NCBI GenBank assembly: GCA_002733715.2
Contig: NVWQ02000011.1
Coordinates: 1-59,412, forward strand
DNA: 59,412 nucleotides
From: Methylophaga sp.
Lineage (GTDB): Bacteria; Pseudomonadota; Gammaproteobacteria; Nitrosococcales; Methylophagaceae
Direction of reading: 5' to 3'
Shown: one piece after another, positions 1 through 59,412 of the stretch
Layout of the letters: every line of letters starts with the position of its first letter
How positions within the stretch are numbered: the stretch's first letter is position 1
The notes under the pieces: model-generated
What the model was told of the DNA's origin: nothing
The model's input: only the letters and a program-made list of their open reading frames with translations
Databases searched by the model: none
Translations under genes and position numbers: made by a program

Positions 1-167
1 ATAACGACGAAGATGCTAGCTTATCACCTTGCCCTACGGGAGTTCAACACGAATGCCAGCACTGCGTTACAATGCTTGAAAAGGACTAGTCATTTCCCGC
101 GCCTTGCGCCTTGTTCTGACATCCGTGTTGAGCTCTGAAACCTGCAGTTTCAATGGTTTTGGGTATA
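1..167. repeat. Fold-back intergenic repeat, family 1 (core a), left side cut by window
   Basis: The right terminus at 141-167 reads, on the minus strand, TATACCC followed by ACCATTGAAACTGCAGG, matching the left end of the copy at 7818. The core around 66-120 (GCTTGAAAAGGACTAGTCAT) matches the cores at 20304-20465 and 23285-23446. An inner inverted repeat (GAGTTCAACACG near 40 and CGTGTTGAGCTC near 123) makes the element self-complementary. The left terminal repeat is not recognisable, so it is either outside the window or diverged. Confidence 0.7.
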
Positions 168-194
168 ACTGGAATTAACCGAGGTTTGCTTGAA

Positions 195-881
195 ATGGAA
201 ATTATACCTGTCATTGATATTATGGGGGGAAAGGTTGTTCATGCTAGCGGCGGTGATCGTAATCTTTATCCCGCTTTACAATCAATAATAACGAGCAGTA
301 GTGATCCACAGCAAGTTGTTAGAGATTTACTTGCTTGGCATCCATTCGACACTTTGTATATTGCCGATTTAGATATGATAGAAAATGGCGGCGATAATCA
401 TGTTCTTTATCGCTCGTTGGTGGATGCTTTTCCAGATGTGAATTTTTGGATTGATGCGGGAATAAAAAATTATGAAGGCTGGTTGGGATTTAGAGATTAT
501 TCGACTATCTATCCTGTGATCGGAAGTGAAACCCTGCATGATAGTGAGTGGTTACTTAGTCATAAAGTAAGTAATATGACTATCTTGTCATTAGACTTCA
601 AGAATGGACGGTATCTTGGTGAGCAAAATTTATTAGAACACTCTGAGCGCTGGACGGAACAGCTTATTGTGATGGAGCTTGATAATGTTGGTGAGCGATC
701 AGGGCCGAATATAGAACATCTATTAGCATTACAGAAACAGGCAGTACATAGTCAATTAATCGCAGCAGGTGGAATAAGAAACAAGCATGATTTAATGCGT
801 TTAGCGGAGAAGGGGATAAAACACGCTTTAGTTGCCAGCGCATTGCATGATGGCTCTCTTAGTAAGAACGATCTAAAGTAA
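195..881 (+). CDS. HisA/HisF-family TIM-barrel protein of the methanopterin C1 gene neighbourhood
   Basis: The 228-residue product is a (beta/alpha)8 barrel related to the histidine enzyme HisA. It keeps an N-terminal Asp in PVIDIMGGKVV (Asp8), a second Asp in SLDFKNG and a C-terminal phosphate-binding AAGGIRN. Homologues sit beside fae and mch in many organisms with the H4MPT pathway and resemble the hisAF-related group of archaea. No histidine genes are near, so a role in C1 cofactor metabolism is more likely than histidine synthesis; the reaction is unknown to me. The start at 195 is preferred over an ATG at 153 because it has GAGG at 181-184 and because the earlier ATG lies inside the repeat that ends at 167. 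It converges on fae across a shared terminator. Confidence 0.75.
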   Translation: MEIIPVIDIMGGKVVHASGGDRNLYPALQSIITSSSDPQQVVRDLLAWHPFDTLYIADLDMIENGGDNHVLYRSLVDAFPDVNFWIDAGIKNYEGWLGFRDYSTIYPVIGSETLHDSEWLLSHKVSNMTILSLDFKNGRYLGEQNLLEHSERWTEQLIVMELDNVGERSGPNIEHLLALQKQAVHSQLIAAGGIRNKHDLMRLAEKGIKHALVASALHDGSLSKNDLK

Positions 882-891
882 CAGACAAAAA

Positions 892-925
892 AATACCGCT
901 CTTCCATAATAGAAAGAGCGGTATT
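892..925. terminator. Bidirectional intrinsic terminator between the HisA-like gene and fae
   Basis: A perfect 12-bp stem, AATACCGCTCTT at 892-903 pairing with AAGAGCGGTATT at 914-925, has a 10-base loop. It is followed by a T-rich tract on the plus strand and by an A run (T run on the minus strand) at 887-893, so it can end transcription from both converging genes. Confidence 0.85.
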
Positions 926-944
926 CTTATTTTTACACTAAAGC

Positions 945-1463
945 TTAGTTAGCAGCGAAAGGATGCTCACTAGCTTTGTATTGCGCTACAACGTCAGCTG
1001 CGCTTGGCTCACGCGCTACAGCACGTTTGATTGATTCTTTAACTGCACGGTAATTCCAGTCTTGGATCTTCTGATCACTGTCCGCAGTTGGAGAGATGAA
1101 GACACCAACACAGATGAAGCAATCATCAGCTTCAGCCATTGGGATTGTGCCATCTTCAACACATTCAGCAACAGCCATGGCAACACCACGTTGTGCTGGG
1201 CCGAACATTTGAACGGCTTGTTTCATGTTTTTGATAGTAACTTTGTTAAACATTACTGTCGCTGGTTTAACCATTAAGTTAGGTGCAACAACGGCTAATA
1301 AACCGTTTACGCCTGCTTTTTGATCTGTCATAGTGCGACAAAATGCATCTTCTGCTGCGCTACCACGAGGGCCCATAAGTAAATCAATGTGAGCAACGTT
1401 GTCTAGGTCACCATCTTCAATTACTAAAGATTCACCTACTAATACACGATCGATAACTGCCAT
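945..1463 (-). CDS. fae: Formaldehyde-activating enzyme
   Basis: Fae condenses formaldehyde with tetrahydromethanopterin to give methylene-H4MPT, the cytoplasmic entry step of H4MPT-linked formaldehyde oxidation. The 172-residue product has the expected family length. It shows the conserved [17 protein letters not shown] stretch with the probable catalytic His25, then [18 protein letters not shown] and [14 protein letters not shown], and ends in HPFAAN as in methylotroph Fae proteins. The open frame extends 22 codons upstream, but the ATG at 1463 aligns with the family start and has AGGAA upstream. A 145-base gap to the CitG-like gene allows a separate promoter, which fits the high expression usual for fae. 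Confidence 0.97.
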
Positions 1464-1566
1464 AGTCTTAATTCCTGTTCCAAAAAATATTAATAAAAAA
1501 CTCAAATTTTCCTCTTTACAAAGTTGCAAAGAGCGTATACGTATTCAAGGAACGTATGACCTGCTC

Positions 1567-1597
1567 AGCACATTTTGCGGCAAACCGCATCGGTGCT
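1567..1597 (-). other. Stem-loop in the fae leader region
   Basis: Between the CitG-like gene and fae, an outer stem AGCAC/GTGCT (1567-1571 with 1593-1597) encloses an inner GCGG/CCGC hairpin. No T run follows, so it is not a standard terminator. It could be an mRNA processing or stability element that separates fae output from the upstream genes; this is inference. Confidence 0.35.
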
Positions 1598-1608
1598 AAA
1601 ATTCTGTT

Positions 1609-2457
1609 TTAAGATAACTTTTGTTGAAATGCGTAAACTAACAATGTCGCTGCGGTCAAATCTGCAGTCGTGCCAGGGTTTAGTTTTGCCTTCTTCAATT
1701 TATTATCCCATGTAATGACTTCAACCTTGCTATCGCTCAAATTATTGTTTTCTTTAATTTTTTTAATTAAAGAATGAGCGCTAGTAGATACTTTTTCTGA
1801 AACCGCCCGTCCTTTTTTACGGGAAATTAGCGTGTCAGGAATCATCGATAGCGTAATAAGATACGCGAAAGTAGTGGCCCATTCAACTGTTTCCCCACAA
1901 TTTATTGCTTTTGTCAAATTGGGCAATCCAATGCACCATATTGCATCATAATTATTGATGTATTGTCTGGCGATTGTGTCACGTTTTTCTGCCAGTTCCA
2001 TCGCTTGTTTTAAAGTGATAGTCGGTGATGATTGAATATCGTGTTCTTCGACTTCTCCCATACCACCAGCTTCTGCCAAGCGAATCGCTTGATAACATTT
2101 GTCTGCATCATCAATAGTGAGCTCTTCTAACACTTGTTCTAGAGCATGATGAAGTTGCTCAAATGTTCGGCATTGGTGCATTGCCTTGCATAGTGGTGCA
2201 AATAATAAAACGATGCCTAGGTTGGTATTGCAGTTGACGACGTCACGCGTTGCGCGGATTGATTGTAAAATAAGGTTGCCGACAGAGAGCTCTTTTTTAG
2301 CCATAACCGGGGCGATAGCATGAGCACTTTTTATGAAATCTTCGATTTCCATTTCATGGTTACCACTAAAACTATTCACATTACCGGGTTTGGGTGCTGA
2401 GACCTCTTGTTGGCATGCCCAGGATACACATTCTTGGATTTGTTCTGCTGTCAGCAT
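1609..2457 (-). CDS. CitG-like (triphosphoribosyl-dephospho-CoA synthase family) protein of the H4MPT cluster
   Basis: This 282-residue protein belongs to the CitG/MdcB family, which in its classical members transfers a ribosyl phosphate unit to dephospho-CoA. Visible family signatures are SAPKPGNVNSFSG near residue 20 and NCNTNLGIVLLFAPL near residue 76. Homologues are conserved in methylotroph clusters with mch and fae (the orf5/orf7 group of Methylobacterium extorquens), where they are thought to serve methanopterin or methylofuran cofactor synthesis. The start codon overlaps the end of the upstream ATP-grasp gene by 7 bases, indicating translational coupling. No citrate or malonate lyase genes lie near, which argues against the classical role. 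The exact substrate is not known from the sequence. Confidence 0.85.
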   Translation of the reverse strand: MLTAEQIQECVSWACQQEVSAPKPGNVNSFSGNHEMEIEDFIKSAHAIAPVMAKKELSVGNLILQSIRATRDVVNCNTNLGIVLLFAPLCKAMHQCRTFEQLHHALEQVLEELTIDDADKCYQAIRLAEAGGMGEVEEHDIQSSPTITLKQAMELAEKRDTIARQYINNYDAIWCIGLPNLTKAINCGETVEWATTFAYLITLSMIPDTLISRKKGRAVSEKVSTSAHSLIKKIKENNNLSDSKVEVITWDNKLKKAKLNPGTTADLTAATLLVYAFQQKLS

Positions 2458-3362
2458 GTCATTGTTCGTGGGGTCGTAATGCGCTTAGCTAATGCCTGGG
2501 CTAAATAGGTGGCGGCATTAATGCCTGTGGCTTGGTATAAACCTTTCCATGCGGGTACACTATTCACTTCTAGCACGGTATAACTACCATCTTGCTGGCG
2601 GATTAAATCAACACCCGCATAATCAGCTTGTACGGCCTGTGTCGCTTTAATAGCGAGCTGTTCCATTTCAGGAGTGACAGTGGTAGTAAAGCATTCTGCA
2701 CCTTGGGCAAAATTTGTGATCCAGTGCTGCGAGCGACGTGACATGGCAGCGCAGACTTGACCATCAATCACCATTAAACGCCAATCTTGCCAGTGTTCAG
2801 GTTCAAAGGGTTCAATATACTCTTGCATATAAAAAGCATCGCCCACGGCTTGAATTTGATCGAACTGTTCAAGCGTAGAAATTTTCTCAATACCTTTTCC
2901 CATGCAACCAAATAAAGGTTTGATAACTAGCATCATATTTTTCTTAAACTGTGCGGTGGCAATGTCTCTAGCATGTTTTGAGTTTTCACATGCCCATGTT
3001 TTGGGGGTATTCAATCCCGCAAGATGAAGTCGAAGTGAAGTGCGGGCTTTATCAACGGTATGTTCAATTGCGCTGGCAGGGTTGAATACTGGCACATTGA
3101 GTTCAGCTAAGGTATGTAAGATATCCATTCGAAGTGTTATTTGTTCAAGACTGCCGGGGGCAATGCCACGTACCATGGCAGCACCGGGCAATTGGTTTTC
3201 AAAGCCAGGAATGAACATTCCTGTCGGAGAATCAAGATCAATGACACAATCAGCTAAATCAGTTAGCACAGCTGTGATGCCAAGTAACTGTAAAGCATTC
3301 ACTAACTGTTCGCTATGCCAGCCATGGGTATCATTGAAAATAACTATCGTAGGAGAAGACAT
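2451..3362 (-). CDS. ATP-grasp ligase of the H4MPT cluster (RimK-like)
   Basis: The 303-residue product has an ATP-grasp fold: a nucleotide-binding loop in KPLFGCMGKGI (about residues 148-158), a substrate/ATP segment EYIEPFEPEHWQDWRLMVI, and the Mg-binding LEVNSVPAWKGL near residue 270. The fold is that of RimK and of the glutamate ligases that modify tetrahydromethanopterin in archaea (MptN). Related genes accompany mch and fae in methylotrophs, so an amino-acid ligation step in C1-carrier synthesis is the best inference. It is sandwiched between mch (57 bases upstream) and the CitG-like gene (7-base overlap). Here the ATP-grasp gene comes directly after mch. Confidence 0.85.
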   Translation of the reverse strand: MSSPTIVIFNDTHGWHSEQLVNALQLLGITAVLTDLADCVIDLDSPTGMFIPGFENQLPGAAMVRGIAPGSLEQITLRMDILHTLAELNVPVFNPASAIEHTVDKARTSLRLHLAGLNTPKTWACENSKHARDIATAQFKKNMMLVIKPLFGCMGKGIEKISTLEQFDQIQAVGDAFYMQEYIEPFEPEHWQDWRLMVIDGQVCAAMSRRSQHWITNFAQGAECFTTTVTPEMEQLAIKATQAVQADYAGVDLIRQQDGSYTVLEVNSVPAWKGLYQATGINAATYLAQALAKRITTPRTMTC

Positions 3363-3419
3363 TTAGGTGCTTTTCTTTAGGAGCGGAGTATCATTTCGTT
3401 ACTTCATAAAAGGAATAAT

Positions 3420-4391
3420 CTAAAGCCCAAATGAAGTAGTCAACAACTCTTTATTCAGCTCACCAGCAGTAAAGCTCTTTCCAGTATTAGCATTGGTCAC
3501 CGTTACTTTAGCGGGGCTAAATAGCATGGGATCAACTTTAAAGAAGTCAAAATCATAGGATTTAAATATTTCGCCAAAGGGACGACCGTAGTCTGATGAG
3601 GTGTTGCTTGGTAGTTTCTCAGCGAGATCTTGTGCTTCATCATCGGTAGCATCGACAAATAGATGTACCATACCGCCATAAAGAATAGCGTCGTTTGTAC
3701 GGCCCATACCGGTCATAAAATCACCACCTGGCGGTGAAACTGGCGTCACGCCAAAACCATCAATGATTTTATCCATAGGGAAGTGTAAGGTATGCGCTTT
3801 GTGCATGGCGACTTCTAATACGCGAATAGCAATTTGCATCACACCTGCTAGGCTTGATGTGGGCGTGAGAATGAAGGTTAAGTCTTCTGGTTTAATACCA
3901 CAATCTTTTGCCACTTTTTCAGCAATTTCGATCGGTGGGAATTTATCTGTTTCTAATACGATGACTGTTTTATCAGCTTTATCTTTGTAACCAAATTCTT
4001 TTAATACTTCTTCTTTGCCTGCTAATGCACGACCGGGGCCTGAGCCTAGTGCGAAGAATTTTTCGTGAGATAAGCTCCAGCCAGCATATTGGCTACCGAG
4101 ACAGCTTAATACGGGGGTTTTAGCGTGCACATTGACTGACCAAGGCCAGTTATCAAAACCACTATTTGTCCCCATCGTAATTGTAGCTAAGCCTCCCATG
4201 CATATTTCACCAATTAAGCGGCCGGCCTCTAAACCACCAGTACAGTTAATACCCGCATCAATAATACGCGTACCGTTACTTAATGCACTGATTTCAAGTT
4301 GCAGTGATTGCGCATTAGCCACAAGGCTGTCAACTAAAGGTTGGCAAGTAGCATTGACGCTAGTCCAGTTAGCAGAGATAGAATCGCCCAT
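3420..4391 (-). CDS. mch: Methenyltetrahydromethanopterin cyclohydrolase
   Basis: Mch hydrolyses methenyl-H4MPT to formyl-H4MPT in the cytoplasm, the middle step of H4MPT-linked oxidation of formaldehyde to formate. At 323 residues it matches the family length. Conserved stretches include [19 protein letters not shown] near the N-terminus, [20 protein letters not shown], the [14 protein letters not shown] loop, and [19 protein letters not shown]. It lies 50 bases downstream of cca and upstream of the ATP-grasp gene, so it probably heads or sits inside the C1 transcription unit. The methylene-H4MPT dehydrogenase and the formyltransferase/hydrolase complex are not in the window and must be encoded elsewhere. 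Confidence 0.97.
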
Positions 4392-4441
4392 AAAAGTGTC
4401 TCAATATTATTTAATAATTAGGAGGAAGTATACGTTATGTA

Positions 4442-5668
4442 TTATTGCTTGTAATCAGCTTTTTCCCTAACCGTTGCTATTACTTTGATACGTGCTTTTC
4501 GCATGGCTTCTGCTATGGCTACGCCTTCTAATCCTTGCTCAATAAATTGCTTCGCGGTAATTGCTTGTACGGCTGAAAAATAGTGCCTGAATGCTTCAAC
4601 AGTAGGTACAGGCAAATCTTCATAACCTGTACGTCCACGGCTATCGGCTTCGGCCGCTAATAAATATTGTTCGAAACGTTCGGGTCGACGAAATGAATCA
4701 AGTGCTTCGATTACTCTTAAAATGGTTGCGGGTTTCATTTCAAATAGACGGTGAACATGAGTATGGTATTCCGCCACATTTAAAGCCAAAGATTCAAACT
4801 CTTTTGGCACCCGAAGCCGTTGGCATAGTGCCTTGGTCAGCTTGATACTGCGTTCTTCATGACCATAATGATGGGGAAGAATGTCGGCAGGTGTTGTGCC
4901 TTTTCCTAGGTCATGGCAAAGTGCGGCAAAACGAACTGCAATGTCATCACTAAGCTTAGCCGCTTGATCAATTACCATCATCACATGAATGCCGGTATCA
5001 ACTTCGGGATGCCATTTCTTAACTTGCGGCACACCAAAAAGGCGATCGATATCAGGAAATAAGGTTTTTAATGCACCAGTATCTCGAAGTGTCATAAAAA
5101 ATAGTGAGGGCTGTTTAGTTGCTAATGCTTTGGCTAATTCTTGCCAAACCCGTTCTGGTACAAGATGATCCAGTTCTTTGTTTGCCACCATTTGATGAAT
5201 AAGTTGCTTGGTTTCATCGGCAATGGTGAAGTCAAAACGCGCCGCAAATCGGGCAATGCGTAATACGCGAACGGGATCTTCAATAAAGGCGGGTGATACA
5301 TGGCGTAGTATTTTGTCTTTAAGATCTTGTTGGCCATTAAAGGGATCGATTAAGGTGCCATTTTCTGCTTGGGCTATCGCATTAATCGTGAGATCGCGGC
5401 GCTCAAGATCTTGTTCTAATGTTACGTCAGGTGCGGCATAAACAGTAAAGCCTTTGTAGCCTTTTCCTGATTTACGCTCGGTGCGGGCAAGGGCATATTC
5501 TTCATGTGTTTTAGGGTGCAGAAAAACGGGGAAGTCTTTTCCCACGGGCTGGTAGCCTTGCGCTAACATTTCTTCAGGTGAACTGCCGACCACAACCCAA
5601 TCTCGATCTTTAATCGCTAAACCAAGTAGGTGATCGCGGACTCCACCGCCGACAAGATATGTTTCCAT
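4442..5668 (-). CDS. cca: Multifunctional CCA-adding enzyme (tRNA nucleotidyltransferase with HD domain)
   Basis: Cca builds or repairs the 3' CCA end of tRNAs. The 408-residue product is nearly the size of the enterobacterial enzyme. The nucleotidyltransferase head shows VGGGVRDHLLG and KDRDWVVVG with the catalytic acidic residues, the ERRDLTINAIA motif, and the EDPVRVLRIARFAARF helix. A C-terminal HD phosphohydrolase domain is marked by HVMMVIDQAAKLSDD and ALCHDLGKGTTP, as in the class with added phosphatase activity. It follows slt after a 164-base gap with a long inverted repeat and precedes mch by 50 bases. Confidence 0.96.
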   Translation of the reverse strand: METYLVGGGVRDHLLGLAIKDRDWVVVGSSPEEMLAQGYQPVGKDFPVFLHPKTHEEYALARTERKSGKGYKGFTVYAAPDVTLEQDLERRDLTINAIAQAENGTLIDPFNGQQDLKDKILRHVSPAFIEDPVRVLRIARFAARFDFTIADETKQLIHQMVANKELDHLVPERVWQELAKALATKQPSLFFMTLRDTGALKTLFPDIDRLFGVPQVKKWHPEVDTGIHVMMVIDQAAKLSDDIAVRFAALCHDLGKGTTPADILPHHYGHEERSIKLTKALCQRLRVPKEFESLALNVAEYHTHVHRLFEMKPATILRVIEALDSFRRPERFEQYLLAAEADSRGRTGYEDLPVPTVEAFRHYFSAVQAITAKQFIEQGLEGVAIAEAMRKARIKVIATVREKADYKQ

Positions 5669-5722
5669 GTTAAAGGAGCCTCTAATTAAGTCTGGTTGAA
5701 TTTAGACTGAGATGAAATGGTA

Positions 5723-5785
5723 CCAAACTTCTTCGAAAATCGCTGTAATAGTTGTTCTCTTGCGGCGATTTTCGAAGAAGTTTGG
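5723..5785. repeat. Perfect 21-bp inverted repeat (long hairpin) between slt and cca
   Basis: The arms at 5723-5743 and 5765-5785 are perfect reverse complements, each with a central TTCGAA, and are separated by 21 bases. No T run follows on either side, so it is not an obvious intrinsic terminator. It may be an RNA-stability hairpin or a solitary REP-type element. Confidence 0.75.
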
Positions 5786-5832
5786 GGCTATTTCAGCCAG
5801 CATAAAACAATCATGACTTGATCTGAGTCTCC

Positions 5833-7776
5833 TTAAGGCTTTTTAGGATCTATTGCAGGCATTCGCTTATGCAGCGGTGTAATAGGACGTTTGAGCTGAT
5901 GTTCAAAAATAGCGGCATAGCTGAGCACATTACTAGTATATTTTCTGGTTTCGTTGAAGGGGATATTTTCAATCCAAATATCGGCCGCCAGTTGTTTTTT
6001 TGGTAACCATTTTTTAACACGATGCGGTCCGGCATTATATGAGGCGGTTGCTAACACGGGATTATATTGATTGTCGTTATACATCTTGCTTAAGTATGCA
6101 CTGCCAAGTTGTATGTTTCTATTTGAATTTAGAAGCTCAGATTGTTTTTTCAGTGGTTGTTTAATAAGCTTAGCAATTAACGTTGCTGTTTTAGGCATCA
6201 GTTGCATTAAGCCCGATGCACCAACACGCGAGCGTGCATGCGCGTTAAAAGCACTTTCTTGACGAATAACACCTAGCAACCATGCCGGATCAAGGTTATT
6301 TTTTTTCCCTTCTTTTAATACAGCTGACTTATAAACAACGGGGAAGCGTAAATCTAATGCATCCCAATATTTTGCTTTACCTAATAAGGCAATTGTTTGG
6401 TTATGCCAGCTCCATCGATGCGTCAATGTTGCAATGAGTTGGAGTTCTCGTGATGTGCGTGTTTGTATGAGCTTATAGGCTTGTCTGCGTGCTTCAAGAG
6501 TCATATTCAGTGCATAAAACTCTTTAAGCCGTAGAATTGCAGGTTGCTGGGAAATAATATCAAGTCCTGCCTCTGTTGAGATAATAGGATTGTGATTCAT
6601 TTGATAAGGTAAGCTAAGCTTGTCAGCCGCCAGAAAAGCATAATAATCGCGTTGCATAATGATGCCTTGGTAAGTTGAATCTGCGGCAGCTTTATCGCCC
6701 AGTTCTTCTTGACTACGCCCTAACCAATATTGCCAACGGGTTGATTGTTTATCATCATAATTTAAACTAGAAATAGCACGTTGTACGCCAGGCCAATCTT
6801 GTTGCCACAATGCGGCGCGAGCCCGCCATGGCTGGGCTGGAGCATCACCATAAAACTCTAGCGTTCGATCTTCACGGCTTAATGCGGCGCGCTTGCCGAT
6901 AGAACTTTGAATACGATCTTTTTCCTGCTCACTGAAGCTATAGGCGGGAGCAATCCGCTGCCAAGATTGGTGGGCTTGGTTTGTTGATTTACGCGCTAGC
7001 CGTGCAATACCATGTTCAATAATATCGCGAGACATGGCGGTATCTTGGTTCAGAATATTAGACCTTGACGATGGCAATGCTCGAAGTGATGTGAGGGGAT
7101 TATTGTGCATTTTTTGCCAAGATAAAATCTCGGCTTTGGCTTGTGTGGCATCAGGCAGTGATTTTGCTAGATAAAGTGCGAGCGAATATTGATCTGCCAA
7201 TAGAGCAAGCTGGATCCGCTGGCGACGAAATTCATTTGTGAGAAGCCCTTTATCTTGCCAAAGTTTGAAAGCACTATTACAAGATGAGGGCAAGGATTTA
7301 GCCGATAACCACAACTCTGGCGTATCTTTAAGCGCTAGTTCGTGTTGATTTGTTGCAATAAGCGCTTGCAAACGAAGGCACTGCCTTGATACCGATTGTG
7401 GTGGATGGTAAATATCTAGAAATGTTTGCCACTGTTTTGTTTTAGCTAGTTTATCTAGCCAGGCACTACGAAGCCGTTCTGCATAAAAAGTATCTTTATT
7501 TTCGCTTAAAAACTGGATAATAGTTGCATTGCTTATTTGACTTAAGCGGTGGCGAAGATATAAATATTCTAGATAAGGTTGTAGCGGATAATCATTTAAT
7601 TGTGATTGCAGCGCATGGAAACGTGAAATTTGATTTGTTTCTAATGCATTTTTTGCTTGCTGAAATATTATGCGCTGCTTTGTTAGGGCGGTACTATTAG
7701 TCGTTGCGAAAGTAATTGTAGGGCTTAGATATAATAGATAGAGGCTACTCCAAAGTATCCATTTCAGTGCGGTCAT
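5833..7776 (-). CDS. slt: Soluble lytic murein transglycosylase (Slt70 family)
   Basis: The enzyme cleaves peptidoglycan in the periplasm to anhydro-muropeptides. The 647-residue precursor starts with a Sec signal peptide (hydrophobic about residues 5-24, cleavage near FATT). A long alpha-superhelical region with several WQ-type repeats follows (to about 470), then the C-terminal SLT domain. That domain has the catalytic Glu in VIRQESAFNAHARSRVGA, then GLMQLMPKTA and ASYNAGPHRVKKW. Length and domain order match Slt70. It lies alone on the minus strand between repeat-bearing gaps. Confidence 0.94.
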   Translation of the reverse strand: MTALKWILWSSLYLLYLSPTITFATTNSTALTKQRIIFQQAKNALETNQISRFHALQSQLNDYPLQPYLEYLYLRHRLSQISNATIIQFLSENKDTFYAERLRSAWLDKLAKTKQWQTFLDIYHPPQSVSRQCLRLQALIATNQHELALKDTPELWLSAKSLPSSCNSAFKLWQDKGLLTNEFRRQRIQLALLADQYSLALYLAKSLPDATQAKAEILSWQKMHNNPLTSLRALPSSRSNILNQDTAMSRDIIEHGIARLARKSTNQAHQSWQRIAPAYSFSEQEKDRIQSSIGKRAALSREDRTLEFYGDAPAQPWRARAALWQQDWPGVQRAISSLNYDDKQSTRWQYWLGRSQEELGDKAAADSTYQGIIMQRDYYAFLAADKLSLPYQMNHNPIISTEAGLDIISQQPAILRLKEFYALNMTLEARRQAYKLIQTRTSRELQLIATLTHRWSWHNQTIALLGKAKYWDALDLRFPVVYKSAVLKEGKKNNLDPAWLLGVIRQESAFNAHARSRVGASGLMQLMPKTATLIAKLIKQPLKKQSELLNSNRNIQLGSAYLSKMYNDNQYNPVLATASYNAGPHRVKKWLPKKQLAADIWIENIPFNETRKYTSNVLSYAAIFEHQLKRPITPLHKRMPAIDPKKP

Positions 7777-7817
7777 AATGTATTTGTGTTGTAAAAGAAG
7801 ATAGCGAGATCTTACAC

Positions 7818-7967
7818 TATACCCGTTATCATTGAAACTGCAGGTTTTCGCTCCCCCGTCACTCCCGCATGTGGTTAGTGGGAGTCTTGTTTATATTCAG
7901 ATTTCGGCTAAAATTCTGCCGGAATAACGAAGCGGTAAAGACTGCAAATTGATTTCACTTGGGTATA
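7818..7967. repeat. Fold-back intergenic repeat, family 1 (core b)
   Basis: The left terminus TATACCCGTTATCATTGAAA at 7818 and the right terminus ending GGGTATA at 7967 form imperfect terminal inverted repeats like those of the other family members. The interior (CGTCACTCCCGCATGTGGTT and onward) is unlike core a but matches the copy at 47751. The element ends 2 bases before the stop of the chpC-like gene. Confidence 0.75.
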
Positions 7968-7969
7968 TA

Positions 7970-8419
7970 TTAATTGAGTGCGGCTTCTATATTATCTAAG
8001 TTGGGAATATAGGCAATATTATTACCTATTTGAATCTGGCTGTGTAAATACTCAGAGTCCTCTGCATCTTCAATAGGTTGGAGTGCCGACTCAGTTAAAT
8101 GGATGAGTTGTGGTACGCCGTAGCATGGAAGACCATAAACACTTACACTGCTTGAATCGTTAATTCCTCGAATTACACAAAGCTTATTTGCATCGGTAGT
8201 ATTTGAAGGGTGATCTTGAACTAGCCCTTCAAGATCAATTACTGGGATTTTCCATGAATGCCATTCACACTGACCAACCCAATATTGGGGTTTTCCACTG
8301 ATTTTATCAAGAGTTGGCATTGGAATAACTTCAGCCAATGTTGTATTTGGTAGTAATAAATAATGTTGCTGTAACGGTATCAGCATGCATGGAATAAAGT
8401 CAGTGGATTGTTCGGACAT
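7970..8419 (-). CDS. CheW-like adaptor, ChpC-type
   Basis: The 149-residue product is a single CheW-like SH3-type domain, short for the family, with CMLIPLQQHYLLLPNTTLAE at the N-terminus and WHSWKIPVIDLEGLV in the middle. CheW proteins link receptors to the CheA-type kinase. It is the last gene of the Pil-Chp array, 16 bases after chpA, the position taken in Pseudomonas by accessory CheW ChpC. It probably tunes ChpA coupling. The methylesterase gene chpB, which sits in between in Pseudomonas, is absent. Confidence 0.75.
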   Translation of the reverse strand: MSEQSTDFIPCMLIPLQQHYLLLPNTTLAEVIPMPTLDKISGKPQYWVGQCEWHSWKIPVIDLEGLVQDHPSNTTDANKLCVIRGINDSSSVSVYGLPCYGVPQLIHLTESALQPIEDAEDSEYLHSQIQIGNNIAYIPNLDNIEAALN

Positions 8420-8435
8420 TTTATGATGTTCCTAT

Positions 8436-11400
8436 TTATTGTTCTAGCAGTGCTTGGATAGTTTCCATAAGCTCTATCTCTTGGTAAGGTTTGCCTAGAT
8501 AAGCATTGACACCAATCCCCATTGCTCTTTCACGATGTTTATCTCCCGTACGAGAAGTAATCATAATGATGGGAAGCGACTTATATTGGTCAATATTACG
8601 CACCAATGTAGCAAACTCAAATCCATCCATTCTAGGCATTTCGATATCTAAAAGGATGATGTCAGGCACTTGCTCATTTAATTGAGCTACGGCATCAATA
8701 CCATCACGTGCAGTAATAACATCAAAGCCATGACGTTTTAGTAGGTTTCCAGAAGCCTTACGCATTGTAATTGAATCATCGACAACCAGGGCGATAAGTG
8801 TACGATCTTCCCTATTTTCGGGCTGTCCAGATTCTATAACCAGTAATTCGACTTCACTGTCTTCTTTGACACTATCTTTTTCATTAAAAGTATCAACAAG
8901 TGTTGGAATATCCAAGATAAAGACTACTTCACCATCACCCAAGATCGTTGCGCCAGTAATAGCATCAATATGTGCTAATTGTTCACCTACAGGTTTTAAT
9001 ACAATTTCACGGTTGCTATTGATAACATCGACGAGCAATGCAATATGCATATCGCCATAGCGGAAGAGCAAGACCGGTAATTGTAATTTAGGGTCATCGG
9101 GCAAGACTAACGGTTGTTTGAGTAGGCTAGCAAGTGAAATAAATTCATAATATTCACCATTAAACTCATATTGAGGTTTTTCTTCGCTTTCTAGTAGTGC
9201 CTCAATAGCTTGTACAGAGATCCGATCTCCCGCATGAACAGCGACTAGAGGAATAGCGTATTCTTGATCGCCACAACCAACAAGTAATGACTGCATGATC
9301 GACAATGTGAGTGGTAGTCGAATATTGAATGTTGTACCGTGACCCGCTGTAGATTGGATGGATAGGCGACCTTTTAGGGCGCGGATCTCACTGCTCACCA
9401 CATCCATGCCCACGCCGCGGCCAGAAATTTGTGATACATCGTCAGAAGTACTAAAACCAGAGGTTAAAATTAACTGGATAAGGTCTTCATCTGAGGGCAT
9501 GTGATCCGGGTTAATTAAACCTTGCTCTAATGCTTTTTTGCGAACCTTTTCTACATCAATGCCTAGTCCATCATCCATCAAAGTAATTAAAACTTCAGAA
9601 CCTTCTCGCAAGATAGAGATGGTTATTTGTCCTGTTTCATCTTTACCTGACCGTACACGCTCCTTAGGAAGCTCAATACCATGAGCAACAGCATTTCTAA
9701 TAATATGCTCAATAGGTGCAACAACACGATCTAGGATGGTTCTATCTAATTCATAATTTGCACCATGAACTAAAAGCTGAGATTTTTTACCTAGCTCAGC
9801 GTTTACTTGCCTAATGATGCGTTCAAATCGTGGAATAAGCCCATCAAAAGGAAGTAGTCGAGTATTCATTAAACCTTGCTGAAGATCGGTACTTAAACGA
9901 GATTGTTGTAGAAGAATTGCATCAGAATCACGGACAAGAGTATCGAGAGATTGAGTTATTTCATGAATATCACTCACACTTTCCGTTAAGCTTCGAGAAA
10001 GTTGTTGGATCATCGAAAAACGATCTAATTCAAGGGGATCAAATTCTGAATCTTGTTTAGATTGTTCATCCTCATAGCGAAATAGGATTTGAGTTTCAGT
10101 TTCAATCTCAAGTTTTCTTAACTGTTCTTGTAATCGATCTACGGTTGAATCCATCTCTGTTAATTGCAATTGAATGGCTGTATTTTGCTGGCTCACACGA
10201 TCTCGAGATATATTCACTTCACCGGCAAAGTTTGATATGAAATCAAGCAAGTCAGCACGAACCCTGATTTGTTCATGTTGAACATGTGTCTCAGATTTAT
10301 TAGCTAATTGCTGGTCTAAAATTTGATTAGACGGCTTAACTTGGCGCGTTTGAATGGGAACGGGTTGATTTGAGAATTGTGCAATCTCTGTTACTAAATC
10401 ATGAGCAAAAGCAAACTCAGTGCGATTTTCTAACTGCTCTTGCATTTCAGCTAAACGATCTTGGCAGCGTAATAATAAATTAAAAAAGCGGTCATCTGTT
10501 TCACATTTATTATCGATTGCTAAGAAGGTTAATGATTCTGTTTGATGAGTAAGATCTGCAATCGGGATGATCCCTGTTAAACGTGAACCACCTTTTAGCG
10601 TATGTAAATCACGCTGAAGTTGCATAACAGCTTCTTGGTCATTTTCATCTTGCTGCCATATTTTTATGGCGTTACCGCTTGATTCCAGTAGCTCTGCACA
10701 TTCTTCAGTAAATGCTTCTAGTAATTCTGGCTCTTCAGTTGGAATTGTAAATAATTCAATCTCTGCTTCACTTTCCTGGGGCGGTGAATCATCCTGTATT
10801 GGCTCTGGCTCTGGCTCTGGCTCTGGCTCTAAGCTTAGAACCGCTTCAACCTCTTGAATATAGGTATCAATGCTATTGGCTGGCTGACCTTGCATTAAGC
10901 CTTCAATTTGATTGCTAACTTCTTCATAGCCTAACTCAAGCAATGTTGAAACTGTATCGTTGCTATCACTGACTTTTGAAGTTAATTTGTTTAATAACTG
11001 GTAAATAACCGTGAGGTTATTTAATTCAGCATGTTGAGCATTTTCTGTTAGTGAGTCTAATGTTTGATGAATTGCATTTTGATAGTCGGTGTTATCTGGT
11101 TCTTGCTGAAGTTGCTGTAACTGATCTGAATATGCATTTAATAACTCATCTGTTTCTTCCAAATAAACAGCAAGAAATTCTGGGTCGATTTGCTTTTCAG
11201 TTTCATTGCCACCACTATCAGAATTTGTAGCGGCTAGCATTTGTTCAAGATGCTCCAACAATGTCGCTTCATTAGGCACATCCTGTGGTTGCGCTTCATC
11301 TAATGTTGCTATTGTGCGATCAAGTCCATTTATGACTGATGATAATAATGAAAACTGTTGTTCATCTAAACTTAGGTTTTGCTCATGAAGTGTGCGTAGT

Positions 11401-13904
11401 GTGTGATCAAGTTTTGTTGCTACAGTGGCGACTGACGTGATCTGGGCAATGTTAGCACAGCCCTTAAGAGAATGAGCCGCTCGAAGTAAGTCTTTATGCA
11501 GATCAAAAGGCAATTCAATATCTTGAAATGCATGGTTAAAGGTGGCGATATGCTGAGTTGCTTCACTAAAGAAAATTTGTTGCAATTCATCTTCTTCACT
11601 TAATTCTTCTTCAGTTTTTTCTGTTAAAAGATAGTTTGCTCGTTCAATTATGTGGTTAGAGGCATCGGTTGATTCCATTTCTCGTGCCGAGTAGCGGGAC
11701 ACCAAATCAGGCATTAATTGGAAGCTGTTATCAACAAGTTCTACTATTTGTGGAGAGAGGGGCCTCAGGCCTTCTAGCACTTGGTTAAGCAAATGTTCAG
11801 TTGCCCATGATAGTTCACCAATAACGTTTGCTCCAGCCATGCGACCACTCCCTTTAAGGGTGTGAAAATGGCGACGAATATCCGCTAATGATTCATTATC
11901 TTGTTCTATTTTCCACCGAGGAATAGTAGATGTTAATTGTGCCAGTATATCTTCTGCCTCTTCTACAAAAACTTCGGCAAGTTCAACATCAATCTCATTG
12001 TTATCAGCTGAAGATTCCTCTTCTATAGCTATCTCTGAAAGATTTTCCTGTTCTCTTAAATATCGGGCAACACCTGTTTCGACGGATACTGATTCTTGTT
12101 CCAACAGTTTAATATAACGTGAGACACCTGATTCTTCATCAGGAGTAGTAGGGAGCATTTCCTCTTCTAATAAAGTTTTGATGTAGCGTGCTACACCCGT
12201 TTCCTCAATTTCTAAAGGGAAATCAGGTGTATCGAGCTCACCAAAGTCAGGTTCGGAAGGAATTGTAGCTGTAGCAACAGAATTAAATTGGTCAAGAATA
12301 TTTTGTGCTCTTTCTAATAATTCTGCTTGTTGGGAACCACCTTGTTGAATCCCTTCCATATAGAGATCAGCTGAGGCAATTATCTCAGCAAACAAGCCAA
12401 GATTTTCTGATGAAAGTTGTTTGTTATCGACAACCATTTGCGATAGTTGCTTAGCAGTATTTTCAAGAAGAACCGCAGCATCATTTAAATTGAGCAAGGT
12501 TAAACTGCCAGCAATAAGATCCAACTGGCTTGAGATTTCTGCTACAGGTTTCGAAATGTCTTCTGCTTCGTCAGCCAATGCTGCGAAAGATTCTTTGATT
12601 AAAATCAGCTCAGTTAGACATTCTTTCAGAACAGTTTGTTGAAGCTGGTTTGCTTCGATAGTTTGCTGATCTTCTATTTTAGTTCCTGATTGAAGCTGAT
12701 ATTCAACTTTCAACAAAATATCTGCCAATGACATTAAATGGTCATCATCAGGTAATTGTTGTTGTGAAATAAGCTCATCCAGTTGACGAGCCTGATTATG
12801 TAATAACTCACTGGTACTATGATCAGTTAACAGTTCAAATGTCCCTGCCATATTATTAAGCTGATCTACAATTGTGGTAATAGATTCAGCTGTTTGGCTT
12901 TGTTCATGGAAGCGGTTAATTTCTTCTTTTATCTCTTGGGTTTGGTTTACGAGTTCAGAATGTACATCGGGTAAAGCACTATCAGTAAGATTATAAATTC
13001 TCTGAGATTGCTCTGGGTCAAAGAGCTGAAGATTGAATGCTTCTTTCAATGTAAGAATGTGTTTTCCAGAACTTCTCGCACGAGCAATTTGCAGTAAAAA
13101 ATCTTGAGTTAAATCTGATGGAAATAATGCAATAAATTCTTGTTCACCTTCAATTGTGAAGAGTTTGATGGCGGTATTTAATTTGCCCACCATAAGCTTG
13201 ATTTGAGGAGTGGCTGGTAGACCTTTGTCGAGTAAGCTTTCAACGACGCCTTCAGCTGCCCACCATAAGGTGATGGAACGTTCTTGAATACAGCTAAGCC
13301 GTAAGTAACGGGCAATATTTCCTATTCTTTTCAGGCTGAGATCGTCATCTTCTTTAAACCAGCGAAGTAAGGAATACTGGAATGCATGAGTTAACTTTGT
13401 GATTGGAATAGAAAGTTTAGGTAATGATTTGTTAGGATCGGGGACAATATGATCAGGTAAAGCCACAGCCAAATTAGGCGAAAAAAGATCACCTGTTTCA
13501 AATTCATCATCGCCTCGAGAATTGCGTAATTCATTCAATATGGCAATAAGGTGTAACGGATGGTCCTCTAATTCATCACTCAGTAGTCTTAAATAATTAG
13601 GTAGTATTAATAGCCCTTTAAGAATGCTGTCTTGAATCTTAGTATGATCTTTGTTTTTTTCATCACGAACTAGAATAGCAGAACTTAACATTTCTTCTGC
13701 TAGCATTTGGGCGCCATCTAAATTTAACATTTCCATGGTACCGCTGACTTGGTAAATGTGAGTTATGCATTGCTCAATAGCCGAATCATTATCCGGAGCA
13801 TCGATAAATGTGGTTAGCGCTTGTAATGCATCTGCCAGTGATTGCTGGACCTCATCTTGTACCCAAGCAAGTGCATTATAATTGCCACTAGATGTTCGAG
13901 CCAT
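8436..13904 (-). CDS. chpA: ChpA-type hybrid chemosensory histidine kinase with multiple Hpt domains
   Basis: This very large CheA-type kinase (1822 residues) should phosphorylate PilG and PilH to control type IV pili or cAMP. Three complete Hpt sites are seen: HTLKGSGRMAG (His681), HSLKGCANIAQ (His811) and HTLKGGSRLTG (His1101). They are followed by a dimerisation helix, a GHKL ATPase (IIRNAVAHGIELPKE near 1400; GRGVGMDVV near 1495), a CheW-like domain (about 1545-1690) and a C-terminal receiver with DIILLDIEMPRMDG near 1750. The first 600 residues contain Hpt-like helices without the His (YQVSGTMEML). Pseudomonas ChpA is longer (about 2470). Between 565 and 615 a GVxRY motif occurs three times, and an EP repeat linker lies near 1030. 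Confidence 0.93.
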   Translation of the reverse strand: MARTSSGNYNALAWVQDEVQQSLADALQALTTFIDAPDNDSAIEQCITHIYQVSGTMEMLNLDGAQMLAEEMLSSAILVRDEKNKDHTKIQDSILKGLLILPNYLRLLSDELEDHPLHLIAILNELRNSRGDDEFETGDLFSPNLAVALPDHIVPDPNKSLPKLSIPITKLTHAFQYSLLRWFKEDDDLSLKRIGNIARYLRLSCIQERSITLWWAAEGVVESLLDKGLPATPQIKLMVGKLNTAIKLFTIEGEQEFIALFPSDLTQDFLLQIARARSSGKHILTLKEAFNLQLFDPEQSQRIYNLTDSALPDVHSELVNQTQEIKEEINRFHEQSQTAESITTIVDQLNNMAGTFELLTDHSTSELLHNQARQLDELISQQQLPDDDHLMSLADILLKVEYQLQSGTKIEDQQTIEANQLQQTVLKECLTELILIKESFAALADEAEDISKPVAEISSQLDLIAGSLTLLNLNDAAVLLENTAKQLSQMVVDNKQLSSENLGLFAEIIASADLYMEGIQQGGSQQAELLERAQNILDQFNSVATATIPSEPDFGELDTPDFPLEIEETGVARYIKTLLEEEMLPTTPDEESGVSRYIKLLEQESVSVETGVARYLREQENLSEIAIEEESSADNNEIDVELAEVFVEEAEDILAQLTSTIPRWKIEQDNESLADIRRHFHTLKGSGRMAGANVIGELSWATEHLLNQVLEGLRPLSPQIVELVDNSFQLMPDLVSRYSAREMESTDASNHIIERANYLLTEKTEEELSEEDELQQIFFSEATQHIATFNHAFQDIELPFDLHKDLLRAAHSLKGCANIAQITSVATVATKLDHTLRTLHEQNLSLDEQQFSLLSSVINGLDRTIATLDEAQPQDVPNEATLLEHLEQMLAATNSDSGGNETEKQIDPEFLAVYLEETDELLNAYSDQLQQLQQEPDNTDYQNAIHQTLDSLTENAQHAELNNLTVIYQLLNKLTSKVSDSNDTVSTLLELGYEEVSNQIEGLMQGQPANSIDTYIQEVEAVLSLEPEPEPEPEPIQDDSPPQESEAEIELFTIPTEEPELLEAFTEECAELLESSGNAIKIWQQDENDQEAVMQLQRDLHTLKGGSRLTGIIPIADLTHQTESLTFLAIDNKCETDDRFFNLLLRCQDRLAEMQEQLENRTEFAFAHDLVTEIAQFSNQPVPIQTRQVKPSNQILDQQLANKSETHVQHEQIRVRADLLDFISNFAGEVNISRDRVSQQNTAIQLQLTEMDSTVDRLQEQLRKLEIETETQILFRYEDEQSKQDSEFDPLELDRFSMIQQLSRSLTESVSDIHEITQSLDTLVRDSDAILLQQSRLSTDLQQGLMNTRLLPFDGLIPRFERIIRQVNAELGKKSQLLVHGANYELDRTILDRVVAPIEHIIRNAVAHGIELPKERVRSGKDETGQITISILREGSEVLITLMDDGLGIDVEKVRKKALEQGLINPDHMPSDEDLIQLILTSGFSTSDDVSQISGRGVGMDVVSSEIRALKGRLSIQSTAGHGTTFNIRLPLTLSIMQSLLVGCGDQEYAIPLVAVHAGDRISVQAIEALLESEEKPQYEFNGEYYEFISLASLLKQPLVLPDDPKLQLPVLLFRYGDMHIALLVDVINSNREIVLKPVGEQLAHIDAITGATILGDGEVVFILDIPTLVDTFNEKDSVKEDSEVELLVIESGQPENREDRTLIALVVDDSITMRKASGNLLKRHGFDVITARDGIDAVAQLNEQVPDIILLDIEMPRMDGFEFATLVRNIDQYKSLPIIMITSRTGDKHRERAMGIGVNAYLGKPYQEIELMETIQALLEQ
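10801..10830. repeat. In-frame hexanucleotide repeat (GGCTCT x5) in chpA
   Basis: Five tandem GGCTCT units encode an alternating Glu-Pro linker between Hpt regions of ChpA. Because the unit is 6 bases, copy-number slippage would lengthen or shorten the linker by two residues without breaking the frame. Confidence 0.85.
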
Positions 13905-13963
13905 TGCTTACTCCTGAACAGTGACAATGAAATAAAACTTGATTCATTTTAATTTCCTGTTCT

Positions 13964-15226
13964 TTATGATGGTAAGGTGAAACCAGATACTGATTTACGA
14001 AGATCATTAGTAAGATCAAGTAAGCGACCGATAGCAGCAGCACTCTCATTGGTACCGGTTGATGTTTGCATGGTAATTTCTTGGATTACATTCATACTGT
14101 TTGATGTGCTCACCGCTGCTTGTGCTTGTTGTTTTGCTGCATCCGAGATGTTGTCGATCAAATCCGCTAATTGAGCCGATACAGTTTCGATTTGAACGAG
14201 CGCTGCCCCAGCATCTTGTGTTAGTTTCGCCCCTGATACTACCCCTGCAGTACTTTTCTCCATAGAACTAATCGCTTCACTAGTATCACTTTGGATGGTA
14301 CGTACTAGAGCATCAATTTGTTTGGTTGCGTTACCAGAACGTTCCGCTAGTCGTTGAACCTCGTCGGCTACCACCGCAAAGCCTCGACCGGCTTCACCCG
14401 CCATAGTTGCCTGGATCGCGGCATTAAGTGAAAGAATATTAGTTTGCTCTGCGATATCGTTGATAAGCTCTACGATGTCTCCGATTTCCTGTGAGCTTTC
14501 TCCAAGACGTTTAATACGCTTGGAGGTTTCTTGGATGTGTTCGCGGATGGTATCCATACCGGTAATGGCATCTTTTACGGCATTATTACCTTCTGCGGCA
14601 AGCTCTACCGACTGTTTCGCCACCTCAGATGATTGACTCGCATTTTGAGATACTTGTTCAATAGAGCTTGCCATCTCGGTGATCGCGGTAGATACTTCGG
14701 TAATTTGTTGCGCTTGGTGTTCACTCGCATCGGTCAAGTGTATCGCTGTGGCTTGTGTTTCTTGCGCTGCAGAGGCTACGTGTACGGTTGTTGAGTTGAT
14801 GTTTTCAACTAAGTCACGTAAGGCGTCAATGGTGTAGTTTATTGAATCGGCAATGGCACCTGTAATATCTTCGGTTACCGTTGCTGTTACGGTCAAGTCA
14901 CCATCGGCAAGGTCACCCATTTCATCCAGTAATTGTAAAATCGCATCTTGGTTATGGCGGTTTTGATCTTCCATGGCTATTAATGAAGAACTTAATTCTT
15001 GGAATGGACCATAAGTTAGCCGTAAAGATAAGAAAAAAGTAAGCAGTAAGCCGATAGCTGTCGCTATCCCGATATGTATGGGGTTATCGTAATATTGTTG
15101 ATAGAGCCCGGTGGCGAGTAACCCTATGCCTACGATTGTTACAATGGCAAAAAGTAAGGTGATAATAAATAAAGGGAGATTCTTTTTTGAGACTAAAGCG
15201 GATAAAAAAGAGTTACTTGGGTTCAT
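13964..15226 (-). CDS. pilJ: PilJ-like methyl-accepting chemotaxis protein without a periplasmic sensor domain
   Basis: The 420-residue product is the receptor of the Pil-Chp array. Two closely spaced membrane segments (about 19-41 and 52-72) leave only about ten residues outside, then a HAMP-like stretch and a long cytoplasmic coiled coil follow. The signalling tip [20 protein letters not shown] carries the highly conserved hairpin for CheW/CheA binding. Pseudomonas PilJ is about 680 residues with a large periplasmic part that senses pilin; that part is missing here. It is placed between pilI and chpA with short gaps (21 and 59 bases). Membrane or cytoplasmic input is therefore more likely than periplasmic ligand binding. 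Confidence 0.88.
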
Positions 15227-15247
15227 AATAAATTTCCTAAAATCAAA

Positions 15248-15802
15248 TTACGGAGCAACGTTTAAAAAACGTTGATCGGCAGTGAGCTTGTTAAAACTAA
15301 ATACATCCCAATGCGTCTCTGCTTGGGTAATACTTCCATGAAGGTATGGCTTAATAGCACTATCTTCTTCACTAGAAGACATGCTGTATTCGGGTTCATG
15401 TTGAAAATGTTTTAAACCAAATACTTCATCAATAAGTAAGCCCGAATAGAGTGTGGGGTGATTATTCACAATAATACGGCTTTGTTTGTTTAACTTTGTC
15501 TTTTGGCCATACAGAAAATATTTAAGGTCAAATAATGGCAGTAGTTCACCACGAATGTTTGCAATACCAAATACCCAAGGTTCAGATCGTGGCACAGGGC
15601 TAATTTGACTGGGAACGGGGAAAACTTCACGTGTTTCACTTAATGGCATTAGATAATTACTGTCATTAATTCGAAAACCGATAGCAGTCCAAACCCCCAA
15701 TGAGTTATCTTCATCTGCAAGCCTGATCGCGCTCTGTTGACTTCGTTGTTGAATATCACGAAGGAGTGAAATAATTTCTGCTGGAGAAAGCCTGTTACTC
15801 AT
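15248..15802 (-). CDS. pilI: CheW-type adaptor PilI
   Basis: The 184-residue CheW domain protein couples the PilJ-like receptor to ChpA. It shows FRINDSNYLMPLSETREVFP, PWVFGIANIRGELLPLFDLK and SGLLIDEVFGLKHF, the usual CheW beta-strand motifs, with a PilI-style N-terminal helical extension of about 40 residues. Its start overlaps the pilH stop by 4 bases (ATGA type), so the two are translationally coupled. Confidence 0.92.
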   Translation of the reverse strand: MSNRLSPAEIISLLRDIQQRSQQSAIRLADEDNSLGVWTAIGFRINDSNYLMPLSETREVFPVPSQISPVPRSEPWVFGIANIRGELLPLFDLKYFLYGQKTKLNKQSRIIVNNHPTLYSGLLIDEVFGLKHFQHEPEYSMSSSEEDSAIKPYLHGSITQAETHWDVFSFNKLTADQRFLNVAP

Positions 15803-16173
15803 GATTCTTCTTCTCTAAGAAAAGCATCAATAGCTACGATCAAATCTACTTCTGCAACGGGTTTTCCCAAGTAGCCTTTTGCCCCTTGTCTCATTCCCCA
15901 CAATTTATCGGTTTCTTGATTTTTAGATGAAACGATAATAATTGGGATATGGGCTGTTTCAGCTGCTCTACTTAAACGTCGCGTGGCTTGGAAGCCATTT
16001 AAATTAGGCATAACCACATCCATAATAATAAGATCTGGATTTTCATTTTGGGCGACTTCAATTGCTTGAAGACCATCTTCAGCTGTTATGATCTGATGGT
16101 TATGCTTCTCTAAAATTTTCTTAAGGACATAAATTTCAGTTTGTGAGTCATCTGCGATGAGAATTAAGGCCAT
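15799..16173 (-). CDS. pilH: Single-domain response regulator PilH
   Basis: This stand-alone CheY-like receiver of 124 residues has acidic pocket Asp8-Asp9, phospho-acceptor Asp52 in LIIMDVVMP, a Ser-Ser in the switch position (IIIVSSKNQ) and a conserved Lys in YLGKPV. In Pil-Chp systems PilH acts as the second receiver, a phosphate sink or antagonist of PilG. It is second in the array, 23 bases after pilG, and overlaps pilI by 4 bases. Confidence 0.93.
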   Translation of the reverse strand: MALILIADDSQTEIYVLKKILEKHNHQIITAEDGLQAIEVAQNENPDLIIMDVVMPNLNGFQATRRLSRAAETAHIPIIIVSSKNQETDKLWGMRQGAKGYLGKPVAEVDLIVAIDAFLREEES

Positions 16174-16196
16174 TTTTAGTTCAACTCTCTAATTAA

Positions 16197-16589
16197 TTAT
16201 GTAAGCCGATATGTACGAATGGCGCCAAGAAGGTCATCGCGTGTAAAAGGCTTAGTTATATATTGTTCAGCGCCGACAACGCGTCCTTTTGCACGATCGA
16301 ATAAACCATCTTTACTTGAAAGCATAATAACGGGTGTAGCTTGAAAACGAGGATTATTTTTAATCAATGCACAGGTTTGATAGCCGTCGAGTCTAGGCAT
16401 CATAATATCAACAAATATAATGTCAGGGTGGTTAGCGCTAATAATAGGGAGAGCTTCAAAGCCATTTTCAGCATTGAGCACATCACACCCTGCTTTTTTA
16501 AGTAGCGTTTCCGCGGTACGACGAATGGTTTTACTATCGTCAATGATCATTACCTTCAGACCAGAAAATTCTTTTTGTTCGTTACTCAC
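16197..16589 (-). CDS. pilG: Single-domain response regulator PilG
   Basis: This CheY-like receiver of 130 residues has Asp17-Asp18, phospho-acceptor Asp61 in IIFVDIMMPRLDGYQ, VIMLSSKDG at the switch position and YITKPFTRDD. PilG is the output receiver of Pil-Chp systems and promotes pilus extension and cAMP signalling. It is the first gene of the array, so the promoter should lie in the 16590-16800 gap shared with divergent gshA. Glutathione genes next to pilG are common in gammaproteobacteria (gshB in Pseudomonas). Confidence 0.94.
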   Translation of the reverse strand: MSNEQKEFSGLKVMIIDDSKTIRRTAETLLKKAGCDVLNAENGFEALPIISANHPDIIFVDIMMPRLDGYQTCALIKNNPRFQATPVIMLSSKDGLFDRAKGRVVGAEQYITKPFTRDDLLGAIRTYRLT

Positions 16590-16809
16590 GCTAAAACATT
16601 ACCTTATCGATTGTTGTTTAACAATAACTTCAACTGGGAAGATACCCCATTTTTTACCATCAGGCTAGTAACAACACAAGAAAAGTTGTACTTTAGTCAC
16701 GAAAAGAAAAATAAGTAATGGCAACAATGGGCAATGAAAATCATTAAATACGGTGATATAGATTGCATTTGCTGCGTTTCATTCAATATTATATAGATTG
16801 GTAAACAAT

Positions 16810-18090
16810 ATGATTTCTGGTGTTCCACATTTAACTACAGCTTTAAAAGGCCCCTTGTTGCGACTTGAAGCTCATTTGCTGGAGCAACAGACGCAGGTAG
16901 AATCATGGTTAAGAGAGCAATGGTTGGCTACTCCGGCACCGTTTTATGCATCTGTAGATTTACGTAATGCAGGATTTAAGCTAGCGCCAGTAGATACAAA
17001 TTTGTTTCCAGCGGGATTTAACAATCTTAACCCTGATTTTATGCCACTATGTATCCAAGCTGTTCAGTCTGCTGTTGAGCGAGTTTGTCCGCGAGCAAAA
17101 AAAGTATTGATTGTGGCTGAAAACCACACTCGGAATTTGTTTTATTTGGAAAGCTTGGAAACGCTGCGACAAATTTTTGAACAGGCGGGATTAGAAGCAC
17201 GGATAGGAAGTTTACGGGATGACATTACGGAATCTATAGTTATTGACCTACCTTCTGGGGGGAAATGTTGTTTAGAGCCTTTAACACGAATAGGAAATAG
17301 AGTTTCGGTGGGAGATTTCTCTCCATGCTTAGTGCTGTTAAATAATGATTTATCAGGCGGTCGCCCTGCTATTTTAGAAGGTTTAGAGCAAGAGCTTATA
17401 CCACCTTTATCAGCAGGTTGGTCGGATAGAAAAAAATCAGATCATTTTACGCATTATCAAGCGGTTGCTGAAGAGTTTGCCAAACAAATAGATATCGACC
17501 CTTGGCTTGTTTCACCACTATCACTACAATGCGGTGAGATTAATTTTAAAGATAAAAGCGGTAGCGAATGTTTAGCAAGTAATGTTGCTAGCATGTTGAT
17601 ATCGATACAAAAAAAGTATGATGAATATGGTATTGATAAAGAACCTTTTGTGATTGTAAAAGCAGATTCAGGCACTTATGGAATGGGAATAATGACAGTA
17701 AAAAGTGCTGATGATGTCATAAGCCTAAACCGCAAGCAGCGCTCAAAAATGGCTTCAGCTAAAGAGGGTTTAGTGGTTGATAATGTGCTTATACAAGAAG
17801 GCGTTTACACATTTGAAACCTTGGGCGAGGAACAAGCCGTGGCTGAACCCGTTGTTTATATGATGGATCATTTTGTGGTGGGAGGTTTTTATCGTGTGCA
17901 CACGAGTCGAGGCGTTAATGAAAATTTAAATGCGCCAGGAATGCATTTTGAGCCACTCGCTTTTTCGCAGCCATGTAATACGCCTGATAAACAAGGTATG
18001 CCAGATACACAACCCAATCGTTTTTACGCTTATGGCGTTATTGCAAGATTAGCCTTGTTAGCTGCTGCAAGAGAGTTAGCTAGCGATTAG
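16810..18090 (+). CDS. gshA: Glutamate-cysteine ligase, Acidithiobacillus-type
   Basis: This catalyses the first step of glutathione synthesis. The 426-residue sequence belongs to the proteobacterial family described first in Acidithiobacillus ferrooxidans, unrelated in sequence to the E. coli enzyme. Seen are FYASVDLRNAGFKLAPVDTN, VKADSGTYGMGIMTV with a glycine-rich ATP-grasp-like loop, and a HFVVGGFYRVHTSRG segment. A TTG at 16798 would add four residues, but the ATG at 16810 is preferred; neither has a strong ribosome site. It is divergent from pilG and ends at a strong terminator. In methylotrophs glutathione also supports formaldehyde detoxification. Confidence 0.9.
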   Translation: MISGVPHLTTALKGPLLRLEAHLLEQQTQVESWLREQWLATPAPFYASVDLRNAGFKLAPVDTNLFPAGFNNLNPDFMPLCIQAVQSAVERVCPRAKKVLIVAENHTRNLFYLESLETLRQIFEQAGLEARIGSLRDDITESIVIDLPSGGKCCLEPLTRIGNRVSVGDFSPCLVLLNNDLSGGRPAILEGLEQELIPPLSAGWSDRKKSDHFTHYQAVAEEFAKQIDIDPWLVSPLSLQCGEINFKDKSGSECLASNVASMLISIQKKYDEYGIDKEPFVIVKADSGTYGMGIMTVKSADDVISLNRKQRSKMASAKEGLVVDNVLIQEGVYTFETLGEEQAVAEPVVYMMDHFVVGGFYRVHTSRGVNENLNAPGMHFEPLAFSQPCNTPDKQGMPDTQPNRFYAYGVIARLALLAAARELASD

Positions 18091-18116
18091 ATTTGAACTA
18101 AGCTCTAGAAAACAAA

Positions 18117-18148
18117 CAAAAACGGCTGATAAAAATCAGCCGTTTTTT
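18117..18148 (+). terminator. Intrinsic terminator after gshA (probably bidirectional)
   Basis: A GC-containing stem AACGGCTGAT (18121-18130) pairs with ATCAGCCGTT (18135-18144) around an AAAA loop, with a T run after and an A run before. It lies between the convergent gshA and FIST genes and can serve both. Confidence 0.9.
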
Positions 18149-18170
18149 TAGTTGCGAAGCGTTATTAACT

Positions 18171-19319
18171 TTAAGTCATATGTTCACTTAAATACGCTAT
18201 TGTCATTGTCTGATTATGTAATGCACTGTGCCCATCATCATCACCTGAGCAAATTTCACCGTAAGAATAAAAACCAGTAATACCTGTTTGAACACCTAGT
18301 AGACGTTGAACAGCAAACACTTCATCAGACAGTTGTTCTTTCATAACGAGTTTTCTGCCTACACAGCTCACGCAGATTGCAAGTGCTTTATCATTAAGAT
18401 TGATACCCTTGTTAAGAACTTGGCTTGCCGCATCACTCGCTGCATTAACGAGCCTGTCATGATCCGATCTAAGAAATCGGATCGTCGAACCTTCATTAAC
18501 ATTACCAAAAAACGACATACTATTATCACTATCATTTACTGCTGCGACAGTTCTTATTACCGTAACGCTTTTATCCTCGGCCATAATAGCAAAAGGAAAA
18601 TCAAGCCCTGAAGCAGGCAAACCATTGGCGTAATGTTGCCCGATATACATTTTGTATAAAGGCAGCGCAGGTTTGTTATCAAGCTCATAAACAACATTTT
18701 TTATAGAGCGGGTTACTTTACGCGGTGGACCATAAGGTTTCCATCCACCATTTGCACCACTAGTAACGATAGCATGATCACCATAAATACCGACTGCAAT
18801 AACAATGCGGTCATTTACCTGGCTATTATGGAGTAGTAATGTTTGGGTGAAATTGGTGCCATCACCTGCTAAGCCGCCCGTAATAGGAATGTTTGATAAA
18901 ACCTCTTGAACACCTTCAACAAGTTCTGATCCATTAATATTTAAACCATCACTTAAAATAAATACACCTTTTAGATCAGGCTGCTGTAGCTCGCTGGCAA
19001 TTTGAGCACCTAAAGCATGTGATTGCGCCATGGTGTTGATTGGCTTAGCGAGAAATTTGAGTGTACTTCGCTCCCAGAGCATGGCGGTAATTTGTACGCT
19101 ATCATCGTGCGCACCTTCAGCATTTATTTCGCCAGACGTGCTACAGCCAATGATTTCAGCATTGGGATAACGTTTTTGTAATGTTTTAGTAAAGCCCCGT
19201 TCTTTTAATCGGCTAGGAGAAGTAAATACAAGCACCCAATTAGCATCGGGTAAAGGTGATTTTGAGGGTAGCTTGCTGAGTGCTGCTTTGGCAGGTAAAT
19301 GTTCTTGCTGAAACTTCAT
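18171..19319 (-). CDS. FIST-domain sensory protein
   Basis: The 382-residue protein consists of a FIST N domain (ANWVLVFTSPSRL, EIIGCSTSGEI, GVFILSDGLNING, ITGGLAGDGTNF) followed by a FIST C domain ending with ALAICVSCVGRKLVMKEQ and GFYSYGEICSGDDDG. FIST modules are thought to bind small ligands such as amino acids and are often fused to or placed beside kinases and chemoreceptors. This one is stand-alone, with no transmembrane or output domain. It could deliver a cytoplasmic signal to the nearby Pil-Chp array or to the cyclic-di-GMP protein, but this is only a neighbourhood guess. It converges on gshA. Confidence 0.88.
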   Translation of the reverse strand: MKFQQEHLPAKAALSKLPSKSPLPDANWVLVFTSPSRLKERGFTKTLQKRYPNAEIIGCSTSGEINAEGAHDDSVQITAMLWERSTLKFLAKPINTMAQSHALGAQIASELQQPDLKGVFILSDGLNINGSELVEGVQEVLSNIPITGGLAGDGTNFTQTLLLHNSQVNDRIVIAVGIYGDHAIVTSGANGGWKPYGPPRKVTRSIKNVVYELDNKPALPLYKMYIGQHYANGLPASGLDFPFAIMAEDKSVTVIRTVAAVNDSDNSMSFFGNVNEGSTIRFLRSDHDRLVNAASDAASQVLNKGINLNDKALAICVSCVGRKLVMKEQLSDEVFAVQRLLGVQTGITGFYSYGEICSGDDDGHSALHNQTMTIAYLSEHMT

Positions 19320-19759
19320 AATTAATGTTGCCTAGAGATTAATTGGTTAGACGCTCGAGTGATATTAACCTAATTTTTTAGGTTATGGGAAGCCCAATTT
19401 AAAAGTAAAAGAGTGGTAGTTAAAATTTTTGAGGATAAAAATGCATTATTTATGATTTCACCCTAATTCTAGGGGGTGATGCTGAATTGTTGAGCAGAAC
19501 AAACAAATTATGGTTACAAGCATAGCTGTGGGGGGGGGGCGGGCAAGTTTGGTTAATATTACAGATGGATTTACTTATATTTGGCGATAACGGAGACAAG
19601 CAATAAACTTGAAAAACAAATAATAATATGTTTCATTACCTCTTGGGTCTGGGTTTGTGACTTGGTTCTCAAAAGTGTTATTTTGAAAAGATGGGTAGAA
19701 AACCATAAAGAGTTTGCCTATAAAAATTATTTATTTTTAATTAATAGAGAGAGAAAATT
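19320..19759. other. 440-base divergent intergenic region with a poly-G tract
   Basis: This is the shared upstream region of the FIST gene (minus) and the DUF1097 gene (plus). A run of ten G (19530-19539) followed by CGGG stands out in an AT-rich context. No convincing open frame or RNA gene is seen; a short plus-strand frame at 19581-19772 has no family features and runs into the next gene. A GAGAGAG ribosome site lies just before 19760. Confidence 0.5.
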
Positions 19760-20242
19760 ATGTTTCCATTAGCGTTAAGTATTGGTGGTTTAGGTGGTGT
19801 TGCAACGTGGCTTGCATTTGGTCCACTATCAGGCCTAGTTGTTATCTGGGGTATTTTTGTTGCTTGGGGTGCTTTCTTCCACAGTGGCGGCGATGCTGCT
19901 GCATTACGTAGTACAATTATCTGCGGCATCTTAGGTGCAGTAATAGCGGGAGTTGCATTGTTCTTAGCAGGTATTTTACCGCTAGGTAGCTTCGCAGCAC
20001 CTGTTGCAGTGGGTGTAATGGTGTTTGTATTGGTAATGTTGGCATCGATTCCTGTATTTTCAACCATTCCTGCAGCGGTATATGGTTTTGCTTTAACAGC
20101 AGCACTTGCGCTAACGGGTGGCGGTAGTGTTACTGCACTATCAACCGCTAATCCTGTTGTTGTGATTTCTTTATCAATTATCGTAGGTGCGGTATTTGGT
20201 TTGGTATCAGGCAAGCTATCTGCAATGATCTCTGGTGACTAA
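19760..20242 (+). CDS. DUF1097-family inner-membrane protein
   Basis: The 160-residue, almost wholly hydrophobic protein is rich in Gly and Ala and has about five predicted membrane segments. The small soluble turn FFHSGGDAAALRS (about 33-45) and GGGSVTALSTANPVVVI are typical of DUF1097, the family of E. coli YcdZ. The function is unknown. A strong GAGAGAG ribosome site precedes it and a strong terminator follows, so it forms a single-gene unit. The opposite strand also has a long open frame, but that is a low-complexity mirror of this gene. Confidence 0.85.
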   Translation: MFPLALSIGGLGGVATWLAFGPLSGLVVIWGIFVAWGAFFHSGGDAAALRSTIICGILGAVIAGVALFLAGILPLGSFAAPVAVGVMVFVLVMLASIPVFSTIPAAVYGFALTAALALTGGGSVTALSTANPVVVISLSIIVGAVFGLVSGKLSAMISGD

Positions 20243-20257
20243 AAACTAGAGTTAGAT

Positions 20258-20296
20258 AAAAAAAGGCTGTGTTCAGTAATGGACACAGCCTTTTTT
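20258..20296 (+). terminator. Intrinsic terminator after the DUF1097 gene
   Basis: The stem AAAAGGCTGTGT pairs with ACACAGCCTTTT around a 10-base loop, ending in a T6 run at 20291-20296. Confidence 0.9.
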
Positions 20297-20303
20297 GTGG
20301 ATA

Positions 20304-20465
20304 TATACCCATAATCATTCAATCTGTAAATTTCAGACCAAAAGCTAGAAAACCAGCCCTTCGTTGCAATGCTTGACAAGGACTAGTCATTACCTGCGCA
20401 TTACGCCTTGCTCTGACTTCCTATTTTTGCCCTGAATCTTCACAGATTGAATGATCACGGGTATA
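20304..20465. repeat. Fold-back intergenic repeat, family 1 (core a)
   Basis: A 162-bp element with terminal inverted repeats: TATACCCATAATCATTCAAT at 20304 against the reverse complement of the right end, TATACCCGTGATCATTCAAT. An inner pair (TTCAGACCAAAAGCTAG near 20332 with its degenerate complement near 20425) makes it a long hairpin. Its core is nearly identical to that at 23285-23446. It ends 3 bases before the gatB stop. Confidence 0.85.
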
Positions 20466-20468
20466 GAT

Positions 20469-21911
20469 TTAGCCAGCTAGTTTAGCTTTTAAAATTTCAT
20501 TTACTTGTGCAGGGTTGGCTTTGCCTTTTGAGGCTTTCATTACTTGACCTACAAAGAAACCGAGTAGCTGCTCTTTACCGGCACGATACTGCTCAACCTG
20601 ATCGGTATTATTGGCAATAACCTCATCAACAATGGCTTCAATAGCACCTGAATCGGTCACTTGTTTCAAGCCTTTTTCTTCAATAATGCTATCTGCATCA
20701 TTGCCTTCACCATTCCATAAAACATCAAATATTTGTTTAGCAATTTTTCCTGAAATAGTATTGTCACTTATGCGAACCAATAAGCCTGCAAGTTGTTCAG
20801 CGCTAATTGGTGAGCCGTTAATGTCTAAGTTTGATTTATTAAGCGCACCTGATAATTGGGTGATGATCCAGTTAGCGCAAAGTTTTGGATCTTTATTGTC
20901 GGATGCTTTTAGAACAGCTTCAAAATAGTTTGCTAATTCACGGCTACTGGTTAAAACAGATGCATCATAACGAGACAAGCCTAGTTCAGAAATAAAGCGG
21001 TCACGTTTCGCATCAGGCAATTCAGGCAAGCTGGCACGCATTTCATTCATCATTTCCTGTTCAAGAATGACAGGTAATAAGTCCGGATCAGGAAAGTAGC
21101 GATAGTCATTAGCCTCTTCTTTACTGCGCATTGAACGCGTTTCATTTTTATCCGCATCATAAAGACGGGTTTCTTGCACTACCGTGCCGCCATCTTCAAT
21201 TAATTCGATTTGGCGCTCGATTTCAATATTAATGGCGCGTTCCACATTTCGGAACGAGTTGATATTTTTCAGTTCTGCGCGTGTGCCGAGTTCTTTTTGG
21301 CCTTTAGGACGAACAGAGACATTAGCGTCACAGCGAAAAGAACCTTCTTGCATATTGCCGTCACAAATTTCAAGATATTGCACTAGCGTATGGATCTTTT
21401 TCATGTAAGCTACGGCTTCTTTTGCACTACGCATATCAGGTTCAGATACGATTTCTAACAGCGGTGTGCCAGCACGATTTAAATCAATTCCTGTTTGTCC
21501 TTGAGTATAGCCATGAATGGATTTACCGGCATCTTCTTCTAAATGCGCGCGAGTTACACCGATATTACGTTCAGTACCATCTTCAAGCTCAATCGTTAAT
21601 TCACCTTTACCTACAATAGGCAGTTCCATTTGACTAATTTGATAGCCTTTAGGTAAATCTGGGTAGAAATAGTTTTTGCGGGCAAAGACCGAACGTTCAG
21701 CCATTTCAGCATCAATCGCCAAGCCGAACTTAATCGCCATTTTTACGGCTTCTTGGTTAAGCACGGGTAATACGCCTGGCAAACCTAAATCTACAGCACA
21801 TGCTTGTGTATTAGGCTCTGCACCGTAGGCAGTGGATGCACTAGAGAAAATTTTACTTTTAGTGGCGAGTTGGGCGTGAATTTCCAACCCAATAACAACT
21901 TCCCATTCCAT
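20469..21911 (-). CDS. gatB: Aspartyl/glutamyl-tRNA amidotransferase subunit B
   Basis: GatB is the kinase/tRNA-binding subunit of the GatCAB complex that converts misacylated Glu-tRNA(Gln) or Asp-tRNA(Asn) to the amide form. The 480-residue product shows [50 protein letters not shown] and a C-terminal YqeY-like helical domain ending VNEILKAKL. The frame is open for 15 further codons, but the ATG at 21911 aligns with the family start. It follows the HAD phosphatase gene by 61 bases. gatC and gatA are not adjacent and must be elsewhere. Confidence 0.96.
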
Positions 21912-21972
21912 ATTGTTCGGCCTGATCTTAAATAATTTAATCGACAATTGTACCAATTATTGGATGGCGGCT

Positions 21973-22626
21973 CTATCTTAAAGTGATAACTTGCCAGCCT
22001 TGTTGTTTCGCAATAGCGTGCAATTTGGGATCAGGATCGACAGCCACTGGATTTTCAACAAGTTTTAACAGTGGTAAGTCATTATGTGAATCACTATAAA
22101 AATAACTGCCAGCTAGGGATAGTTGCTGATCATATAACCATGACTCTAAGCGTTCTACTTTGCCATATTGATATGATGGCGTACCTTCAACCTTGCCGGT
22201 ATAAATGCCGTCGATCATTTCTGGTTCAGTCGCAATTAAATTGCTGATGCCAAGGTTTTCAGCAATAGGCGCAGTAATAAAGCTATTGGTTGCGGTAATA
22301 ATTAATGGTGTATCGCCCTTGTTTTGATGATGGGCAATTAATTTGCGGCCAGCATTTAAAATGATGGGCTCTATTTTTTCTTTTAGGTACTGCTTGCGCC
22401 AAGCAAGTAAATCAGTCATTGAATTATCTGCAAGCGGTTTAAGTTGAAAGGCAAGAAATTCAAAAATATCCATTGTTCCCGCTAGATACTGATCGTAGAA
22501 GTCTTGATTGGCTTGCTGATAGGCGCGGCCATCAACAATTTTTTGCTCAACTAAAAACTCACCCCACAGATAATCGCTATCGCCACCGAGCAGTGTATTA
22601 TCTAAATCAAAAATTGCTAAAGCCAT
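21973..22626 (-). CDS. HAD-IB family phosphatase (SerB-like)
   Basis: The 217-residue product shows HAD motif I FDLDNTLLGGDSD with nucleophile Asp7, motif II in LIITATNSF, a conserved Lys region and motif IV in YFYSDSHNDLPLLKLVE. The cap is helical, as in subclass IB (phosphoserine phosphatase type). The exact substrate cannot be read from sequence; histidinol phosphate and phosphoserine are both hydrolysed by relatives. It is upstream of gatB on the same strand and divergent from rppH across a 140-base gap. Confidence 0.85.
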   Translation of the reverse strand: MALAIFDLDNTLLGGDSDYLWGEFLVEQKIVDGRAYQQANQDFYDQYLAGTMDIFEFLAFQLKPLADNSMTDLLAWRKQYLKEKIEPIILNAGRKLIAHHQNKGDTPLIITATNSFITAPIAENLGISNLIATEPEMIDGIYTGKVEGTPSYQYGKVERLESWLYDQQLSLAGSYFYSDSHNDLPLLKLVENPVAVDPDPKLHAIAKQQGWQVITLR

Positions 22627-22766
22627 AGGGTTTACGTTCTGAAAGTAAAATAAATCTAATTATAATCCAAAATCCATTGCATACTGCGGGTGCATTGTCT
22701 AATCTAGTCCGTATTGAGAAATTATAGGTGTTAGAAAATCTGATTTTCTAACCAGAGATTAGGGCT

Positions 22767-23282
22767 GTGATTGATAAAGATGGGTTTCGACCTAATGTGG
22801 GGATCATTCTCTGCAACCGACAAAATCAAGTACTTTGGGCGCAGCGTGCGCAACATGACTCGTGGCAGTTTCCTCAGGGAGGGATAAAACCTGAAGAAAC
22901 ACCAGAACAGGCAGTTTATCGTGAGTTAATGGAAGAAGTTGGCCTAGCGCCCGAACATGTTGAAGTGATTGGTGTGACTAGTGGTTGGTTGCGCTACCGT
23001 TTGCCAAAGCGTTATTTGCGCCAAGGCAATAAACCGATGTGCATTGGTCAAAAACAGCGTTGGTTTTTATTGCGCTTTATTGGCAGCGAAGAAGATGTAA
23101 AACTTGATGGTTACGACAAGCCTGAATTTGATGACTGGCGCTGGGTAGATTATTGGACGCCAGCAAAAGAAATTGTGTTTTTCAAACGTCGCGTTTATGA
23201 AAAAGCTTTACATGAACTTGCGCCATTACTTTTTCCTGACTATAAAAAACGTGTTGATAATCAGAAAAAAGCGCGGGCTTAA
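22767..23282 (+). CDS. rppH: RNA pyrophosphohydrolase
   Basis: RppH removes pyrophosphate from 5' ends of mRNAs and so starts RNase E-dependent decay. The 171-residue Nudix protein begins [17 protein letters not shown], matching E. coli RppH. It carries the Nudix box [20 protein letters not shown] followed by [16 protein letters not shown] is also typical. The start codon is GTG (22767), chosen because the N-terminus aligns exactly with the family. The stop lies 2 bases before a fold-back repeat. Confidence 0.95.
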
Positions 23283-23284
23283 GC

Positions 23285-23446
23285 TATACCTGTAATCATT
23301 CAAACTGTAAATTTTAGACCAAAAGCTAGAAAGCCAGAGCTGCGTTGCAATGCTTGATAAGGACTAGTCATTACCTGCGCATTACGCCTTGCCCTGACTT
23401 CCTGTTTTTGCCCTAAATTTTCACAGATTGAATGATTACGGGTATA
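23285..23446. repeat. Fold-back intergenic repeat, family 1 (core a), overlapping the argA 3' end
   Basis: The element is 162 bp, the same length as the copy at 20304 and about 90 percent alike by eye (core GCTTGATAAGGACTAGTCAT). The left end TATACCTGTAATCATTCAAA and right end ...GATTACGGGTATA are terminal inverted repeats. The right end overlaps the last codons and stop of argA. Confidence 0.85.
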
Positions 23447-24737
23447 AGATTTTATTGAAAACCTTAGCATTGCGTTGATTGTTGTATAAACTTTGCCTTG
23501 CCATTGGCAGATCGGCAATTTCAGCGGCTTGGAAGCCGTGCTCTAAAAACCAATGAGCAGTTTGGGTGGTGAGCACGCAAAGATTGCTTAACCCAGCTTC
23601 TCGCGCTTGGCTTTCAAGGATATTAAATAAATATTCACCTCGGCCTGCACCGCGATAGTCAGGTTCAACAGCAAGACAGGCCAGTTCTGCCGTATCACTA
23701 TCGGGATATTGATATAAGGCGGCACAAGCGATAATATTATTATCACGCTCCATGATAGTGAAAAAATCCATTTCAGTTTCTAGTCGTTCACGCGAACGCG
23801 GTACCAATGTGCCGTTAGCTTCGAGTGGTGCGATTAATTCTATAATACCGCCAACATCATGCACCGTTGCGGGGCGCGTATTTTCAAAAGGTTTTTTTGA
23901 GATCAGTGTGCCAACTCCATCATGGCTAAATAATTCTTGTAGTAGCGCACCATCAAGCGTGTGATCAATTAAATGGACACGATTTACACCTGCTGCACAG
24001 GCCGATGTGGCGGAAAGCAGTAAATGATTGTTCTTTTTTTCAAACCTTTCTTGTGCTTGAGACAATGTGAGCTCTCTTGGTAGGTTTGTTTCAATATCGC
24101 CAATGAAAATAAGTTTATCTGCGCCCATTTGACTTGCAACTTCGGTAGCCATAGCTTCAGCAGAGAGATTAAACACTTCTCCCGTGGATGAGTAACCTAA
24201 AGGGCCAAGCAAAACAATATTTTCCTGCGCTAATTGCGCCTGAATACCTTCAACATCCACCTTACGTACTTTACCGGTATGTTGAAAATCAATACCGTCT
24301 TTTACGCCCATAGGTTGTGCGGTAATAAAGTTACCACTGGTACAACGGATCTTGGCATCGGCCATTGGAGTGTTCGGCAAACCAAAGGAAAATTGCGCTT
24401 GGATTTGGGTTTTTAAAGTGCCTATAACATTGATTGCAATAGCAAGGCTGGCATCATCGGTTACACGTAGATCGTGATGATATTGCGCAGTGATCCCTGC
24501 GGCTTCACAGCCTGAAGCAATTTGTTGGCGTGCGCCGAAAGTGACAATAAGCTTGATCCCCAAACTATTGAGCAAGGCAATATCGTGAATTAAGGTGGCA
24601 AAACCCGATGCGGCAATCGTATCACCATCAAGTGCAATGACAAATGTAGTACCACGATGAGCATGAATATAAGGCGCAGCAGATCGAAACCAGTCTGTGG
24701 TGGTTTTAATGTCAGTTGAGGGTGCGTTGAATGCCAT
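23436..24737 (-). CDS. argA: N-acetylglutamate synthase (ArgA, kinase-like plus GNAT)
   Basis: ArgA makes N-acetylglutamate, the first step of arginine synthesis. The 433-residue protein has an N-terminal amino-acid-kinase-like regulatory domain (FVIALDGDTIAASGFATLIHD; LLGPLGYSSTGEVFNLSAE) and a C-terminal GNAT domain from about 295, with the acetyl-CoA loop VEPDYRGAGRGEYLFN. Length and order match E. coli ArgA. The last codons (LYP) and the TAA stop lie inside the terminal inverted repeat of the element ending at 23446, so the C-terminus was set by a repeat insertion or exchange. It is divergent from ilvD. Confidence 0.95.
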   Translation of the reverse strand: MAFNAPSTDIKTTTDWFRSAAPYIHAHRGTTFVIALDGDTIAASGFATLIHDIALLNSLGIKLIVTFGARQQIASGCEAAGITAQYHHDLRVTDDASLAIAINVIGTLKTQIQAQFSFGLPNTPMADAKIRCTSGNFITAQPMGVKDGIDFQHTGKVRKVDVEGIQAQLAQENIVLLGPLGYSSTGEVFNLSAEAMATEVASQMGADKLIFIGDIETNLPRELTLSQAQERFEKKNNHLLLSATSACAAGVNRVHLIDHTLDGALLQELFSHDGVGTLISKKPFENTRPATVHDVGGIIELIAPLEANGTLVPRSRERLETEMDFFTIMERDNNIIACAALYQYPDSDTAELACLAVEPDYRGAGRGEYLFNILESQAREAGLSNLCVLTTQTAHWFLEHGFQAAEIADLPMARQSLYNNQRNAKVFNKILYP

Positions 24738-24829
24738 CTTTGGAACGTCTCTTCCTGTGGTAAAATATTGTTATTATTATATCAGAGGCTCATTCAAGGC
24801 GTCGCTGACAGATTTAGTAGGAGAAAATT

Positions 24830-26680
24830 ATGCCAGAATATCGTTCAAGAACATCAACCGCAGGCCGTAATATGGCAGGCGCACGTGCTTTGTGGCGTGC
24901 TACAGGCATGACGGATGATGACTTTAGCAAGCCTATTATTGCTATTTCCAACTCGTTTACCCAATTTGTCCCTGGTCACGTTCATTTAAAAGATATGGGT
25001 CAGTTGGTTGCGCGTGAAATAGAGAAAGCGGGCGGCGTTGCCAAAGAATTTAATACGATTGCGGTTGATGATGGTATCGCCATGGGGCATAGCGGTATGT
25101 TATACAGCTTGCCGTCGCGCGAAATTATTGCTGATTCAGTTGAATATATGGTCAATGCACATTGTGCGGATGCCATTGTATGTATCTCTAACTGCGACAA
25201 AATCACCCCGGGCATGTTAATGGCGGCATTGCGCTTAAATATTCCTGTGATCTTTGTGTCCGGCGGGCCAATGGAAGCGGGTAAAACTAGATTAGCAGGA
25301 AAAGACGTTAAGTTAGATTTAGTTGATGCCATGGTGCAAGCAGCTGATGACAGTGTCAGTGATGAAGATGTGGCTCAAGTTGAGCGTTCAGCATGTCCAA
25401 CCTGTGGATCTTGTTCAGGCATGTTCACAGCGAACTCAATGAACTGTTTGACTGAAGCATTAGGTTTATCGCTGCCGGGAAATGGCTCATTATTAGCCAC
25501 GCATGCGGATCGTAAAGATTTATTTTTAGAGGCGGGTCGTACCATTGTTGATCTTGCAAAACGTTATTATGAACAAGATGATGAAAGCGCATTGCCACGT
25601 TCAATTGCATCAAAAGCAGCATTTGAAAATGCGACTGCGTTAGATATTGCAATGGGCGGATCCACCAATACGGTATTACATTTATTAGCCGCAGCACATG
25701 AAGGTGAAGTCGATTTTACGATGGATGATATTGATCGTATGTCTCGTAAAATACCAAATTTATGTAAAGTTGCACCCGCAACGCCAGAATACCATATGGA
25801 AGATGTGCATCGTGCTGGTGGGGTATTTAGCATATTAGCTGAGCTTGCTGCAGGCGGCTTATTACACACAGAATTGCCAACCGTGCATAGCGCAACATTA
25901 GCGGATGCATTAGCAGAGTGGGATATTGTTAGAGGAAATAGTGAGGTGGCAAAATTACGTTACTCAGCAGGCCCGGCAGGCATTCCAACTCAAGTAGCTT
26001 TTAGCCAAAGCACACGCTGGCCGAGTTTAGATGTAGATCGTGAAAATGGCTGTATTCGTGATATTGAACATGCCTATAGTCAAGATGGTGGATTGGCAGT
26101 GCTATTTGGGAATATCGCATTAGAAGGTTGCATTGTTAAAACGGCAGGTGTTGATGATTCAAACTTAACGTTCTCGGGCCCAGCACGAATATTTGAATCA
26201 CAAGATCATGCGGTAACGGCTATTTTGACAGAACAAGTTGTCGCAGGTGATGTGGTATTGATCCGTTATGAAGGGCCAAAAGGTGGCCCAGGCATGCAAG
26301 AAATGTTGTATCCAACCAGCTATTTAAAAGCTAAAGGTTTAGGTAAAGCCTGTGCGTTATTAACAGATGGTCGTTTCTCAGGCGGCACATCAGGTTTATC
26401 TATTGGTCATGCCTCTCCTGAAGCAGCGGAGGGCGGTAATATTGGTTTGGTCGAAGAGGGCGATACGATAGTCATTGATATTCCAAATCGTATTATCAAG
26501 GTTGATATTACTGACGAAGTTTTAGCTAAGCGTCGCGTAGCGATGGAAGCCAAAGGTGAGCTAGCATGGAAACCCGTTAACCGAGAACGTAAAGTGAGTC
26601 TAGCCTTACAGGCATATGCGGCATTAACCACATCTGCTTCGAAAGGGGCGGTAAGGGATGTTGAGCAACTGAAGCGATAA
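24830..26680 (+). CDS. ilvD: Dihydroxy-acid dehydratase
   Basis: IlvD dehydrates dihydroxy acids in isoleucine, valine and pantothenate synthesis and carries an Fe-S cluster. The 616-residue product equals the E. coli length. Cluster and active-site motifs are [16 protein letters not shown] and [19 protein letters not shown], with the C-terminal [24 protein letters not shown] precedes the ATG by 8 bases. It is followed after 3 bases by a compact hairpin repeat. ilvE is 13 kb away. Confidence 0.97.
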
Positions 26681-26683
26681 GTC

Positions 26684-26766
26684 TATACTCGTGACCATTC
26701 ACTTTGCAGATTTATAGCCCATCCATTATGTGCTATAAATCTGCAAGTTGAATGGTCACGGGTATA
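26684..26766. repeat. Minimal fold-back repeat, family 1 (arms only)
   Basis: An 83-bp hairpin: the left arm TATACTCGTGACCATTCA... (26684-26717) pairs with the right arm ending GGTCACGGGTATA (26733-26766) over 34 bp with two mismatches. Only about 15 bases lie between the arms, so it is the shortest member of the family. It sits between ilvD and the GGDEF-EAL gene and could also act as a terminator-like or mRNA-end hairpin. Confidence 0.85.
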
Positions 26767-26782
26767 TGCTAGAGGAAGCACG

Positions 26783-29700
26783 ATGCTTTTTATGAATCAC
26801 CAGCATGTTTTATCAGATATTGTATTGGAACAAACGTACAGCGTTCCACTAGTTATTCTATCTGTCTTAATTGCGATTGTTTCAGCATTTACTGCCTTTG
26901 GTACAGCAGAACGAATTTATACTGCATCACACAAATCATCCAAAATCGCATGGACACTTTTTGGCGCAGTAACGATGGGGGTCGGTATTTGGGCCATGCA
27001 CTTTATTGGTATGCTAGCACTGAGCTTACCCGTTCCTGTTGTTTATGATGTCACTACAACGCTTATTTCAGTAATTCCAGCTATCGGTGCCTCAGTTGTG
27101 GTGTTATGGATGATGGCGAAACCAAAATATAGCCGAATCAATTTACTAAGAGATGGTTTACTGTTAGGTGCTGGCATAGGGTTGATGCATTATATTGGCA
27201 TGTCAGCGATGAGAATGAATGCAAGTATGTACCATGATCCATTTTTATTCTATTTGTCTCTTGTTGAAGCGGTAGTAATTGCAACGATTGCTTTAAGAAT
27301 AAAACATCAAGCAACAAATCGACAACAATACCAATTCATTAGTAAAGCACAGATATTGAGTGCCATTGTAATGGGACTTGCAATTTCAAGCATGCATTAC
27401 ACGGCAATGCTAGCCGTTGACTTCTCACCTATAAAAACAAGTGAAATGGTACAAGGGATAGATTCAGATACGCTTACTATTATGGTAAGTGTTGTAGTGT
27501 TTACGCTGCTGACACTGGCAATTTTACTCCCTCATTTATTACGATATAAACAAACCATAGCAAAGTTAGATCGGCTAATTGAACAGGAGAAAGGAGATAA
27601 AGCCAGAATTCACGCCATTGTTGATTCAGCATTTGATGCCTTGGTTAGCTGTAATGCAAAAGGTGAAATTATTAGTTGGAGTACACGAGCAGAAGAGATG
27701 TTTGGTTGGTCAGCGAATGAAGCAAAGGGCGTATTGGTATATAAATTGATGATACCTGAGCGATATCGTAGAGCGCACCGTAAAGGGCTGACTCATTTTC
27801 TGGCAACAAAAAAGGGTGTAATCCTGAACAGTGTGGTTGAAACAGAGGCTTTACATCGTCAAGGTCATGAATTCCCAATTGAACTGACTGTATCGGCTAT
27901 AAAAATTAAAGGAAGTTATGAGTTTAACGCCTTTATTCGAGATATTTCCGAGCGAAAACAAGCACAAGCCGAACAATATTTGCTGGCTAAAGTATTTAGT
28001 GATGCGCATGAAGGTATTGTTATCACAGATATTCAAGGCACCATTGTTGATGTTAACCCTACCTTTAGCACGATAACAGGCTATAGCCGAGAAGAAGCGA
28101 TTGGTAATAATCCCAGTATGCTGAGCTCAGGGAAGCATGACGCAGAATTTTATGCTGAAATGTGGAAGTCAATTCTTGAGAATGGATATTGGCAAGGAGA
28201 AATTTGGAACCGTAAGAAAAACGGTGAATTATTTGCAGAAATGATTACCATTTCGGCGTTGAAAGATAATGATATCACAACACATTATGTCTGCTTATTT
28301 TCAGATATTACAAAAAGTAAAGAGCAGCAAAGTGCACTAAAACAAATGGCACATTATGATGCATTAACCAAGTTACCTAACCGAACATTATTTGCTGATA
28401 GGTTCGCTCAAGCGATTGCACATAGCAATCGGAAAAGTACATTATTGGCAGTTTGTTTTCTTGATTTAGATAGCTTCAAGCCTATTAATGATCAATATGG
28501 TCACAACATTGGAGATCAACTGCTCATTGAAGTGGCAGAACGCATTAGTTCTAGTATAAGAGTAGAAGATACTGTTTCTCGCCAAGGTGGCGATGAATTC
28601 GCCATATTGTTAGGTGATATTGAGTCATTTCCGCATTGTGAACACTTATTAGAACGTCTCCATCATAAACTTTCTAGGCCATATATTATCAATGGCTATC
28701 CTCATAAAATCACGGCATCTATAGGTGTAACACTTTATCCGATTGATGATGAAAACAGAGATACATTGATGCGGCATGCAGATCAAGCAATGTATCAAGC
28801 TAAGTTGGCAGGTCGTAATCGCTTTCATTTATTTAATGCCTTGGATGATCTGCAAATTATTCAAAGACACCACCAATTAGATGAAATACGCCATGCATTA
28901 TCAAGTAATGAAATGTGCCTCTATTACCAGCCAAAAGTAAATATGAAAACGGGTAAAATACTGGGTGTTGAAGCATTAGTGCGGTGGAATCATCCTGAAA
29001 AAGGCCTTGTTCCCCCTCTAGATTTTTTACCTTCCCTTGAAGGGACCGACTTAGAGATAGAGTTGGGGAAATGGGTAATTAATACAGCTTTGAATCAACT
29101 TACTCTTTGGCAGAAACAAGGGATATATCTTCAAGTGAGTATTAATGTTTCATCTCATCATTTACTTTCCCCTGATTTTTTTGATCAACTGAATGATGCA
29201 TTAGAATTACATCCCTCGATCGATTCGCAAGATTTGCAATTGGAAATATTAGAAAGTAGTGTTCTAAAAGATATTACAGCCATCAGCGGAATTATTAAAA
29301 CGTGCCAAAATGTTTTGGGGGTAGACGTAGCGTTAGATGATTTTGGTACAGGTTATTCATCATTAACACATATCAGAAATTTATCGGCCAATACGATAAA
29401 AATCGATCAAACTTTTGTGCGTGACTTATTAGATGATCCGAGTGATTATAGTATTATTGAAGGGGTTATTGGTTTAGCACAGGCTTTTAATCGTAACATC
29501 ATCGCGGAAGGTGTAGAAAATGAATCCGTGGGCATAATGCTTCTTATTATGGGGTGCGATAATGCGCAAGGTGAGGGAATAGCTTGGCCGCTCCCTGCTG
29601 AGGATATAGCACCGTGGATTGAAAGTTACACACCTAATTTACGATGGATCGCATACGGTGGTAGTCAACTTTCATTGCAAGAACAAAAAATAACGATGCT

Positions 29701-30004
29701 TAAGTTGACAACAGAGCATTGGTTCAACAAGATGAATAAAATATTAAGAACGGACAATAAAGATTTAGGCTCCTATTTAAATCGGTGTCATTTAGGGATC
29801 TGGATTGAGCGCTTACGAAAAGACCATGTGTTTGATGCGCGATGGATTGAGCGGCTGCAAGGAATACATGACAAGATGTATAAACAAGCACGAATACTTC
29901 TTGAGAAACATCAGTCACAAGATGTTGATTCTGTGGAAAAAAGCCTCAATAAGTTTGCAAAATCTTTTGAAGATGTGAAAGATATCTTAGAGGAAAAAAT
30001 GTAA
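26783..30004 (+). CDS. MHYT-PAS-PAS-GGDEF-EAL-CZB cyclic-di-GMP protein
   Basis: The 1073-residue membrane protein appears both to make and to degrade cyclic-di-GMP. The N-terminal seven-helix MHYT sensor (about 15-255) has three motif copies (WAMHFIGM, LMHYIGMSAM, SMHYTAML), which are proposed to bind copper and sense O2, CO or NO. Two PAS domains follow (about 270-390 and 395-515). The diguanylate cyclase domain has an intact GGDEF at 602-606 and an inhibitory site RVED at 593-596. The EAL domain has GVEALVRW (Glu730) and DDFGTGYSSL, so the phosphodiesterase site looks intact. The last 100 residues resemble a CZB zinc-binding domain (EHWFNKM, CHLGIWIERL, IHDKMYKQA). AGAGGAAG lies just before the start. 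Confidence 0.92.
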   Translation: MLFMNHQHVLSDIVLEQTYSVPLVILSVLIAIVSAFTAFGTAERIYTASHKSSKIAWTLFGAVTMGVGIWAMHFIGMLALSLPVPVVYDVTTTLISVIPAIGASVVVLWMMAKPKYSRINLLRDGLLLGAGIGLMHYIGMSAMRMNASMYHDPFLFYLSLVEAVVIATIALRIKHQATNRQQYQFISKAQILSAIVMGLAISSMHYTAMLAVDFSPIKTSEMVQGIDSDTLTIMVSVVVFTLLTLAILLPHLLRYKQTIAKLDRLIEQEKGDKARIHAIVDSAFDALVSCNAKGEIISWSTRAEEMFGWSANEAKGVLVYKLMIPERYRRAHRKGLTHFLATKKGVILNSVVETEALHRQGHEFPIELTVSAIKIKGSYEFNAFIRDISERKQAQAEQYLLAKVFSDAHEGIVITDIQGTIVDVNPTFSTITGYSREEAIGNNPSMLSSGKHDAEFYAEMWKSILENGYWQGEIWNRKKNGELFAEMITISALKDNDITTHYVCLFSDITKSKEQQSALKQMAHYDALTKLPNRTLFADRFAQAIAHSNRKSTLLAVCFLDLDSFKPINDQYGHNIGDQLLIEVAERISSSIRVEDTVSRQGGDEFAILLGDIESFPHCEHLLERLHHKLSRPYIINGYPHKITASIGVTLYPIDDENRDTLMRHADQAMYQAKLAGRNRFHLFNALDDLQIIQRHHQLDEIRHALSSNEMCLYYQPKVNMKTGKILGVEALVRWNHPEKGLVPPLDFLPSLEGTDLEIELGKWVINTALNQLTLWQKQGIYLQVSINVSSHHLLSPDFFDQLNDALELHPSIDSQDLQLEILESSVLKDITAISGIIKTCQNVLGVDVALDDFGTGYSSLTHIRNLSANTIKIDQTFVRDLLDDPSDYSIIEGVIGLAQAFNRNIIAEGVENESVGIMLLIMGCDNAQGEGIAWPLPAEDIAPWIESYTPNLRWIAYGGSQLSLQEQKITMLKLTTEHWFNKMNKILRTDNKDLGSYLNRCHLGIWIERLRKDHVFDARWIERLQGIHDKMYKQARILLEKHQSQDVDSVEKSLNKFAKSFEDVKDILEEKM

Positions 30005-30018
30005 TTTCCTCCTTCAGC

Positions 30019-30684
30019 TTACCAGCTTTCTTTTTTACGGAACCGTAAACGAGGAATAATTAATCCTAACAATAGTCCTCCAAAGAGCACTGCCGCACCG
30101 ATTAGAAACCAGCGTTTAGAATCGCTGCCTTTCAAAGCGCTATTTTCAATAACGACCGCTTGCATGTCATGGTTAATTTGTTGCAGTTTTTCTTTTAATT
30201 GGCGATTTTGGTTGTCTAAGGCAACAGCACTCGATGCCGTTCTGCGAAGATCATCCAATTCTTTACTCAAGCGCTGAGATGTTTCTTTTAATGTTAGGTT
30301 TTCAGCACCAGAATTTGAATTTTGTGCTGATAGCGATTGCAATTCTTCTTTATATTTTGCAATTTCTAGCTCTAGGTTAGCTACCTTCTGGGCGCTAGCA
30401 ATGGCACGATTACGCGAACTAGGTTCATTACTTAAATAGCGAGTTAATACCCAGCCTGTCTTTCCACTTTGCGTACGCACTTTAGAATAGCCGCTAGATT
30501 TATTATTTTCGATAACAGATAATTTAGTGCCACTGGTTAGCATTCGGCTAATACCAAACTTAACGCCTTGTCCCGTTCGCATGGTAATTTCAAGTTCTTC
30601 AGATACATAGCGCGTTGCTGCAAAACTAGATGTAGAGACAAGTAATTGGAGGGTGATAAGTAAAACTGAAAAAAGTATTTTCAC
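30019..30684 (-). CDS. SH3-domain membrane protein (YgiM/TIGR04211 type)
   Basis: The 221-residue product has a Sec signal peptide (1-22, ending SFAA), a bacterial SH3 domain (about 25-85: EELEITMRTGQG, GYSKVRTQSGKTGWVLTRYL), a coiled coil (about 95-185) and a single C-terminal membrane helix (WFLIGAAVLFGGLLLGLIIP) followed by a basic tail. This is the layout of the TIGR04211 family, including E. coli YgiM, whose function is unknown; SH3b domains often bind cell-wall peptides. It converges on the GGDEF-EAL gene with only 14 bases between. Confidence 0.9.
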   Translation of the reverse strand: MKILFSVLLITLQLLVSTSSFAATRYVSEELEITMRTGQGVKFGISRMLTSGTKLSVIENNKSSGYSKVRTQSGKTGWVLTRYLSNEPSSRNRAIASAQKVANLELEIAKYKEELQSLSAQNSNSGAENLTLKETSQRLSKELDDLRRTASSAVALDNQNRQLKEKLQQINHDMQAVVIENSALKGSDSKRWFLIGAAVLFGGLLLGLIIPRLRFRKKESW

Positions 30685-30812
30685 GTAGTGTTTTCCGTAG
30701 CAGTAGATTTGAAGCAGGTATTTTACCAGTATTAAATCTTACTTTCTAACTAAAAACGTTAAGTAGTTCAAAGTTATTAAAGGAACTAAGAGTGTGAATA
30801 AAAAAGACAAAT

Positions 30813-30844
30813 AAAAAAAGCCCCGCCCAAAAATGGACGGGGCT
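30813..30844 (-). terminator. Intrinsic terminator after the porin gene
   Basis: AGCCCCGCCC (30819-30828) pairs with GGACGGGGCT (30834-30843) with one G-U type mismatch. An A7 run at 30813-30819 gives a T run on the minus-strand transcript. Confidence 0.88.
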
Positions 30845-30881
30845 AAAAGTACGAGGGTTACTTTTTAAATGTGGTAATTGC

Positions 30882-32210
30882 CTACCATTTAGCTTGTGCG
30901 CGGAACTTAATTGACGAAGGCTCAAAGTTTTCATTGGTACCATTCACAGTTAAATCAGTGACTTTGTCATAGTTCAACATTAAGCGTAAATTTTGAGTTG
31001 GGTAATAATTGATACCAACAGTCCATTTATCTGCTTCATCACGAGCATTGAACTCATCAATTTCAAGAGACTCGAAACGAGCTGCAATTTGCCATGCACC
31101 CGAAGATGATTTAGGCGTAATTCCAGAGGTATAGCCTTTTTTCCATTTTAATGACTCGCCAGTTAAGAAGTAACCTGCTTCAACAGCATAACCGGTGATA
31201 TCAATATCACGAGCAATGTTTTGCTCTAATGTGAAGTTATTATATTCAGCCATTGCGTGGAATGAGCCAAAAACACCCATTGCATCGACTGTGTAAGCTT
31301 TAGAACCATCATTTTCAGTAGGTTTGGTTGATAACCATTTTTTAGCATCTTTATGACTCACTAAACGTTGTTCAAACTTGAATGTGTCGCCACCACCACG
31401 TGTCAAATAACCTGCACCAACTTGTAACAGGTGATTCTCATCTTTCATAAATGGCACAAATGAGCCTCGGACAGAAAATGCGCTACCATTATTGTTTGTT
31501 GAACCTGTTTTGATGCCACCATTTGTTAAACCAGAGGTGATTGCCCAGCGATAATCTTTAGCCGCTAGTGATGCAACAACACCCGATTCACGAGCAGGTG
31601 AGATGGAGCTATCAGCAAACCATGGACGATCCATAAATGTCATATATTTAGAACTAATTTTTGTATTTAATCCATATGCAATGTGAGATTGCCCAAGTTT
31701 TAAACCAAATTTATTACCTGCTAATTTTGTACCATACTTAATATATGCGTCTTTAATCGAGGCATCACCACCGGCAAAGTCAGATTCAAACTTATAACCC
31801 CAATTATAAACGCTGCCAGCAAAACCTAAACGTGCCCGTCGCAATTCAGTGCCTTTGAAGTCTTGTTGACCGGAATTATCTTCATCTGTGTTGATCGCAT
31901 CCCACATAATACGGCCGATAGGTTGGAAAGACCAATTTCCATCAGCGCTTTCAATTTTAATTTTACCTTTTGTTGTGATTTTTGGTATTGATTTAGCCAC
32001 CTTTTTAATATCTGCATTGACAGCATCAGCTGCTTCAGAATCAGCCTTAGCAGCATTGACTAGTAAGTCATAATTTGCTGCAGTTATAGTGCCTTGGTCA
32101 CGTAAGACTTTTAAAAGGTCAATCATTGCATCGTTGTTGGCTTGTGCAGGTGCTACTACTGCACCAAATAGTGCACCAGCAATTAGTAGTGTTGAGAGTT
32201 TAAGTTTCAA
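30882..32210 (-). CDS. OprO/OprP-family porin
   Basis: The 442-residue outer-membrane beta-barrel is of the phosphate-selective porin family. After a signal peptide (residues 1-24, ending APAQA) comes an N-terminal helical/coiled segment (about 25-70), then barrel strands beginning FQPIGRIMWDA and GTELRRARLGFAGSVYNWGY and ending SSIKFRAQAKW with the expected terminal aromatic. Substrate may be phosphate, polyphosphate or another anion; the family name does not prove it. The start is a TTG at 32210 (MKLKLSTLLIAG...) with GAGGA upstream, because no ATG gives a signal peptide; 22 upstream codons are open but unlike a signal sequence. It is a single-gene unit with its own terminator. Confidence 0.9.
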   Translation of the reverse strand: MKLKLSTLLIAGALFGAVVAPAQANNDAMIDLLKVLRDQGTITAANYDLLVNAAKADSEAADAVNADIKKVAKSIPKITTKGKIKIESADGNWSFQPIGRIMWDAINTDEDNSGQQDFKGTELRRARLGFAGSVYNWGYKFESDFAGGDASIKDAYIKYGTKLAGNKFGLKLGQSHIAYGLNTKISSKYMTFMDRPWFADSSISPARESGVVASLAAKDYRWAITSGLTNGGIKTGSTNNNGSAFSVRGSFVPFMKDENHLLQVGAGYLTRGGGDTFKFEQRLVSHKDAKKWLSTKPTENDGSKAYTVDAMGVFGSFHAMAEYNNFTLEQNIARDIDITGYAVEAGYFLTGESLKWKKGYTSGITPKSSSGAWQIAARFESLEIDEFNARDEADKWTVGINYYPTQNLRLMLNYDKVTDLTVNGTNENFEPSSIKFRAQAKW

Positions 32211-32450
32211 AGGACTATCCTCATTAAGAATTAAAAAGTAATAAAATCTGTTCGGAAATAAACTCCGAGTTCGCACACAGTAACGATTAAATATTTCAAT
32301 ATGATTACAGTTTGTAAGAAAAGATACAGTTTCTATAGCAATGAACTATTTTGTTGTTATTTAGCAACAAATAACAATGAGATGGGGGCTTGAAATAGAG
32401 ACTGTATGCCTCAATATATAGATGAACGTAACAATTAAACGGACAAATGG

Positions 32451-32897
32451 ATGTTTAGATTTTTATTTATATTATTTTTATTAGTGCCATTAGTTGAGAT
32501 CTACTTTTTAATTAAGGTGGGTGATGTAATTGGTGCGGGTTGGACTATTTTTGCAGTTGTATCTACCGCAGTAATAGGTGCTGGATTATTACGCATACAA
32601 GGTGCGACGACATTATTAAGAGCACAAACAAGCTTAGCAAAAGGCGCGTTACCTGCAATGGAGATGATGGAAGGTTTTGCCTTAGCCTTGAGCGGTGTAT
32701 TGCTATTAACACCAGGGTTTTTCACTGATACATTTGGTTTTTTATTGCTAATTCCGCCAGTACGTCGATGGTTGATCAGCCGGAAACTACAGAATGCCAC
32801 ATTTGTTCAAGGTGGCTTTACCGGCAGTAGTCAGTCAGATCCAACAATTATTGAAGGTGAAGTTGTGGATACTAATGATGAGCCGCGACTAAAATAA
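32451..32897 (+). CDS. fxsA: FxsA-family membrane protein
   Basis: The 148-residue inner-membrane protein has an FxsA domain: FLLVPLVEIYFLIKVGDVIGA at the N-terminus, GLLRIQGATTLLRAQ, and the hydrophobic GVLLLTPGFFTDTFGFLLLI. FxsA in E. coli is linked to phage T7 exclusion by F plasmid. The gene is very often just upstream of groESL, as here, but the groES heat-shock promoter lies after it, so it is probably transcribed separately. Confidence 0.93.
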   Translation: MFRFLFILFLLVPLVEIYFLIKVGDVIGAGWTIFAVVSTAVIGAGLLRIQGATTLLRAQTSLAKGALPAMEMMEGFALALSGVLLLTPGFFTDTFGFLLLIPPVRRWLISRKLQNATFVQGGFTGSSQSDPTIIEGEVVDTNDEPRLK

Positions 32898-32910
32898 TTT
32901 CTACTTAGCC

Positions 32911-32938
32911 CTTGAAGTAAATTTTTCACCCCCCATCT
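32911..32938 (+). promoter_or_regulatory. Sigma-32 (RpoH) heat-shock promoter for groES-groL
   Basis: CTTGAAG (32911-32917) and CCCCATCT (32931-32938) are separated by 13 bases, close to the RpoH consensus CTTGAAA-N(11-16)-CCCATnT. The groES start is 45 bases downstream. No CIRCE inverted repeat is seen, so control is by sigma-32 rather than HrcA. Confidence 0.85.
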
Positions 32939-32982
32939 TATGAGTTCTAGATTTTTTAACAGACATTTTAAAGGAAATATTG

Positions 32983-33273
32983 ATGAATATTCGTCCCCTA
33001 CATGACCGTGTGATTGTACGTCGCATGGAAGAAGAAACAGTGAGTGCCGGCGGTATCGTTATCCCTGATAACGCAGCTGAAAAACCTGTTCGTGGTGAAA
33101 TTATTGCCGCAGGCAAAGGCAAAATTACTGATTCTGGTAATGTTCGAGCTTTAGATGTGAGCGTTGGTGATCAAATCTTATTTGGCAAATATGCCGGAAC
33201 AGAAATTAAAGTTGATGGTGAAGAATTACTTGTGATGCGTGAAGATGACATCGTAGCAGTAATCGAAGCCTAA
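32983..33273 (+). CDS. groES: Co-chaperonin GroES
   Basis: GroES caps the GroEL ring in ATP-dependent folding. The 96-residue product has [18 protein letters not shown], the mobile loop region [15 protein letters not shown] and the C-terminal [17 protein letters not shown] three bases upstream would add one residue, but the ATG is preferred, with AAGGA before it. It is transcribed from the sigma-32 promoter at 32911. The 179-base gap to groL is unusually long because of an intergenic repeat. Confidence 0.97.
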
Positions 33274-33303
33274 ATAACGCCGCACAACGTATTCATCTTT
33301 TCC

Positions 33304-33385
33304 CCAGAACGGCGTTATTTTCGTACTTAAATGATTACATATTTCAATATGCTCACATTTTTTGTGCGAAAAAGCCTTGTTCTGA
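33304..33385. repeat. Intergenic repeat, family 2, between groES and groL
   Basis: The sequence GGCGTTATTTTCGTACTTAA ... TTTGTGCGAAAAAGCCTTGT aligns with the element at 35103-35206 across its length (GGCGTT, TTCGTACT, AAAT, GTGCGAA, GCCTTG at the same spacing). It has weak dyad symmetry (TTCGTAC with GTGCGAA). It lies inside the groESL transcript. Confidence 0.65.
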
Positions 33386-33449
33386 GAAAAACCTAAACAC
33401 GTTGAGACGTTTTAATTAAATAATTATAAAGAATATTAAAGAGGAATAA

Positions 33450-35092
<1,643 letters not shown>

Positions 35093-35102
35093 AAAAGCTG
35101 TC

Positions 35103-35206
35103 TTTTTCCGCGATCTCGGCGTTAGATTCGTACTCAAATCCTCATGTACTAACGTACACTCCGGTTTTCCGTGCGAATCTGCCTTGACCTCACGAAAAAA
35201 TCCTAG
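35103..35206. repeat. Intergenic repeat, family 2, downstream of groL
   Basis: The sequence CTCGGCGTTAGATTCGTACT ... CCGTGCGAATCTGCCTTGAC is the fuller copy of the element between groES and groL. TTCGTACTCAAAT near one side and GTGCGAA near the other give partial dyad symmetry around ATGTACTAACGTACA. It starts 11 bases after the groL stop. Confidence 0.65.
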
Positions 35207-35237
35207 CTTTTGATGTTAGCTCCAATAGGCTAAAAAT

Positions 35238-35276
35238 AAAAAAGCCCCGTTCATTAATTTGAACGGGGCTTTTTTA
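35238..35276 (+). terminator. Intrinsic terminator after groL
   Basis: AAAAGCCCCGTTC (35241-35253) pairs with GAACGGGGCTTTT (35261-35273) around a 7-base loop and ends in a T run. The A run on the other side means it could also serve the minus strand. Confidence 0.9.
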
Positions 35277-35321
35277 TATTTGTCACTTCCTTATGAAAGG
35301 AATGTTCAATTATGGTTTGAA

Positions 35322-35490
35322 TTATTCTTCAGCATCATCACTTGAACCACCTAAGCTCATTAGGAAAAAGCCTAAACCTAGTTCAATAAAAGATGAATAT
35401 TGCCAAAAAAGATCAGGTAATCTGATGCCTATGGTTCCCCATAAATCAAACCGCAAATAAAAGGTGGGAATTATTGGAGGAGCATTCTCT
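35322..35490 (-). other. Possible small membrane-protein ORF or coding remnant
   Basis: The minus strand is open from a stop near 35555 to a TAA at 35322-35324 and reads ...NAPPIIPTFYLRFDLWG..., then LPDLFWQYSSFIELGL and FFLMSLGGSSDDAEE. A hydrophobic stretch followed by an acidic tail looks like real protein. There is no ATG in frame; a TTG in FYLRF would give about 42 residues and has no clear ribosome site. It begins in another frame inside the end of the beta-propeller gene. I do not recognise a family; it may be a degraded gene or a coupled small protein. Confidence 0.35.
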
Positions 35491-35712
35491 ATTGAACTCG
35501 ATCTAATACAAATAAAGCAAAATGATCGCCTACTTTTTTATGGAAATAGGCGAGTAGACCATCAGCAGTGATGGTGATTGCCTCGGATATTCCCGTGATG
35601 GCGTCTAGACGTGTTGGAATACTGAAGGGTGCCGATTTATCGGGGCGAGTCGTGTGATGGGTGGTGTAGCTAATCCCATTTTTAAAGTTAAGCCGAGTAA
35701 AAAATAATTCTA
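35489..35712 (-). pseudogene. Frame-shifted C-terminal part of the beta-propeller exported protein
   Basis: Directly after the stop of the 35710-36612 frame, the next frame reads DELELFFTRLNFKNGISY, then AITGISEAITITADGLLAYF and ends HFALFVLDRVQ with a TAG at 35489-35491. This is a typical final PD40-propeller blade and continues the upstream protein. One extra base near 35721 (for example making SDDELELFF) would join the two into a protein of about 373 residues. Confidence 0.75.
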
Positions 35713-36612
35713 ACTCATCATTGAAATTGCGGCAGCATATTCTAATGCATCACTATTTATATGTTCAAAGATAGCGTCAGAGTTAGTATCAATGACAAAC
35801 TTTTGATACTGTTTATGAGCAATAAAAAAATAGGACCCTTTAGGAGGTGAGCCGCCACTAAAGTCGGTATGGGTTGCATAAAGCGTGTTGCCATCAGCGC
35901 TAATTTCAATATCCATATTAAGCCAGCCAGGTAGCTTTAATGATAATTCAGGGTGTGGTTTTATATTCGTTACGTGACCATTTTTAAATTTGCCACTGTA
36001 GACAGTGTTAAAACCATTCTTCTTGCCATAATGGGCTGTGGATACAAAATAAAAGTTATTATCGTTATCCATAGTGGGCACAGCATCAACTTCATGAGAA
36101 TTAATGCCTTTCACTTCACCCATAAACTTAAAGTGGGTGTCATTTATCCGTTCTGCGTAATAAATATTTTTGTTTTGCTTCGGTACTTCACCATCTTCAT
36201 TATTAAAAAATAAATAGCGTCCATCGCGGCTTATAAACGCTTCCATAACGCTTTGTTTATATCCAGTAATAGTCACTGGTCTTGGGTTTGAAAAGATCTG
36301 GTTTATTTGAGTCGGGGGAGTTACTTTATTCCTTTCAAATGCAATTAAGATAGTGTCTAGTAACTGAATGGCCTGTTGTATTTCCCCCTGGTCTGCCAGC
36401 GGTTTTACTTGCTGCATCAAGGGGAGAATGGTCGATACATCCTCACCGTTCTCAAGGCTTAAACGTAAGTCTTGCTGCGCCAATGCTGCTTTATCTTGTA
36501 AGACTTTTACTTCGGAAGGACTAACTGCGCAGGCTGTATTTAAAGTTGTAATAGAGATGAAAAGAAATAGCAGCAAACTCAACTTAACAGAAGGTAAAAT
36601 TGTTTTCGTCAT
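35710..36612 (-). CDS. Exported PD40-type beta-propeller protein (frame broken near its end)
   Basis: The 300-residue readable part starts with a signal peptide (1-27) containing a Cys in NTACAVSP, so it may be a lipoprotein, although the lipobox is imperfect. A helical segment follows (30-90: KALAQQDLRL-like heptads), then TolB/PD40-like propeller blades: MEAFISRDGRYLFFNNEDG, NNFYFVSTAHYGKKNGFNTV and MDIEISADGNTLYATHTDF. The final blade is found in the next frame at 35489-35712, so this stop is probably the product of a frameshift or a read error. No partner genes adjoin it; it is divergent from glnE. The function is unknown; periplasmic binding or scaffolding is a family-level guess. Confidence 0.72.
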   Translation of the reverse strand: MTKTILPSVKLSLLLFLFISITTLNTACAVSPSEVKVLQDKAALAQQDLRLSLENGEDVSTILPLMQQVKPLADQGEIQQAIQLLDTILIAFERNKVTPPTQINQIFSNPRPVTITGYKQSVMEAFISRDGRYLFFNNEDGEVPKQNKNIYYAERINDTHFKFMGEVKGINSHEVDAVPTMDNDNNFYFVSTAHYGKKNGFNTVYSGKFKNGHVTNIKPHPELSLKLPGWLNMDIEISADGNTLYATHTDFSGGSPPKGSYFFIAHKQYQKFVIDTNSDAIFEHINSDALEYAAAISMMS

Positions 36613-36778
36613 GATCTAGCACTCCTTGGGAAGGTTTTACACTACCTATTCATTGTATTCTCCCTTTTGCCATTTCACCAGAAAAAGGCATAAATTCAAT
36701 TATTGTTTTACCTCATAGAGGACTATTTTGAGATATGATATAAAGCCTATTAGATACGGTTTAATATTTGGGACCTAT

Positions 36779-39586
36779 ATGACGCGTAATGATCCTTTCT
36801 CAGAACAATGGCAGCATTTATTACTATTGGACAATGGCTTATCTGATACTGCAAAACACGTGCTGGCAGGTAGTGAGTATGTTAGTCAGTGGGGTGAGCG
36901 CAATACAGAACGTGCTGAGACTTTAATTGTATCAGGAGATATTTCGATTGTTTATGATGATGAGGCTTATTCGCAGCATTTAGAAAAGATGTTACTAGGT
37001 ATTGCTAGTGAAGTTGGGTTACATCAACAATTACGCTATTTCCGTCAACGTGAAATGGTGCGAATTATCTGGCGCGATCTCGCTGGCTGGGCTGATTTAG
37101 CTGAAACAGTGCGTGATCTATCTGCGATGGCTGATGCCTGTATTCAACAATCCTTAGAACTGCTACATCAATGGCAATGCAATGATCTTGGAACACCCTA
37201 TGATTTAGAAGGAAATGAACAACAACTCATTGTTTTGGGCATGGGAAAATTAGGTGCTGGCGAGCTTAATTTATCGTCTGATATTGATTTGATTTTCACC
37301 TATCCAGAAAACGGCAAAACACAAGGCGTTCGAAAATCGCTGTCAAATGAAGAGTTTTTTACCCGCTTAGGACGAAAGCTGATCCAGTCATTGGATAATG
37401 TCACTGTTGACGGTTTTGTTTTTCGTGTTGATATGCGACTACGACCGTTTGGTGACAGCGGTGCATTAGCGGCTAGTTTTGATGCGATGGAAGATTATTA
37501 TCAAACCCAAGGCCGTGAGTGGGAGCGTTATGCCATGATCAAGGCACGAGCCATCACTGGCACAGAAACGGGTAAGAAAGAAATAATGGATCTGTTACGT
37601 CCCTTCGTTTATCGCCGTTATCTTGATTATGGTGTTTTTGATTCTTTGCGCGAAATGAAAAGTATGATTGCAGGCCAATTACATCGCAAAGGCATGGAAG
37701 ATAATATCAAGCTGGGTAGCGGCGGTATTCGAGAAATAGAATTTATAGGTCAAGTGTTCCAACTTATTTATGGCGGTCGAGACAAACCATTACAGCAACG
37801 TCCAATTTTGACTGTTTTGGATTTATTAACAGAGCGTAATTTGTTGACAGATTATGCGGTTAAGGAGCTAAAATCAGCCTATAATTTTCTTCGTCGCACC
37901 GAACATCGCATTCAGGCATGGGCTGATCAGCAAACTCACTTGTTGCCTAAAGATGATGATGCACGAATTCGCTTAGCCAGTTTAATGGGATTTGTTGATT
38001 GGGAGACATTTTCGGATGTTTTAACAGAACATCGGCAGCAAGTACAAACCTATTTTGAACAAACATTAACTGCACCTCAGGCAGAGGATGCATCGAGTGA
38101 TACTTTGTCACTATTCGATGCGGAAGATGAAGATAAACTGCAGCATCTTCAAGCCTTAGGCTATGCAAAACCAGCAGCAAGTTTAGAACAATTAAACGAC
38201 TTACTTGAATCACATAATTGCCGTAATTTAGCTGAAACAGAGCGAGGGCGTTTAGAGAAACTTTTACCATTATTGGTGCAAGCGGCTGCCAACACATCTA
38301 ATCCAGATGTCTGCTTATCACGATTATTGACGCTATTAGACGCGATCATGCGTCGATCTGCCTACATGTCGCTGTTAGTTGAAAATTCAATGGCACTGTC
38401 GCAATTAGTTAAATTGTGTGCGGCCAGCCCATGGATCAGTAATCAGCTGACACGGCACCCTATTTTATTGGATGAGTTGCTTGATCCAAGAACTTTATAT
38501 GATGTACCTAATCGTGAGCAGCAACAAAATGCTTTAGAAAAATGTATTGCATCGGTAGAGAACACTGATTTAGAACAACAGATGTATTTGTTACGTGAAT
38601 TTAAACAGATAACATCTCTACATGTTGCAGCAGCAGATATCACCGATGTTTTGCCACTAATGCGTGTCGGCGATCAGCTAACAGAATTAGCTGAAATCCA
38701 GTTAGATAAAGTAATGCAATTAGCATGGCAACATTTAGTGGATCGACATGGTTATCCACCGTGTACAAAAACGGATGATCTAAGTCAATGTGGATTTACA
38801 GTATTAGCCTATGGCAAATTAGGCGGCTTAGAGCTAGGTTATGGCTCTGATTTAGATTTAGTATTCATATTCGATGATGCAACAAATAAAGGCGAAACCG
38901 ATGGTGAAAAGCCGATCGATGCATTGATGTTTTATACGCGATTAGCACAACGCATGATTCACTTTATGAATACGGTAACAGCAGGAGGAATACTTTATGA
39001 GGTTGATATGCGACTTCGACCCAATGGTACATCAGGTTTGCTTGTTACAGCGGTATCAGGGTTTGCTGAATACCAAAATACAGATGCGTGGACATGGGAA
39101 CATCAGGCCTTAGTACGTGCTAGATGTGTGGCTGGAGATGTCAATTTAACGCAGCAAATTGTTGATATCCGCCGGCAAGTTTTGGTTAAACAACGCGATC
39201 AAAATAAACTTACAACAGAAGTCAGTGAGATGCGTGCTAAAATGCGTGAGAATTTAGACAAAAGCACGGATGAACTGTTTGATCTTAAACAAGGTAAAGG
39301 TGGCATCACTGATATTGAGTTTATGGTGCAGTTCGCTGTTTTAGCATGGTCTGGAACAGAAGCTAAGTTGCTAGAATACACGGATAATATCAGGGTTTTA
39401 AAGGGGCTTAGTGCCGTGGGTAAGTTAAGTGATGATGACAGTACAATGCTGGCAGATGCGTATCGTTTTTATCGAAGCTTGGCGAATCGCAGTGTATTAC
39501 AGGAAATGCCAGCAGTGGTGCCGATTAACGAGGTGGGCGATTACCCTACGCAAGTTCAATCTGTTTGGCAAAGCTGGTTAAGTTAG
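36779..39586 (+). CDS. glnE: Bifunctional glutamine synthetase adenylyltransferase/adenylyl-removing enzyme
   Basis: GlnE adenylylates and deadenylylates glutamine synthetase in response to PII and glutamine. The 935-residue product has two nucleotidyltransferase domains. The N-terminal one (deadenylylation) has VLGMGKLGAGELNLSSDIDL near residue 160, and the C-terminal one (adenylylation) has LAYGKLGGLELGYGSDLDLV near 680. A central PII-responsive helical region lies between them. The ATG at 36779 (MTRNDPFSEQW) is preferred to a TTG 51 bases upstream; GGGA lies just before it, and the length fits E. coli (946). It is followed 36 bases later by ilvE, a pairing common in gammaproteobacteria. 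Confidence 0.96.
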   Translation: MTRNDPFSEQWQHLLLLDNGLSDTAKHVLAGSEYVSQWGERNTERAETLIVSGDISIVYDDEAYSQHLEKMLLGIASEVGLHQQLRYFRQREMVRIIWRDLAGWADLAETVRDLSAMADACIQQSLELLHQWQCNDLGTPYDLEGNEQQLIVLGMGKLGAGELNLSSDIDLIFTYPENGKTQGVRKSLSNEEFFTRLGRKLIQSLDNVTVDGFVFRVDMRLRPFGDSGALAASFDAMEDYYQTQGREWERYAMIKARAITGTETGKKEIMDLLRPFVYRRYLDYGVFDSLREMKSMIAGQLHRKGMEDNIKLGSGGIREIEFIGQVFQLIYGGRDKPLQQRPILTVLDLLTERNLLTDYAVKELKSAYNFLRRTEHRIQAWADQQTHLLPKDDDARIRLASLMGFVDWETFSDVLTEHRQQVQTYFEQTLTAPQAEDASSDTLSLFDAEDEDKLQHLQALGYAKPAASLEQLNDLLESHNCRNLAETERGRLEKLLPLLVQAAANTSNPDVCLSRLLTLLDAIMRRSAYMSLLVENSMALSQLVKLCAASPWISNQLTRHPILLDELLDPRTLYDVPNREQQQNALEKCIASVENTDLEQQMYLLREFKQITSLHVAAADITDVLPLMRVGDQLTELAEIQLDKVMQLAWQHLVDRHGYPPCTKTDDLSQCGFTVLAYGKLGGLELGYGSDLDLVFIFDDATNKGETDGEKPIDALMFYTRLAQRMIHFMNTVTAGGILYEVDMRLRPNGTSGLLVTAVSGFAEYQNTDAWTWEHQALVRARCVAGDVNLTQQIVDIRRQVLVKQRDQNKLTTEVSEMRAKMRENLDKSTDELFDLKQGKGGITDIEFMVQFAVLAWSGTEAKLLEYTDNIRVLKGLSAVGKLSDDDSTMLADAYRFYRSLANRSVLQEMPAVVPINEVGDYPTQVQSVWQSWLS

Positions 39587-39622
39587 AAATTTTATAAAAG
39601 AATATTTAGAGAAGCAGAAATT

Positions 39623-40555
39623 ATGGTTACACCAACAACAATGGCAGATAGAGATGGCGTTATTTGGCTAGATGGCGAAATGGTGCCGTGGCGTGAGGCA
39701 AAAGTACACGTTTTAACGCACACCTTGCATTATGGAATGGGTGTGTTTGAAGGTGTGCGGGCTTATAATACTAGCCAAGGCCCTGCTATTTTCCGTTTAC
39801 AAGAGCATACCGATCGTTTATTCCGCAGTGCCAAAATATTAGGCATGGGCATGCCGTTTGATAAAGAAACATTAAACGAAGCTCAAAAAGCAGTGGTTCG
39901 TGAAAATAATCTTGAATCAGCTTATCTACGTCCAATGTGTTTTTACGGCAGTGAAGGCATGGGTATTCGTGCCGATAATCTAAAAACACATGTGATGGTT
40001 GCCGCTTGGGAATGGGGTTCATACCTAGGCGCAGAGAATATGGAAAAAGGCATACGTATTAAAACGTCTTCTTTCACACGTCACCATGTCAATATAGCCA
40101 TGTGCAAGGCTAAAGCAAACGGCAACTATATGAACTCGATGTTAGCGCTGCAAGAAGCTATTCAGTGCGGCTATGATGAAGCCTTATTATTAGATGCCAC
40201 CGGCTTTGTTGCTGAAGGTAGTGGTGAAAACTTCTTTATGATCCGTGATGGCGTATTGTATACACCGACACTAACGTCAGCTTTAGAAGGCATTACGCGT
40301 GCAACAATTATGACGCTGGCAGAAGATATTGGTTTGAAAATTATCGAAAAACAAATTACCCGTGATGAAGTATATATTGCTGATGAATCCTTCTTCACTG
40401 GCACAGCAGCAGAAGTAACACCTATTCGCGAATTAGATAATCGCACTATTGGTAATGGTGGCCGAGGCCCGATCACTGAACAATTACAAGCCATGTATTT
40501 TGATCAAGTTTATGGTCGCAGTGATGTTTATAAAAACTGGAATTCGCACATCTAA
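39623..40555 (+). CDS. ilvE: Branched-chain amino acid aminotransferase
   Basis: IlvE is the PLP-dependent last step of leucine, isoleucine and valine synthesis. The 310-residue fold-type IV protein has GVIWLDGEMVPWREAKVHVL, HYGMGVFEGVRAY, MCKAKANGNYMNSMLALQEA with the cofactor Lys region, and GSGENFFMIRDGVL. The length matches E. coli IlvE (309). It lies between glnE and yebC, all on the plus strand with short gaps. Confidence 0.96.
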   Translation: MVTPTTMADRDGVIWLDGEMVPWREAKVHVLTHTLHYGMGVFEGVRAYNTSQGPAIFRLQEHTDRLFRSAKILGMGMPFDKETLNEAQKAVVRENNLESAYLRPMCFYGSEGMGIRADNLKTHVMVAAWEWGSYLGAENMEKGIRIKTSSFTRHHVNIAMCKAKANGNYMNSMLALQEAIQCGYDEALLLDATGFVAEGSGENFFMIRDGVLYTPTLTSALEGITRATIMTLAEDIGLKIIEKQITRDEVYIADESFFTGTAAEVTPIRELDNRTIGNGGRGPITEQLQAMYFDQVYGRSDVYKNWNSHI

Positions 40556-40593
40556 TTCGCAACGATATAAAAGTTTAAAGCAGAGGTAGAACA

Positions 40594-41349
40594 ATGGCTG
40601 GTCATAGTAAGTGGGCAAATATTCAACATCGCAAAGGCGCACAAGATGCCAAGCGCGGTAAACTGTTCACTAAGTTTATTCGTGAAATCAGTGTGGCCGC
40701 CAAAGAAGGTGGCAGTGACCCGGTTAATAATCCCCGTCTTCGTGCTGCCATAGATAAAGCATTAAGCGGCAATATGACGCGTGATGTAATCGAGCGTGCG
40801 ACTAAACGCGGTGCCGGTGAACTTGAAGGTGTCAGCTATGTTGAAATTGTCTATGAAGGTTATGGCCCAAGTGGCATCGCTATTTTACTAGATTGCCTAA
40901 CAGATAATAAAAACCGCACAGTGGCAGAAGTACGCAATGTGTTCACTAAACGTGGCGGCAATATGGGCACAGATGGTTCGGTTGCTTACCTATTTAATAA
41001 GCGTGGCATTATTAGCTATGCTGCCGGCACAGATGAAGATGCCATAATGGAAGCGGCATTGGAATCAGGTGCTGAAGATATTATCACCAATGAAGATGGC
41101 ACCATTGATGTATTCACCTTGCAGCAAGATTATGCCGCAGTGAAAGATGCCTTAGACGCTTCAGGATTAGAAGCCGTTTCAGCAGAAATCACTATGCACC
41201 CAGAAATAACAATTGCACTCGATGTGAAAGACGCTGAAAAAGCGATGGCCATGATCAATGCCTTTGAAGATTTAGATGATGTGCAGGCGGTTTATTCAAA
41301 TGCAGATTTCTCTGATGAAGTGATGGCAGTTTTGGCAGAACAAGCTTAA
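40594..41349 (+). CDS. yebC: YebC/TACO1-family protein
   Basis: The 251-residue product begins [20 protein letters not shown], the family hallmark, and has [19 protein letters not shown] and [20 protein letters not shown]. YebC proteins were long called transcription regulators; newer work links the family to translation through proline stretches and to mitochondrial TACO1. It sits in the classical yebC-ruvC-ruvA order. RBS AGAGG precedes the ATG. Confidence 0.95.
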
Positions 41350-41390
41350 TAGTTCTTAGCCGTGCTCATTAAAGATACAGCTTCACTCTC

Positions 41391-41472
41391 TTCGTCATCC
41401 CCGAGATCTTTTATCGGAGATCTTTTCGATACCGTCACAGACTCCCGCTTAAAACCTGCGGGGGTGACGATA
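41391..41472. repeat. REP-like inverted repeat between yebC and ruvC (family 3)
   Basis: The outer ends CGTCATCCCCG (about 41392) and CGGGGGTGACG (about 41459-41469) are inverted repeats with one mismatch, and an inner GAGATCTTTTATCGGAGATC hairpin lies between. This is the common CGTCATcCCCG...CGGGGrTGACG type of proteobacterial palindromic intergenic element. Confidence 0.65.
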
Positions 41473-41499
41473 AATAGTCTAAGCGGTACAGGTATTTAA

Positions 41500-42042
41500 A
41501 TGCCACGAATCTTAGGCATCGATCCCGGTTCACGTAAAACAGGCTTTGGCATTATTGAGTTTGAAGGTCAAAAAATCAAACACGTGATTAATGGCCGATT
41601 GCTGGTGGGTGATGGCGATTTCCCCGGTAGACTGAAACAAATATTTGAAGGCTTAACAGATATTATTGAACGTTATCAGCCTGATATGATGGCAATAGAG
41701 AAAGTGTTTTTACATAAAAATGCTGATTCTGCCTTAAAATTGGGTCAGGCAAGGGGCGCAGCAATTTGTGCCGGAGTAAGTCAAAATTTAACGGTGCATG
41801 AATACAGTGCCACTCAAATCAAAAAAGCAGTGGTAGGCAACGGCCATGCAAAAAAAGAACAGGTTCAATACATGATGTCGGTGATTTTATCATTATCTGA
41901 AATGCCAGAAGAAGATGCTGCCGATGCTTTGGCGTGTGCCATGACACATGTCAATCATGCTGCGATTGATGGTGGCGTTAGAAAAAGTAAATTACCTGAA
42001 GGTATGAGAACGTCAAATCGAAAAGGACGTTACGGACGATGA
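41500..42042 (+). CDS. ruvC: Holliday junction endonuclease RuvC
   Basis: RuvC resolves Holliday junctions made in recombination and repair. The 180-residue RNase H-like nuclease has ILGIDPGSRKTGFGIIE with catalytic Asp8, MAIEKVFLHKNADSALKLGQ with catalytic Glu, HEYSATQIKKAVVGNGHAKK, and EEDAADALACAMTH with the final acidic pair. It is flanked on both sides by REP-like palindromes and followed by ruvA, so the usual tight ruvCA spacing is interrupted. Confidence 0.96.
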   Translation: MPRILGIDPGSRKTGFGIIEFEGQKIKHVINGRLLVGDGDFPGRLKQIFEGLTDIIERYQPDMMAIEKVFLHKNADSALKLGQARGAAICAGVSQNLTVHEYSATQIKKAVVGNGHAKKEQVQYMMSVILSLSEMPEEDAADALACAMTHVNHAAIDGGVRKSKLPEGMRTSNRKGRYGR

Positions 42043-42054
42043 CTTATTCAGATC

Positions 42055-42135
42055 CGTCATTCTCGCGAACGCGGGAATCCAACGATAGTGGATATTTAAA
42101 CTGCCTATGGATCCCCGCCTACGCGAGGATGACAG
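42055..42135. repeat. REP-like inverted repeat between ruvC and ruvA (family 3)
   Basis: CGTCATTCTCGCGAACGCGG at about 42056 pairs imperfectly with the downstream GGATCCCCGCCTACGCGAGG ending ATGACA. The arms are about 26 bases with several mismatches around a 30-base centre. An open frame starting at 42107 inside this repeat runs into ruvA but is not the real start. Confidence 0.8.
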
Positions 42136-42154
42136 AACAAATAAAGGCAATTCA

Positions 42155-42748
42155 ATGATAGGTCGACTACGAGGCATAATCCTAGAAAAACAAGCACCCG
42201 ATTTAGTAATAGACGTGCAAGGTGTGGGCTATGAAGTGGCAGCACCCATGTCGACCTTTATCAATTTGCCCGCTATCAATGAAGAAGTATCGCTGTTCAC
42301 CCATTTAATTGTGCGTGAAGATGCACAACTCTTATATGGTTTTGCAACAATACGCGAGCGTTTACTATTTCGTAGCTTATTAAAAGTAAATGGTGTGGGT
42401 GCCAAGTTAGCACTTACGATTTTATCAGGTAGTGATGTTGATGATTTTGCTCGCAGTGTGCAAGAAGGCGATGCAGCAAGCTTGACCCGATTGCCGGGTG
42501 TAGGCAAAAAAACAGCTGAACGGCTCATCATTGAAATGCGCGATCGTCTAAAAGATATTAGTGGTGCTATGGGCTTAAAACCTGTGACCTCGGCAAAAGC
42601 TAAATTAGCCGGAGCCAAGGATGAAGCCAATGATGCGCTTGTATCATTAGGTTATAAACCAGCAGAAGCTGAAAAAATGATCCGTATTTTAGATACCGAT
42701 GGCTTGAATACTGAGCAAATTATCAAATTAGCATTGCAGAGGAATTAA
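42155..42748 (+). CDS. ruvA: Holliday junction branch-migration protein RuvA
   Basis: RuvA binds the junction and loads the RuvB motor. The 197-residue protein starts [20 protein letters not shown], the family N-terminus. It has two helix-hairpin-helix motifs ([15 protein letters not shown] and [16 protein letters not shown]) and the C-terminal RuvB-binding domain ([20 protein letters not shown]). The ATG at 42155 is chosen over 42107 because the extra 16 residues come from the REP-like repeat. ruvB does not follow; pckG does. Confidence 0.95.
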
Positions 42749-42786
42749 AAGACTGTGGAATATGCGAATTCAATAAAGGGAAGAGA

Positions 42787-44589
42787 ATGAGCTCTTCGAC
42801 ACGTAACAAAAAATTGTTGAGTTGGGTTGATGATATGGCAACATTATGTCAGCCTGAAAGCGTTATTTGGTGCGATGGTACCGACGCTGAATGGAATGCA
42901 ATGTGGGATCTCATGCTCAGTAGCGGCACGGCAACCAAATTAAATGAAGCAAAACGTCCCAATAGTTACTTAGTTCGCTCTGTTCCCGCCGATGTTGCAC
43001 GGGTTGAAGAGCGTACATTTATCTGTAGCGAAAAAGAAGAAGATGCCGGCCCAACTAATAACTGGGCAGATCCTAAAGAAATGCAGCAGACATTGAATGG
43101 CCTATTCTCGGGCTGTATGAAAGGGCGAACCTTATATGTTATTCCCTTCAGTATGGGCCCTGTTGGTTCTGATATCGCTCAAATAGGCATCGAATTGACG
43201 GATTCTCCCTATGTTGTCACCAATATGCATATTATGGCGCGTGTAGGCCAGGCTGTCTTAGATGTGTTGGGTGACGAAGGTGACTTTGTGCCTTGTTTAC
43301 ATTCAGTTGGTGCGCCATTAACGGCGGGTCAAAAAGATGTTCCGTGGCCTTGCAACCCAGACAACCGATATATCGTACATTATCCTGAAACCCGTGAAAT
43401 TTGGTCTTTTGGCTCGGGTTATGGCGGCAATGCATTACTAGGTAAAAAATGTTTTGCTCTGCGCATTGCATCAAGCATGGCGCGTGATGAAGGTTGGCTG
43501 GCGGAACATATGCTAATTCTTAAACTCACCAACCCTGAGGGTGAAGCTCAATATATTGCAGGTGCGTTTCCAAGTGCCTGCGGCAAAACTAATTTAGCCA
43601 TGCTAACGTCAACTATTCCCGGCTGGAAAGTTGAAACAATAGGCGATGATATATGCTGGATGAAGTTTGGCGAAGATGGCCGGCTCTATGCTATTAATCC
43701 AGAAGCAGGATTCTTTGGTGTCGCACCAGGAACCAGTATGGAATCGAATGCCAATGCCATGTTAACGATGCAAGAAAATACTATTTTTACCAATGTCGCA
43801 TTGACGGATGATGGTGATGTCTGGTGGGAAGGCATGACCGATGAAGCGCCTGATAATCTAACAGACTGGAAAGGCAATGACTGGGTCGCAGGAACACAAG
43901 CGGCTCATCCAAACTCACGATTCACCGCACATGCTGCCCAATGTCCCGTTATCGCCGATGAATGGAATGATCCTAAAGGTGTGCCGATTAGTGCTATTTT
44001 GATGGGAGGCCGCCGTGCTTCAATTGTGCCACTGGTCACCGAAGCGAGAGATTGGAAACACGGCACATTTTTCGGCACCATCATCGCGTCAGAAATGACC
44101 GCAGCCGCATTTGGCGAGATAGGCAAGTTACGCCGTGACCCAATGGCAATGTTACCTTTCTGTGGATATAATATGGCCGATTATTGGGGCCATTGGCTTA
44201 AAATGGGCGAACAAGAAAATGTCAAAATGCCTAAGATTTATTACGTCAACTGGTTCCGCAAGAATGAACAAGACAAATTTATGTGGCCGGGCTTTGGCGA
44301 AAATAGCCGAGTGCTAAAATGGATCTTCGAACGCTGTAATGGCACAGCCGAAGCAGTTGAAACCGCAATTGGCAATATGCCAACATCGGATGGCATCGAC
44401 TTTAGCGGCTTAAATCTATCGGAAGAAGACAGTGTGAACCTAATGCGTGTTGATACCGAGGGCTGGTTAGCCGAGCTAGAAGGCATAGAAGACTATTACG
44501 CAACATTTGGCGAGCATTTGCCAGCAGAACTAACAACACAAGTGAATGGGCTACGCAGTCGTTTGCAAGCATCGAAACAAAAATTCTAA
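42787..44589 (+). CDS. pckG: Phosphoenolpyruvate carboxykinase (GTP)
   Basis: PckG interconverts oxaloacetate and PEP with GTP/GDP. The 600-residue product carries the kinase loop [13 protein letters not shown], the hyper-reactive Cys of the GTP-type family in that loop, [20 protein letters not shown] with metal-binding residues, and [10 protein letters not shown]. In a methylotroph it links C4 and C3 pools around the TCA cycle and gluconeogenesis. GAAGAG precedes the ATG. dapD follows by 26 bases; the link is probably positional only. Confidence 0.96.
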
Positions 44590-44615
44590 CTATTTGAAAT
44601 AAACTGAGACAAAAC

Positions 44616-45515
44616 ATGACAATTAAACGAATCGGACACCGTTATAGTGACAGCAAATCAGGCGCAACCATTGATGTATGGTTTCCCCGTTCAAACAAAG
44701 AAATTGCACGTAGCTGTTTGGCGCAAAAAGTAGGCCTGATCAAAAGTGATTTTGTAGAAGTTGAAATTCAATCAATCGATGATGCCCCCAAATCAGCTGA
44801 AGAAGCCTATTTGAGACTTCACTTATTGTCAGAATGTGCAGTTAAACCCAATGAAATTAACCTCGATGGTGTGTTCGGTTTATTAGCCAATGTAGCATGG
44901 ACATCAGCAGGCCCGGTTCTACCCGGTGAAGTAGAAAACCTGCGTGAACTAATTGCGGCAGAAGATCATCAGCTTAACGTCACCTCTATCGATAAATTCC
45001 CACGGATGACGGATTATGTGATTCCAGAAGGCGTACGTATCGGTAATGCCGATCGTGTCAGACTAGGCGCGCATTTAGCGTCAGGTACAACCGTAATGCA
45101 TGAAGGTTTCTGTAACTTCAATGCCGGCACATTGGGTCATTCAATGGTCGAAGGCCGCATCAGTGCGGGAGTGGTGATCGGCGATGGTTCTGATATTGGT
45201 GGTGGCGCATCAATCATGGGTACATTATCAGGTGGCGGCACAACCGTTATCTCAATGGGTAAAAAGAACCTATTGGGTGCTAATGCAGGTTTAGGCATCT
45301 CATTAGGCGATAACTGCATTATCGAATCAGGCTTATACATAACAGCCGGTACAAAAGTGAAAATGCCCGATGGTGAGATTGTATCGGCCAGAAAATTGTC
45401 TGGTCAATCAGGCTTATTATTTAGAAGACATAGTCAAACAGGTGCGGTTGAAGCGATTGTGACGGATGGAACTTTATGGGGTGGATTGAATACGGCATTG
45501 CATAGTAATGATTGA
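44616..45515 (+). CDS. dapD: Tetrahydrodipicolinate N-succinyltransferase (gammaproteobacterial DapD variant)
   Basis: DapD transfers succinyl from succinyl-CoA in the lysine/diaminopimelate pathway. The 299-residue product is a left-handed beta-helix acyltransferase with hexapeptide repeats (VRLGAHLASGTTVMHEGFCN, GRISAGVVIGDGSDIGGGAS, GANAGLGISLGDNCIIESGL). The N-terminal domain (HRYSDSKSGATIDVWFPRSN) marks the variant group found in many marine gammaproteobacteria, longer than E. coli DapD (274). It ends the plus-strand housekeeping block. Confidence 0.94.
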   Translation: MTIKRIGHRYSDSKSGATIDVWFPRSNKEIARSCLAQKVGLIKSDFVEVEIQSIDDAPKSAEEAYLRLHLLSECAVKPNEINLDGVFGLLANVAWTSAGPVLPGEVENLRELIAAEDHQLNVTSIDKFPRMTDYVIPEGVRIGNADRVRLGAHLASGTTVMHEGFCNFNAGTLGHSMVEGRISAGVVIGDGSDIGGGASIMGTLSGGGTTVISMGKKNLLGANAGLGISLGDNCIIESGLYITAGTKVKMPDGEIVSARKLSGQSGLLFRRHSQTGAVEAIVTDGTLWGGLNTALHSND

Positions 45516-45569
45516 TTAAAGTAGCTTCCTCAAACTGAAATTTCTTTTAGGAAAGAGCTTTATCACGGT

Positions 45570-45632
45570 ATGATAGGGATTATTGAAATTGAAGGTGTTG
45601 AAATGTTTAGTTATCTAAATGGGACGGGCTAA
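45570..45632 (+). CDS. Possible leader peptide ORF coupled to the AAA ATPase
   Basis: An ATG at 45570 opens a 20-codon frame (MIGIIEIEGVEM...NGTG) whose TAA (45630-45632) shares its last A with the ATG of the ATPase, a TAATG stop-start. An AGGAAAGAG tract lies 14-20 bases upstream, rather far. A second ATG inside gives an even shorter version. It may be a translational-coupling leader or chance. Confidence 0.3.
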   Translation: MIGIIEIEGVEMFSYLNGTG

Positions 45633-46708
45633 TGTCAAGAGTTAGCTCTCTATCCATATCTGGATATAAATCTATTAAGGAATTACGAAGCTTTGAGCTT
45701 CGCGACTTGAATGTGCTTATTGGTGCAAATGGAGCCGGAAAAAGTAATTTTATAAATTTGTTTCGCATGCTGAATGAAATGTATGAACAGAATCTTGCCA
45801 CTTATGTTCAGGTGCAAGGTGGGCCTGATGCGATTTTACATTTTGGGCGTTCTAGCACCGATAAATTTCATGCTGAATTTTACTTCGGTAAGAATGGTTA
45901 TAAATTTGATTTAATACCTACTAATGATAACCGACTAATTTTTGAGCGAGAGGTCAGCTGGTTTGCTGGCGTGCTCTACCCTTCACAAGTGGGTGCGGTT
46001 TTAGGTTCAGCTCATGAAGAATCAAAATTAAAAGATGCTGAAGACCAGTACTCTCCTTATGTTAGGAATTCGGTAAGTAATTGGCGAGTTTACCATTTCC
46101 ATGATACCAGCGAGACAGCAAAGGTTAAGCAAAAACATAATCGAGATGACAATTTAAGACTGAAAAGTGATGCTGCAAATTTGGCTGCATATTTACAATT
46201 ATTGAAGGAAGAGCACGGTAAGTCATACGAGAGAATTATTGAAACGATTCGATTGGTTCTTCCTTTCTTTGGTGATTTTATTCACCGAGAACAATCATCT
46301 ATTGAATTAGAGTGGTATCAAAAAGGTAAGCCGGATACTCCCTTTAAAGCTCACATGCTATCAGATGGCTCATTACGTTTTATATGCTTGGCAACGTTAT
46401 TATTGCAACCCGTCAAGTTATTACCAGATACAGTGTTGATTGATGAGCCTGAGCTTGGACTGCACCCATACGCGATCACAATCCTCGCAGACCTTTTTAA
46501 GCAGATTTCTGAAGATAAGCAGTTAATTATTTCTACTCAATCTGTTGAGTTAATAAATGAATTGATGCCAGAAGATATCATCGTTGTTGATCAAGAGAAT
46601 GAGGCATCCACTTTTAAAAGATTGTCATCAGACGAGCTAAGCGATTGGTTAGAAGATTATTCTATTGGAGATTTGTGGAAACAAAATGTATTGGGAGGTA
46701 GGCCTTAA
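45632..46708 (+). CDS. AAA ATPase (ABC/SMC-like, AAA_21 type) of a probable defence pair
   Basis: The 358-residue protein is a RecF/OLD-like ATPase. The Walker A is LIGANGAGKSNF (31-38), an ABC-type signature LSDGSLRFICLA lies near 245, Walker B is DTVLIDEPELGLHP (Asp271, Glu272), and the switch is LIISTQSVELI. The middle (about 90-240) is a helical insert. Such stand-alone ATPases paired with a TOPRIM- or DUF4276-type gene occur in abortive-infection and related anti-phage systems (AbiL, PARIS-like layouts). The next gene is DUF4276, 2 bases downstream, so the two form an operon. The pair is inserted between dapD and htpX, both conserved housekeeping genes. The function is inferred. Confidence 0.85.
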   Translation: MSRVSSLSISGYKSIKELRSFELRDLNVLIGANGAGKSNFINLFRMLNEMYEQNLATYVQVQGGPDAILHFGRSSTDKFHAEFYFGKNGYKFDLIPTNDNRLIFEREVSWFAGVLYPSQVGAVLGSAHEESKLKDAEDQYSPYVRNSVSNWRVYHFHDTSETAKVKQKHNRDDNLRLKSDAANLAAYLQLLKEEHGKSYERIIETIRLVLPFFGDFIHREQSSIELEWYQKGKPDTPFKAHMLSDGSLRFICLATLLLQPVKLLPDTVLIDEPELGLHPYAITILADLFKQISEDKQLIISTQSVELINELMPEDIIVVDQENEASTFKRLSSDELSDWLEDYSIGDLWKQNVLGGRP

Positions 46709-46710
46709 GC

Positions 46711-47373
46711 ATGGAGGTTTATGTTATTGCAGAAGGAGCGACTGAAGAACGATTTATAAAGGATGTGTTAGCACCATCGTTTAGATCAAATTCAATTTAT
46801 ATTAAACCCATTCTGATGCCGACATCGAGGAGTCAAGCTGGTGGAGGCATTAATCTTGACCGTTTTCTGCGCAGTGTACGGAATACATTAAGACAATATC
46901 CTGATGCTGTTGTAACTACGATGTTCGACTTGTACGCGCTTAGCCCCAGCTTTCCATTATTTGATGAAGCTTCGCGAGAAAATGATGTTTATCATAAAGT
47001 ATTGTTGCTTGAGGATGGATTGCATAGATGCGTTATTGAAGAAATAGGCTGTGAAGAACAACGATTCATTCCTTATATTCAACCATATGAATATGAGGGG
47101 TTACTCTTTTCTGATATTGAAGCATTAGTTTCTGTCGAGACTGGTTGGGAATATTCACGAGATGCACTTCAATCAATTATTGATAGTGTAACGACACCAG
47201 AGCATATAAATGATGGGTATGAAACCAAACCTTCGGCTCGGTTGAAAATTTTATCACCAAAATATAAGAAAACACGACACGGACCATTGATTGCTAAGAA
47301 GATAACCCTTTCCGTTATGGAGCAAGAGTGCAAACACTTTTCTCATTGGGTGCAAAAATTAAGATCAATTTAA
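46711..47373 (+). CDS. DUF4276-family protein (TOPRIM-like), partner of the AAA ATPase
   Basis: The 220-residue product starts MEVYVIAEGATEERFIKDVL, in which the EGxTEE stretch is the TOPRIM-type acidic motif of DUF4276, followed by the MFDLYALSPSFP strand and PYIQPYEYEGLLFSDIEAL. Family members are coupled with AAA_21 ATPases and are suspected nucleases or nuclease-like effectors. A short spacer of 2 bases from the ATPase stop and the lack of any other partner gene support a two-gene module. The nuclease activity is not shown by sequence alone; the second acidic motif is D-x-Y rather than D-x-D. Confidence 0.82.
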   Translation: MEVYVIAEGATEERFIKDVLAPSFRSNSIYIKPILMPTSRSQAGGGINLDRFLRSVRNTLRQYPDAVVTTMFDLYALSPSFPLFDEASRENDVYHKVLLLEDGLHRCVIEEIGCEEQRFIPYIQPYEYEGLLFSDIEALVSVETGWEYSRDALQSIIDSVTTPEHINDGYETKPSARLKILSPKYKKTRHGPLIAKKITLSVMEQECKHFSHWVQKLRSI

Positions 47374-47437
47374 TTAAAAAATCAATGGGGACAGACTCGA
47401 TTGGTTTTTAGTTTTAGCTCAATTAAAAGGAAAAAGG

Positions 47438-47716
47438 TTAATTACTCTGTTTTCCTTCTTCATTATTAACATTCTGAGTTTCGGAAATAGATGTTACTTT
47501 AAAGCTTGGGATATCAGCATTACCAATAACGGTTAATACAACCCCGACAAAAACAAAAAAGAAAAATGAGGCCAGAAAGCTGGCAGAGATGACATGCTGC
47601 ATACCCAGCTCCTTAATCTTGAAATAAAGAATGGCTGCACATAATACGGCTAATAAAAAACAGATCTTTCCAATAAAGCTCGATGATCTTTGTAAAATAC
47701 TTTTTCTTCTCTTCAT
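47438..47716 (-). CDS. Small two-helix membrane protein, unknown
   Basis: The 92-residue frame begins with a basic MKRRKSILQRSSSF, then two hydrophobic segments (about 15-34 and 43-65) and a polar tail (SISETQNVNNEEGKQSN). It has no recognisable family. A GAGAG lies about 8 bases before the ATG. It faces the ATPase/DUF4276 pair tail to tail. It could be an accessory or an orphan gene, and base composition does not separate the two. Confidence 0.55.
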   Translation of the reverse strand: MKRRKSILQRSSSFIGKICFLLAVLCAAILYFKIKELGMQHVISASFLASFFFFVFVGVVLTVIGNADIPSFKVTSISETQNVNNEEGKQSN

Positions 47717-47750
47717 TTCTGCACTCTCTAATTGATATAAGGCAAGTGTA

Positions 47751-47868
47751 TATAACCATAATCATTCAATCTACAGCGTTTTCGCTCCTCCGTCACTCCC
47801 ACGAGTGGTTAGTGGGTGTCTTGTTTATACTCAGAACCCGGCTAGAAGCCTACTGGGATGACGAAGCT
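47751..47868. repeat. Fold-back intergenic repeat, family 1 (core b), right end degraded
   Basis: The left terminus TATAACCATAATCATTCAAT matches the family end, and the interior (CGTCACTCCCACGAGTGGTT ... GGGATGACGAAGC) follows the copy at 7818-7967 closely. The right terminal repeat GGGTATA is missing, so this copy is truncated. Confidence 0.7.
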
Positions 47869-47914
47869 GTTTTCTAATCGGCTCGGTTGATTAGCCCAAT
47901 TTAAAGGCCCTAAT

Positions 47915-48793
47915 TCACCCTAAACTACGCAATGCAGTAATCCTGTCATCTAGGCTGGGATGGGTTGCAAATAGCTCCCCAAAGCGGCTTTTTTTGCTGC
48001 CGGCGATGCCCATTGCTTGCATCTGTTCGGGGAGCGCTTCGGTGTTGCCGCTATCTAATCGTTGTAATGCGGCAATCATTTTGCTGGGGCCGACTAATTT
48101 TGCAGCGCCTGCATCAGCTCGGAACTCGCGCTTACGGCTGAACCACATGACGATGGTGCTGGCAAGAATACTGAGTACGACTTGTGCAATCATCGAGGTA
48201 ACGAAATAGCCGATGCCATGGCCGCGATTATTTTTTAGAATTACCCTGTCAACAATATGCCCAATCACTCGCGACAAGAAGAAAACAAAGGTGTTCACCA
48301 CACCTTGAATTAAGGTCATGGTGATCATATCGCCATTGGCAACATGGCTGACTTCATGTGCTAACACGGCTTCTACTTCGTCTTTTGTCATTGATTGCAT
48401 CAAGCCTGTGCTCACGGCAACAAGAGCATTATTTTTGCTCATGCCGGTGGCAAATGCGTTGGGTGTATCTGATTGATAAATGGCGACTTCGGGCATGCCA
48501 ATATCCGCTTGTTGTGCTTGGCGGGTGACGACCTCAATTAACCAGCGTTCAGTGTCGTTGCTCGGTGTTTCGATAACTTTTGCACCCGTTGAGCGTTTCG
48601 CCATCCATTTTGAAATAGCTAAAGAAATAAACGAGCCAGTGAAGCCGACAACAGCAGAGATGACTAGTAAACCGCTGATATTTAAATCAACACCGTTTGC
48701 ATCAAGCGCACCTTCGACACCAAGCAATCGCATGGTGATGCTTAACACCACTAAAATTGCGGCATTGGTGGCTAAAAACAATAAAATTCGCAT
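47915..48793 (-). CDS. htpX: Membrane zinc metalloprotease HtpX
   Basis: HtpX degrades misfolded inner-membrane proteins together with FtsH. The 292-residue product (E. coli 293) has two N-terminal membrane helices (about 4-24 and 36-60), the zinc motif [10 protein letters not shown] near residue 145 with its catalytic Glu, two further hydrophobic segments, and the third zinc ligand region [14 protein letters not shown]. It ends [18 protein letters not shown] as in the family. It is often stress-induced; no sigma-32 site is obvious here. Confidence 0.96.
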
Positions 48794-48978
48794 GGTACAT
48801 TCCTAAAATATGAATAAAGCAATTGTTGAATATGGGGGAGTCAAGGCTAAAAATCAAGATTTGATTGATCGTTTTAATTAGGTGTAATCATCACTTTTCT
48901 TCCATATCACAATTTAAAGATCTTAGCTTTTAGTACAAACTAAGTGAGGAGCTATGACAGAAATTTATTGTAATAGAA

Positions 48979-49028
48979 CTGTAGCCTAGCGGTTATAAAT
49001 TTGTAACATCACTTAATTAAACTGTAAC
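48979..49028 (+). promoter_or_regulatory. Probable Pho box upstream of the ornithine-lipid synthase
   Basis: CGGTTATAAATTTGTAACA (48990-49008) matches the PhoB consensus CTGTCATAAATCTGTMAYA at most positions. A further CTGTAGC lies 11 bases upstream (48979) and a CTGTAAC at 49022-49028. A TATATT (49039-49044) lies 10 bases after the last half-site, the spacing seen for the -10 of PhoB-activated promoters. Confidence 0.55.
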
Positions 49029-49056
49029 AACCATAGGTATATATTAAGGTAGATAC

Positions 49057-50772
49057 ATGTTGAATATAGAGCAAGCTATACAACAAAAATTTCCGCGATT
49101 TGAACATAAAAGTCCGTGGATAAAGAAACCAACCTTAGCTATCGTGCGAAAGCTTAGTTATGAACTGGAAATCAACCAATTCTTAGAAGAGCATCAAGAC
49201 TTAAAAGGCATTGATTTTATTGATCAAGTCTTAGAGCATTTTAATTTTAGCTATGCTATTTCTCATCGCGACCGAAAAAACATACCAGCAACTGGGCGTG
49301 TTGTCATTGTTGCGAATCATCCGCTTGGCGCCTTAGATGGCCTTGCCTTGCTTAAGCTTGTTAGTGAAGTGCGACGCGATGTAAAAATTATTGTTAATGA
49401 TGTACTGATGAATTTTCAGGCAGTGGAAAATTTGTTACTTCCTGTCGATATTGTAAATAAAACTACCTGTAAAAATAGCGTCTTGAAAATTACCGAAAGT
49501 CTGAATAACGATGAGGCGGTTATTATTTTCCCTGCTGGTGAAGTGTCACGGATTAGACCTAATGGCGTGAGAGATGCTAAATGGTCAAATGGATTTCTAC
49601 GCTTTGCTAAAAAAACAGGTTCGCCCGTATTACCTATATTTATAGGGGCGAGGAATTCATCATTATTTTACAGTAGCTCAATGGTCTATAAGCCATTAGC
49701 TAGCATGTTATTGGCACATGAGATATTTAATAAAAATTCAAAAACAATTTCATTTCGTGTTGGAGAAGCCATTCCTTATAAAAAAATTGAACAGTTACCA
49801 ATAGTTGAGAAAGAGAAAGTAAAGCTGATTAAACGTCATTTATATCGCTTAGCTAAAAATAGATCTTCGTTATTTAAGACAGAAAAAACAATTGTCCATC
49901 CACAAGATCGACGTGCAATAAAAAAGGAATTAGCAACAGCAGAATTATTGGGCGAAACAGCGGATGGTAAGAAGATTTACTTATTCGAATATCGACCTGA
50001 CTCAGCGGTGATGTATGAAATAGGGCGTTTACGCGAGATTACTTTTCGTAAAGTAGGCGAGGGCACAGGCAATAAAACGGATATTGATCGCTATGACCGT
50101 GATTATCGGCATCTTATATTGTGGGATGATGATGATTTAGAAATAGCCGGTGCCTATCGTATTGGAGAAGTTAGGCGTTTATTTTCAATGTCTAATAGCC
50201 GTGGAATTTATAGCCAAGAACTATTTAATTATGATCAAGAAAAGATGGCTAGCTATTTTGAACAAGGTATTGAGTTGGGGCGGAGTTTTGTTAACCCTAA
50301 ATATTGGGGTAAGCGAAGCCTAGATTATCTTTGGTGTGGCATAGGTGCATACTTAAAGCGATATCCTACTATTAACTATTTATTTGGCCCTGTTAGCTTG
50401 AGTGATAGCTATCCTGATTTTGCAAAAGCATTAATTGTTAGCTTTTACAGACTCTATTTCAACGACGCCGAAGGGTTGGCTGATGCGCGCAATCCTTATG
50501 CTATTGATAATGAAATTCAGCAACAAGTGAATCAGCTTATTTCGGGTTTAGATTATGAGCAAGACTATAAAATTATGAAGTCTCAATTGGCCTATATGAA
50601 TGTTGTGGTCCCCGTGTTATACAAGCAATATTCAGATTTATGTGAAGCTGGAGGCGTGCGGTTTATTGATTTTAATATTGATGAAAATTTCAACCAATGT
50701 ATTGATGGCTTAGTTTTGGTCGATTTAAGGCAACTCAAAGCTACTAAACGTAAACGCTATTTGAATGTTTAA
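49057..50772 (+). CDS. olsF: Bifunctional ornithine-lipid synthase (PlsC-like acyltransferase plus GNAT-type N-acyltransferase)
   Basis: The 571-residue protein joins an N-terminal 1-acylglycerol-phosphate-type acyltransferase (NHPLGALDG near 87 with the catalytic His and Asp; FPAGEVSRIR near 160) to a C-terminal GNAT domain of the OlsB/hemolysin type (about 285-560: YEIGRLREITFRKVGEGTG, IAGAYRIGEV, SRGIYSQELFNYD, YLWCGIGAYLKRYP). This is the layout of OlsF, which makes ornithine lipids by N- and O-acylation in one protein. Those phosphate-free lipids replace phospholipids under phosphate limitation, in line with the Pho-box-like sequence upstream. RBS AAGGT is 7 bases before the ATG. OlsF is an assignment from domain order. 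Confidence 0.85.
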   Translation: MLNIEQAIQQKFPRFEHKSPWIKKPTLAIVRKLSYELEINQFLEEHQDLKGIDFIDQVLEHFNFSYAISHRDRKNIPATGRVVIVANHPLGALDGLALLKLVSEVRRDVKIIVNDVLMNFQAVENLLLPVDIVNKTTCKNSVLKITESLNNDEAVIIFPAGEVSRIRPNGVRDAKWSNGFLRFAKKTGSPVLPIFIGARNSSLFYSSSMVYKPLASMLLAHEIFNKNSKTISFRVGEAIPYKKIEQLPIVEKEKVKLIKRHLYRLAKNRSSLFKTEKTIVHPQDRRAIKKELATAELLGETADGKKIYLFEYRPDSAVMYEIGRLREITFRKVGEGTGNKTDIDRYDRDYRHLILWDDDDLEIAGAYRIGEVRRLFSMSNSRGIYSQELFNYDQEKMASYFEQGIELGRSFVNPKYWGKRSLDYLWCGIGAYLKRYPTINYLFGPVSLSDSYPDFAKALIVSFYRLYFNDAEGLADARNPYAIDNEIQQQVNQLISGLDYEQDYKIMKSQLAYMNVVVPVLYKQYSDLCEAGGVRFIDFNIDENFNQCIDGLVLVDLRQLKATKRKRYLNV

Positions 50773-50777
50773 TAAAC

Positions 50778-51017
50778 TTCAACAATATAAAAATGGTTTA
50801 ACGGTGTTAATAATTCATCATATTGCATAAAGCCATCACATTGTTTGGCAATTTGAGTATGTTGTCAGTGAGAGTTTAATCTAAAACGTAAATAATGGCC
50901 GCGTAGTAAATCACGGGGGGCATATCCTGTTATGGCTGTATCCCATTGTGTGCCGACACTTAAATGATATTCGGCACGTGCAATAAGTAGGCACAATAAA
51001 ATAAAAGGAATCATGAC
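50778..51017 (-). pseudogene. Remnant of a duplicated GDYXXLXY-protein gene
   Basis: About 240 bases closely match the live gene at 52671-53189, including TCATATTGCATAAAGCCATC, AATCTAAAACGTAAATAATG and CACAATAAAATAAAAGGAAT. An internal stretch of about 110 bases (the Cys-rich segment) is deleted, and the reading frame is broken. The match starts 5 bases after the olsF stop and ends at the start-codon region of the parent gene. It is thus an internally deleted, dead copy in the same orientation, separated from the live copy by the LCCL gene. Confidence 0.8.
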
Positions 51018-51069
51018 CTCTATTCATCGTCTGATGGCTCAATTAATGTCATCTAACTTGGATGGTTAT

Positions 51070-51097
51070 ATCTGCAGCTTCAAGCAGTTTGGGTATA
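51070..51097. repeat. Solitary end of a family 1 repeat
   Basis: ATCTGCAGCTTCAAGCAGTT followed by TGGGTATA matches the right terminal repeat of the family, without a visible partner end. The rest of 51018-51213 holds nothing recognisable except the ribosome site of the next gene. Confidence 0.5.
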
Positions 51098-51213
51098 TAC
51101 TCTGACAATTAGATGGTGAGGGTGTGTGAAATCATGGCTTCTCCTTTGATTTTTTCATGATTTATAGCAGGAAAAGCTTCATTTTTACGATGAACTCTAA
51201 AAGGGGATATGAA

Positions 51214-52629
51214 ATGAAAAAGCTAGTGAGGTTAAATACACCTTTTAATTTAAGCGTTTTATTACTATTTCTTTTAGTTTTCTCATCCGTTGTCTCGGCT
51301 CAACTTCGCTGGAAAGATGTTAAACATGTTTGTCTCTCGCCCGGTAGGGGCTTGGTCACAGCTAATCTTGACGGTATTCCTTGGGGACAATCTTGGGAGG
51401 ATACTTGTGGCAATAAAATTAAGGGACAGCGTCCGCCAAATTTAAATCAATATGGCGCAACTGGACTGCCTTATCGTTGTGAAAAAGACAGGCCTGTAGG
51501 TGCCACCGGAATATGGGGTAAATGGAAGGTCGCAAATGACTCACGTTGTCCAAGTGCTCTTCAATGGAAGGATTGGAAAAAAGCAGGCTGTTTTGGGCCA
51601 AATAAACAAGTCTATTCAGCACATTTGATGGGGAGCAAGAATTGGGAGGCCGAATGTGCAGCAACTAATACGGCAGGTGTCGCAGGAAAAGAAAACTGGG
51701 GAACGCCTGATCGCTGTGCAAAAGACGCCTTTAATACTGGGATCTGGGGCGAATGGTATAGGGAAGAAGCCTGCAGTATACCGCTTAAGTGGGGAGGTTT
51801 TGTCGACAATGGCTGTGTAAAAGATATGGAAAAAGAGGACGCTAATAGTGGCGCGGTTTCTTCACAAGGAATGAGAAGTTACTCATCGGTCCTTTGGAAT
51901 GCTGGAGGGGATTGGGTTCAAGCTTGCAAATTCGCACCGGCAAAAGTATTGCGATCAGATGCACCAACTGCTGATTTTGAGCACCCGACAGCCTGTGTAT
52001 TGGCGGATGCAGATCGTGCGATAAGTTATGTGGTCGGCGCAGTTATTGGCGCAGCTACATCACTAATAACCTCGCCTGCTTCACCAAAGGTGGCGGCGGC
52101 GGGCGCAATCACAGGGGTCGCTGGTACGGCGGCATCTGAAGCGATATTGGCAGGGATCAATACTAACCTCAATGTTTGGGGGATTTTCTGGGTTGAAGAT
52201 GCCTCCTGCGGTGTTGTCGAACCGCATCCTCCATTAGATAATTCTGGCTTTGTTCGTCTTGCTAGTGGACAAATTGTGGCAACCACCACAGCAGTAGCAA
52301 CACGTTCATTTGCATCAAGATCATTGGCTTCGGATACGGTATGTCCAAACACTGCTATAGATCTGCGTGGTACAGGACGTACTATCGATTGTCTTTGTAC
52401 AGCAGCTCAAACTAGTAAAGGTACTGTTTGGGGATCGGGTCCATACACGGATGATTCGAAAGTTTGTCGAGCAGCTGTTCATGCGGGTGTGATTTCTTCA
52501 ACCGGTGGGCATATCGAAATTCAAGCTGTTAAGGGGCAGCCGAGTTATCAAGGTTCAAACCGCAACGGCATACAAACAACAAAATATGGCCCATGGAAAG
52601 GCAGTATTATAGTGAGGCGTCCTCGATGA
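51214..52629 (+). CDS. Secreted Cys-rich LCCL-domain protein
   Basis: The 471-residue product begins with a signal peptide (MKKLVRLNTPF..., ending SSVVSAQ near 33). Three related modules follow, each opening LxW and carrying Trp and Cys pairs (LRWKDVKHVCLS, LQWKDWKKAGCFG, LKWGGFVDNGCVK). Next come a Gly/Ala-rich hydrophobic stretch (about 270-315: ISYVVGAVIGAATSLI) that looks able to enter a membrane, and a C-terminal LCCL domain (CPNTAIDLRGTGRTIDCLC, VCRAAVHAGVISSTGGHIEI, YGPWKGSIIV). LCCL domains are common in eukaryotic extracellular proteins and scattered in bacteria. AAGGGG at 51201-51206 sets the start at 51214. An adhesin or toxin-like role is conceivable but unproven. Confidence 0.83.
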   Translation: MKKLVRLNTPFNLSVLLLFLLVFSSVVSAQLRWKDVKHVCLSPGRGLVTANLDGIPWGQSWEDTCGNKIKGQRPPNLNQYGATGLPYRCEKDRPVGATGIWGKWKVANDSRCPSALQWKDWKKAGCFGPNKQVYSAHLMGSKNWEAECAATNTAGVAGKENWGTPDRCAKDAFNTGIWGEWYREEACSIPLKWGGFVDNGCVKDMEKEDANSGAVSSQGMRSYSSVLWNAGGDWVQACKFAPAKVLRSDAPTADFEHPTACVLADADRAISYVVGAVIGAATSLITSPASPKVAAAGAITGVAGTAASEAILAGINTNLNVWGIFWVEDASCGVVEPHPPLDNSGFVRLASGQIVATTTAVATRSFASRSLASDTVCPNTAIDLRGTGRTIDCLCTAAQTSKGTVWGSGPYTDDSKVCRAAVHAGVISSTGGHIEIQAVKGQPSYQGSNRNGIQTTKYGPWKGSIIVRRPR

Positions 52630-52670
52630 AAATCAAGTTGCGGATAACTTTTACCTTAGTGAAATGACCT

Positions 52671-53189
52671 TTATTCTTCCTTCGAGGCTTCTTTCAATAA
52701 TTCCTCCAAAGGTCGCCCATCAATCAGCAAATCAACAATTCTTGGTTCGCCTTTTTTGTTGATTGACAGCCTTAAATAAGCTGTATTATCAATTCTGGCC
52801 TGGCGAAGAATATCTTCCGCTAATTTAGCCTGTGTTTCAGCAATATAAAAACGATTTAAAGGTGTTTGTAAGTCATCGTATTGCATAAAACCATCACATT
52901 GTTTTGCAGTATGGGTGTCCACTATTTGTACTTTGGGCGCCTGCTCGCCGATATCTGTTAAACAATAAGAGCAGCTTGTTCTGCCACTACATTCATTCTT
53001 AGTCTCTTGCCAATCATAGGCCAATCTAAAACGTAAATAATGGCCGCGCAGTAAATCACGGGGGTCATAGCCGGTGATGGCGAAATCCCACTGTGCACCA
53101 ACACTTAAATGATATTCGGCACGAGCAATTAACAAGCACAATAAAATAAAAGGAATCATAACAACCATAAATAGTTTTTTATTGTTCAT
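52671..53189 (-). CDS. GDYXXLXY-domain exported protein
   Basis: The 172-residue protein has an N-terminal membrane anchor or signal (MVVMIPFILLCLLIARAEYH) and the GDYXXLXY signature region here reading GYDPRDLLRGHYLRFRLAYD. An insert with four Cys (CSGRTSCSYCLTD plus a later Cys) and a C-terminal LSINKKGEPRIVDLLIDG follow. The family is nearly always next to DUF2157, and the two overlap by one base at 53189. The function is unknown. The Cys-rich insert is exactly the part lost from the dead copy at 50778-51017. Confidence 0.85.
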   Translation of the reverse strand: MNNKKLFMVVMIPFILLCLLIARAEYHLSVGAQWDFAITGYDPRDLLRGHYLRFRLAYDWQETKNECSGRTSCSYCLTDIGEQAPKVQIVDTHTAKQCDGFMQYDDLQTPLNRFYIAETQAKLAEDILRQARIDNTAYLRLSINKKGEPRIVDLLIDGRPLEELLKEASKEE

Positions 53190-54406
53190 TATGCGTCTCC
53201 CTCTCTTTTACTGGTCTGCGATAAACCAAAATACTGTGCCAAGGAATCAGCCTTTTTAAACCAGCCCCATACGACTAATAGTGTTATAACACCGCCAACA
53301 ACTAAGCCAATACCGGTTTCTAACATTGAGCCAAACACCTCGAAATAAATGAATAATAAGCGTATGCAAATCAAGGCTGTCATCACATTAAATAGTTTGA
53401 TGGAATGTATCTTGAGTGCCGCCCATGCTAATACAATCATATAAGCAATATTAATGATTGCGCCTATCACAGGATAAGAACGATCATGCCACAATGCGGT
53501 GGCACCGATGATGAATGTAGCTATCAATACAACACGCATCGCCAAATGTGTGTCTTTTGTTCTGGTGGCATAAAGCTTAGGGATAAATGCGGTCATTGCT
53601 GCTGTGGCAAAGAAAGTAACAGCAAGGAAAATTTGCAGTGATTTTATATCATTTGCTGAGCCGTTGATAGATTCATACCATAAGAAATGGCAAAACCAGC
53701 CACCGATAATAATCGCTAACCAGCTATAACGTGACAGTTCACCTGCCATAACAGGGCGATGTTTCACTAACCACGGAATGCGAGATAACAGTATAAAAAA
53801 GAAGGGTGATAAGACATATAAAACGCCGAGCAGAACGTCTAATAAATAGCGGTGGGAAACAAAGGTTCTAAGGATATCTTCGAATGCATTTATATTGAAG
53901 GCATAGGTTGTACTGATACCGACAATCCACAATACTGCGAGAAACTTACCTCGACCTAGTAATACAATGGGAATGGTGAGCAATGTCCACACCAGCAATA
54001 GTTTGGCAATGCTGCCGCCGAGTTGATATGTTTGGCCGATCAATGCCATGGAAGCAAGGGTAAAGCCATAATAAAAAATGACTAATATTTCCCGTAACCA
54101 CTGGCTACGAGCGCTGGTATCTTCTTTAGATATAACACGATATAAGGTGAGTGCTATAGCGAGACATAAAACAAGATCGGCCGCTAGTTTTACCCAGTCA
54201 GGTGTTTGCATCCAATTAGATGCAACAACGGATACTAATCCTAAAATAATGGCAAAAGCACCTAAACCGCCAAATGCCCAGAGTGCGATAGGTTTTGATT
54301 TTAGCGCTTCAAAGTCACTAATTTTATCGGCCGTCGCGCTATCGATGAGTTTGGCTTCTTGCCATTCACCTAGTTTTTTAGATAATCCCATAAAATGTAA
54401 GTACAC
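53189..54406 (-). CDS. DUF2157-domain membrane protein
   Basis: The 405-residue protein has a soluble N-terminal DUF2157 helix pair (KKLGEWQEAKLIDSATADKI) and about ten to eleven membrane helices (WAFGGLGAFAIILGLVSVVA and onward), with a basic-acidic tail. DUF2157 proteins pair with GDYXXLXY proteins, here in the same operon with a one-base overlap. The pair is widespread but uncharacterised; envelope biology is a guess. The gene follows a family 1 repeat end upstream. Confidence 0.88.
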   Translation of the reverse strand: MYLHFMGLSKKLGEWQEAKLIDSATADKISDFEALKSKPIALWAFGGLGAFAIILGLVSVVASNWMQTPDWVKLAADLVLCLAIALTLYRVISKEDTSARSQWLREILVIFYYGFTLASMALIGQTYQLGGSIAKLLLVWTLLTIPIVLLGRGKFLAVLWIVGISTTYAFNINAFEDILRTFVSHRYLLDVLLGVLYVLSPFFFILLSRIPWLVKHRPVMAGELSRYSWLAIIIGGWFCHFLWYESINGSANDIKSLQIFLAVTFFATAAMTAFIPKLYATRTKDTHLAMRVVLIATFIIGATALWHDRSYPVIGAIINIAYMIVLAWAALKIHSIKLFNVMTALICIRLLFIYFEVFGSMLETGIGLVVGGVITLLVVWGWFKKADSLAQYFGLSQTSKREGDA

Positions 54407-54432
54407 TCTCTAATTTAGAACTGATTTCAGTA

Positions 54433-54480
54433 TATACCCATGATACTTCAATCTGCACGTTTCAATGGGATTTAAAAACG
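54433..54480. repeat. Family 1 repeat end, truncated
   Basis: TATACCCATGATACTTCAAT followed by CTGCACG matches the terminal repeat of family 1. No matching opposite end or core is found before the terminator at 54524, so this copy is a fragment. Confidence 0.55.
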
Positions 54481-54523
54481 TTTTAGGCAAGGCATTGATT
54501 GCCGGTAAATGTTAGACAATAAA

Positions 54524-54557
54524 AAGCCGTAATGTTCACAATAAATCATTACGGCTT
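54524..54557 (-). terminator. Intrinsic terminator after the choice-of-anchor I gene
   Basis: AAGCCGTAATG (54524-54534) and CATTACGGCTT (54547-54557) form a perfect 11-bp stem with a 12-base loop. The A run before it gives a T run on the minus-strand transcript. Confidence 0.88.
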
Positions 54558-54584
54558 ATTTAATCTAGCAGCAGCTACAGCTAC

Positions 54585-56120
54585 TTAGTTAATAATGCTT
54601 TTTGCCTTGCGACGTAAACCAATAAAACCAGCTAAAGCAGGCGCAAACATGAATAATGCCGCTGGAATAGGAACCGCAGAAATGTTGTAGCGTGTGGTCG
54701 TGCCGCTTTTTTCATTAGACACTAATAAAAAAGCAAAACCGTCGTTACTTTCATCTTCGCTAATAAAGGTTAACCCTTCTGGTGCTATATCCATATCGTT
54801 AAATATATAGTCCAGAAAGCTAGGAGAATTGGGATTGGTAATATCAAAAATCGCGATGCCACCAGCGCGCTCTAAGCCAACAAATGCAAGAAACATATCA
54901 TCAAAGAAGCCTAATGCTATACCTTCTGGTTCTGGGCCTTTATTATCACTGCGTGTTTCAATAAAAGTGCCTGCATCAATAGTTAATTGCTCAAGAAAAT
55001 CACCACTATCAAATAGCTGTTGACCTTGGTCATCCCAAATTGAAAATGAACGTGCACCATAGCTATATGGCACATCTATATCGCCATCACCGTCTATATC
55101 ACCATCGATACTAGAAATTTTAATTCGGCCATCTTCAATAAGACTGACCGAAGGATCTAGATTGGCTTTGCTCATCCGCACATCTTCTTTGCGCGAATCA
55201 CCTTCATTAGCGGTAACGAGATAGGTTTCCCCCGCTATTTCATAGGCTGAAATAGCATCAGGTTGATATAAACCTTTTAAATTATAATTTTGAATATTCC
55301 CCTCATCTTGCTTGTCAGAGGCATCCAATCCATTGCCGGGAAGGCTGTGATCTTTTGTGCCAAACGAGATAATATCAGTGACTGTATTTGTAGCAATGTC
55401 AACGATCGCTAGCGAATTATTTTCTTGTAATGTGACGTAAGCTTTTCCGCCTGCTGTTGCAATATATTCTGGCTCTAAATCTTGAGCGACTGAACCAGCA
55501 CTATCAAAAATTCTAACGCCATTCTCTTTTAAAGTTGTTCGCTGACTATTGAATGAAGAAAAACCTGCAGTAGAAACAGTCGCATTGCTGACACCATTTG
55601 ACATATCTATGATAGAAACAGACCCTTCAGGATCGATACCTTTTTTACTTTCCCCTTCATTGGCAACAATAAGATTTTTACCATCTTTGGCGAAAGTCAG
55701 CATATCAGGCAACGCGCCAACAGTGATGGCTTTTTGAAAAGCACCTGTTGAAGCATTAAAAAAAATAACTTGACCAGGATCTGTTTTTGTATCAGCTTCG
55801 ACGGCAACAGCTACAATTCCACCATATGTGGCAACACTGTTAGGAGAGCCATATGCTGACAGGTCAACACTAGAAATCTTAGCGCCCGTTACGGGGTTTA
55901 ATACATCTAATTTTTGACCTTTAGATGATGTGACATAAATATTATTGCTTAGAGAATCAAAAGAAACGATTTCGGCACTGTCTTTTAATTGAATATTCTC
56001 AGTACCAGAATGCCAATACCGCCATGATTCAGTGACATTTATAGATTTTGCTGATGCAGCAAAAGGTAGGCTTGCAATGACTAATGTCATTAATGTTTTT
56101 TTACTGTTTAATATCATCAT
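54585..56120 (-). CDS. Choice-of-anchor I / beta-propeller surface protein with VPLPA-CTERM-like sorting signal
   Basis: The 511-residue protein has a signal peptide (SLPFAASA near 24) and a seven-blade-type propeller seen in choice-of-anchor I proteins (VEADTKTDPGQVIFFNASTG, DLEPEYIATAGGKAYVTLQE, PDAISAYEIAGETYLVTANE, GPEPEGIALGFFDDMFLAF). The last 30 residues read VPIPAALFMFAPALAGFIGL followed by a basic RRKAKS, the short motif-helix-basic tail of PEP-CTERM (VPLPA) substrates. That implies processing by an exosortase, which is not in the window. A role in the cell surface or matrix is inferred from this tail. It is a single-gene unit with its own terminator. Confidence 0.83.
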   Translation of the reverse strand: MMILNSKKTLMTLVIASLPFAASAKSINVTESWRYWHSGTENIQLKDSAEIVSFDSLSNNIYVTSSKGQKLDVLNPVTGAKISSVDLSAYGSPNSVATYGGIVAVAVEADTKTDPGQVIFFNASTGAFQKAITVGALPDMLTFAKDGKNLIVANEGESKKGIDPEGSVSIIDMSNGVSNATVSTAGFSSFNSQRTTLKENGVRIFDSAGSVAQDLEPEYIATAGGKAYVTLQENNSLAIVDIATNTVTDIISFGTKDHSLPGNGLDASDKQDEGNIQNYNLKGLYQPDAISAYEIAGETYLVTANEGDSRKEDVRMSKANLDPSVSLIEDGRIKISSIDGDIDGDGDIDVPYSYGARSFSIWDDQGQQLFDSGDFLEQLTIDAGTFIETRSDNKGPEPEGIALGFFDDMFLAFVGLERAGGIAIFDITNPNSPSFLDYIFNDMDIAPEGLTFISEDESNDGFAFLLVSNEKSGTTTRYNISAVPIPAALFMFAPALAGFIGLRRKAKSIIN

Positions 56121-56388
56121 TGTTTCCTTTGAAAATTAAAGTTTGAACTGCTTCTCAAAAAAGATGATAGTGGGCTAAAATGACAAATTGATGACGTAAT
56201 AGTGATTATTTTACGGAGCCAGAAAGAGGCGCTTCCACCAACCGTAATTTATGCCACTAGGGTTAATTAAAGTGGGGTTAGGCTGATAGTGTCAGGAGCC
56301 ATACTGGCTTTTATGTTCATTTTTAGCGAAGATAGATGGCATAATTGTAAGCGTAATGGGGCTGATACTGACGGTTAATTAATCTGTG

Positions 56389-57861
56389 ATGAACAATAAA
56401 CTCTTAAAAAGTAAAACGTTTAGTATTGGCTCTCTCTATCAGTGGGTTTTAGCTAGTTTCATCATTGTTTCTGTGCCGTTAATTGTTGTTATCGTCTATA
56501 CGGTATTAGATGTAGGGAAGTATACCCAGCAAAGCCAACAAACCTTATTTCAAGCGGTGAAACATACCGAAAGTAGTCGTGTGTTATTAGAACGCTTAAT
56601 ATCTATGGAGCGCAATATTCGGCAGTTTCAAGTATTGGACGAACCAGAACTATTTACATCTTATTTGGAAAATAGAGCGATTTTCTTGGATGTTATTTGG
56701 TCGTTACAGGCTTATACCCGCGATATGGACATATTTGAAAAATTAGAAATCATTAAATCTACAGAAGCTCAGTTACATCAAGATATTTTGACGAAGTCAG
56801 AAAAAGATACCCTTCAGCTAGCTAAATCTGACTTAAGCGCTTTTGATCAGCTCACAACTCAAGCTAGAGCGTTAGTAAACGATAGTGAAAAGCGTATTGG
56901 GATAGAAGCAGATACACTAGCCGCGCGATCGAGGCATATGCAGAAACGGTTAATCTATGCTGCTTTTATGGGTGTTTCATTTGCACTATTACTCGCACTT
57001 ATTTTTGTCTATTTTCTAACTCGACCTATAAGAAAAGTGGGGCAAGCTATTCGTAATTTAGGTGAAATTGGCTTTGAAGAGCCTATTGCCATTGCAGGGC
57101 CTAAAGATATAACTGAACTGGGTATTCGCCTTGAGTCTCTTCGCCAAACGCTTAATCGCTTGGAACAAGAAAAAGAGCTTTTTATCCGAAATATTTCTCA
57201 TGAACTTAAAACGCCGTTGGCAACGCTAAAAGAAGGGACTGATTTATTGGCAGATAATGTTGTAGGAGAGCTCAACGCAGAACAACAAGAAATTATCCAA
57301 TTAATGAAAATAGGTAATATTAACATTCACAATTTAGTTGAAAACTTATTAGAACATCAAAAAATAATTGCAACACAAATCGACCTGAATTTTTCTACAT
57401 TTGCATTAGATGAACTGCTCGAACGTGTTATTAAAGACTATCAATTACTACTTCAAAATAGAGATATTTCGATAAAAAATAGTTTCAATCGTACTTATAT
57501 TCGCGCAGACTACGAGAAGCTTAAAATTATTATTAGCAACCTATTTTCTAATGCCCTTAAATTTTCTCCGATTAATGGTACGATTGGGATTAGTTTGTTG
57601 GTGGAGAAGGATAAGGTGGAATTTATCATAGAAGATCAAGGAACAGGTATCTTTCCGGGGAACCAACCTTTTATTTTTAATGACTTTTATCAAGGAGAAG
57701 TGCCTAAGTTTGAGGGAATAAAAGGTTCAGGTTTAGGACTTTCACTGGTGATGCATTATTTAGTAGCACATAATGGTACGATTGAATTATTACCTAGTAA
57801 TGATGTTTATCTCGGCGCTCGGTTTTCCCTACAATTTCCACAGAGTAAAGACTTAAATTAA
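56389..57861 (+). CDS. Sensor histidine kinase, QseE/GlrK-like
   Basis: The 490-residue membrane kinase has two helices (about 19-42 and 187-210), a mostly helical periplasmic part, a HAMP domain (RPIRKVGQAIRNLGE), a dimerisation domain with phospho-acceptor His271 in ISHELKTPLATLKEG, and an ATPase domain (NLFSNALKFS, EDQGTGIFPG, GSGLGLSLVMHYL). Gene order kinase-lipoprotein-NtrC-type regulator matches the E. coli glrK(qseE)-qseG-glrR locus, which senses envelope stress and controls a small RNA and rpoE. The ATG at 56389 is taken as start; a GTG three bases earlier is also possible. The lipoprotein gene overlaps its stop by one base. Confidence 0.88.
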   Translation: MNNKLLKSKTFSIGSLYQWVLASFIIVSVPLIVVIVYTVLDVGKYTQQSQQTLFQAVKHTESSRVLLERLISMERNIRQFQVLDEPELFTSYLENRAIFLDVIWSLQAYTRDMDIFEKLEIIKSTEAQLHQDILTKSEKDTLQLAKSDLSAFDQLTTQARALVNDSEKRIGIEADTLAARSRHMQKRLIYAAFMGVSFALLLALIFVYFLTRPIRKVGQAIRNLGEIGFEEPIAIAGPKDITELGIRLESLRQTLNRLEQEKELFIRNISHELKTPLATLKEGTDLLADNVVGELNAEQQEIIQLMKIGNINIHNLVENLLEHQKIIATQIDLNFSTFALDELLERVIKDYQLLLQNRDISIKNSFNRTYIRADYEKLKIIISNLFSNALKFSPINGTIGISLLVEKDKVEFIIEDQGTGIFPGNQPFIFNDFYQGEVPKFEGIKGSGLGLSLVMHYLVAHNGTIELLPSNDVYLGARFSLQFPQSKDLN

Positions 57862-58433
57862 TGAAAAAACACCTTACTTTATGCTTGTATTTACTATTAA
57901 TTAATCTCCAAGCTTGCCAAGCATATTTGCCTGAAGAAAAAGTATTGCCCATGCCTGTGGAGACGCCGTTAGCTGTTACGAAGCCTGTCGCCCAAGTTAT
58001 TGACTATTTAATAACTGTTGAACAAGTACAAATTTACAATCTATTGGAACAGGGCAGGCGCTATGCTGGGCTTGAGGGACCGCAACTCAAAATAGCTTGC
58101 CAGCAACTTAAAGAAGAATATCGAATACAAGCAGATTGGCAATCAGCGTGGTTATTGGTCTACGCAGTAAATCATAACTTTAGTTGTATAAATATAAATA
58201 GAACTATTGAATTGTTGCAAGTGCTTGAAGCCGATCCTGATACGAGCGCGTCTTTACTATGGATGAATAACAACCAAATTAATGTTTTAAATCGCATTCG
58301 AAAATTGCAAACAGAAAGAACTTACTTATCGAATAAATTAAAAAAAGCACAAACAGCATTAAAACAAGAAAACTCTAAGATAGAGGAACTTAAAGCCATT
58401 GAAACAGACATGAATAAAAAACTTGATGAATGA
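57861..58433 (+). CDS. QseG-like outer-membrane lipoprotein
   Basis: The 190-residue lipoprotein has lipobox LQAC (Cys19) after a hydrophobic leader. The mature part is helical with a C-terminal coiled coil (about 140-190: [16 protein letters not shown]). Its location between a QseE-like kinase and a GlrR-like regulator identifies it as a QseG (YfhG) counterpart, although sequence likeness cannot be judged by eye. QseG activates the kinase from the periplasmic side in E. coli. It overlaps the kinase stop by one base and the possible first ATG of the regulator. Confidence 0.75.
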
Positions 58434-58437
58434 GCAG

Positions 58438-59412
58438 ATGGAAGATAATTTTCAAGGCCGACGTATTTTACTAGTAGATGATGATCCTAGTTTGCTGAAA
58501 TTGTTAGCCGTTCGTTTGCGGGCAACAGGTCTTGATATTAAAACAGCATCGAATGGGCAGCAAGCGATTACACTCGTGCCTAGCTATCGACCACAACTCG
58601 TTATCACTGATCTTCGTATGGATGAAATGGATGGGCTTACATTATTTAGTCATCTTCAAGAACGGTATCCAACACTTCCGGTTATTATTTTGACTGCTCA
58701 TGGCACTATTAAAGAAGCCGTATTTGCTACAGAACAAGGTGCTTTCGGTTTTTTGACCAAACCTTTTGATAGCCAAGAGTTACTTGCTTTAATTGGCAAA
58801 GCATTAGCATTAAATAGCGGGGCATTACCCAACCTAGAAACTAAAAAATACGATCTTTGGCGGCGAGACATTATTACGCAAAGTGTCTTGATGGAAAATC
58901 TACTTGCTGAGGTGAAACGCGTTGCTCAAAGTGATGTGAGTGTCTATATTCAAGGAGAAAGCGGTACGGGCAAAGAGCTTATTGCTCAGGCTTTGCATAA
59001 GGCCAGTAATCGCAGTAACAAAAAGTTTGTGGCGGTGAATTGTAGTGCTATACCTGAAGAGTTGCTTGAATCGGAGTTGTTTGGGCATCGAAAAGGCGCG
59101 TTTTCTGGTGCAACTGAATCCCGACAAGGTTTGTTTGAGGTTGCGGATGGCGGTAGCCTATTTTTAGATGAAATTGGTGATATGTCACCCGCATTTCAAG
59201 TTAAGCTTTTACGTGCTTTACAAGAAGGTGAGATTCGTCCTGTGGGCGCAAACACAACAATTTCTGTTGATGTTCGAGTGATTTCTGCTAGCCATCGAGA
59301 TCTACAAAAATTAGTCAAGGAAGAATTATTCCGCATGGATCTATATTATCGACTTAATGTGGTGACCTTGTCTTTGCCGCGCTTAGCAGAAAGAATAGAA
59401 GATATTCCTATT
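58438..59412 (+). CDS. Sigma-54-dependent response regulator, GlrR-like (cut by window end)
   Basis: The readable 325 residues hold a receiver domain ([12 protein letters not shown], phospho-acceptor Asp58 in [23 protein letters not shown]) and most of an AAA+ sigma-54 activator domain ([13 protein letters not shown] near 172, [14 protein letters not shown] near 220, [26 protein letters not shown]). The HTH domain lies beyond 59412. The sigma-54 contact loop reads GAFSGA rather than GAFTGA. The start is ATG 58438 or, with an overlap, 58426. It is the last gene of the kinase-lipoprotein-regulator operon. Confidence 0.9.

Follow-up and report, generated by a model that had tools for sequence, protein, structure and literature searches.

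The window analysed in this study, which is contig 4 (59,412 nt) of a Methylophaga sp. genome of 2.83 Mb in 80 contigs, contains several short fold-back repeats with similar ends and different interiors, and it raises the question of what kind of element these repeats are and how they spread. An initial annotation regarded them as a MITE-like or REP-like family mobilised in trans, with swapping of the cores. Our data suggest that this genome has very probably been colonised by non-autonomous miniature transposons of the IS630 type (Tc1/mariner superfamily), which have ERIC-type ends and would be mobilised in trans. The ends and positions that had been described were found again with some refinements, and the elements of the window are the following.

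1–167: core-A element of the 266–268-bp class, truncated by the contig start, with its right end at 143–167.
7818–7967: core-B element of 150 bp with asymmetric ends; the right end is TATACCCAAGTGAAATCAATTTGCAG.
20304–20465: core-A element of the 162-bp class, without a counterpart at the same place in the sister genomes L057 and L058.
23285–23446: core-A element of the 162-bp class between rppH and argA, with a clean empty site in L057.
26684–26766: 83-bp hairpin, 3 nt past the stop codon of ilvD, without a counterpart in L057.
41393–41469: pair of core-B hairpins, lacking any end that reaches the threshold, absent from the member list of the initial annotation.
47751–47870: core-B element with a left end; the right end is lost.
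51073–51097, minus strand: solo end of the AA type, TATACCCAAACTGCTTGAAGCTGCA, found as an end-pattern match.
54433–54457, plus strand: solo end, TATACCCATGATACTTCAATCTGCA, found as an end-pattern match.

The two cores of the initial annotation are present in the numbers described, core A in three copies (51–139, 20348–20436 and 23329–23417) and core B in two (7844–7936 and 47778–47870). The 162-bp copies at 20304–20465 and 23285–23446 are 91% alike, and whole homologues of the truncated element at 1–167 are found at C63:32712–32979 and C61:76139–76404. The right end of the element at 23285 supplies the stop codon of argA (TATACCCGTAA), as was read directly in the sequence. For the element at 26684, whose interior had been described as nearly nothing, the best reading is that it arose from the 163-bp core-C class by internal deletion. 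The only end-like sequence of the hairpin pair at 41393–41469 is a decayed one to the left (score 7.0, cut-off 9), and the pair may be either a decayed or a free copy of core B. The solo ends at 51073–51097 and 54433–54457 point away from each other, and a composite element bounded by 51097 and 54433 was ruled out because its ends would face outward. A 182-bp direct repeat of 80% identity (50849–51030 and 52994–53175), which is possibly paralogous coding sequence, adjoins the solo end at 51097.

The shared element end, TATACCC..T.AT..TTCAA..TGCA, is not confined to these few loci. When up to three mismatches were allowed, this 25-base pattern gave 151 matches in the whole genome as against one for the reversed-pattern control, and two more end patterns gave 128 and 56 matches with none in the controls. 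It indicates that a coherent family is present genome-wide. The 162-bp element at 20304, used as a query, found seven near-full-length copies including itself at 85–100% identity, and a scan of the window with Rfam at gathering thresholds gave no match. The three pattern scans were pooled into 141 distinct ends among the matches listed, and the partner of each was searched with a position weight matrix (score of at least 9, within 420 bp). A partner was found for 100 of the 141 listed ends; the other 41 had none of this score within this distance, and 12 of them lie where the sequence stops. Among the ends listed, 65 two-ended elements of 46–359 bp were delimited, in a list that excludes copies truncated by contig edges. 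Their partner scores are at least 9.7, apart from C22:77557, which was kept despite a weak partner score of 2.7 because its core matches. The 65 listed elements are short, contain no transposase gene and have two inverted ends, which are features of IS630-derived MITEs.

The manner of insertion can be read at several places. At C15:31797–32155 a 213-bp element is nested within another element, and excision of the inner 213 bp, leaving one TA, yields a 148-bp element whose junction aligns with uninterrupted relatives. A single TA is common to the abutting ends at four junctions. The sister genomes L057 and L058 are Methylophaga MAGs whose ArgA neighbourhoods are the closest among the named genomes (86% and 81% identity). 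L057 is without the elements at 20304, 23285 and 26684, with flanks that align at 82–85%. L058 carries a minimal element, not the same one, close to the position of 26684. The empty site for 23285 reads GTC-TA-AGG in L057 and AGC-TA[element]TA-AGA in the window; it is the one empty site at which the TA is readable in both states, the junctions at 20304 and 26684 being blurred by divergence. The proposed check for target-site duplication was thus answered by the nested element, the four shared-TA junctions and this empty site. Insertion at TA with duplication of the TA, another feature of IS630-derived MITEs, was found in the cases inspected.

It had also been suggested to look for a transposase with matching ends. 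We found it in the congener G017, a Methylophaga whose genome has many identical ends at or close to contig edges. One of these ends leads into an IS630 element of 1,111 bp (L207:70–1180, with ends TATACCCGTGATCATTGAAACTGCAG and TATACCCGTAATCCTTCAATTTGCAG). This element is present there in two intact, identical copies, and its left end is the same as that of the window element at 7818 at 25 of 26 bases, so that the ends of the short elements are common with those of an autonomous IS630 element. The transposase of this element matches NF033545 (1.8e-65) and DDE_3 (3.8e-36), and its D-to-E spacing, counted on the translation, is 34. The open frame of L207 is called from position 23, which is upstream of the element start, and by reading the first in-frame ATG inside is at 137. 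The own genome of the window contains IS630 pieces at C44:87–767 and C25:29936–30250, each followed by such an end, and the end at C44 has one difference in 25 bases from the end of the core-A element C63:14040. The C44 piece is a 266-aa open stretch truncated where its contig starts, and the C25 piece is a fragment, so both transposase copies found in the own genome are incomplete. A third match to the IS630 profile in this genome, at C19:44144, scored 22.8 bits, under the cut-off.

As far as sequence allows, the TA duplication and the IS630 elements with the same ends support the view of MITE-like elements mobilised in trans. We propose that the DD34E transposase of an autonomous IS630 element would recognise ends of roughly 25 bp, excise the element and insert it at a TA, which would be duplicated. 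From the comparisons presented here we infer that the IS630 transposase mobilises the elements in trans by cut-and-paste, that it recognises all 25 bp, and that core B was captured.

The distribution of the ends was compared with that of the transposase in 59 genomes. The strict end pattern was found in 11 of 28 congeners, in one of seven other genomes of the family and in none of 23 beyond the family, and the reversed control gave no match in any of the 59. A close transposase piece (best match 61–100% identical) was present in five of the 13 genomes with ends, the own genome included, and in none of the 46 without ends (one-sided Fisher p 2.6e-4, with genomes counted as independent despite their kinship). 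In this 59-genome search, the transposase of this group was not detected in the other eight end-bearing genomes, and five of the 46 end-less genomes have distant IS630 matches of 27–39% identity at best. In a class-wide sample, a transposase match at 1e-25 was obtained in 10 of 369 genomes, including the own genome. Relatives of the transposase also occur on plasmids, in 265 records that come mainly from Salmonella, Vibrio, Klebsiella and Enterobacter. Twelve of these plasmid copies, picked for spread, were examined; the left end was found in 11, the right end in 11 and both in 10, and the remaining two ends are degenerate. The Methylophaga and plasmid transposases are grouped in the tree with support of 81/94, which is under the usual mark. 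IS630 copies at 42–45% identity (L252, L253, L258, L261) have similar ends where these are visible, and those at 32–36% (L254–L257, L259, L260, L262) are mixed, some with partly similar ends, so that such ends are not exclusive to this transposase group. By an ad hoc score, similar ends are absent from five copies at 25–32% identity (L227–L231). IS630 elements with these ends adjoin predicted cfr and erm(42) resistance genes in L263 and L269, on plasmids of E. coli and Salmonella.

One kind of end frames several unrelated, mostly fold-back cores (A–D, and a 46-bp form of ends only), as varied DNA between two such ends seems to be carriable. Core A has two length classes, 162 bp and 266–268 bp. 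Core B is made up of two hairpins. In core C, a 163-bp class is accompanied by shorter forms of 151, 100, 85 and 83 bp, of which the 85-bp copy on C78 is a plain internal deletion, and core D is 138 or 147 bp long (CGTCATTGCGAG...CAATGACG). The element C25:70365 has a core of its own, and two 46-bp elements are hairpins made of the ends alone. An identical 50-bp unit was observed in opposite hairpins of the related elements C50:2010–2228 and C69:8618–8824, inserted in opposite orientation; short units related to it occur in other elements (also C60:1081), and a related 22-base unit (CTTACCTACATYCATGTAGGCA) is found in C63:14040 and C66 (C66:66746).

When 58 elements were split into halves and the half-cores were clustered (average-linkage groups with an ad hoc cut-off), 19 combinations of half-core types were obtained. 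The types A, C, I and K within core B occur in several pairings, and the pairings of core A (B-E or B-F) and of core C (G-H) are fixed. The core-A motif was found in 19 copies, 13 with both ends, five with one end (four of them at contig edges) and one without. One core-B hairpin was found in 37 copies, six with both ends, seven with one and 24 without an end of score at least 9 within 130 bp; since decayed ends fall under the cut-off, 24 is the highest possible count. These counts suggest that core A and its ends move together (18 of 19 copies), while the core-B hairpin seems largely free, and the cores seem to be partly captured. The core swapping proposed earlier is therefore retained in part, as the 19 combinations speak for it, whereas the fixed pairings of cores A and C and the mostly end-less core-B hairpin do not. 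The form of the core-B hairpin, CGTCATYCC...GGRATC, is presumably comparable, by form only, to dRS3-type dispersed palindromes. Core B behaves as a dispersed palindrome independent of other elements to the extent of the end-less copies, again as an upper bound; unlike dRS3-type palindromes, its hairpins here also occupy cores between IS630 ends.

Fold-back structure and intergenic position would also be expected if the repeats were REP/BIME-like palindromes that a RAYT (Y1 transposase) had spread while cores were exchanged between REP units, and the own genome has a single Y1/RAYT-type gene match (C19:62335–62658). We consider this explanation extremely improbable. The two-ended architecture and the TA duplication are not known as the product of a Y1 transposase, which strongly disfavours this explanation, and the element ends match those of IS630 elements. 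Furthermore, the 2-kb Y1 locus gave no blastn-short match above 10 bases (E = 1) to the five element sequences compared, which were taken from outside the window, so a RAYT with matching ends was not supported. Of the earlier interpretation, the MITE-like part is supported as far as sequence allows, and the REP-like part is not supported.

It is also very unlikely, in our opinion, that the cores are selected RNA elements, such as 3'-UTR stabilisers or terminators, and that the shared ends are merely the base of a stem. Six of the seven folded elements are well below their shuffled controls (z −6.4 to −12.8), which would agree with this explanation; the element at 7818 folds slightly better than shuffled sequences (z −2.3, −2.8). 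The gene context was taken from crude ORF calls for 28 elements with long flanks. A stop codon is within 12 nt of 12 of the 28 elements, as an RNA element would have it, and the statement that members always lie close to stop codons is correct within the window; genome-wide it is not, as eight of the 28 elements are between two start sides. Of 30 start sides, 2 are within 12 nt. Some of the 28 elements overlap the end of an ORF, but ORFs longer than 600 nt contain none of them. Such positions are as expected if insertions into genes or close to promoters are selected against. Against the RNA explanation, one end type frames unrelated cores and also a transposase gene, and the elements are absent from a sister genome. 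A terminator-like hairpin beside the 20304 element (20259–20296, between a DUF1097 gene and gatB) is kept in both L057 and L058 without a neighbouring element.

ERIC repeats are used in strain typing. The ends of E. coli ERIC are given as TATACCCGTCATATTTCAAGCTGCAG and TATACCCAAAATAATTCGAGTTGCAG in PMC2759123; in comparison with the IS630 ends of this transposase group, up to 21 and 22 of their 26 bases agree. The seven ends of the window match the left ERIC end at 17–21 and the right ERIC end at 16–20 of 26 bases, and TA termini and fold-back are likewise described in that source. We nevertheless find it highly improbable that these are true ERIC repeats of enterobacterial origin. When complete elements of the window were aligned locally to the 127-nt ERIC sequence, the ends contributed most of the score. 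Three core-A elements, C25:70365 and a core-C example showed no similarity to the ERIC core beyond composition-shuffled sequences (at least 25 of 300 reach the score), and one core-B element gave a marginal match (3 of 300 shuffles). The ERIC core pattern with three mismatches was absent from 369 genomes including the own genome, a sample that, we suspect, holds few enterobacteria. The elements have ERIC-type ends and mostly unlike cores, so they look and probably move like ERIC, yet they are not ERIC.

Like ERIC (IRU, RU-1; MITEEc1, and MITEPlu5 in Photorhabdus), the Methylophaga elements are short, mostly intergenic and fold-back, with TA at both ends and TATACCC termini in which GT-type or AA-type variants are followed by TGCAG. 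They differ in their tested cores, which are mostly unrelated, in having several core types per kind of end, and in the non-enterobacterial host. The ERIC-like MITEPlu5 was related to CCC-type IS630 elements in a Photorhabdus study of 2018 (PMC6267812), and since the ends are ERIC-type, this kind of element is already known. By description in the same study, ISPlu3, ISPlu8 and ISPlu19 share an IS630-family transposase, CCC adjoining the terminal TA and a high-copy MITE relative; unlike those of Photorhabdus, the autonomous element reported here belongs to a Methylophaga genome (G017). In pneumococcus, RUP and IS630-Spn1, as described in a review (PMC2229807), are similar in the short repeat, IS630 ends, TA insertion and proposed movement in trans; RUP differs in its host and is described there as one 107-bp unit. 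This 2007 review noted that transposase-driven movement of such repeats was without experimental support, and the term 'IS630' is absent from the text of a 2024 MITE review (PMC10969869). Our literature search found no work on Methylophaga and IS630, and only unrelated work on Methylophaga and MITEs. What is new here is the host and the mix of cores.

A broader possibility, which we put forward tentatively and hold to be less probable than its opposite, is that the IS630 transposase group with ERIC-type ends acts as a general carrier of hairpins that captures free palindromes. ERIC and the Methylophaga cores A–D would then be separate captures, and the group may be exchanged between bacteria of the sea and of the gut, with plasmids among its vehicles. 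Mobilisation in trans and core capture are directly testable here, because the marine genus is rich in these elements, a congener has two intact copies of the likely partner, and empty sites are available. The end-tied core A, set against the mostly end-less core B, offers a handle on how miniature transposons acquire their interiors.
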